A stretch of 37,671 nucleotides of DNA from Chloroflexota bacterium (GTDB lineage: Bacteria; Chloroflexota; Dehalococcoidia; Lucifugimonadales; JACPCL1), in the NCBI GenBank assembly GCA_016202485.1, contig JACQOP010000039.1:1-37671 (forward strand), given 5' to 3'. Below are positions 1 through 37,671 of this stretch, piece by piece (the stretch's first letter is position 1; the number at the start of each line of letters is the position of its first letter). A program made the position numbers and the translations under genes. The notes under the pieces are model-generated. The model worked only from the letters and a program-made list of their open reading frames with translations. It was not told where the DNA came from and made no database searches.

Positions 1-2
1 GC

Positions 3-308
3 CGCACCCTGCGCCAGGCCCTGTACGACCTCACCGACCACTACAAGGAGCACCTGGAACAGCTCCTGTGGACCAAGTGGGACCAGCGCATCGCCCGCAG
101 CGAGGCCAAGCGCGCCCTATCTGACCTGCAAGGGGCTAGGGCGCGGTTTATCGCACTCCTCTCCGACCTCCAGGACAACCAGCTAGACGCACGGGCAACG
201 GCAACCGCCAATAACGCCACAGCCCGGGAAGTGGTCTTGCATGCCCTGGAAGAGGAACGCACGACTATGGAGCTTATCGGCAACGCTCTGAAGAGCGCAG
301 CAAGCTAG
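3..308 (+). CDS. DinB-like helical-bundle protein, C-terminal part (5' truncated by window edge)
   Basis: Open frame from window start, ...ALYDLTDHYKEHLEQLLWTKWDQRIARSEAKRAL...EERTTMELIGNALKSAAS*, with a histidine-bearing helix pattern similar to the next gene. Confidence 0.55.
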   Translation, partial: RTLRQALYDLTDHYKEHLEQLLWTKWDQRIARSEAKRALSDLQGARARFIALLSDLQDNQLDARATATANNATAREVVLHALEEERTTMELIGNALKSAAS

Positions 309-363
309 ACACTAGGGGCGAGGTCTCCTCGCCCAGGGCACGCAGAAAAACTTGGAGGGTCCT

Positions 364-840
364 ATGGACACCGAAGTCCGCAAACTCATCGCAAAGCTGG
401 AAGCCCAGAGGCGCGAGGCCATGGACCTGCTCCTGTCCCTCTCCGACGAGCAGCTTGGCCTCTCCTATACCGACCGTCCCGGCGGCGAGGAAGGCGCTTT
501 CACCATCCGCCGGCTCCTCCACCGCATTGAGACCCATCACCGGGACCATATCCAGCACCTGCTCAAGGTGCGCCGCAATATCGGCAAACCCGTGGACGAG
601 ACCACCCGGAGCCTCATAGAGATGCAGGCCGCACGCACCGAGCTCCTATCAAGCCTTATCGGCCTCACCGACGATGACCTGAAGATAGACGTGTCCGAGG
701 GCAACGAGCTGGGCAACTTGCAGCCCCGCGCAGGCCAGGAGCCGGAGTACACCATCAAGCGCATTGTGGAGCACGTAGTGGATATGGAGGAGATGCGCCT
801 GGGCCATATCCGCCAGGCCCTGGAAGGCGGCAGCCGTTAG
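364..840 (+). CDS. DinB superfamily protein
   Basis: ORF 352..840; ATG at 364. IRRLLHRIETHHRDHIQHLLKVRR and KRIVEHVVDMEEMRLGHIRQAL resemble DinB_2 helical bundles. Confidence 0.6.
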   Translation: MDTEVRKLIAKLEAQRREAMDLLLSLSDEQLGLSYTDRPGGEEGAFTIRRLLHRIETHHRDHIQHLLKVRRNIGKPVDETTRSLIEMQAARTELLSSLIGLTDDDLKIDVSEGNELGNLQPRAGQEPEYTIKRIVEHVVDMEEMRLGHIRQALEGGSR

Positions 841-852
841 GCCAGGGGCAGC

Positions 853-1266
853 CTAAAGGGCGCTCTCTACCTTCAGAGGCACATGGGCCGCCATCTGGTC
901 AAAATGGCGGTCCCGGTGCAGCAAAACCACATCTTCCGAGAGCGCTAGGGCGGCGATGACGATGTCAGGTGTCGGCACTGTCACGCCCGCTCTCCTTAGT
1001 TGAAAGCCAAGGTCAAAGGCCTCTTCCCACGTCGCATCATGCAGGGGTAATTGCCGGAGAGAAGCTAGAAAGCGTCCGAGGCTTTGCCATTCCTCCCGAG
1101 TGCGCGTTCCTCGGAGGAGTTCCAGCTTGATCAAAGGCATCGTTGCTGCCAGGTCTTCTGCGACGAGGCGGCTGACTCTCCGGCTCAAGGGGGCATCGCC
1201 CTGCCGGGGCAGCAGGACTTCTAGCCACACTGAGCTATCTATCAGGACGCGTTCGGCACGAATCAT
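853..1266 (-). CDS. vapC: PIN-domain ribonuclease toxin, VapC family
   Basis: LIDSSVWLEVLL N-terminus, central acidic residues, and TPDIVIAALAL...LLHRDRHFDQMA typical of PIN domains; overlaps upstream vapB-like gene. Confidence 0.85.
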   Translation of the reverse strand: MIRAERVLIDSSVWLEVLLPRQGDAPLSRRVSRLVAEDLAATMPLIKLELLRGTRTREEWQSLGRFLASLRQLPLHDATWEEAFDLGFQLRRAGVTVPTPDIVIAALALSEDVVLLHRDRHFDQMAAHVPLKVESAL

Positions 1267-1459
1267 CTCGCAATTGCTCCAGCATCTCAGGAGTCAGTTC
1301 CAAGTCCCACGTGCCGAAAGTTAGGCGGAACTCTTCCAGCCTGCGCTTCCGGATCCCCTCCCGCATCGCCGCCTCAATCGTTTCTCTGATCCCCTTGGTG
1401 CCAAACTCTTTCTTGGCATCTTCCAAGAGGTCGTCATCTATGACCACTGTGCGCCGCAT
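1235..1459 (-). CDS. vapB: VapB-type antitoxin, copy 1
   Basis: MRRTVVIDDDLLEDAKKEFGTKGIRETIEAAMREGIRKR: ribbon-helix-helix VapB pattern, overlapping vapC by about 32 nt. Confidence 0.82.
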   Translation of the reverse strand: MRRTVVIDDDLLEDAKKEFGTKGIRETIEAAMREGIRKRRLEEFRLTFGTWDLELTPEMLEQLRDDSCRTRPDR

Positions 1460-1498
1460 GTTCCACCTCTGCTTCCATAGTATAGAAATAGCATACCG

Positions 1499-1711
1499 CT
1501 ATTCGTCCTCTCCATCCTCCCGCATTTTCTCCAGCTCTTCAGCAGTCAAGCCCAGGTCCCATGTACCCAAAGACCGCCGCACTCGCTCCAGTTTCCGCTT
1601 GCGAATGGCTTCCTTCATCGCGGTCTCAATCGTCTCCCGGATGCCTTTGGTGCCGAACTCCTTCCGGGCCTCTTCCAACAGCTTGTCGTCTATCACCACC
1701 GTGCGCCGCAT
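1499..1711 (-). CDS. VapB-type antitoxin, copy 2 (no adjacent cognate toxin of its own)
   Basis: MRRTVVIDDKLLEEARKEFGTKGIRETIETAMKEAIRKRKLE, roughly 70% identical by eye to copy 1. Confidence 0.8.
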   Translation of the reverse strand: MRRTVVIDDKLLEEARKEFGTKGIRETIETAMKEAIRKRKLERVRRSLGTWDLGLTAEELEKMREDGEDE

Positions 1712-1786
1712 GGATACGCCTCTCCAATACACATTACTACTATGCATTCAGTATACGCATTCGCCCCTATCCCTTCAAGGAACGCT

Positions 1787-2539
1787 TCAGCCCCCAGTTA
1801 TCACTTCTCGCGCCCGACGCGGATAGTTGGTCATGAAGCCGTCCACCCCCAGTAGCGCCAGGGCGCGGATGTCCTCCACGCTGTCCGCCGTCCAGGGGAT
1901 GACCAGCAGTCCCGCGGCATGGGCTTCCCGCAGCCCGTCGGGGCGCATATCGTGGACCGCCGGATGCAGTACCGTCGCGCCCGCGGCCTTTGCCAGGGCC
2001 ACGTGGTCAATCACGTCCCCCCGGTAACACACGCCCGTCAGCAGCTCCGGCTCCCGGTTCTTGAACCGGCGCATGGCTACGTGGTCAAAGGACAGTATCT
2101 CATGCTCCCCCAGGACGCGCGCCCGCTCCAGCACCCCTGTCACCGACGCCTCTATCCCACGGTACCGGTGCGGGATATTCTTTACCTCAATCAGCAGCGG
2201 CAGCTTTCTCCTGGCCCAGGCTACCACCTCCTCCAGCATAGGAATCCGCTGTCCGGCAAAGCGCCGGTCAAACCAGGCGCCGGCATCCAGCCCCTTCAGC
2301 TCCGTCAGGGGCATACTCCGCACCAGGCCCCGCCCATTGGTGGTGCGGCCCAGCTCGTCATCGTGGAACACCACAGGAAAGCCATCCGAAGTGAGATGCA
2401 CGTCCAGCTCAATAGCGTCGGCCCCTTGCTCCAGGGCCAGCTCAAAAGCGGCCATGGTATTCTCCGGCGCTTCTCCCGATGCTCCCCGGTGGGCAATAAC
2501 CAGGGGCCGCCGGTGGTCCAGCAAGTCTGTGATCGCCAT
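1787..2539 (-). CDS. glycerophosphodiester phosphodiesterase
   Basis: VIAHRGASGEAPENTMAAFELALEQGADAIELDVHLTSDGFPVVFHDDELGRTTNG is the canonical GDPD motif. Confidence 0.95.
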   Translation of the reverse strand: MAITDLLDHRRPLVIAHRGASGEAPENTMAAFELALEQGADAIELDVHLTSDGFPVVFHDDELGRTTNGRGLVRSMPLTELKGLDAGAWFDRRFAGQRIPMLEEVVAWARRKLPLLIEVKNIPHRYRGIEASVTGVLERARVLGEHEILSFDHVAMRRFKNREPELLTGVCYRGDVIDHVALAKAAGATVLHPAVHDMRPDGLREAHAAGLLVIPWTADSVEDIRALALLGVDGFMTNYPRRAREVITGG

Positions 2540-2767
2540 AGCCAGTCCTCCCTCCAGGCGCTGGGCGGATTATACTCTAACCCGCCCTGTACCCTTCTGC
2601 TCCCTTGCCCCTTGCGTGTACCCCCTGTCATCCCGCCCTTGCCCCCCTCACCCCCAACGACGTATCATCAATGCAGACAGCCACCCAGCACTGTCATGCC
2701 CTTGTAACCCACGGAATTGTTTCCACAAAAAATAAAAACAACTCCCGCCCCATCATAAAGGACCCCT

Positions 2768-3574
2768 ATGGAACGGTATGTCCAGGCCAACCTCCAGCAC
2801 TGGAACGAGGTCACCCCCCTCCACGTCGGCTCCCGCTTCTATGACGTGGAGGGCTTCAAAGCAGGCCGCCGCTCCCTCCATGCCATTGAGCTCGTGGAGT
2901 TGGGCAACGTAACCGGCAAGAGCCTCCTTCATCTCCAGTGCCACTTCGGCCTGGACACCCTTTCCTGGGCCCGCCTGGGAGCCAGGGTCACCGGCGTGGA
3001 CTTCTCCGGCGCCGCCGTCACCCAGGCCCAGATGCTCAGCTACGAAGCCAACATCCCCGCCGCCTTCATCTGCTCCAACCTCTACGACCTGCCCAAGGTC
3101 CTAGACACCCAGTTTGACATCGTCTTCACTTCCTACGGCGTCCTCTCCTGGCTCCCCGATATCCGGCGCTGGGGCGAAATCGTCGCCCGCTATACCAAAC
3201 CCGGCGGCACCTTCTACATCGCCGAGATTCACCCCATCTCCTATATCTTTGACGACGACGCCGCTGCCGGCCCGCCCGCTGTGAAGAACCCGTACTTTTA
3301 CTCCCCAGAACCTGAGAAGTGGCAACCCGCCGGCTCCTACGCCGACCGCGCCGCCAAAGTCCTCAACCCTACCTACAACTGGAGCCACAGCCTCAGCGAC
3401 ATCGTCAACGCCGTTATTAACGCCGGGCTGCGTCTGGAATTCCTCCACGAGTTCCCCTACACCGTCTACCAGCAGTTCCCCTTCATGGAGCAGGGGGCCG
3501 ATGGCTTCTGGCGGCTGAAAGGCTACGAGACTTCCATCCCCCTCCTGTTCTCTCTGAAGGCCACCAAGCCCTGA
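2768..3574 (+). CDS. class I SAM-dependent methyltransferase
   Basis: SLLHLQCHFGLDTLSWARLGARVTGVDFSGAAV Rossmann SAM motif. Confidence 0.88.
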   Translation: MERYVQANLQHWNEVTPLHVGSRFYDVEGFKAGRRSLHAIELVELGNVTGKSLLHLQCHFGLDTLSWARLGARVTGVDFSGAAVTQAQMLSYEANIPAAFICSNLYDLPKVLDTQFDIVFTSYGVLSWLPDIRRWGEIVARYTKPGGTFYIAEIHPISYIFDDDAAAGPPAVKNPYFYSPEPEKWQPAGSYADRAAKVLNPTYNWSHSLSDIVNAVINAGLRLEFLHEFPYTVYQQFPFMEQGADGFWRLKGYETSIPLLFSLKATKP

Positions 3575-4275
3575 TGCACCCGGTCAGACCCACAGCCCAG
3601 GCCATCCTCCAGCGCCTCCATTCCCTGGCCAACCCCGCCAGCGTGGAGGGCATGGCCCGCTTCGGCCTCAGCAGCCGCAACACCTTGGGCGTCTCTGTCA
3701 ACACCCTCCGCCGGCTTGCCAGGGAGATAGGCCGGAACCATCCCCTGGCCCTGGAGCTATGGGACTCCGCCATCCACGAGGCCCGCATCCTCGCTGCTAT
3801 CATTGACGACCCCAGGCAGGTCACCGAGGCCCAGATGGACCGGTGGGCCTCCCAGTTTGACTCCTGGGACATATGTGACGGCGCCTGCTATGGCCTCTTT
3901 GACAAAACCCCCTACGCCCACAAGAAGGCTGCCGAGTGGAGCAGCCGGCAGGAAGAGTTCGTGCGCCGGGGCGCCTTTGCCCTTATGGCCGGCCTGGCAG
4001 TCCACGACAAGAAGGCCGCCGATGCCCCCTTCCTGGCTTTCCTACCCCTTATCCAGCAGGCCGCCAGCGACGACCGCAACTTCGTCCGCAAGGCCGTCAA
4101 CTGGGCATTGCGCCAGATTGGCAAGCGTAACCTGGCCCTGAACGCCGCCGCCATGCACCTCGCCCAGGAACTGAAGGCCTCGCCTTCCAGGGCCGCCCGC
4201 TGGGTCGGCTCCGACGCCCTCCGGGAGCTGGCCGGCGCCGCAGTACAGTCCAGGTTGGCCTCCAGAGACCCGTAG
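3574..4275 (+). CDS. DNA alkylation repair protein, AlkD-like HEAT repeat glycosylase
   Basis: ORF with LALELWDSAIHEARILAAIIDDPRQVTEAQMDRWASQFDSWDICDGACYGLF, typical AlkD family; start overlaps upstream stop. Confidence 0.9.
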   Translation: MHPVRPTAQAILQRLHSLANPASVEGMARFGLSSRNTLGVSVNTLRRLAREIGRNHPLALELWDSAIHEARILAAIIDDPRQVTEAQMDRWASQFDSWDICDGACYGLFDKTPYAHKKAAEWSSRQEEFVRRGAFALMAGLAVHDKKAADAPFLAFLPLIQQAASDDRNFVRKAVNWALRQIGKRNLALNAAAMHLAQELKASPSRAARWVGSDALRELAGAAVQSRLASRDP

Positions 4276-4436
4276 GAACGCCCATAGGAACGGATAGAGG
4301 GGCGGACCTGCGTAGAGGCCCCCCTGCCTTAGACACAGCCTTGCCCGATAATTGCTTTCATATATCAGGGGAGAAGAGGCAAACTCCCCCCGATGAGGAG
4401 AAGAGTCGGGGTCGGGCAAAGCCCTCAGACACAAAG

Positions 4437-4464
4437 AACAGAGACGCCCACCAGCGTCTCTGTT
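4437..4464 (-). terminator. Hairpin downstream of acpP, probable terminator
   Basis: Perfect 11-bp inverted repeat AACAGAGACGC-CCACCA-GCGTCTCTGTT just 3' of the minus-strand acpP stop; T-rich tract after it on minus strand. Confidence 0.6.
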
Positions 4465-4488
4465 ACGCACCTGCAAGGCCCTCAAAGG

Positions 4489-4749
4489 CTACGTGTCCTG
4501 GACCCCTTTGCCTTTGAGATAGTCCACAGCGGACTGGACCTTCGTAATCTTCTCGGCATCCTCATCGGGGATTTCAACGGGGTCGCCGTCCTGCGAGAAC
4601 TCCTCTTCAAAGGCCATGATCAACTCCACCAGGTCCAGGGAGTCGGCGTTCAGATCATCAATAAAGGATGCCTCAGGGACAACGCTGCTCTCGTCTACGC
4701 CCAGGCGGTCGGCGACTATTTTCTGCACGCGTTCAAGGACCGTTGGCAC
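4489..4749 (-). CDS. acpP: acyl carrier protein
   Basis: [48 protein letters not shown] with DSLD phosphopantetheine site. Confidence 0.97.
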
Positions 4750-4788
4750 GGCATTACCTCCTTATGTAGGTCACTAGAAGCTGGTTGG

Positions 4789-5223
4789 TTATTCAGAGTC
4801 AGCGGCTTCCGTTTTGGCAATTGCTCCCAAGACACCGTTGATGAACCGCTGCGAGCCGTCGCTGCCAAAGGTGCGGGCCAGCTCCACAGCCTCGTTGATT
4901 ATAACCCTTATCGGGGCATCCTTGCCCATCCTGATTTCGTATATTGCCATGCGGAGGATGTTTCTGTCCACTACCGAGAGCTGGTCCACGGGCCATGTAG
5001 GCGCGTGAGCCGCAATGAGGGCGTCCAGTTCTGGCAAGTGCTCCCGCACCTTTCGTGCCAGGTCACGGGCAAAAGCCTGGCTGGGCGCATCCAGATCCGC
5101 TTCAGCAAGGACCCAGGTAAGGCTCTGCCCAAGGGGATGGCCTGTGGCGTCCACTTCGTACAAGGCCTGCAGGGCAATCCGGCGCGCCCGGCGACGGGGA
5201 CTGACGGCCTTTGGCTCTCCCAT
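4789..5223 (-). CDS. nusB: transcription antitermination factor NusB
   Basis: RRRARRIALQALYEVDATGH...VVDRNILRMAIYEIRMGKDAPIRVIINEAVELARTFGSDGSQRFINGVLGAI. Confidence 0.95.
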   Translation of the reverse strand: MGEPKAVSPRRRARRIALQALYEVDATGHPLGQSLTWVLAEADLDAPSQAFARDLARKVREHLPELDALIAAHAPTWPVDQLSVVDRNILRMAIYEIRMGKDAPIRVIINEAVELARTFGSDGSQRFINGVLGAIAKTEAADSE

Positions 5224-5249
5224 AGTAGCGCCCCTGGCAACCTTGTGCC

Positions 5250-6263
5250 TTAGGTGGCCCCAGAAGAGGCTTCATTGTGCTGGAACGTGGCCAGGCTCCT
5301 GGCAGAGACAAGGTCATTTACATTTGCTACTTGGACACTGCTGGCAATGCGCTTGACCATGCCCGTCAGCACCTTCCCAGGCCCAAACTCTATGAAGTTG
5401 CCCACGCCGGCGCCCACCATGTAGCTAACGGACTCCTGCCAGCGCACACATCCGCAGAGTTGCTGGGCCAGCTCGTCTTTGATCTCCAACGCCGCCGTGA
5501 CAGGCTTGGAGGTGCAGTTGGCAACTATTGGGACGAGGGTGTTGTGGAAGGTGACCTTGCCAATAGCTTTCAGCATCCCCTCCAGGGCCGGCCCCATCAG
5601 ATAGGAGTGGAAGGCCCCGCTGACCTTGAGGGGAATCGCCCGGCGGGCTCCCCGCTCCGAGGCCAGTTGTACGGCCCGGGCAATGTCCTCCTGGGAGCCG
5701 CTGATGACCACCTGTCCGGGAGAGTTAATGTTGGCTATTTGAGTATTGGTCTCCTGGCACACTTCTTCCAGGGGAGGTAGCTCCATGCCTATAATGGCCG
5801 CCATGGCCCCCGGCTGCAAGTCGCACGCCTCCTGCATCAGGCGGCCCCGCTCCCGCACCAGCCATACGGCGTCAGCCGTTTCCAGCACCCCTGCGGCAGC
5901 CAGCGCCGTGTACTCGCCCAAACTATGGCCGGCCATGAAGGAGGCAAGGGTCTCCAAAGGGCGTTCTACCTGCTCCCTGGCGGCGGCAAGACAGGCAAGG
6001 CTGACGGTGAGGATAGCCGGCTGCGTGTTGATGGTGCGTTCCAGCTCATCAGCCGGGCCGTTGAACATGAGACTGGAGAGGGAAAAGCCGAGGGCTTTAT
6101 CGGCGTCGTCAATGATACGTCGGGCCGCTGGAGAGTCGGTGTACAGGTCCCTCCCCATGCCGACCTCTTGGGCCCCTTGACCAGGGAACAGATATGCTGT
6201 GGGTGTGGAGAAAAGGTCATCGGCCCCGTTTCGTGACGAGTTCGCAGGTGTTGCCACTGCCAT
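5250..6263 (-). CDS. fabD: malonyl CoA-ACP transacylase
   Basis: YLFPGQGAQEVGMGRDLY...GHSLGEYTALAAAG active-site motif. Confidence 0.96.
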   Translation of the reverse strand: MAVATPANSSRNGADDLFSTPTAYLFPGQGAQEVGMGRDLYTDSPAARRIIDDADKALGFSLSSLMFNGPADELERTINTQPAILTVSLACLAAAREQVERPLETLASFMAGHSLGEYTALAAAGVLETADAVWLVRERGRLMQEACDLQPGAMAAIIGMELPPLEEVCQETNTQIANINSPGQVVISGSQEDIARAVQLASERGARRAIPLKVSGAFHSYLMGPALEGMLKAIGKVTFHNTLVPIVANCTSKPVTAALEIKDELAQQLCGCVRWQESVSYMVGAGVGNFIEFGPGKVLTGMVKRIASSVQVANVNDLVSARSLATFQHNEASSGAT

Positions 6264-6330
6264 CTCCTTTCCTGCGGTAAACCGAGGGGGTGGACACGTT
6301 TATCCAGATGAAGGCCTGACACAGCCGAGA

Positions 6331-6531
6331 CTACGTCTGGTCCGACTCCTCAGGGTTCATGGAGATGACCTCCCGGCCGCCGTAGTAGCCACAGGTAGGA
6401 CACACGGTATGAGGAGGCTTCGGGCTCCGGCACTGGGCACAGGTGGTAATGGCCATCGGTGGTTTCTGAAAATGACTCCAGCGCCAGCCTTTCCTGGAGC
6501 TGGAGCGCTTCTTCTTTGGATGTGGGGGCAT
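6331..6531 (-). CDS. rpmF: 50S ribosomal protein L32
   Basis: MPPHPKKKRSSSRKGWRW...CAQCRSPKPPHTVCPTCGYYGGREV with two CxxC zinc pairs; ORF start moved inward to MPPHPKKK. Confidence 0.93.
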   Translation of the reverse strand: MPPHPKKKRSSSRKGWRWSHFQKPPMAITTCAQCRSPKPPHTVCPTCGYYGGREVISMNPEESDQT

Positions 6532-6545
6532 GGAATGACTCCGTC

Positions 6546-7076
6546 TTACTTTTTGGTGGTGGATAGCAGGCCCAAGAGCGTTGCCCATCGGGGATCAACC
6601 ATCTCTTGGGGACAGTCACAGGAGGTTTCATTCAGGTCCTTGCCGCAGTGAGGACAGATCCCGGCGCAGTTAGACTGGCACAGGGGCTTCATTGGAATGG
6701 CAAGGATGATGTCCTGGCGGACCACTTCCTCAATGTCCAAGATGTGGTGAGTGTCAATAGTGGTGTCAGCCTCTGCTCCATCGGGAAGGGCCACCGGGAC
6801 ACCGGTGGTGACATCTACAGTTGGGTGATAGGTCTCGTTGAAGAGGAACGGCAGGGTGGTATCGTAGGGCCTGAGGCACCGGCTGCACGTACACACCACC
6901 CGGGCCTGCAGGTTGCCCTTGACCCAGACGCCTTCGTTTATCCGCACAAGAGTAATAGACCCCCAAAGACGCTTGACTTGGGCGTCCTCCAAAGCAAGGG
7001 ACGTCTCGTCCACCTGGTGGCGTTGAGAACCCCCCACCGGACCTTTAAGCAGGCCAGCAACGTTAAACTGCATCAT
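6546..7076 (-). CDS. YceD/DUF177 family protein
   Basis: VVCTCSRCLRPYDTTLPFLFNETY ... PMKPLCQSNCAGICPHCGKDLNETSC, immediately upstream of rpmF as is usual for this family. Confidence 0.92.
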   Translation of the reverse strand: MMQFNVAGLLKGPVGGSQRHQVDETSLALEDAQVKRLWGSITLVRINEGVWVKGNLQARVVCTCSRCLRPYDTTLPFLFNETYHPTVDVTTGVPVALPDGAEADTTIDTHHILDIEEVVRQDIILAIPMKPLCQSNCAGICPHCGKDLNETSCDCPQEMVDPRWATLLGLLSTTKK

Positions 7077-7367
7077 GCACCGGTACGACCGCTAGGCTCC
7101 TATAAGGACGCGCACAAGAAGCGGCCTCTTGGAGTTTCAAGGGACCGATACGCTTCGGAAAGGAAACACAGAAACAGATGGAACACAGCAAATACGCACA
7201 GATACAATAATAAGTACTCTATTTAGTAAGTATACTTGAGAGAGCGGAGGGTTGTCTACGTTGCTTGCGTTACGGCCCTCCCCTCCTTCTGGATCAAGCG
7301 ATTAACTCCGGCGCTCAGGCGCAAGGGAATGCTCTACAATAGATCTAGCTAACCCATAGGAGTCCCC

Positions 7368-8396
7368 ATGCTCATCCTTGGCATTGAAACCTCATGTGAT
7401 GAGACTGCCGCCGCACTGGTGCAGGACGGCCTCCGCCTGCGCTCAAACATCATCGCCTCCCAGGTGGAGCTACACGCCCATTATGGCGGTGTGGTGCCGG
7501 AAGTGGCGTCGCGCCAGCACATGCTCCAGATGGTGCCCGTGGTGGAGCGCGCCTTGCACCAGGCCGGCGCTTCCTGGGACAACGTAGACGCCATAGCCGT
7601 TACCTACGGCCCCGGCCTGGCAGGCTCCCTGATGGTAGGCGTGAATATGGCCAAGGCCATCGCCTACGCCCGGCGGCTGCCCCTCTACGGCATCAACCAC
7701 CTGGAAGGCCACGTGTATGCCGCCTGGCTGGAGGGCCACCGGCCCGACCTCTCCCCTGGGTTTCCCCTTGTATGCCTTGTGGCCTCAGGCGGCCACACGG
7801 ACCTGTTGCTCATGGAGGACCACGGCCACTACCAGCTTCTGGGCATGACAAGGGACGACGCCGCCGGCGAGTCCTTTGACAAGGCGGCCCGCCTCCTGGG
7901 CCTCGGCTTCCCCGGGGGCCCCGCCATCCAGCGCGCCTCCCAGTCCATCCCACTCCACACCGTGCGCCAGCAACTGCCCCGGGCCTGGATGCGGGGCACC
8001 CTGGACTTCAGCTTCAGCGGCCTCAAAACGGCGGTGCTCCACAAGGCGCAAGAGCAGGGGCTTGAAGGCGGCGCCAGCGCCGGACGCCAGCAGGAAGTAG
8101 CAGAGCTGGCTTCCGCCTTCCAGGAGTCGGTGGTAGAGGTGCTGACCGTCAAGACCCTGGAGGCGGCGGCCCAGACTGGAGCCAAAGGCATTATCCTGGG
8201 CGGTGGCGTCACCGCCAATGCCCGCCTCCGGGAGCGCCTGCACGCCCAGGCCGGCGGCTTGCCGGTGTTCATCCCTTCGCCCGGCCTGTGCGTGGACAAC
8301 GCCGCCATGATCGCCGCCTGCGCCTACTACCACGCCGGCCGCCGCCAGCCCGATGGCTACGACCTGGATGTAGTACCCTCCCTGAAGCTGGGGTAA
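7368..8396 (+). CDS. tsaD: tRNA N6-adenosine threonylcarbamoyltransferase
   Basis: MLILGIETSCDETAAALV...EVASRQHM...GVNMAKAIAYA...NHLEGH. Confidence 0.97.
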   Translation: MLILGIETSCDETAAALVQDGLRLRSNIIASQVELHAHYGGVVPEVASRQHMLQMVPVVERALHQAGASWDNVDAIAVTYGPGLAGSLMVGVNMAKAIAYARRLPLYGINHLEGHVYAAWLEGHRPDLSPGFPLVCLVASGGHTDLLLMEDHGHYQLLGMTRDDAAGESFDKAARLLGLGFPGGPAIQRASQSIPLHTVRQQLPRAWMRGTLDFSFSGLKTAVLHKAQEQGLEGGASAGRQQEVAELASAFQESVVEVLTVKTLEAAAQTGAKGIILGGGVTANARLRERLHAQAGGLPVFIPSPGLCVDNAAMIAACAYYHAGRRQPDGYDLDVVPSLKLG

Positions 8397-9050
8397 TTAC
8401 GGCCACGCCTCCCCTTTGTAGGCCATCTCCCAGAACAGATACTCGTACCGAAGGGCGGCGCGGAAGACCTGGCGGGCGCTGGCCTGACCCACTGGCGGAA
8501 TGCCGTCAACAATGGCCTTCATCGCCGCCACAAAGTCCCCCAGGGCCTGGTCGGCGTGGATGTCTATCCACTCCTGGTACATGCGGCGCCGTGGCCGTGC
8601 CCCTGTCTTGGTCAGGCGCGTCGCCCAGTCGTAGTACGTCCACTCCGTCACCAGCAGCCCCGTAGCGATGTCCTGGAAGCTCCCGTCGTAAGCGGTGGCC
8701 ACCAGGAAGTTAGCCATGTTTTGCCCCGTGGGCAGCGGCTCGGCGGAGTGGTAGGTCTCCGGCGGGACCCCTAGCTCCTGGAAGGCCCGGAAGAACAACT
8801 CCTTCTCAGCATTGAGGATGGTGTGCAGGAATGGCGAAAAGGGTTGGGCCGCTTCCAATGTGGGAGCCTTGCTCACCGCTTGGCCCAGCACCTTGGCCAG
8901 CGCCCCCAGGAACAGGTAGTCCTGGAGGAAGTATCGCTGGAACTTCTCCAGGGGCAAAGAGCCGTCGCCCATCTCCCGCACGAACGGGTGGGTTACCATG
9001 CGTTCCCACAGGTCGTGGTTAGCCTGCCGGAGGTCGTCTGAAAAGGGCAT
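8397..9050 (-). CDS. TenA family protein (aminopyrimidine salvage), Cys-free variant
   Basis: MPFSDDLRQANHDLWERMVTHPFVREMGDGSLPLEKFQRYFLQDYLFL TenA N-terminus; located in a thiamin-related cluster. Confidence 0.9.
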   Translation of the reverse strand: MPFSDDLRQANHDLWERMVTHPFVREMGDGSLPLEKFQRYFLQDYLFLGALAKVLGQAVSKAPTLEAAQPFSPFLHTILNAEKELFFRAFQELGVPPETYHSAEPLPTGQNMANFLVATAYDGSFQDIATGLLVTEWTYYDWATRLTKTGARPRRRMYQEWIDIHADQALGDFVAAMKAIVDGIPPVGQASARQVFRAALRYEYLFWEMAYKGEAWP

Positions 9051-9079
9051 CAGGTGCTCCAGATACTCAGCATTGGCGG

Positions 9080-9107
9080 GTAGGGGCGCAGCATCCCGCG
9101 CCCCTAC
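9080..9107. repeat. Intergenic palindrome GTAGGGGCGC-N8-GCGCCCCTAC
   Basis: Perfect 10-bp inverted repeat between tenA and the substrate-binding protein gene. Confidence 0.75.
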
Positions 9108-9119
9108 GTCTGAGGGGTG

Positions 9120-10133
9120 CTACATCGCCTCTTCTATAAAGCGATTGGTGAAGGCCGCTTTGCCGTCCACGGCCCGATCCACCAGGCCGTGCTCCAGCAT
9201 CCACTCGGCGAAGGCTACCCATTTCCCTTCCGTCTGCCAGCCGAAGGGGCTGTTCCCTTCAATCCACAAGGGGGCCAGCAGTTCCACACCGGGCCGCTCA
9301 ATGGCCTCGTCAATCTCTGGGGCCGCCTGTTTCAGCAAATCAATGGCCTTCTGGGGGTCCGCCACCGCCTCCTGATAGCCCTTCATGACGGCGCGGACAA
9401 ACCGCTGGACCAAATCGGATTGCTGCTCAGTCTTTGCCCTGCTGGTGACTACCACAATCTCGTAAAAGTCAGGGATACCCCAGTCCTCAAAGCGCAGGAC
9501 ATTCACCGGGAAGCCCTGGTTTTGAGCGGAGATAGACTCGTGTACCCAGTATGCCCCCGCAATGGCGTCTACCTGGCCGCTGATGAGGGCGGGCACCAGG
9601 TCAAAGCCTACGTTTACAAGGGTCACATCACTGAGGGACAGGCCCTCCTGCTTGAGCATAGTGTCCAGGAACGCCTCGTCTGTCGGCACCCCTGGAACGC
9701 CAATCTTCTTACCTTTCAGGTGGCTTGGCCGCTCTATGCCCGAGGACTCCAGGGCCATCACGGAGTTCAACGGGTGTTGCACCAGGGCAGCCACGGACAC
9801 CACGGGCACCCCTTGGGCCGCGGCAAACAGCACCTCGTTCTGGTAGCTTAGCCCAAAATCGTCCTGTCCTGCCCCCACCGTGGCAAGCACCGTGGAGGGG
9901 TCGTCAGGGGTGTAAATGGTGACGTCCAGCCCTTCCGCAGCAAAGTACCCCTTCTCTTTGGCAATGAAAAGGCCGCTGTGGTTGGACCAGGGGAACCAGT
10001 CCAGAGCGATGCGCACCTTTACCGTAGTGGCTGCCGTGGTGGAAGTTGGCGTAGCCGTGGTTTGAGCGCCGCCGCAGGCGGCTGCCAGCAGCGCCAGCAC
10101 TAGGGGAAATACCATGAACACCCTGGGGTTCAT
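9120..10133 (-). CDS. ABC transporter substrate-binding lipoprotein, ThiY/NMT1-THI5-like
   Basis: MNPRVFMVFPLVLALLAAACGG lipobox; VRIALDWFPWSNHSGLFIAKEKGYFAAEGLDVTIYTPDDPSTVLATVGAGQDDFGLSYQ. True start at ATG 10133, with a cctcct RBS complement upstream. Confidence 0.92.
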   Translation of the reverse strand: MNPRVFMVFPLVLALLAAACGGAQTTATPTSTTAATTVKVRIALDWFPWSNHSGLFIAKEKGYFAAEGLDVTIYTPDDPSTVLATVGAGQDDFGLSYQNEVLFAAAQGVPVVSVAALVQHPLNSVMALESSGIERPSHLKGKKIGVPGVPTDEAFLDTMLKQEGLSLSDVTLVNVGFDLVPALISGQVDAIAGAYWVHESISAQNQGFPVNVLRFEDWGIPDFYEIVVVTSRAKTEQQSDLVQRFVRAVMKGYQEAVADPQKAIDLLKQAAPEIDEAIERPGVELLAPLWIEGNSPFGWQTEGKWVAFAEWMLEHGLVDRAVDGKAAFTNRFIEEAM

Positions 10134-10180
10134 ACAAGCCTCCTTACGTTTCTTCCTCAATAGGTTGTTCCACTGCAACT

Positions 10181-11047
10181 TCATAGTCCTGCCTCCTCCT
10201 CTCTGGACTGGCGCGCCCGGTAGTGCCAGGGCAGGGCTACGCGCTCTAGCAATACCACTGTGAGGAACAGCAGGATGCCCATGAGGGCCAGCAGAAACAC
10301 CGCCCCAAAGGAGCGCACCGTCAGGAACAGGGGTACCGACACCCGCGTCAGGTAGCCCAGGCCGGCGCTGGAGCCCACCCACTCCCCTACCACCGCACCG
10401 ATGACGCTGAAAGTCACTGCGACCTTTGTCCCAGAGAAGAGGAAGGGCATGGCGCTGGGGACCTGGACCTTGCGGAAAATCTGCCAGCGACTTGCCCCCA
10501 GGGTGCGCATCATGTTCACCATATCCAAGTCTACGGAGCGCAGCCCGTCCATGACATTGACCACGATGGGAAAAAAGGTAATGAGGACCACCACGACAAC
10601 CTTTGGGGCCAGCCCGTAGCCAATCCATACCAAAAGGAGGGGCGAGATCACGATGACTGGGATGGTCTGGGAGGCGATCACCAGAGGATAGACCGTGCGT
10701 TGGAAGCCCCGGAAGAAGGCCATGAGCGTAGCAAGAAATACCCCCAACAGAAAAGCCACCCCAAAGCCGATCAGGGCCTCTCCCAGGGTAACCCAGGCAT
10801 GACGCAGGAACAGAGCACGGCTGGCCACCAGTTCCTTGGCCACAGCATAGGGGGCAGGCAGCTTCCACGCAGGTATCTCAAAGAGGAGGACCGCTCCCTG
10901 CCAGAGGCCGAGGAGGAGGGCCAGGGCTGCCACCGGCCTGGCCCACGCCAGCACAAGGCGCTGCACCCTCGTCGCGTCAGAACGGTCTTTGCGGGCGGCT
11001 CGGCCTTTCTCCATAGGTGGCGTCACGGCTTCCGGCGCTACCTCCAT
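10181..11047 (-). CDS. ABC transporter permease (ThiX-like)
   Basis: BPD-transporter permease features: TLGASRWQIFRKVQVPSAMPFLFSGTKVAVTFSVIGAVVGEW. Confidence 0.93.
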   Translation of the reverse strand: MEVAPEAVTPPMEKGRAARKDRSDATRVQRLVLAWARPVAALALLLGLWQGAVLLFEIPAWKLPAPYAVAKELVASRALFLRHAWVTLGEALIGFGVAFLLGVFLATLMAFFRGFQRTVYPLVIASQTIPVIVISPLLLVWIGYGLAPKVVVVVLITFFPIVVNVMDGLRSVDLDMVNMMRTLGASRWQIFRKVQVPSAMPFLFSGTKVAVTFSVIGAVVGEWVGSSAGLGYLTRVSVPLFLTVRSFGAVFLLALMGILLFLTVVLLERVALPWHYRARQSREEEAGL

Positions 11048-11853
11048 GGCTCCTCCTGAACCCCGGTGCTCTCCTTCCCCAGGGCTGCAAGGAGCTGGGC
11101 CTTGTAGGTGATGAAGGGTTCCTGCGTCACCACCAGATGGGTACGGGGGCGTGGTAAGTCCACAGCCAGCATCAGCCTCACCCGCCCAGGTCGGGCGCTG
11201 AACAGGTATACCCTATCCGAGAGGAACAGGGCCTCCTCCACGTCGTGGGTTACCAGCACAATCGTCTTGCGGAAAGCTGACCACAGCTCCAGAAGCCACT
11301 CCTGCATCTGGGCCCGGGTCAGCGCATCCAGGGCGCCGAAGGGTTCGTCCAAAAGCAGCACATCCTTTCCGGTGAGCACAGCCCGCAGGAATGCAGCACG
11401 CTGCCGCATACCGCCGGAAAGGGCGTAGGGGTACTCTCGCTCAAACCCCTTCAGGCCAAAACGCTCCATCAACTCCAGTGCCCGGGAACGGGCTTTGACC
11501 TTGGCTATCCCCTGCACCTCCAGGCCCAGCAGCGTGTTATCCAGGACGGTGCGCCAGGGCAGGAGCAGGTCCTTCTGGTGCATATAGCCTACCTGGCCCA
11601 GGGGCCTGCGGGCCTCCACACCGTTGAGCCAGAGAGTACCCCCACTCGGCTCTTCCAGACCCGCAATGATGTTGAGCAGTGTACTTTTACCACAGCCGCT
11701 GGGGCCAATGACGCTGACAACCTCCCCTTCCTGGGCATAGAAGTCCACGCTCTCCAGCACGGGAAGGGTGCGTCCCTTGTAGACAAACTCCTTGCTGATA
11801 CCATGCAAGGCTATCTTGGCCGAGGCTATTCTATCGTCCGTTGCGGTAGTCAT
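11038..11853 (-). CDS. ABC transporter ATP-binding protein (ThiZ-like)
   Basis: Walker A GPSGCGKSTLL, signature LSGGMRQRAAFLRA, Walker B VLLLDEPFGALD; ATG at 11853 preferred over TTG at 11868. Confidence 0.94.
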   Translation of the reverse strand: MTTATDDRIASAKIALHGISKEFVYKGRTLPVLESVDFYAQEGEVVSVIGPSGCGKSTLLNIIAGLEEPSGGTLWLNGVEARRPLGQVGYMHQKDLLLPWRTVLDNTLLGLEVQGIAKVKARSRALELMERFGLKGFEREYPYALSGGMRQRAAFLRAVLTGKDVLLLDEPFGALDALTRAQMQEWLLELWSAFRKTIVLVTHDVEEALFLSDRVYLFSARPGRVRLMLAVDLPRPRTHLVVTQEPFITYKAQLLAALGKESTGVQEEPWR

Positions 11854-11869
11854 AGGACAGGACAACAAA

Positions 11870-11900
11870 TTGGGCCGCCAAGCGGGGACTGGCGGCCCAA
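11870..11900 (-). promoter_or_regulatory. Expression-platform hairpin between TPP aptamer and first gene
   Basis: TTGGGCCGCC-AAGCGGGGACT-GGCGGCCCAA perfect 10-bp stem; on the minus strand it is followed by TTTGTTGTCC. Confidence 0.65.
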
Positions 11901-11921
11901 AAATATCATCGCCAAGACCAT

Positions 11922-12013
11922 ATCCCTACGCTGGCATTACCCAGATCAGGTTCTAAGAAGGGTCGCCCCGATAGGTCGGGGCCTCTCAGCCTGGCTCTTA
12001 CCAAGCTCCCCTC
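11922..12013 (-). ncRNA. TPP riboswitch (THI element)
   Basis: Minus strand reads ...AGGGGAGCTTGGTAAGAGCCAGGCTGAGAGGCC...GACCCTTCTTAGAACCTGATCTGGGTAATGCCAGCGTAGGGA, containing the canonical CTGAGA and ACCTGATCTGG-TAATGCCAGCGTAGGGA motifs. Confidence 0.97.
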
Positions 12014-12110
12014 CGGTCACATATTCAACTCTAAGAGCGTATTCTAGAGACACAGGAGGCAGACGTCAATGGCTCCCTTGCCACTCCCCTTGCTTCCTCA
12101 TGACGGAGCG

Positions 12111-13820
12111 CTACTTGCCATCCAAGTTGTAGGCATTGGCCATGTACTGGCGCACCATCCGGTGGGTATTGAAGAAAGAGCCGTTGAGGGCAATGGCCGA
12201 ACGCATCACCCCGGCGTAGCCCATAGGACGGGTGTAGTACAGGGGCAAGACCACGTACTCCAGCTTGTCATACAGTGAACGGGCCTCGGCCTCGGCTGGA
12301 GCAGGAATGCTGCTCTCATCGCCTATGGCCCAACCCGTGACGCCTTCCACCCAGCCTTCCACCCACCAGCCATCCAGAATGCTGAGGCTGGGGACGCCAT
12401 TCAGGGCGGCTTTCATCCCACTGGTGCCAGAGGCCTCCAGCGGTCTCTGGGGGTTATTCAGCCACAGGTCCACCCCGCTGGTCAGGAACTGGCCCAGGCC
12501 TACATCGTACTCCTCCAGGAAAACTACCTTCACAGCGTCCCCAAGGCTGCGGGAGGCGTCTATGATGCGCTTGATCATGGCCTTCCCACCTTCATCCCTG
12601 GGATGGGCCTTGCCGCCGTATACCAGTTGCACCGGCCCCACGCGGTCAACGATGCGTCGCAGCCGGTCCTCATCGCTGAAGAAGAGATCATGACGTTTGT
12701 AAGGCGTGGCCCGCCGGGCAAAGCCAATAGTAAAGGCGTTGGGGTCCAGCCGCACCTCGGTGCGGCGCTCCACTTCAGCCAAGAGCGCCTTCTTGGTCTT
12801 CCCATGGGTACTCCATATCTCGTCCAGGGAAATACCCGCCGCGTAGCGTAGGTAGTGGTTATCGTATCTCCACTCTGGGATGTGACGGTCGTACAACTCC
12901 TGGTAGGGGCGAGAGGTCCAGGTGGAGGCGTGGACCCCGTTGGTAATAGCGCTGACGGTAGAGCCAGGGTACATGGCCTGGGCCGTCTCCCGGTGGCGCA
13001 TGGCCACGCCGTTCACAAAGCGAGAGAAGAACAGGGCCAGGTAGGTCATATCCAGGGAGTTCTGGGACAAGGCGTCTACGCGGGCCAGGGGTTCCACCGC
13101 CTCCGGGCCCAGGACCTCGGTCACCAGGCCCAGGGGAAATCGGTCATGGCCGGCTGCCACAGGGGTGTGGGTAGTAAAGACACACCGCTTCCGTACCGCC
13201 CCTATCTCCGCTTCACTGATGTCTGCCAGTCCCTGCCCTTCCAATTCTTCCCCCAGCAAGGCCAGGGTGAGCAAGGCAGAGTGCCCCTCATTCATATGAT
13301 AGGTCTGGATGTTATGGTATCCCAGGGCACGGAGGATGGCCACGCCCCCCATTCCCAGAACCACTTCCTGGCATAGACGGTACCGGCTGTCTCCTCCATA
13401 CAGGTAGTCGGTCAACCCCTGGTCCCAGGTCGTGTTCTCAGCAAGAGCAGTATCCAGGTAATAGACCTCCACCTCCTTACCAGTGACGCCCCGGACGGTC
13501 CGATGCCAGGGGCGTATCAACACATGGCGGCCTTCAATGGCAACGGAGACGCGTGGGGGCAGCGGCTCCAAGAATTCCTCCGGCGACCAGATTGCCGGGC
13601 TATCCGACTGGTGGCCGTCGGCGTCTATATGCTGTCGGAAATACCCTTTGCGGTGGAGGAGTGTGACGGCTGCCATAGGGACGCCCATGTCGGCGGCAGC
13701 CCTCAACGTATCGCCGGCAAGGATACCCAGGCCTCCACTATAGGTGGGCATGGCCGGGAGCAGGCCAATCTCCATGGAGAAATAGGCAATGGTAGTATTG
13801 TTAAGAGCAGGTTGGGTCAC
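12111..13820 (-). CDS. glgP: alpha-glucan (glycogen) phosphorylase, short-form
   Basis: IAYFSMEIGLLPAMPTYSGGLGILAGDTLRAAADMGVPM...EASGTSGMKAALNGVPSLSILDGWW. Confidence 0.95.
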   Translation of the reverse strand: MTQPALNNTTIAYFSMEIGLLPAMPTYSGGLGILAGDTLRAAADMGVPMAAVTLLHRKGYFRQHIDADGHQSDSPAIWSPEEFLEPLPPRVSVAIEGRHVLIRPWHRTVRGVTGKEVEVYYLDTALAENTTWDQGLTDYLYGGDSRYRLCQEVVLGMGGVAILRALGYHNIQTYHMNEGHSALLTLALLGEELEGQGLADISEAEIGAVRKRCVFTTHTPVAAGHDRFPLGLVTEVLGPEAVEPLARVDALSQNSLDMTYLALFFSRFVNGVAMRHRETAQAMYPGSTVSAITNGVHASTWTSRPYQELYDRHIPEWRYDNHYLRYAAGISLDEIWSTHGKTKKALLAEVERRTEVRLDPNAFTIGFARRATPYKRHDLFFSDEDRLRRIVDRVGPVQLVYGGKAHPRDEGGKAMIKRIIDASRSLGDAVKVVFLEEYDVGLGQFLTSGVDLWLNNPQRPLEASGTSGMKAALNGVPSLSILDGWWVEGWVEGVTGWAIGDESSIPAPAEAEARSLYDKLEYVVLPLYYTRPMGYAGVMRSAIALNGSFFNTHRMVRQYMANAYNLDGK

Positions 13821-13937
13821 AGATCACCAGAGACGCAGCAATTGAAGCAAGTCCTTTCCCAGCACATGGGACATTCATAAGCCCCTTTCAAGACTGCCCA
13901 TTATAATAGCATAGGGAATACTGCAAGGCCTTTGTCT

Positions 13938-15239
13938 ATGAGCGAATCTCGCCGTCCTACCGTTTATATCCAGACCCACGGCTGCAAACTAAACCAGGCG
14001 GACACCCAGGCCCTGGCAAGCCAGTTCCTGGAGGCAGGGTACACCCTCGCCAGCAAGCCAGAGGGGGCCGACGTCTCGGTGGTGAATACCTGCACCGTCA
14101 CCCACGTGGCCGATTCCAAGGCGCGCCAGGCGTTGCGGGCCGCCCGCCGGGCCAGTCCCGGCGCCCTGGTCGTAGCCACGGGCTGCTATGCCCAGCGCGC
14201 GCCTGACCAGCTTGCCCGCCTGCAAGCAGTAGACCTGGTGGTAGGCAATGCGGGGAAGGAAGAGCTTGTAGCTCAGGTGGGCAGGGCCCTAGGTGTTGAG
14301 GCTCCTGCTGCTGCCGTCATAGAAACTGGAACGGAAAAAGCGGCAGGCTTGCGTACGCGAACCATGGTAAAGATCCAGGAAGGATGCAACCAGGTATGCG
14401 CCTACTGCATTGTGCCAAAGGTCCGTGGAAGGGAGCGCAGCATCCCCCCCGACCTGCTGGTGGAGCAAGTACAGCGCCGAGTATCCGAGGGATACCGTGA
14501 AGTGGTGCTCACTGGCTCCCAGTTAGGTACCTACGGTTTTGAGCTAAATAAGGCATCGCTGGGGCAGCTCATCACCTGCATCCTCCTAGAGACGGAAGTG
14601 GTACGCCTGCGGGTCTCCTCCCTGCAGGCCCATGAAGTCACCCCCGATCTGCTAGAGCTGTGGACTGACCCAAGGCTATGCCCCCATTTCCACCTGCCGT
14701 TGCAGAGCGGCTCGGCAGCAGTGCTGGCGCGGATGCGCCGCCGCTACACGCCACCCCAGTATGAAGCGGCAGTTGCCCTGGTCCGGAACAAGGCGCCTGC
14801 CGCCGCAGTGACGACGGACGTGATTGTGGGTTTCCCAGGGGAAACAGAAGAGCAGTTTGAGGAGACGTACCAGATCTGCCGACGGCTAGCCTTTGCAGGG
14901 CTGCATGTGTTCCCCTATTCCCCCCGCCCGGGGACCAGCGCCGCCCACTTCCCACAACAGGTGCCGGATGAGGAAAAGGGTGAACAGATGAGCCGGCTGC
15001 TGGCCCTGGGGAAGGAACTTGCAGCCCGCTTCCGGGATGGGGTGCTGGGGACCATTCGGCCCGTGCTATGGGAGAGCAGCCGCCACGCAGGGGAAACCCC
15101 AATGTGGTCCGGCCTCACAGACAACTATGTCAGGGTCGCCGCTTTCTCCCACCGAAGGCTGCACAACCAACTCACACCCTTCCGCTTGGAACGCCGGGTG
15201 GGGGAAATGGTCTGGGGTAAGGTGATACAGGAAGCCTAG
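13938..15239 (+). CDS. mtaB: tRNA methylthiotransferase, MtaB-like radical SAM
   Basis: IQTHGCKLNQADTQ; VNTCTVTHVADSKARQ; radical SAM EGCNQVCAYCIVPKVRGRERS; MtaB-type subgroup call moderately certain. Confidence 0.9.
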   Translation: MSESRRPTVYIQTHGCKLNQADTQALASQFLEAGYTLASKPEGADVSVVNTCTVTHVADSKARQALRAARRASPGALVVATGCYAQRAPDQLARLQAVDLVVGNAGKEELVAQVGRALGVEAPAAAVIETGTEKAAGLRTRTMVKIQEGCNQVCAYCIVPKVRGRERSIPPDLLVEQVQRRVSEGYREVVLTGSQLGTYGFELNKASLGQLITCILLETEVVRLRVSSLQAHEVTPDLLELWTDPRLCPHFHLPLQSGSAAVLARMRRRYTPPQYEAAVALVRNKAPAAAVTTDVIVGFPGETEEQFEETYQICRRLAFAGLHVFPYSPRPGTSAAHFPQQVPDEEKGEQMSRLLALGKELAARFRDGVLGTIRPVLWESSRHAGETPMWSGLTDNYVRVAAFSHRRLHNQLTPFRLERRVGEMVWGKVIQEA

Positions 15240-15550
15240 ACCTTCGGCAGGTTCTGCGGCGTACCTTCAATAAGCAGCACACGTTCAATATGTTCGCCCT
15301 GGATGAGGTTATTGAGGGTGGCGCGCAAGGCCTGGACATGAGTGTTTTGGGCGGCGTGATCAGCGTCCTCTTGGGAGCGCCAAACCGCAATACGCCCCAA
15401 TTCCCCTGGGACCGACTCTGGTTTGTACTGAAAGCCCAGGATGTAGCCGGGCAACCGGGCGTAGGTGGCTTCTAGGTCGTCCAAGGCCTTCTCAACTCGC
15501 TGGGTCATGCCGGCTTGGGGATGCACAATAGTCTGCCGCGCAATGGGCAT
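15236..15550 (-). CDS. antibiotic biosynthesis monooxygenase-like dimeric alpha/beta barrel protein
   Basis: MPIARQTIVHPQAG...PGYILGFQYKPESVPGELGRIAVWRSQEDADHAAQNTHVQALR resembles ABM-domain proteins. Confidence 0.6.
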   Translation of the reverse strand: MPIARQTIVHPQAGMTQRVEKALDDLEATYARLPGYILGFQYKPESVPGELGRIAVWRSQEDADHAAQNTHVQALRATLNNLIQGEHIERVLLIEGTPQNLPKV

Positions 15551-15571
15551 GGTCTTTCCCCTTTTCAAATG

Positions 15572-16408
15572 CTAGAAATCCACCGGCTTAAATTTGATGG
15601 TACCCCTGCGTTTCTCAAGATACCCAGCCCTGGTATCTAAGCCGTGGCAAAAGACCATAAGCCACCCACACTGTTCTGCCTCGGCAACCAGTTCCTTTTT
15701 GATACTAAGGGAGTCCTCAGGATAGGTATCAGTGGCAGGAATACACGAGGCTTCTAAGTGATGCACGGTGGGGACCAGGTCCCCTAAATAGGCCACACGC
15801 TCGCCGCCATGATTGACAATAACAATCTGGTGGCCATGGCAGTGGCCGCCGGTGAGGCGTACACGAACACCGAGTCCCACTTCAGCATCGCCGTCCAGGA
15901 GCGTAAGCTGCCCACGGCTCTGTAAGGGCGCGAAATCCTCCTGGTGGTAGTGATTGCAGGCGCGCTCATTAGGATTAACGGCATCCTCCCAGGCCCGGCG
16001 CTGGACAAAATAGGTGGCGTTGGGAAACGTGGGAACAGCCTCGCCGGAACGGTCCAGACGCGTGCAACCCCCGGAGTGCTCCTGGTGGAGGTGCGTAAGG
16101 ACCACTGCCGTAATATCCCGTGTCGTTAAGCCCATACCCCGTAAGCTCTTCAGCAAGTTACTGCGGGTCAGGCCGTAATGCTCTTTTGTCGCGTCAGGAT
16201 CTTTCCCACCCAGACCCGTGTCCACCAAAACGCAGCTATCGCCGTTACGGATGATAAGGCAATTGAGACCTAGACTGATACGATTGCGCCGGTCTGGGGG
16301 AGACAGTTGCTCCCACGTGGCTCTGGGAAGCTGTCCAAAGATGGTGCCGCCGTCGGCCTTAATGGTGCCATCGCTAATGAGGGTGAGGGAGGAGGAAACT
16401 GGTTTCAT
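15572..16408 (-). CDS. MBL-fold metallo-hydrolase
   Basis: VLVDTGLGGKD...AVVLTHLHQEHSGGCTR (HxHxEH variant), TGGHCHGHQIVIVNHGGERVAYLGDLVPTVHHLE. Confidence 0.92.
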   Translation of the reverse strand: MKPVSSSLTLISDGTIKADGGTIFGQLPRATWEQLSPPDRRNRISLGLNCLIIRNGDSCVLVDTGLGGKDPDATKEHYGLTRSNLLKSLRGMGLTTRDITAVVLTHLHQEHSGGCTRLDRSGEAVPTFPNATYFVQRRAWEDAVNPNERACNHYHQEDFAPLQSRGQLTLLDGDAEVGLGVRVRLTGGHCHGHQIVIVNHGGERVAYLGDLVPTVHHLEASCIPATDTYPEDSLSIKKELVAEAEQCGWLMVFCHGLDTRAGYLEKRRGTIKFKPVDF

Positions 16409-16866
16409 GCTGCTGTACCCTTCGTCTACATTGGAACAGGGCGTAAAGAAGGTATGACATAACGACCGCACAAACGCGGTAGCGGACCTGGGACACAAGC
16501 CAGCATGCGCCAAAACGGGACGAGACTACCCCGCTGCGCAGGGACGTAACCAACCGGTGGTTTGGCATTTGGCAGCTTGACATTTCGGCTGATCCCCTGG
16601 GGTTTCTGGGGGCGTCGTGGCCTGTCATTGGAACTGCCGGAGTATTTGCGACGGGTTTCACAATAGCATGAGGCTTTGGGAGCATGTCAAGTAACAGATG
16701 TGCTATTCCCGTGTAACAAATACATTTCAATAAGGTATAGTAACAGTATATATGAGCGAAAAGCAAGGCCCCCCCAATATTTTGTGTTTTAATGAGGAGA
16801 CCGTACAATGGCATGTGGAACAGGCTAGTCCGTCAGGATTATGCCTGTAAGATGAAGGAGGGCAGC

Positions 16867-17697
16867 ATGACTATAGCCACACCAACAGACCGTAATTTCA
16901 CTGCAGGAGACCTGCGACTGCACTTCCTGGACTGGGGCAACAACGGAGCGATACCCTTGGTCCTGCTGCACCACGTCAGCAGCAATGCCCACACCTGGGA
17001 CTTCTTTGCCCGCCAGATTTCCGACCGGTACCGCATCCTGGCCCTGGACCTGCGCGGCCACGGAGACAGCGCCTGGGCCGGCGAAGGGAACTACACCACT
17101 GAACACTATGCCTCCGATGTAGCCGCCCTGGTAGAACACCTGAAGCTCCCTCAGGTGATCGTACTTGGCGGATCCCTGGGCGGCCGCGTTGCCTTGGTTT
17201 ATGCAGCGCAGCACCTCGAAAATACGGCAGCATTGATTATGGAGGATGTAGGCGCGGTACGACCGCCCTCCCTCTCTCAGGGCTTTGCAGATCGGGTGGC
17301 CGTCGGAGACCCACAGTTTGCGACCGTGGAAGAATGGGCAAGACAGATGCAAGGCGCCAACCAGCGGACCCCTCCTCACGTCTTCCAGCACCTGGCCTTA
17401 CACAGTACCAAACGCCTGCCCAATGGACTGCTCGGGCTGAAGCGCGACACGGCCATCCAGAGAGACTTCGTACCCCTGGAACTGTGGCATTACGTAGAAC
17501 AGGTTACCTCACCTTTCTTGCTGATGCTCGGCTCTGAAAGCGCCATCGTGGGGGAAGACCAGCAAGCCCGCTTCCAGCAGCTCCAGCCGGCGATGGAGAC
17601 CGTTACGGTGCAAGGAGCGGGACATCACATCGTGCACGACAAACCCGAGGAGTTTGAGGCAATCGTGCTCAGCTTCCTAAAGTGCCACGGGTTGTAA
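16867..17697 (+). CDS. alpha/beta hydrolase
   Basis: LVLLHHVSSNAHTWDFFARQISDRYRILALDLRGHGDSAW; nucleophile elbow GGSLGGR; AAGGAGG RBS before ATG 16867. Confidence 0.92.
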   Translation: MTIATPTDRNFTAGDLRLHFLDWGNNGAIPLVLLHHVSSNAHTWDFFARQISDRYRILALDLRGHGDSAWAGEGNYTTEHYASDVAALVEHLKLPQVIVLGGSLGGRVALVYAAQHLENTAALIMEDVGAVRPPSLSQGFADRVAVGDPQFATVEEWARQMQGANQRTPPHVFQHLALHSTKRLPNGLLGLKRDTAIQRDFVPLELWHYVEQVTSPFLLMLGSESAIVGEDQQARFQQLQPAMETVTVQGAGHHIVHDKPEEFEAIVLSFLKCHGL

Positions 17698-17718
17698 TAG
17701 GTCTGTGAGAGACCAGGC

Positions 17719-18396
17719 CTAGGAAGCAAGCTTCTGCAAGACCTGATTCCAGAAGTCAGCGCTCTTGACTCCGTAGCCTTCTCTGAAGGTGATGACTCCA
17801 GACTCGTCCACGCCAATCTTTGTGGACTGAGTGGTGATGCTGTAAGCAGGCAGCATCCCAGATGGGGCCTCTGCCACAGGCCAGGGGTAACCCTGGGCTT
17901 GCTTGTAGGCAACGAGGTCTGACAGCTTTTCTGTGGGGTCAATGCCGATGGCAATGAAGTCCACCTTGTCCTGGTACCCGGGATAAATGTCTTTTAGCGA
18001 CCGTAACTCGGCGCGGCAGACCGGTCACCACGTGGTGAAGAAGTAGAGGACAACAGGCCTCCCATCCTCTCGTAGGGATGCGAGGCTGGCGCTCTGCCCG
18101 CTGTCCAGCGTCAGGATGAAGTCCGGCGCCCTTTCGCCCACCTTGGAGCCGGTGGGGGGCAAAGGAGAAGGGGTTGGCGCCGCCTCTGCCTCAGAAGGGG
18201 TGGGCTGTGCAGCGTCTTCTCCTGCTGGCGCTGCTGGGGATGGAGTCTCTGCCTGGCCAGCCGCCAGGGAAGGGGTGGAATCGCTGGGGGTACTGGCCGG
18301 CGCGCCGCAGGCCACAGTCGCCAGCACCCCCACCGTCAGCAGGAGGGCACGGGCGTGGCTGGACATAATAGAAAACAGTCGCCTGCGTATGCTCAT
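17719..18396 (-). CDS. TlpA/redoxin-like thioredoxin-fold lipoprotein with in-frame TGA at catalytic CxxC position (candidate selenoprotein or disrupted gene)
   Basis: ORFs 18025..18468 and 17719..17964 are in the same frame, separated only by TGA at 18027..18025. Readthrough gives ...VVLYFFTTW[TGA]PVCRAELRSLKDIYPGYQDKVDFIAIGIDPTEKL...GVDESGVITFREGYG. Lipobox VLATVAC|G at N-terminus. Confidence 0.85.
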
Positions 18397-18531
18397 ATCC
18401 CTTTTACGTTGGGCCGACAGGGGTAGTTCCATTCCTCTGGTCGCGCTCAAGGGGGACCTGGGACCCAACCTCTTTCATTGCCTAACACCACACCTGAAGC
18501 TCTACCCTCCGCTTCCCAAGAAAGCTGCTGG

Positions 18532-19773
18532 CTATTCCAGCCCCGGTACAGGAAAGCTGGAGGTCAGGTCCACCACCCGGCGGCGGATGGTGTCCTCCAC
18601 GTTCCCATCGCTGGGATGAGTCAGCGTTTCCACAATGAGGTTGCCCACCTCTATCATCTCTTCGGGTCCAAAGCCGCGGCTGGTAAGGGCCGGCGTGCCC
18701 AGTCTCAGGCCGCTGGTCACCCGTGGCGGCTTGGTGTCAAAGGGGATGGCGTTCTTGTTGGCGGTGATGTAGACGCGGCCCAGAGCGTCCTCGGCCTGCT
18801 GGCCGGAAAGGCCAAGGGGCGTCACGTCCACCAGCATCAGGTGGTTGTCGGTGCCGCCAGAGACGATGCGCAGGCCGCCCTCCTCCAGGGCCTTGGCCAG
18901 AGTTCTGGCGTTCTCCACGATGTTCTTGCCGTACCGGGCAAACTCTGGGGTAAGGGCCTCCTTGAAGCAGACCGCCTTGGCTGCAATCGTATGCATCATA
19001 GGCCCGCCCTGGGAGAAGGGGAAGACGGCGCGGTCCACCTGGCGAGCAAGGGCCTGGGTAGACAAGATCATAGCCCCGCGAGGGCCGCGGAGGGTCTTGT
19101 GGGTGGTGGTCGTAACCACCTGTGCATGGGGGATACAGGAGGGGTGGACGCCGGCGGCGATGAGGCCGGCGATGTGTGCAATATCCACCATCAGGATTGC
19201 TCCAACCTCATCGGCAACGCGGCGGAAGCGTGGAAAGTCTATGAAACGGGGGTAGGCCGTTGCGCCGGTAACAATGAGCTTGGGGTGGTGCTCGTTGGCC
19301 AGGCGCTCCACCCCGTCGTAATCAATGAGCTCGGTTTCCCGGTCCACGCCGTAGGAGACAAACTTGTACAGGTTGCCGGAAAAGTTCACCTCGCTGCCGT
19401 GGGTCAAGTGGCCCCCCTGGTCCAGCCTCATGCCCAGCACCGTGTCTCCTGGCTTCAGAAGGGCAAAGTAAGCCGCCATGTTGGCCTGGGAGCCGCTGTG
19501 GGGCTGGACGTTGGCGTGCTCTGCGTGAAAGAGCTCCGTGGCCCGCTCAATGGCCAGGCTTTCCGCTACGTCCACGTACTCGCAGCCTCCATAGTAGCGC
19601 CGGCCCGGATAGCCCTCTGCGTACTTGTTGGTCATGACGGAACCCTGGGCCTCGCGCACCGCCTTGCTGACGTAGTTCTCCGAGGCTATAAGCACCAGGT
19701 TGCGGCGCTGGCGCATCTCCTCGTTTTTGATGGCCTGGGCAAGCTCTGGGTCAAGGGAAGCAAGGTCTGGCAT
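18532..19773 (-). CDS. glyA: serine hydroxymethyltransferase
   Basis: [44 protein letters not shown]...[15 protein letters not shown]. Confidence 0.98.
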
Positions 19774-19796
19774 GTGGGGTGGCTCCTGTTAGAAGG

Positions 19797-19825
19797 CCAG
19801 GGGAGAGCATATGGCTCTCCCCTGG
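19797..19825 (-). terminator. Hairpin between the DUF488/OB operon and glyA
   Basis: Perfect 12-bp inverted repeat CCAGGGGAGAGC-ATATG-GCTCTCCCCTGG downstream of the minus-strand gene at 19891; weak T tract. Confidence 0.5.
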
Positions 19826-19890
19826 GTGTATGGGGGGAGGAGGACAACGGTTTTGCTCACCGTCAGTGTACGGAGCGGGCACAAGGGATG

Positions 19891-20577
19891 TCAAACGCCT
19901 GGCAGCACAATGACGGCGGCTACCAGTTTATAGCGTCTTCCATTCTCTAATGGGCGTTCAGCGAGACTGATCGTGAATAACAACTTGTCTGCGGAAGTCA
20001 AGCCACCTACATGGCGAGGGTATTCTCCAGATTTCAGGTGCGCCAAACGCTGCTGCCAAAATGGATCTGTAACTACAGACTCGTTCCAGTAAGGATAACG
20101 AATCTGAAATTTCACACGTACCTGTCTCTCGCCCCTAAAACCGCGAATGATGACCCATCTTATGTCAAGGGGTTCAACAAGGGCTAGTGAATTTTTCAGG
20201 GCATTACCCTGAATGTAATTATAGTCAATGAAATCAGTCCCAGTGCCGAAAATAGTAAAGCTACTGGCCATAAATGGTTGAAAGAACCTATACGCTTCAT
20301 TTGGGGAGTACCTGCCGACTTTGTTCCATTTTCTGGACCCTATCAACCAATTCTCAGGCTGGTGGGGTTGCGGCTGAGCAGTGGTTATATCTGCCCTGAC
20401 TATGTCAAGGAGTATCGGCTCTTCATTGTTGGGGTATAGGTAGTGGAGCGGATGAAGTTCCCCGTACTGCAGATCACTCACCGGCCTAATCCATCCCGAG
20501 CCATCCGTCCGTATGCCAGCGATGCAACGACCTCCGTATTTGATTGAGTTAGCCAGGCATACGAACTCAACTTCCAT
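19891..20577 (-). CDS. Dual-OB-domain-like protein of unknown function
   Basis: MEVEFVCLANSIKYGGRCIAGIRTDGSGWIRPVSDLQYGELHPLHY: pattern reminiscent of dual-OB-containing proteins found near DUF488. Confidence 0.6.
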   Translation of the reverse strand: MEVEFVCLANSIKYGGRCIAGIRTDGSGWIRPVSDLQYGELHPLHYLYPNNEEPILLDIVRADITTAQPQPHQPENWLIGSRKWNKVGRYSPNEAYRFFQPFMASSFTIFGTGTDFIDYNYIQGNALKNSLALVEPLDIRWVIIRGFRGERQVRVKFQIRYPYWNESVVTDPFWQQRLAHLKSGEYPRHVGGLTSADKLLFTISLAERPLENGRRYKLVAAVIVLPGV

Positions 20578-20604
20578 CCTACTCTCCTACCTGGTTCACC
20601 GTCA

Positions 20605-21051
20605 TTAGAGATGGACGATCTCCAGTGGTCCCCATTTCCCTTGCAGGTACTCCAGCACCAACCGCCGGTGGCACTTCTCCGCTGTCCGCTCGCTGCAAAG
20701 GAGAACCGCTGGGACGCCAAAGATGTCCGGAGAGAGGCGTTCCTCAATGCGCCGCTCCTCCATGAGCGCAAAAAAGGCCTCTTCATAGGCTTGCCAGGAG
20801 CCTTTGCGCTTCTTGTACGCGTCCAAAATATCCTGTGTGGGCGCAAGCAAAGGCTCGTGCATGTATTCTATGTTGCAGAGCCGTTTGAGAAAGTAGGGGA
20901 GGTCCTCTCGCTTGGTGAAGCTGGCAAGCTGGGACTTATTGTTGAGGCGGATATCAATAAGACGGCGGATACCCGAAGCCTTCAGGAGTTCAAAGAAGTC
21001 TTCGGCCCGCCTTTTGGTGAATCCTATGGTATAGGTTTTGCAGACCGCCAT
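20605..21051 (-). CDS. DUF488 family protein (paralog A)
   Basis: YTIGFTKRRAEDFFELLKASGIRRLIDIRLNNKSQLASFTKREDLPYFL...LLCSERTAEKCHRRLV. Confidence 0.9.
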   Translation of the reverse strand: MAVCKTYTIGFTKRRAEDFFELLKASGIRRLIDIRLNNKSQLASFTKREDLPYFLKRLCNIEYMHEPLLAPTQDILDAYKKRKGSWQAYEEAFFALMEERRIEERLSPDIFGVPAVLLCSERTAEKCHRRLVLEYLQGKWGPLEIVHL

Positions 21052-21584
21052 GCTTTGTACTCGCCTGGTGACTCAAACAGCGTAAGCTGGGGCTCCCGCT
21101 GGTCCACTTGCTGTTCAAAATGAGAGAGGGTGGCTTCTGTCTGGAGGGAGCCGTCGCCGCGGATGTGGACTACCTCTATACCAGCCCCGATCAGGACATG
21201 GCCAATAAGCAACCGGCGATGGCAGTTGATGGGGGCTTCTTCGCTGCACATGATGGCAATGCGATAGCTCTTCAGACCCAGCTTCAGCCGCTCAATACCA
21301 TGGGAGAAATTGGGAGATTGAGCAACCTGATCGTACAGCACGCGGCGTTTCGCATCGTAAAAGCCGGCGCCGGAAGGCCTGCCGCCCAGCTCTTTTCCCA
21401 TGTAAAGGTATTTCACACCCATCGGGGGAAGAGCAGCCTTAAGTTCCTTTTCGTTGAACTGTGCAGCGTACGTGGAAACTGGGCTGGAGCGCACGTCTAC
21501 CAGCGCTTCAATCCCATGCTTACGAAGCAGTTGGACAAACGTGTCCAACTGCTGATTAGAATGGCCTATGGTATAAACAATCAC
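21024..21584 (-). CDS. DUF488 family protein (paralog B)
   Basis: MIVYTIGHSNQQLDTFVQLLRKHGIEALVDVRSSPVS...YLYMGKELGGRP...IMCSEEAPINCHRRLLIG; overlaps paralog A by 28 nt. Confidence 0.93.
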   Translation of the reverse strand: MIVYTIGHSNQQLDTFVQLLRKHGIEALVDVRSSPVSTYAAQFNEKELKAALPPMGVKYLYMGKELGGRPSGAGFYDAKRRVLYDQVAQSPNFSHGIERLKLGLKSYRIAIMCSEEAPINCHRRLLIGHVLIGAGIEVVHIRGDGSLQTEATLSHFEQQVDQREPQLTLFESPGEYKAWRSAKPIP

Positions 21585-21623
21585 GTCCTGCCTACTTGCC
21601 CGCTAAAGTATAGCACATACATC

Positions 21624-22217
21624 CTACATCTGCACCGGTTCAATAAGGGTATAATCGCCGTCTTTGCGCCGGTAGATGACATTGTGCTGGCCTGTCTCGC
21701 TGTTCATAAAGAGGAAGAACTCGTGTCCCAACAACTCCATCTGCACGGCAGCCTCTTCAACAGTGATTGGCTTCATAGGGAAGCGTTTGACGCGGACCAC
21801 GTGGCCCGAAGGGGTAGCTACCGCTTCATCCTCTCCATCCTCAGCAACTAGCGCAGGAGCGTCTGAGGTGCGGATGGACTCCGTGGCGCTGCCTCCTTGG
21901 GCGCGCAGGTTCGTGAAGCGGCGGCCCTTGAAACGCCGGATCTGGTGCTCCATTACCTCCGTCGCAGCATCGGCAGCAGCATTGACCGTGGGGGCGCGTT
22001 CCTCCGCACGTAGGAGGGTGCCGCCAAGGTTCAGCGTAATCTGCACAACAACCTGGTGCTGGGCCGAGCGGGTCTGCTCCCTGCGGGCCTCCAGTTTTGC
22101 CTCGGCAGGGCCGTTATACTCCCTGAGCTGGCGCTGGATCGGTTGAAACTTCCGCTGGAGGTAATCCCGGGTGGTACTGGAAAGCTGCAGGTTTCGCGTA
22201 GTGATGGCTAGTTCCAT
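21624..22217 (-). CDS. hpf: ribosome hibernation-promoting factor, long form
   Basis: MELAITTRNLQLSSTTRDYLQRKFQPIQRQL and C-terminal VVRVKRFPMKPITVEEAAVQMELLGHEFFLFMNSETGQHNVIYRRKDGDYTLIEP. Confidence 0.95.
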   Translation of the reverse strand: MELAITTRNLQLSSTTRDYLQRKFQPIQRQLREYNGPAEAKLEARREQTRSAQHQVVVQITLNLGGTLLRAEERAPTVNAAADAATEVMEHQIRRFKGRRFTNLRAQGGSATESIRTSDAPALVAEDGEDEAVATPSGHVVRVKRFPMKPITVEEAAVQMELLGHEFFLFMNSETGQHNVIYRRKDGDYTLIEPVQM

Positions 22218-22419
22218 AGTGACCTTCTTTGGGCTAACGGAGTCCTTTCATTGTAGGGAGAGGCAGGAGAAAGACGCAAGGTGGGAAGGATCGGCCCCAT
22301 GAAGCGGGGGCAGCCAGTATAATAGGTGTGCTGCCTTTCCTCAAGAGGAGGGGTGAAGTTCTGACAGGGGTCGTTTCTCATCATATTGAAAGCACAGAGA
22401 CCCAGAGGTTAGGACCAGG

Positions 22420-23121
22420 ATGCTGGATATACCAATAGCTTACGCCTTCAGCGCCGGAATGGTGGCGACCGTGAACCCCTGCGGGTTCGTGATGCTCCCG
22501 GCCTATGTTGCTTACCAGCTTGGCCTGGGCGACGAGACCGTACACCCAGTGAAGCGCATTGCAAAAGGGCTGGCCATGGGCCTTGTGGCAACCCTGGGCT
22601 TTGTGGTGCTGTTCGGTGCGGTAGGAGTGGTGATTGCGGCAGGAGGACGGGTGCTGATCCGGCTCTTCCCCTATGGGGGACTTGCCATCGGCATAGGTCT
22701 GATTGCCCTGGGACTCTACCTCTTGCTATCAGGCAAGCATCTGGGGCTAATGGTCGCCAGCCGTATCCAGGGGCCAAAGACCTTGCACGGGGCAGGACAG
22801 TTCTTCCTCTTCGGGATCGCCTACGCCCTGGCGTCCTTGAGCTGCACCCTGCCCATTTTTCTTGTTGTCGTTGGCAGCGCCCTTGCAGCAGGCGGCTTTA
22901 TGCCCGGGTTCGTCCAGTTCATCAGCTACGCTCTGGGCATGGGCCTGGTGCTGGTGGGTGTGACACTGGCGGTGGTGTTCTTTAAGACCGCAGTAAACCA
23001 GGGGGTACGTCTACTTCTGCCTTACGTGGAGCGGATTGGAAACGTAGCCCTCATAGCAGCAGGCGCCTACCTGGTGTATTACTGGACGGTCGGCAAGGGC
23101 AGCCCGCTGTTGTTCTCCTAA
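22420..23121 (+). CDS. ccdA: cytochrome c biogenesis / thiol-disulfide transmembrane protein, CcdA family
   Basis: AFSAGMVATVNPCGFVMLPAYVAY and IAYALASLSCTLPIFLVVV membrane Cys motifs. Confidence 0.9.
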   Translation: MLDIPIAYAFSAGMVATVNPCGFVMLPAYVAYQLGLGDETVHPVKRIAKGLAMGLVATLGFVVLFGAVGVVIAAGGRVLIRLFPYGGLAIGIGLIALGLYLLLSGKHLGLMVASRIQGPKTLHGAGQFFLFGIAYALASLSCTLPIFLVVVGSALAAGGFMPGFVQFISYALGMGLVLVGVTLAVVFFKTAVNQGVRLLLPYVERIGNVALIAAGAYLVYYWTVGKGSPLLFS

Positions 23122-23296
23122 TCGTTGTGGTGTCAGGCTCTGGCTTACGCCACTTCTCAGCAACTCGTTCTGCTGTGTGAGGTCTATCGGACCGCCTGGT
23201 GTCACCTCCCGGGTGGCCCCTGGCAGAAAACCCACGTCCTATGTCAGATAGCCTGTGCCAGGGAATGCCCGGGCACAGTCCCCCAGTGCTGCTCTG

Positions 23297-24715
23297 CTAA
23301 TCGGCGGGGGAAGCGGGCACGGGCGCCGCAACCAGGGAGCGTTTCATAACGCGCAAGGCAGTGCGGGGATGCACCGTAGCAAGAAGGCCGCAGGCGTACA
23401 TGATGTAGTTACTGTCCACGTACAGCTCGGGATGCAGCGGGCGCAAAGAGCTAGCATTCGCCATATCATAGAGGCAGGCATGGAGGGGAAGGCTGGGAGA
23501 AGAACCATGGGCAAATATCCCTCCCGTACCAATCAATGCCTTCACTGGCGTCAGGTCTTTGCCAATCTGTACGGCGCCACGGGTTGCATCATCGTAGGCG
23601 ATGATGCCGGCGTGACGGTCCATGGCCATCCAGGCGGCGGCGCTGGCCATGGCATGGTCCATGTCTTGTTCCGCAACAGTGTTGGGGAGGGCATTTGCGT
23701 GCGTTGAAAGATACTCCCCCCGTAACCGGGCTTCATTGCCGGTTAAAGGGCCGACGATGGCATTGGGCATCATCACCCGGTAGCGGCCCACCGCCTCTAT
23801 CAGGGAAAGGGCACTAACTCGTAAGCCCAGGTCGCCCTCCACGGTGCGCTTGGCAAAGGGCTCAGGCAACCCGCTCAGAGGGATGCTCGTGTCCGTAGGG
23901 TCGCCCTCGCAGGCGGAGTGGACATCAGTAGTGGCCCCCCCAATGTCTATGACAACCGTATCCCCCAGGCCAGGTTCATCATCCACCCCCTTGGCCAGCA
24001 ACTCGCCAATAGTGAGCACCGCCATAGGCGTCGGCATGACAACGTTACCCACATACCTTGCCGCCTGGTCCAGCCCCTTGGCCCTGACAATGTGGCGGAT
24101 GAAGACATCCTGAATGACCTTGCGGGCCGGCTCAACGTTGAGGATATTCAGGGCTGGCATGACGTTGTCGCAAGGGTAACTGGGCTGGCCCGCCTGCTGG
24201 AAAATCTGGCACACCTCTGTCGTGACATCTGCATTGCCGGCCACTACAACCGGAGCATTGGTCTTGGATGCAGCGATAGCACGGGCATTATGAAGAATGT
24301 TGTCGTAGTTTCCGTGGTCCACGCCGCCAGCCAGGAGAATAATGTCTGGGTTGGCCTGCTCCAGCTCGCGGATACCGCGGAAGTTCAGCAAACGGTCCGT
24401 GACTGCAACGACCTTTGCACCGGCGCCCAGGGCCGCACGGTTGGCTGCCTCTGCCGTAAGCCGGCCTATGAAGCCAACAGCCACCATGCGCAGTCCGCCG
24501 GCGGCGCTGGAGGACGCAAGGCGCAGCACAATCTCCTGCTCTTGGATACCGGTCTGGTCCTTCAGGAGCTGGGTGGCGCGCAAGAGGCCCTGGGTCACAT
24601 CGGTGTCCACGGTGCTGGGCGACTGGGCGCGGCCGACAAAACGCTCCTCTTCCAGGTCAATGGCGGTAGCTTTCGTATACGTGCTGCCAAAGTCAATAAG
24701 AAGGGCTATGGCCAT
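23297..24715 (-). CDS. glmL: GlmL/MutL-type glutamate mutase accessory (ASKHA ATPase-like) protein
   Basis: LIDFGSTYTKATAIDLEEERFVGRAQSPSTVDTDVTQGL...VVIDIGGATTDVHSA. Confidence 0.88.
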   Translation of the reverse strand: MAIALLIDFGSTYTKATAIDLEEERFVGRAQSPSTVDTDVTQGLLRATQLLKDQTGIQEQEIVLRLASSSAAGGLRMVAVGFIGRLTAEAANRAALGAGAKVVAVTDRLLNFRGIRELEQANPDIILLAGGVDHGNYDNILHNARAIAASKTNAPVVVAGNADVTTEVCQIFQQAGQPSYPCDNVMPALNILNVEPARKVIQDVFIRHIVRAKGLDQAARYVGNVVMPTPMAVLTIGELLAKGVDDEPGLGDTVVIDIGGATTDVHSACEGDPTDTSIPLSGLPEPFAKRTVEGDLGLRVSALSLIEAVGRYRVMMPNAIVGPLTGNEARLRGEYLSTHANALPNTVAEQDMDHAMASAAAWMAMDRHAGIIAYDDATRGAVQIGKDLTPVKALIGTGGIFAHGSSPSLPLHACLYDMANASSLRPLHPELYVDSNYIMYACGLLATVHPRTALRVMKRSLVAAPVPASPAD

Positions 24716-25106
24716 TGGCGTCTCGTGTGACAGTGCGGCGCAGTGCTTTTAGAGTAGCAGGTGCAAGGCATTGAGGAAAGATGATGGACAGTTTTGTTAC
24801 TTGAATGAAACGTGTGTGCCCTCCCGGGCCAGTTGGGGCTTACGACGCTGGGGCCAGGATAACAGAAGAGCAAGGGACAGGAAAGGTGCAAATGGCAGGT
24901 ATAACAGATTCATGGAGGGCCATTCCCCTTGCCTACTCCTTTGGCTTAGGCGTTACGCCGTCACAGCGGGTGGGCAATGCTCTTTCTGAGAGCGTGTGTT
25001 GTGACAGGACAGGCAATTGTACGCTCCCTCCATCTAGGTAATTTGGACGCCAGTTTCTGCCCTTTTGAGGGGGATGCACTGCCTATCTTATTCAGGCAAC
25101 CTAGAA

Positions 25107-25171
25107 GTGCATACCCGTCGCCTCCAGGAGGCCCCCCTATGCCGGTCATAGGCTTTGATAGGGGTATGCAC
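25107..25171 (+). ncRNA. Candidate structured RNA leader (three-way-junction-like), unassigned class
   Basis: GTGCATACCC(25107-25116)/GGGTATGCAC(25162-25171) encloses GCCTC-CAG-GAGGC (25120-25132) and CCTATG-CCGGT-CATAGG (25136-25152). Confidence 0.45.
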
Positions 25172-25220
25172 AGTCCTTTGGTGCTGAGTAAGTACCTACA
25201 ATCTATTTGAGGAGGTTTCC

Positions 25221-25700
25221 ATGACAAAGCTGAGACGCTACATACTCTCAGGAGGCTTGGTTTTGGTCCTGGTCTTTACCGCCGCCGCCTGTGCAGAACC
25301 TCCGGAGGGTGAACCTGGGCCCACTGACGGCACTACGGACGGTTTCTTTGACACCACGCCGTCTCCATCGGATGGGTTCACTGATACGACGACGCCTCCA
25401 GGCGCCGACACGACACCCGAGGTTTCACCCGGTCCTACTGACGGTGGCGAGGTAAGCGGCCCGATTTTGGACGTGGATGCAACCTTGAACACCATCACTA
25501 TGTTTGACGAGAATGCCGTGCAACTGGACCTGACCGTTGATCCAACGACGGTCATTACCGTGGACGGCCAACCGGCAACGCTGGCAGACCTGGAGATTGG
25601 CATGAACGCAATGGTCACCTATGACCCAGAAAGCAAGGTTGTCATGACCATAGAGGTGAAAGGTGCAGAGGGGGAAACGCCGACGCCAGGCGCTAGCTAG
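25221..25700 (+). CDS. small lipoprotein with DUF5666-like domain
   Basis: VLVFTAAACAEPPEG lipobox, Pro/Thr/Asp-rich linker, ILDVDATLNTITMFDENAVQLDLTVDPTTVITVDGQPATLADLEIGMNAMVTYDPESKVVMTIEV. Confidence 0.7.
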   Translation: MTKLRRYILSGGLVLVLVFTAAACAEPPEGEPGPTDGTTDGFFDTTPSPSDGFTDTTTPPGADTTPEVSPGPTDGGEVSGPILDVDATLNTITMFDENAVQLDLTVDPTTVITVDGQPATLADLEIGMNAMVTYDPESKVVMTIEVKGAEGETPTPGAS

Positions 25701-25757
25701 ATAACGGGCAGGACCATTCCAGTCTTCTAACTGCCGCCAAGTGCAAAGGTGCACTGA

Positions 25758-25785
25758 TAGGAGCGACCCTGAAGGGTCGCTCCTA
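25758..25785 (+). terminator. Strong hairpin downstream of the lipoprotein gene
   Basis: TAGGAGCGACCC-TGAA-GGGTCGCTCCTA perfect 12-bp stem, followed by CTGCATTTTCG. Confidence 0.65.
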
Positions 25786-25992
25786 CTGCATTTTCGGGTC
25801 CCCTAGAAATGCGGCAAGAGACGCCTCTCTGTCGCAACAGTAGTGAAATGATTGTCAGGAGAGCTGATTTTTTCATGCAATGGGGGGCGTGTGTCCTATT
25901 GAAAAGACTCATTTGTCAGGGATTCTGCATGTAGGGAATTGAAGAGATTGTCCTCCTGTGTTAGACTCCCCTTTCGGACTGGAGAATATCCA

Positions 25993-27231
25993 ATGAGCCC
26001 AAGGTCTATGACCTCACAGGTCTACGATTTCTTTGAGCATCCCCATACCTTGGCAGCCAAGCTGGTACGGGGAGCTATTTTTTCCCTCATTCTAGGCTCC
26101 GTAGCCTTCCTTACCATTGAGTTCAGCTTTCCCGAGGTATTTCATAGGTACTCAGAATTCTTCAGGTGGGCCGAATATGGCATCCTGGGGACCTTCACTC
26201 TGGAATACCTCCTGCGGTTCACCACTGCCCCAAGAAAGTGGAATTTCGTCCGCCAGCCCTACAACATCATTGACCTCGTGGCCATCGTACCCGGACTTTT
26301 GGCCCTGGCTCTTCCTCTTTTCCTGAACACCAGCGAAGTCAGGATATTGCGCCTCCTGCGGCTGGTGCGGTTCAGCCGTATCATGCGCTCCCTGCGCCTC
26401 CTGCGCTTTGAATTCTTTGGCAAGGTCTTCCAGCTCAATAACACCATCTTGCAGGCCATTGCCCCTATTATTCTCTTTTTTCTTGTGCTGAAGGGTGTAA
26501 TTTGGATGGTGGAATACTTCGGGTTCTGGTTCTCTGAAGCCAGCCTGGGAGAGTTGTTTGCCGTCATCGGCTTTGCTCTTGGTATCGTCCTTTCCCAGAA
26601 AGTGGCCGCTTCCTATGAGAAGTTCCTCCAAATGCACGAATCCCAGGTCCAGATCGCCGGCATCCTGTCCTCCCTGGCAGTCTTCCTGAATCAGTTTGAA
26701 CCTGGCCAGGGCACACGGCTGACACGCACCTGGGCACAGGCGTTCCTGGAGGCGCTTCAGCAGGGCCATACCCAGTCCTCTACCCTGGCGGTCGCCAGCC
26801 AGGAACTCTATAACACCATCGCCGCCCAGCAGCCACACCCAGCATACCTGGGAAGCGCCTACCTTGACCTGATGAAGACCTCCCGGTATACCATGTTCAA
26901 GCGAAACTACCTGACCCCCCGCCCCTATGATTCCCTCCTGCAGCAGTCCACAGTCCTTTACATATTCATGCTGGCCCTATTTGTCCCAGGGTGGGTTGGG
27001 CTGGTCTCCGTAGCCGTTGCTACCTATGTGCTCTATGGGATGTACCACCTCACTCAGGACCTGGACAGCCTCATGGGGGGAGAGTTCCGGCTTATCACCG
27101 TCAGCTTTACGGACTTGCAAGCCATTGCTGCCGGCACGGACGTCCAGTCCGCAGTCCGAGGACCAGAAGATGATTACCCCGTCCCGGCAGAGCGCCACCG
27201 AGAGCCCGAAGGCATGGCAAGGACAGGCTGA
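25993..27231 (+). CDS. Voltage-sensor-like membrane protein with bestrophin/DUF4239-like C-terminal region
   Basis: VRILRLLRLVRFSRIMRSLRLLRFEFF S4-like helix, followed by IGFALGIVLSQKVAASYEKF and YHLTQDLDSLMGGEFRLITVSFTDLQAIAA; no TVGYG-type filter. Confidence 0.75.
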   Translation: MSPRSMTSQVYDFFEHPHTLAAKLVRGAIFSLILGSVAFLTIEFSFPEVFHRYSEFFRWAEYGILGTFTLEYLLRFTTAPRKWNFVRQPYNIIDLVAIVPGLLALALPLFLNTSEVRILRLLRLVRFSRIMRSLRLLRFEFFGKVFQLNNTILQAIAPIILFFLVLKGVIWMVEYFGFWFSEASLGELFAVIGFALGIVLSQKVAASYEKFLQMHESQVQIAGILSSLAVFLNQFEPGQGTRLTRTWAQAFLEALQQGHTQSSTLAVASQELYNTIAAQQPHPAYLGSAYLDLMKTSRYTMFKRNYLTPRPYDSLLQQSTVLYIFMLALFVPGWVGLVSVAVATYVLYGMYHLTQDLDSLMGGEFRLITVSFTDLQAIAAGTDVQSAVRGPEDDYPVPAERHREPEGMARTG

Positions 27232-27366
27232 GGCCGGCATACCGCACACATGAGGAAAACCAGACGCTGCGCCCTTTGGATAGGCTCTGGCATCTAACCT
27301 ACCCTAGCCAGTTGGATGTCAGGCGATTATACTTTCCCCTATCCCACCGTCCACCTGAGGGTCCAT

Positions 27367-28665
27367 ATGAAAGAACTTCCCAAGCTGCCGTTTCAGGGCG
27401 TCCCCACAGACCCCGCCACCCTCTTTGCTGATTACCAGCAGGCCCGCAAGGTCACCGAGGCCATCTGCGCCCCTCTGGAGATTGAAGACTACATGGTCCA
27501 GGCCATGACCGATGCCAGCCCCGCCCGCTGGCACCTGGGCCACGTCACCTGGTTCTTTGAGACCTTCATCCTGAAGGAGTACACGCCCGGCTACAAGCCC
27601 GTCAACGACGTGTACGCATATCTCTTCAACTCCTATTACAACAGCGCCGGCCCCCAGTTCTACCGGCCCCATCGCGGCCTCATCTCCCGGCCCACCGTTA
27701 AACAGGTCTATGACTACCGTAAGCAGATTGATGAGCACATGGCGGACCTCATTGAAACTGCTCCACCCCACCTAATGGAAGGCCTTGTGGGGTCCCTCAT
27801 CATCCTGGGCGTCAATCACGAGCAGCAACACCAGGAACTCCTCGTGACTGACATCAAGTACAACCTCTCGGTGAACCCCTTGCACCCGGTCTATCAGAAG
27901 GTGAACATACCCAGCCTACCCCCAGCAGCCCCCCTGCGCTGGGTGCATTTTGAAGGCGGCCTCCACACCATCGGCCATGACGCCCAGGGGTTTGCCTTTG
28001 ACAACGAATGGCCCCGCCATCAGGCCTACGTTGCCCCCTTCCTCCTCGCCTCCCGCCCCGTGACCAACGCCGAGTTCATGGAGTTCATTGAGGCCGGCGG
28101 CTATGAGCGGGTGGACCTGTGGCTCTCCGCAGGGTGGCGCACCATGAAGGAGCAGGGCTGGCAAGCCCCCCTGTACTGGGAGAAGCATGACGGCCTGTGG
28201 TGGCACCACACCATGTCAGGCTTTCTGCCCGTGGACCAGAACGCCCTCCTCTGCCACGTCAGTTACTACGAAGCCGACGCCTACGCCCGCTGGCGGGACA
28301 AACGCCTGCCCACAGAAGAAGAATGGGAATTTGCTGCCCTGCGCCAACCCCTTCAGGGCAACCTCCTGGAGTCCGGCCTGTACCACCCCCTCGGTGGGAC
28401 GTCACCCAGGGCCGGCCAGGAGCTGGAGCATATGTTTGGCGACGTGTGGGAGTGGACCAAGAGCGCCTACCTCCCCTACCCCGGGTTCCAGCCCCTCCAG
28501 GGAAGCGTGGGCGAGTACAACGGCAAGTTCATGGTCAACCAGATGGTCCTCCGTGGCGGCTCCTGTGCAACGCCCCTGTCCCACATCCGGCCAACCTATC
28601 GCAATTTCTTCCCGCCCGACGCCCGCTGGCAGTTCTCTGGAGTCCGCCTGGCGGACGATGCGTAA
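27367..28665 (+). CDS. egtB: ergothioneine biosynthesis protein EgtB (iron-dependent sulfoxide synthase)
   Basis: DASPARWHLGHVTWFFETFIL, NHEQQHQELLVTDIKYNLS (HxxxHxE), formylglycine-generating-like C-terminus MFGDVWEWTKSAYLPYPGF...MVLRGGSCATPLSHIRPTYRNFFPPDARWQFSGVRLA. Confidence 0.93.
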   Translation: MKELPKLPFQGVPTDPATLFADYQQARKVTEAICAPLEIEDYMVQAMTDASPARWHLGHVTWFFETFILKEYTPGYKPVNDVYAYLFNSYYNSAGPQFYRPHRGLISRPTVKQVYDYRKQIDEHMADLIETAPPHLMEGLVGSLIILGVNHEQQHQELLVTDIKYNLSVNPLHPVYQKVNIPSLPPAAPLRWVHFEGGLHTIGHDAQGFAFDNEWPRHQAYVAPFLLASRPVTNAEFMEFIEAGGYERVDLWLSAGWRTMKEQGWQAPLYWEKHDGLWWHHTMSGFLPVDQNALLCHVSYYEADAYARWRDKRLPTEEEWEFAALRQPLQGNLLESGLYHPLGGTSPRAGQELEHMFGDVWEWTKSAYLPYPGFQPLQGSVGEYNGKFMVNQMVLRGGSCATPLSHIRPTYRNFFPPDARWQFSGVRLADDA

Positions 28666-29644
28666 GGGAATTTCTGTGTCCTACTCTCTAGACGTGTTCC
28701 TGGAACCCTATGCCTTCAAGCAGAACCTGGCAGCCGATGTGCGCCGGGGCCTCACAGCACCACAGAAATACCTCCTGCCTAAGTATTTCTATGACGACGC
28801 CGGCTCAAAGCTCTTTGACCGCATCACGGAGCTGCCAGAGTATTACCTTACCAGGACAGAGCAACACCTCTTCTCGTCAGTGAAGCCCCACATCCTCAAG
28901 GCAACGCGCCCCCAAGAGGTCGTGGAGCTGGGCTGCGGCAACGGCGATAAGTTCCGCTGGCTCTTGCACGCTGCCAGGGACAGGGAAATCTCCGCCTACA
29001 TTCCAATGGACATGAATGCCGGCCTGGTGGAGTCCGTGGCCAGGGACCTCGTACGGGACTACCCATTCCTAGCGGTCCACGGAATCGTTGGAGACTTTGA
29101 AACGCACCTGGCCCACATCCCACCGCCAAAAGGCCGCCGCCTGGTCACCTTTATGGGCAGCACCATCGGCAACCTGGGCCCGGAGCAACGCAAGGGCTTC
29201 ATTGCTCAGCTACGGTGCCTCCTGGACGAAGGAAGCCATGCCCTGATAGGTCTTGACCTGGTGAAAGACGCAGGAATGCTGGAGGCAGCCTACAACGATC
29301 AGGCGGGGGTGACTGCTGATTTCAACCGGAACATCCTGCTTGTCCTGAATAGGGAGCTTGCCGGCGACTTCCGGCCTGAAACCTTTACCCATCACGCCTT
29401 CTTCAATAGAGAAGCCAGCCGCATAGAAATGCACCTGGTCTCCCGGAAAGAGCAGCAGGTGCGCCTCGCCGCTCTGGAAATGCAGGCAGCATTTCAGAGT
29501 GACGAGACCATCTGGACGGAAAGCTCCTACAAGTTCACCGTTGGTATGGTGGAAGAGATGCTGGCGGCAGGCGGTCTGCGATTGGAGCAGTGGTATACCG
29601 ATGAGGCAGGCTGGTATGCGTTGGCCCTCATTGGGACAGCCTAG
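28658..29644 (+). CDS. egtD: L-histidine N(alpha)-methyltransferase
   Basis: LTAPQKYLLPKYFYDDAGSKLFDRITELPEYYLTRTE...VVELGCGNGDKFRWLL...RRLVTFMGSTIGNL; start overlaps egtB stop by 8 nt. Confidence 0.95.
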   Translation: MRKGISVSYSLDVFLEPYAFKQNLAADVRRGLTAPQKYLLPKYFYDDAGSKLFDRITELPEYYLTRTEQHLFSSVKPHILKATRPQEVVELGCGNGDKFRWLLHAARDREISAYIPMDMNAGLVESVARDLVRDYPFLAVHGIVGDFETHLAHIPPPKGRRLVTFMGSTIGNLGPEQRKGFIAQLRCLLDEGSHALIGLDLVKDAGMLEAAYNDQAGVTADFNRNILLVLNRELAGDFRPETFTHHAFFNREASRIEMHLVSRKEQQVRLAALEMQAAFQSDETIWTESSYKFTVGMVEEMLAAGGLRLEQWYTDEAGWYALALIGTA

Positions 29645-29690
29645 CTGCTGCCCATAGCTGCCATGACAGCCCAGATGTACAAGGAGAGTC

Positions 29691-29939
29691 ATGCAGGAGC
29701 CAATAAGAGTGTACGGTGCAGAGACCTGTGCGGATACACAACGCTCTCGCCGGCTTCTAGAAGCCCATCACGTACCATACACATGGATAGACGTGGACAC
29801 AGACCAGGCCTCAGAACAGCTCATCAGAGGCTTGAACAAAGGGGCCCGCGCCACACCCACCATCGTCTTTGCCGACGGCACAGGAATGATTGAGCCGTCA
29901 GACGAAGCCCTGGCAAGGAAGCTGGGCCTTCTTTCCTAG
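29691..29939 (+). CDS. glutaredoxin-like protein (CxxT)
   Basis: IRVYGAETCADTQRSRRLLEAHHVPYTWIDVDTDQASEQLIRGLNKGARATPTIVFADG (cis-Pro ATPT); AAGGAGAG RBS. Confidence 0.88.
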   Translation: MQEPIRVYGAETCADTQRSRRLLEAHHVPYTWIDVDTDQASEQLIRGLNKGARATPTIVFADGTGMIEPSDEALARKLGLLS

Positions 29940-29949
29940 CAGGCGAAGA

Positions 29950-31380
29950 TTATTTGGAGCCGAAGTCTAGGGGCAGGACCACCTTGAAAGTCGTTCTCCC
30001 TGGAACAGAGTCCACTTTGATCTCGCCCTTGTGCTTGAACGTCACGATGTTATAGCTGATGTCCAGTCCCAGGCCCGTCCCCTTTCCCAGCGGCTTTGTG
30101 GTGAAAAAGGCGTCAAATATCCTGGGAAGAACGTGGGGCGGAATGCCTGGGCCGTTGTCTTCCACCTCTACCACCACACTCCCCTCCGCCGTATACGTGC
30201 GCAGCCGGATCTCCCCCTGTCCATCAAGAGCATCCGTCGCATTGTCTATGAGGTTCGTCCATACCTGGTTCAGCTCGCTGCCATACCCCTGGATTTTTGG
30301 CAGGTCAGGGCTGTATTCCCGTTTGACCTGGATGCCCCCCTTCAGCTTGTGGCGCAAAATCAGAAGGGTGTTGTCCAGCCCTTCATGGATGTCCACCTCC
30401 TGCACAGGAGCCTGGTCCAGATAGGAATAGGACTTCAGTGCGCGAACAATGTCGGAGATTCGCGTTGCCCCCTGGCCTATCTCGGTCATCAGGTTGTGGA
30501 CGTTGTAGACGCTGATAAGCCGGCGCAGGACAGCCTCTAGATGGCCCTCCTGAAAGGTCTCGCCCAGCTCTGCCAGCTCCTCCTGGCCAAGAGCAAGGTT
30601 CACAAGGTCAGGGGCAAGCTCCCATCCATCGGGCACCCCTTGGTCTTCCAGCCACTGCTCCAGCTCGTATGCCTTGTCGCTGCGGCTAAGCGCATCCATC
30701 TCAACATAGGCAGTCGCCCTCGTCCGGGCTAACTGGGTGAACGGCTGTAGCACATGGCGCTGAGCTTCTGTAAGGCTCATCATATCCAGACGCCCTTGCG
30801 CCTCTCCGTAGTGGGCCACCGCCTCCCGGAGCTGCTCCGCGCCCCGTTTCACCGCCGCCGCGGGATTGTTTAGCTCGTGGGCCACCCCGGCAGTCAGCGT
30901 CCCAAGCTGGGCCATCTTCTCGCTCTGGCGGAGCACGTTCTCCGTGGACCGCCACCGTTGCAGCACGGTGTGCATCACCGCTTTCGCTGCGGCGGTGCTT
31001 ATGTCCAGCAAGTGGTCAAACTGCTCCTTGTGTATGGCGTAGAGCACCGACTCACGACTGGCGCGCACGGTGGCGGTCCGGGGCATCTGTTCCAGGAGGG
31101 CCATTTCGCCAAGGATGTCGCCCGGCTCGTTGCGCAAGGACAAAAGCACCTGCCGCCCCCCCGTCTCTTTCAGTACCTCCAGCTCCCCGCTCTTCAAAAT
31201 ATAGGCCTTGTCCCCAGGTTCCCCTTCCTTGCACAACACTTCCCCAGGGGACAGGCACACTTCCTCCGCAGACTCACACAAGCGCTCCAAGTCCTCCTCA
31301 GGCAGGCTGCTAAACAGAGGCACCTTCCTTAGGAATTCGTGCGCCAAAGTATGCTGGCAGTTGTCGGTCAAGCTATTCAT
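29950..31380 (-). CDS. sensor histidine kinase with N-terminal cyclic-nucleotide-binding domain
   Basis: PLFSSLPEEDLERLC...GDILGEMALLEQMPRTATVRA cNMP-binding cassette; GVAHELNNPAAAVKRG H-box; NLIDNATDALDG and GTGLGLDISYNIV ATPase motifs. Confidence 0.93.
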   Translation of the reverse strand: MNSLTDNCQHTLAHEFLRKVPLFSSLPEEDLERLCESAEEVCLSPGEVLCKEGEPGDKAYILKSGELEVLKETGGRQVLLSLRNEPGDILGEMALLEQMPRTATVRASRESVLYAIHKEQFDHLLDISTAAAKAVMHTVLQRWRSTENVLRQSEKMAQLGTLTAGVAHELNNPAAAVKRGAEQLREAVAHYGEAQGRLDMMSLTEAQRHVLQPFTQLARTRATAYVEMDALSRSDKAYELEQWLEDQGVPDGWELAPDLVNLALGQEELAELGETFQEGHLEAVLRRLISVYNVHNLMTEIGQGATRISDIVRALKSYSYLDQAPVQEVDIHEGLDNTLLILRHKLKGGIQVKREYSPDLPKIQGYGSELNQVWTNLIDNATDALDGQGEIRLRTYTAEGSVVVEVEDNGPGIPPHVLPRIFDAFFTTKPLGKGTGLGLDISYNIVTFKHKGEIKVDSVPGRTTFKVVLPLDFGSK

Positions 31381-31409
31381 GGCGGCCCTTTATGTATGGT
31401 TCCCTTCAA

Positions 31410-33071
31410 TCATACCGTTGCCAGGTACTGGTGAACAAGGCTCACGGCTATAGCGCCCTCTCCGACAGCAGAGGCAACCCTGCGGACCACACCATTACGC
31501 ACGTCTCCGGCGGCAAAGATGCCGGGGACGCTGGTCTCCAGCAAATAAGGGTCGCGGTTGGGCTTCCACCCCTTGGGACGCTGCCCGTTCTTCACAAGGT
31601 CAGGGCCGGTAAGGATCAGCCCCGCAGGGTTTCGCTCCACAACCCCGGCCACCAGGTCCGTGTGAGGGCTGGCGCCAATGAACACAAACACCGCTGAGGC
31701 GGGCGCCGTGCTCTCAGCCCCGTCAAGCCTGTTCTTGAGGGTAATAGTCTCCAACTTGCGCTGTCCGCCCACCGCGCTGACTTCTATATTGGTCCGGACC
31801 TCTATGTTCGGGGTCTTGTGTATCTGGTCTACCAGATAGTGGGACATGCTTTCGGCTATGGAGCCGCCGCGCACCAGCATGGTGACCCTGCTTGCATACT
31901 GGGCAAGAAAGATAGCCCCCTGCCCTGCCGAGTTGGCGCCCCCCACCACAAAGACGTGTCCCCCTTTGTAATAGGCCGCCTCCGTCATGGCAGCGCCGTA
32001 GTAGACACCGGCCCCCGTAATGGCCTCGGCTCCTGGCACCATCAGCTTGCTCACCGTAACCCCCGTGGCAATAATCAAGGCACGGGACACCACCTCGGAG
32101 CCGTCATTGAGCGTCACAATGCGATTGGGGTCTTCCACACGTACCTTCACCGCTTCCAGCCCCGTCAGGATCTCAGCGCCGAACCGGCGGGCTTGAATGG
32201 TCGCCCGCTGGGCCAGGTCGCTGCCGCTTAGCCCGTTGGGGAACCCAAGGTAGTTCTCAATGCGGGAAGAGGTGCCAGCCTGCCCACCCGTGGCCTGGCT
32301 CTCTATCATGGCAGTGCGCAGGCCCTCGGAGGCCCCATACACGGCAGCCCCCAGTCCTGCAGGGCCTGCGCCGACAATGACAATATCGTACAGGGGCTGG
32401 TTCGCGTGGGTCTGCAAGCCCACTTTTTCTGCAAGGCTTCTGGTGTCCGGCTCAATGAGCACGTCCCCATCGGGCAAAAAAATCACCGGAAGGCGGTGCT
32501 GGCCTTGGTTGACCTCCTCCACCAGCAGCCTCGCCTGCTCATCCTTCTCCACGTCCAGCCACTGGTAGGGAATGCGGTTGCGGGCCAAGAAGTCCTTGAC
32601 GTTGTGGGAGGCGCTGGACCACTGGGTTCCTGCCACCCTGATGCCCTCGTAGGGTAAGGGAGTGGCTGCAGCCCAGACGGACAGCAGGTCGTCAAGGACG
32701 GGATAGAGGTTCTGCTCTGGCGGGTCCCAGGGCTTCATCAGGTAGTAATCAAGCCCAACGTCGTTGATGCTCCGGATTGCCGCCTCTGTATCGGCGTAGG
32801 CGGTCAGCAGGACTTTTTTTGCCTCTGGGTAAAGGCGCTTGGCCTCCGCCAGGAACTCAACCCCCGTCATCGCCGGCATGCGCTGGTCCACCAGGAACAG
32901 GGCAATGGGGTCATTGCGGCGCTTGAACTCCTTCACCGCCGCCAGCGCCTCCTTACCAGAAAATGCCTTGACAATCCGGTACTCGCGGCGAAAGTGGGAC
33001 CGCAAGTCCCGCTCTACGGCGTTCACCACCTGGGGCTCATCGTCAACTGTCAGGATAATGGGCGTAACCAT
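31410..33071 (-). CDS. response regulator receiver + glutaredoxin-like + thioredoxin-reductase-like flavoprotein fusion
   Basis: TVDDEPQVV...LFLVDQRMP (receiver); IRVAGTQWSSASHNVKDFLARNRIPYQWLDVEKDEQ (Grx-like); IVIVGAGPAGLGAAVYGASEGL...VFVVGGANSAGQGAIFLA...GIFAAGDVRNG (FAD/NAD(P)H domains). Confidence 0.93.
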   Translation of the reverse strand: MVTPIILTVDDEPQVVNAVERDLRSHFRREYRIVKAFSGKEALAAVKEFKRRNDPIALFLVDQRMPAMTGVEFLAEAKRLYPEAKKVLLTAYADTEAAIRSINDVGLDYYLMKPWDPPEQNLYPVLDDLLSVWAAATPLPYEGIRVAGTQWSSASHNVKDFLARNRIPYQWLDVEKDEQARLLVEEVNQGQHRLPVIFLPDGDVLIEPDTRSLAEKVGLQTHANQPLYDIVIVGAGPAGLGAAVYGASEGLRTAMIESQATGGQAGTSSRIENYLGFPNGLSGSDLAQRATIQARRFGAEILTGLEAVKVRVEDPNRIVTLNDGSEVVSRALIIATGVTVSKLMVPGAEAITGAGVYYGAAMTEAAYYKGGHVFVVGGANSAGQGAIFLAQYASRVTMLVRGGSIAESMSHYLVDQIHKTPNIEVRTNIEVSAVGGQRKLETITLKNRLDGAESTAPASAVFVFIGASPHTDLVAGVVERNPAGLILTGPDLVKNGQRPKGWKPNRDPYLLETSVPGIFAAGDVRNGVVRRVASAVGEGAIAVSLVHQYLATV

Positions 33072-33128
33072 ACACGAACTCGTAACCCCTCACACTCAGA
33101 TTACCTGGCCCCTGCAGCAGGTCGGCGG

Positions 33129-33455
33129 TCAGGACCGTTCCCCTCTGCGGCTCCGCCCCCTTCTACGTGCCGTCCTGAGCGTCGGCGCTTCACCCACAAC
33201 AGCATCATCCACGTAGCACCATATCCACTCCTCATCGGGTTCAAAAGACTGCACCAGGGGATGCCCCACGGTCCGGAAGTGGCCGCTGGCATGCTTGTTC
33301 TTGGAATCGTCGCAGCAACCCACGTTGCCGCACGTGAGACACATGCGCAGGTGCACCCACCTGTCCCCAATGGCCAGGCACTGTGCACACCCCTGGGCGT
33401 TCGGAGTCACATCCTGCACCGCATCCCCATGCTCGCAGTCTATTTCAATGGCCAT
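33129..33455 (-). CDS. UBP-type zinc finger protein
   Basis: CEHGDAVQDVTPNAQGCAQCLAIGDRWVHLRMCLTCGNVGCCDDSKNKHASGHFRTVGHPLVQSFEPDEEWIWCYVDD; start at ATG 33455 with GGAGG RBS. Confidence 0.9.
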   Translation of the reverse strand: MAIEIDCEHGDAVQDVTPNAQGCAQCLAIGDRWVHLRMCLTCGNVGCCDDSKNKHASGHFRTVGHPLVQSFEPDEEWIWCYVDDAVVGEAPTLRTARRRGRSRRGERS

Positions 33456-33526
33456 TATTCCTCCTTGGATAGTCCAATGCCCCCCTAAGAGGGCCGTGCG
33501 CTGCCTTCTCCCAGCAACCCTTAGCC

Positions 33527-34300
33527 TCACGAGTCCAAACGCATCACCCGGATCACGACCGGCTGCTCCCGGCCACGGACGCTGACAGTCCGCTGCTCCA
33601 GGCTCGGATACCGGTCCGCCACGTACTGGTAAATGGTGTCGCTCAACACTACCTCTCCCCCCTGGGCCTCCGCCTGCAGCCGGGCAGCCGTGTTGACGGT
33701 GTCTCCCAGGACCGTGAAGTCGTGGACACCGCCACTGCCGATCTTGCCCACAAAGGCGGTGCCTGTGTGGACAGCAACACCCAGAGGCAGCCAAGGGGCC
33801 TGCGTGCTGCCATAGCCCACGGCCCTGAGTAACCCTTCCGCAGCCAGGACTGCGTCCTTCTGGAAGGTCGGGGCCCGGGCAGGAAGAAAGAAGGCCATCA
33901 CCTCATCCCCCAGCATCTTGTCAATGATGGCCCTGTGGTCCACCAGCACGCTCGTCGCTGCAGCGTAGAAGCGGTTCAGCAGCCCGGCGAAGGCCCCTGC
34001 CCCCATATGCTCCCCCAGCGCAGTGGAGCCACGCACGTCTGCAAACAGCACAGCAATGTCCACCTCTGCGCCCCCTACGGGCAGGATGTCATCACACAGG
34101 TTGCACATGTTAGGGTTCTTGCGGGAAGGCCCCCGTTTCCCTAGCCGGGCAACCACACCACCTACTCCTCCAAAGGGAGTGCTGCACACCAGGCAGCGAG
34201 GGTTGCTGGGCAACACCGCAAGGCGGGAACGGTGTCCCTTGGTCAGGACATCCCGCCACACGGCTTCAATCTCCGGCGATACGTTTTGCTGGTTTGCCAT
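33527..34300 (-). CDS. class III adenylate/guanylate cyclase with N-terminal Cys cluster
   Basis: CLVCSTPFGGVGG...NPNMCNLCDD Zn-like pairs; VDIAVLFADVRGSTALGEHMG...DKMLGDEVMAFFLP...GVAVHTGTAFVGKIGSGGVHDFTVLGDTVNTAARLQ. Confidence 0.94.
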   Translation of the reverse strand: MANQQNVSPEIEAVWRDVLTKGHRSRLAVLPSNPRCLVCSTPFGGVGGVVARLGKRGPSRKNPNMCNLCDDILPVGGAEVDIAVLFADVRGSTALGEHMGAGAFAGLLNRFYAAATSVLVDHRAIIDKMLGDEVMAFFLPARAPTFQKDAVLAAEGLLRAVGYGSTQAPWLPLGVAVHTGTAFVGKIGSGGVHDFTVLGDTVNTAARLQAEAQGGEVVLSDTIYQYVADRYPSLEQRTVSVRGREQPVVIRVMRLDS

Positions 34301-34414
34301 GCTGCACCCCCCACAAGGCCTTGATGTATGCGCATCAAGAGGCCAAAAGCTGACTTAGCATAATCCTTGTGGGAATGCGTGACAAGCACCCGCCCCGTTC
34401 CTATCCCGGCGGCC

Positions 34415-35425
34415 TTATCCCCTCGGCAGCGCAAGCATCAGCGCATCCAACGCCAGGCGGGTGTTGACATTGGCCTCCAGCCTCTCCATTGTAGCCAGGA
34501 GCTCCTGCGCCACTGTACAGGCCTGCTGCGGTGTGTAGCGCCCTGCCCGCTCCTCCAGGGATGCCAGCCAGTCGGTGTTGGCGGCAAGCTGCGGCGCCCC
34601 CTGGCGCACGACGAGCACGTCCCGCCACCAGCCAAGCCACAGGGCCAGGGTCTCCAGCACAATTGCCCTGTCCCGGGCGAAGCGCCCTGCCAGTTCCTGG
34701 GCCACCTGGAACCGGCGCTCCAACCCCTGGTCCAGGAGCTCCAGCAGCTCCTCCAACCCCCCTTGCCTCGCCTCCAGCACCTTGGGGTCCCGGGCCGCCG
34801 CCAGCGCCCAGCCCAAGCGCCCGCCGGAGAGCCTTGCCAGCAACGTTGCATCCTCCGGCGCAACGCTATGCTCTTCCCTGAGCTGCCGGGCAATGGCCTC
34901 CTGGGATAGTGGCCGCAGCTCCAGCCGCTGGCAGCGAGAGCGCACCGTGGGCAGCAAGTCCTGGTCAGACCCCGTCAGCAGCAGCAAAGTAACCCGAGGA
35001 GGCGGCTCTTCCAGGGTCTTCAGCAGCGCATTGGCCGCCTCGTCGTGCAGCTTCTCGGCAGGGTCCAGGATAAATACCAGCATTCTGCCTTCGTATGGCC
35101 CCAGGGCGGCCCGCTGCTCCAGCGCCCGTACCTGGTCAATAGCAATGACCGTCCGCATCCGCCCCGTCTCCGGGTGGGGCGTCATCGTCGCCACCTCCAC
35201 GTCCGTATGCAGCCCGCGGGCAATGCGCTGGCAGGACCGGCACTGCCCGCAGGGGGGGTCCTCCCCTGTGCAGTTCAGCGCCCGCGCAATGTCCAAGGCG
35301 AGGGTGGACTTGCCCGACTGGGGCGGGCCGGCAATGATGAAGGCATGGGCCATCTCCCCCCGGGCCATACTCCTGCCCAGGGCGGAGGTGATATGCTCCT
35401 GGCCGATGATGCTCCAGTTAGGCAT
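34415..35425 (-). CDS. holB: DNA polymerase III subunit delta'
   Basis: WSIIGQEHITSALGRSMARGEMAHAFIIAGPPQSGKSTLALDIARALNCTGEDPPCGQCRSCQRIARGLHTDV; start at ATG 35425. Confidence 0.9.
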   Translation of the reverse strand: MPNWSIIGQEHITSALGRSMARGEMAHAFIIAGPPQSGKSTLALDIARALNCTGEDPPCGQCRSCQRIARGLHTDVEVATMTPHPETGRMRTVIAIDQVRALEQRAALGPYEGRMLVFILDPAEKLHDEAANALLKTLEEPPPRVTLLLLTGSDQDLLPTVRSRCQRLELRPLSQEAIARQLREEHSVAPEDATLLARLSGGRLGWALAAARDPKVLEARQGGLEELLELLDQGLERRFQVAQELAGRFARDRAIVLETLALWLGWWRDVLVVRQGAPQLAANTDWLASLEERAGRYTPQQACTVAQELLATMERLEANVNTRLALDALMLALPRG

Positions 35426-35527
35426 GTTGCTTGTCAGTGCGCGGTGAGGGCGCAACTTCCCCCGCGCAGTTGTCATTGCTACGAAAATACGAGTGCACTC
35501 CAGGAAGAGCGGTAGCCATGCTGTCAT

Positions 35528-35629
35528 GTCCCGATAGAACCGGGACGAGGTGGTCAAACCACCCTTGCTGTCTGCAGCCTTTGCCTCGCGAAGTCCCGAT
35601 CCTGTTGAGGGTCCCGAAATAGTCGGGAC
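35528..35629. repeat. Cluster of short inverted repeats with GTCCCGA core
   Basis: GTCCCG-N7-CGGGAC (35528-35546), GGTGGT-CAA-ACCACC (35549-35563), AGTCCCGAT (35592-35600), GTCCCGA-AATAG-TCGGGAC (35611-35629). Confidence 0.65.
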
Positions 35630-35889
35630 ACCTCTCAGTGGTCAGCCGTTGGGCAAAGGGCTACGGTAGCAGCCCGCCCTCCTGCTATTGCGAACAGCTT
35701 CTCATCCTTGAGGGTGTCAGTGACTAGTGGCATGAAAGATTCTGAGCGAGGTCGTCGGACGATGCACGCCATCCCCTGCGCCAGCCGAGCGAAGCACCCC
35801 TCATCGGCCAGTCCTCCGGCCACGGCCACGGCAGTGGCCCCCCCTTCCTACTATGCTCCGGCAATGCCGAAGTTCTATCATGCACGAAA

Positions 35890-35915
35890 GGGGCGTCCCT
35901 GTTCCAAGACGCCCC
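35890..35915. repeat. Intergenic palindrome GGGGCGTC-N10-GACGCCCC
   Basis: Perfect 8-bp inverted repeat followed by TACAAT; resembles the palindrome at 9080. Confidence 0.65.
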
Positions 35916-35953
35916 TACAATAATCCAATCCGCCTGCTGGAACAAGCGCCTCA

Positions 35954-36466
35954 CTACACAGCCGCCCGCTCCGCCTGGGCCGCCAGCTTTTTGACCGCCG
36001 CCGCCAGTTCCCCCATGTCCCCAATAGCCACGTCGGCATGGCGGGCATCCCGGCTGGAATGGGCGGTGAACCAGATAGTCTTCAGACCAACAGCCTTGGC
36101 CCCAGCAATATCAGTGACATAGTTGTCCCCCACCATGATGCACTCCTGGGGCTGGAGGCGCAGCTTCCAGAGGATACCTTCAAAGAACCGGGGGTCGGGT
36201 TTCTCCACCTCCAGTTCTCTCACCGTAAACACGTGGCGGATGTAGGGGTCCAGGCCAACCTTCTCCAGGACCAGGCTCAGCGCCGTGGACTCCGGCCCCC
36301 GGGCATTGGAGGCGATGCAGCACAGGTACTGCTGGTGCAGGTCTTTCAGCGCCTGCGTGACCCCAGGGACCACTTCCATTGTAGGAGAAGTGGCCGAGGG
36401 CCTGCGAGTCAGGGGGATCTCCCGCATAAGGGTGTTCCCCCAGTCAAAAGCAATGGCTTTGATCAT
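35954..36466 (-). CDS. HAD-superfamily hydrolase
   Basis: IKAIAFDWGNTLM (DxGNT motif I variant), CIASNARG, KPDPRFFEGILWKLRLQPQECIMVGDNYVTDIAGAKAVGLKTIW. Confidence 0.93.
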   Translation of the reverse strand: MIKAIAFDWGNTLMREIPLTRRPSATSPTMEVVPGVTQALKDLHQQYLCCIASNARGPESTALSLVLEKVGLDPYIRHVFTVRELEVEKPDPRFFEGILWKLRLQPQECIMVGDNYVTDIAGAKAVGLKTIWFTAHSSRDARHADVAIGDMGELAAAVKKLAAQAERAAV

Positions 36467-36569
36467 CCCCCCACCTCTCGGCTGTATATAGTAGGGCTAT
36501 TGTACCTGATTTTTGCGCTGAAGGGAGAGGGGGAAGGAGAGATTTTCCTAAGAGACCAGAGATTTTGCT

Positions 36570-37671
36570 CTATCCCACATCCGCCGCCATCAGGTCCTGG
36601 TACGTCTCCCGACGGCGGATAAGCCGCGCCTTGCCCCCGCTGACCATCACTACCGCCGGCCTCGGCGCCATGTTGTAGTTGCTGGACATGGGGATGCAGT
36701 ACGCCCCCGCCGCGGGCATCGCTATCAGGTCCCCCGCCTGCGAGGGAGCCAGGGCAACGTCCTTCACCAGGATGTCCCCCGACTCGCAGAACTTGCCCGC
36801 GATGGTCACCACGTCCGTGGCAAGCTGGCCCATGCGGTTCGCCACAAAGGCCTCGTACTGCGCCTCGTACAGCGCAGGCCGGATGTTGTCCCCCATGCCG
36901 CCGTCCACGCTTACGTACGTGCGGACCCCCGGGATCTCCTTGCGCGCCCCAACGGTGTACAGGGCCACGCCGGCTGGCCCCACAATAGAGCGCCCGGGCT
37001 CTATGACGAAGACCGGTTCCTCTGCAAACCCCAGCTCCCGCAGGCCGCCTTTGAATGCCCCCAGCAGCGCCTCCGCATACTGGGCGATGGTCGGCGGGCG
37101 CTGGTCCCGCAAGTAGGCGATGCCAAAGCCGCCCCCTGCGCCAAACTCTGCCAGCTTCAGCCCGTACTCCCGCATCTGCGCCGCAAAGCCCAGGGTAATA
37201 CCGATGGCCTCCTGGTACGGCTCCACCTCATAGAGCTGCGACCCGATGTGGCAGTGCAGCCCCTGCAGCCGCAGTTGCCGCGACCCCAGGGCCTGGCGCA
37301 CCGCCCGCTCGGCGTCCCCCGTAGCGATGGAGAACCCGAACTTGCTGTCCAGGATGCCCGTGGTAATCTTGGCGTGGGTATGGGGGTCCACCCCTGGCGA
37401 TACCCGTATTAGAATGTCCTGGGTCTTCCCCCTCTGAGCTGCCAGCTCCTCCAGCAACCCCAGCTCGTGGAAGCTGTCCACCACAATGCGGCCCATGCCC
37501 CAGTCCAGGGCCTCCTGCAGCTCCTGGGCGCTCTTGTTGTTGCCGTGGAAGTACACCCGCTCCTTGGGCATCCCCCCGGCCCGGGCCAGCGCAAGCTCCC
37601 CACCGGAGACCACGTCCATGCCCAGGCCCTCTTCCGCCAGCAGCTTCGTCAGCGCCAGGTTGGAGAAGGCC
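36570..37671 (-). CDS. lysA: diaminopimelate decarboxylase (N-terminus beyond window)
   Basis: AFSNLALTKLLAEEGLGMDVVSGGELALARAGGMPKERVYFHGNNKSAQELQEAL...GLHCHIGSQLYEVEPYQEAI...EFGAGGGFGIAY...EPGRSIVGPAG. Confidence 0.96.
   Translation of the reverse strand, partial: AFSNLALTKLLAEEGLGMDVVSGGELALARAGGMPKERVYFHGNNKSAQELQEALDWGMGRIVVDSFHELGLLEELAAQRGKTQDILIRVSPGVDPHTHAKITTGILDSKFGFSIATGDAERAVRQALGSRQLRLQGLHCHIGSQLYEVEPYQEAIGITLGFAAQMREYGLKLAEFGAGGGFGIAYLRDQRPPTIAQYAEALLGAFKGGLRELGFAEEPVFVIEPGRSIVGPAGVALYTVGARKEIPGVRTYVSVDGGMGDNIRPALYEAQYEAFVANRMGQLATDVVTIAGKFCESGDILVKDVALAPSQAGDLIAMPAAGAYCIPMSSNYNMAPRPAVVMVSGGKARLIRRRETYQDLMAADVG

Follow-up and report, generated by a model that had tools for sequence, protein, structure and literature searches.

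A predicted selenocysteine in place of the first active-site cysteine of a ResA/TlpA-like lipoprotein from the Chloroflexota

We analyzed a 37,671-nucleotide stretch of a Chloroflexota genome (GCA_016202485.1, contig JACQOP010000039.1; hereafter the window) and found a gene in which a mid-gene UGA, at codon 124, very probably encodes selenocysteine (Sec) at the active site of a ResA/TlpA-like lipoprotein, with decoding predicted to proceed via SelA, SelB, tRNA-Sec, and a SECIS element. The gene (17719..18396, minus strand; stop codon TAG) reads through as 225 residues with one TGA only (18025..18027, minus strand), in the context ...VVLYFFTTW-U-PVCRAEL..., and standard ORF calling splits it at this codon. 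An earlier note, made from the sequence alone, had described two same-frame ORFs split by a single TGA and had placed that codon at the nucleophilic Cys site of TlpA/ResA-like proteins; both observations held, as homologues carry their TGA in the same alignment column, the first Cys of CxxC (here UPVC). The predicted resolving Cys is TGC codon 127 (18016..18018, minus strand), invariant in the alignment. A global reassignment of UGA was rejected: TGA terminates 6 of the 34 open frames that we treated as genes in the window, and therefore still acts as a stop codon elsewhere in it.

Conservation of the TGA extended well beyond this genome. Orthologues in two members of the same genus (G001 and G003; 62 and 64% identity) each had a single in-frame stop, which was again a TGA and lay at the same codon, and no close copy was found in G002, the remaining genus member (84% complete). 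A profile built from the three genus orthologues and run against 393 genomes from the class retrieved a clade of strong matches, all but one with a single TGA in the first-Cys column, while CxxC paralogues had lower scores and nearly all lacked an in-frame stop. Across the order, class, and phylum, roughly 28 related genes have a lone in-frame TGA in this column, and this codon recurs in about twenty other genomes spanning many families; two TGA homologues, with UTTC and UGTC motifs, came from outside the class. A protein-level search of genome contigs returned remote relatives only. Within the genus, dN (0.18–0.25) was well below dS (0.7–1.3), with both sides of the TGA constrained and no relaxation on its 3' side.

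The sole exception within the clade was a gene with a TGT codon and a CSTC motif (L054) in a 97% complete genome (G160). In this genome we detected no SelA over cut-off, no SelD, and no tRNA-Sec over cut-off, the best tRNA match being tRNA-Ser. Because the gene nests inside the Sec clade (support 96/96), its Cys is best read as a putative Sec-to-Cys change accompanying loss of the Sec trait. A Sec/Cys pair was also formed at this column with the CxxC paralogues. The exchange between U and C that the earlier note had proposed to look for among homologues is hence present and tracks the loss of Sec machinery, and the frame-disrupting changes that would have spoken against its reading are absent from close relatives, which retain the TGA. 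Its view that a random nonsense mutation or sequencing error was unlikely to fall on this codon gained support from the same-column TGA in about twenty genomes, a recurrence that makes sequencing error untenable.

A SECIS-type hairpin follows the TGA (17997..18014, minus strand; GCGCCG-AGUUA-CGG(U)CGC), with 6 bp, a one-base bulge, a 5-nt loop, and 16 nt from UGA to loop. Its place is fixed across the family: counted from the T of TGA, positions 14–19 pair with 25–30, or with 25–31 around a one-base bulge, and the five loop bases mostly read AGUU(A/G/U). In 24 distinct sequences, compared with 300 replicates in which synonymous codons were redrawn, a mean of 5.9 of 6 pairs formed vs. 3.7 (sd 0.19) under resampling, and mean hairpin energy was −9.1 vs. 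−4.1 kcal/mol (sd 0.45); none of the 300 replicates reached the observed pairs or energy. Stem positions covaried: double-changed cells numbered 30 vs. 11.4 in shuffles, and the covariation score exceeded that of every one of 500 shuffles and of every slid control. The hairpin was absent from 24 CxxC sites, which averaged 2.9 pairs and −3.8 kcal/mol, and from the corresponding site of the Cys orthologue in G160. The window copy taken alone is weak evidence (folding z −0.66, not significant; p about 0.08 in synonymous resampling); the strength of the SECIS case lies in the comparison. The published bacterial SECIS model specifies a loop of 3–9 nt, a stem of 4–16 bp, G in the first two loop positions, a spacing of 16–37 nt, and a minimum free energy at or below −7.5 kcal/mol (PMC13188914). 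The window hairpin falls within these limits (loop 5 nt, stem 6 bp with a bulge, G at the second loop position, spacing 16 nt, −7.9 kcal/mol). A SECIS downstream of the TGA, left by the earlier note to be searched for, is represented by a conserved, covarying hairpin.

The search for Sec genes across the genome, likewise proposed at the outset, succeeded in part. The window's own assembly (G000) encodes SelA (559 bits), SelB (326 bits), and tRNA-Sec with anticodon UCA; the search for SelD in this assembly, which is 77% complete, came up empty apart from a superfamily relative scoring below cut-off. SelD was also not found in G001 (94% complete), and both genomes have SelA and tRNA-Sec despite this. 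SelA occurred in all four genus members. G002 and G003 also have SelD, whose own gene contains an in-frame UGA, and across the order 44 of 59 genomes had a SelD match over cut-off. For G000 and G001, gaps in the assemblies would most simply account for its absence, with real loss as the alternative. We propose that tRNA-Sec(UCA), Sec-loaded through SelA, would read UGA124, with SelB delivering the Sec-tRNA at the hairpin that starts 10 nt past the UGA. This insertion is inferred from features evident at the sequence level: UGA conservation, the SECIS-type hairpin, genes for the decoding machinery, and the fold.

Two other explanations of the UGA itself were considered. That a nonsense change from TGC or TGT, or an assembly or sequencing error, left a pseudogene of two dead fragments is compatible with a TGA one base from either Cys codon and with the split made by ORF calling, but we give this almost no credence given the identical TGA in so many genomes and families, the purifying selection continuing 3' of it, and the covarying hairpin. 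It also seems highly improbable that UGA is read as another amino acid, either as Cys through a Sec-like or Sep-dependent tRNA, or through SelA loading sulfur without SelD. SelD was indeed not found in G000 and G001, and RNA-dependent Cys synthesis is known in a phylum to which the organism may belong (PMC5424206). However, that work deals with tRNA-Cys and nowhere mentions UGA in its text, two same-genus genomes have SelD, the assemblies of G000 and G001 are incomplete, and canonical SelA, SelB, and tRNA-Sec are present.

The N-terminus resembles a lipoprotein signal, after which comes a linker. By eye, the predicted signal peptide (18307..18396, minus strand) ends at Cys30 (TVAC/GAP), and Cys30-Gly31-Ala32-Pro33 is invariant in the three genus members; a low-complexity linker rich in Pro, Thr, and Ala follows (18160..18306, minus strand). 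The remaining 146 residues (17722..18159, minus strand) are, according to the structural model (pLDDT 96.5), a TlpA/ResA-like thioredoxin fold, and the nearest solved structure was ResA of Bacillus (4nmu; TM 0.88, 25% identity). Pfam matches were AhpC-TSA (E 1.4e-15, the best), Redoxin (2.5e-12), and PF13905 (8.5e-8), and the NCBIfam ResA model (NF002854) scored 50.6 bits, below its curated cut-off of 170. The earlier note had considered the cis-Pro region intact, which proved wrong because Ser or Ala fills the column in 18 of 20 aligned clade members, usually after Gln and including the window protein and the Cys member, while the aligned CxxC paralogues keep Pro. In the window protein the region reads QSTK, with Ser112 of the domain in the cis-Pro column. 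The cis-Pro probably contributes to the substrate site and may shield CxxC from metals (PMC2757866), and therefore the chemistry of a protein that lost it may differ from that of ResA. This loss suggests an active site not tuned to ordinary polypeptide disulfides.

Given the fold and the UxxC motif, the protein is most likely an extracytoplasmic reductase. It would be anchored as a lipoprotein on the outer side of the cytoplasmic membrane, a location deduced from its N-terminus, where the Sec124 selenolate would attack a disulfide-type substrate and Cys127 would resolve the selenenylsulfide. A selenoprotein with a job other than disulfide reduction, binding or reducing metals, metalloids, or peroxides, with Ser in place of cis-Pro, is a possibility that we hold tentatively and consider somewhat unlikely. 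A cis-Pro column filled by Ser or Ala, the best Pfam match to AhpC-TSA, and another UxxC protein of the genus (L049) that adjoins a MerE-like gene point toward such a role, while the disulfide reductase ResA supplies the closest structures, a resolving Cys makes UxxC a dithiol-type motif, the peroxiredoxin Arg is missing, and no metal-related neighbor stood out in 12 neighborhoods.

Gene neighbors varied between families. In the window and G003 the gene is adjoined by glyA, and in the window and G001 by an alpha/beta hydrolase on the other side, both shared only within the genus. No conserved operon partner of the DsbD/CcdA or cytochrome maturation type stood out in plain ORF listings of 12 neighborhoods. 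At 4 kb from the gene, the window encodes a CcdA-like membrane protein (22420-23121, plus strand) with NPCG and SCTLP motifs and no Pfam match (even at E 1) or NCBIfam match, possibly an electron donor or a divergent family. Elsewhere in the window, a TPP riboswitch (11905-12022, minus strand; 62.4 bits) lies 5' of genes for an ABC transporter and its NMT1-like binding protein, along with a TenA-like gene (names by eye). EgtB-like and EgtD-like genes adjoin at 27316-29644 (plus strand; by eye), and this adjacency suggests a potential for ergothioneine-type synthesis.

Some genomes have more than one copy of the gene. Two UxxC genes lie side by side in several genomes (G099, G009, G069, G340, G285, G182, G224, and G267), and L060 (G359:C199) has two UxxC domains in one open frame, with a P/T-rich linker between them and TGAs at 1783 and 2545, making it a candidate two-Sec protein. 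Other in-frame TGAs were observed in the genus. The window's genome holds a second candidate selenoprotein, L044 (G000:C48, minus strand, TGA at strand position 1651), with an AhpC/TSA domain carrying WUPYC and a C-terminal part weakly like DsbD_N; a comparable UPYC arrangement occurs in L027 (Pseudohongiella). UxxC proteins of Redoxin type with an FPGUPTC motif (L049, G001:C28, plus strand, TGA 1612; L037, G002:C129, minus strand, TGA 1603) are encoded beside a small MerE-like membrane protein; they have a hairpin in the same register (loop AGGCU) and Gly at the cis-Pro column. In G003 (C307, plus strand, 2435), a DUF3179 protein (L038) has an in-frame TGA (YUPLC), DUF3179 being an already listed selenoprotein family (PMC13188914).

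The predicted protein resembles ResA of Bacillus (4nmu, 1st9; NF002854) in fold, in its membrane-anchored TlpA-type domain, and in the two-residue active-site spacing, but differs in carrying Sec where ResA has its first Cys, Ser in the cis-Pro column, and a lipoprotein anchor with a long P/T-rich linker. Known UxxC selenoproteins include a Prx-like thiol:disulfide oxidoreductase (PF00578) and a Redoxin family (PF08534) (Table 1 of PMC13188914), which, compared by description only, share Pfam families, UxxC, and a bacterial SECIS with the present protein. The other UPYC proteins (L027, L028, and L029) fall in different AhpC/TSA branches. A UxxC selenoprotein that resembles thiol-disulfide isomerases (cd02966/PF13905) and was originally described from the Sargasso Sea (PMC1088965) is, again by description only, similar in having a TlpA-like domain with UxxC (PF13905 8.5e-8 here). 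A TlpA disulfide reductase family selenoprotein (cd02966; PMC13188914, Table 1) shares the TlpA-type fold and an active-site Sec, with a UGC motif as opposed to UxxC here. Since UxxC selenoproteins with a thioredoxin fold are already well known (PMC13188914, Table 1; PMC1088965), the present family is a variant subfamily and no new kind. We found no earlier description of it in the literature searched, which left out most subscription papers, and a variant UxxC subfamily that lacks cis-Pro and includes tandem copies and a candidate two-Sec fusion is apparently undescribed there.

These results point to a family of exported selenoenzymes in a lineage where they are easily missed, as standard ORF calling cuts the gene at the UGA. 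The family also presents a Sec-to-Cys change coupled to the loss of Sec machinery and a SECIS traceable by covariation. More speculatively, and in our view less likely than not, these could be lineage-specific, outward-facing UxxC lipoproteins that lost cis-Pro, whose Sec would serve a chemistry different from simple disulfide reduction, for instance the handling of metals, metalloids, or peroxides, and which spread as tandem and fused two-Sec copies. Sec without cis-Pro would make this family a test case for the contribution of selenium to extracytoplasmic thiol chemistry.
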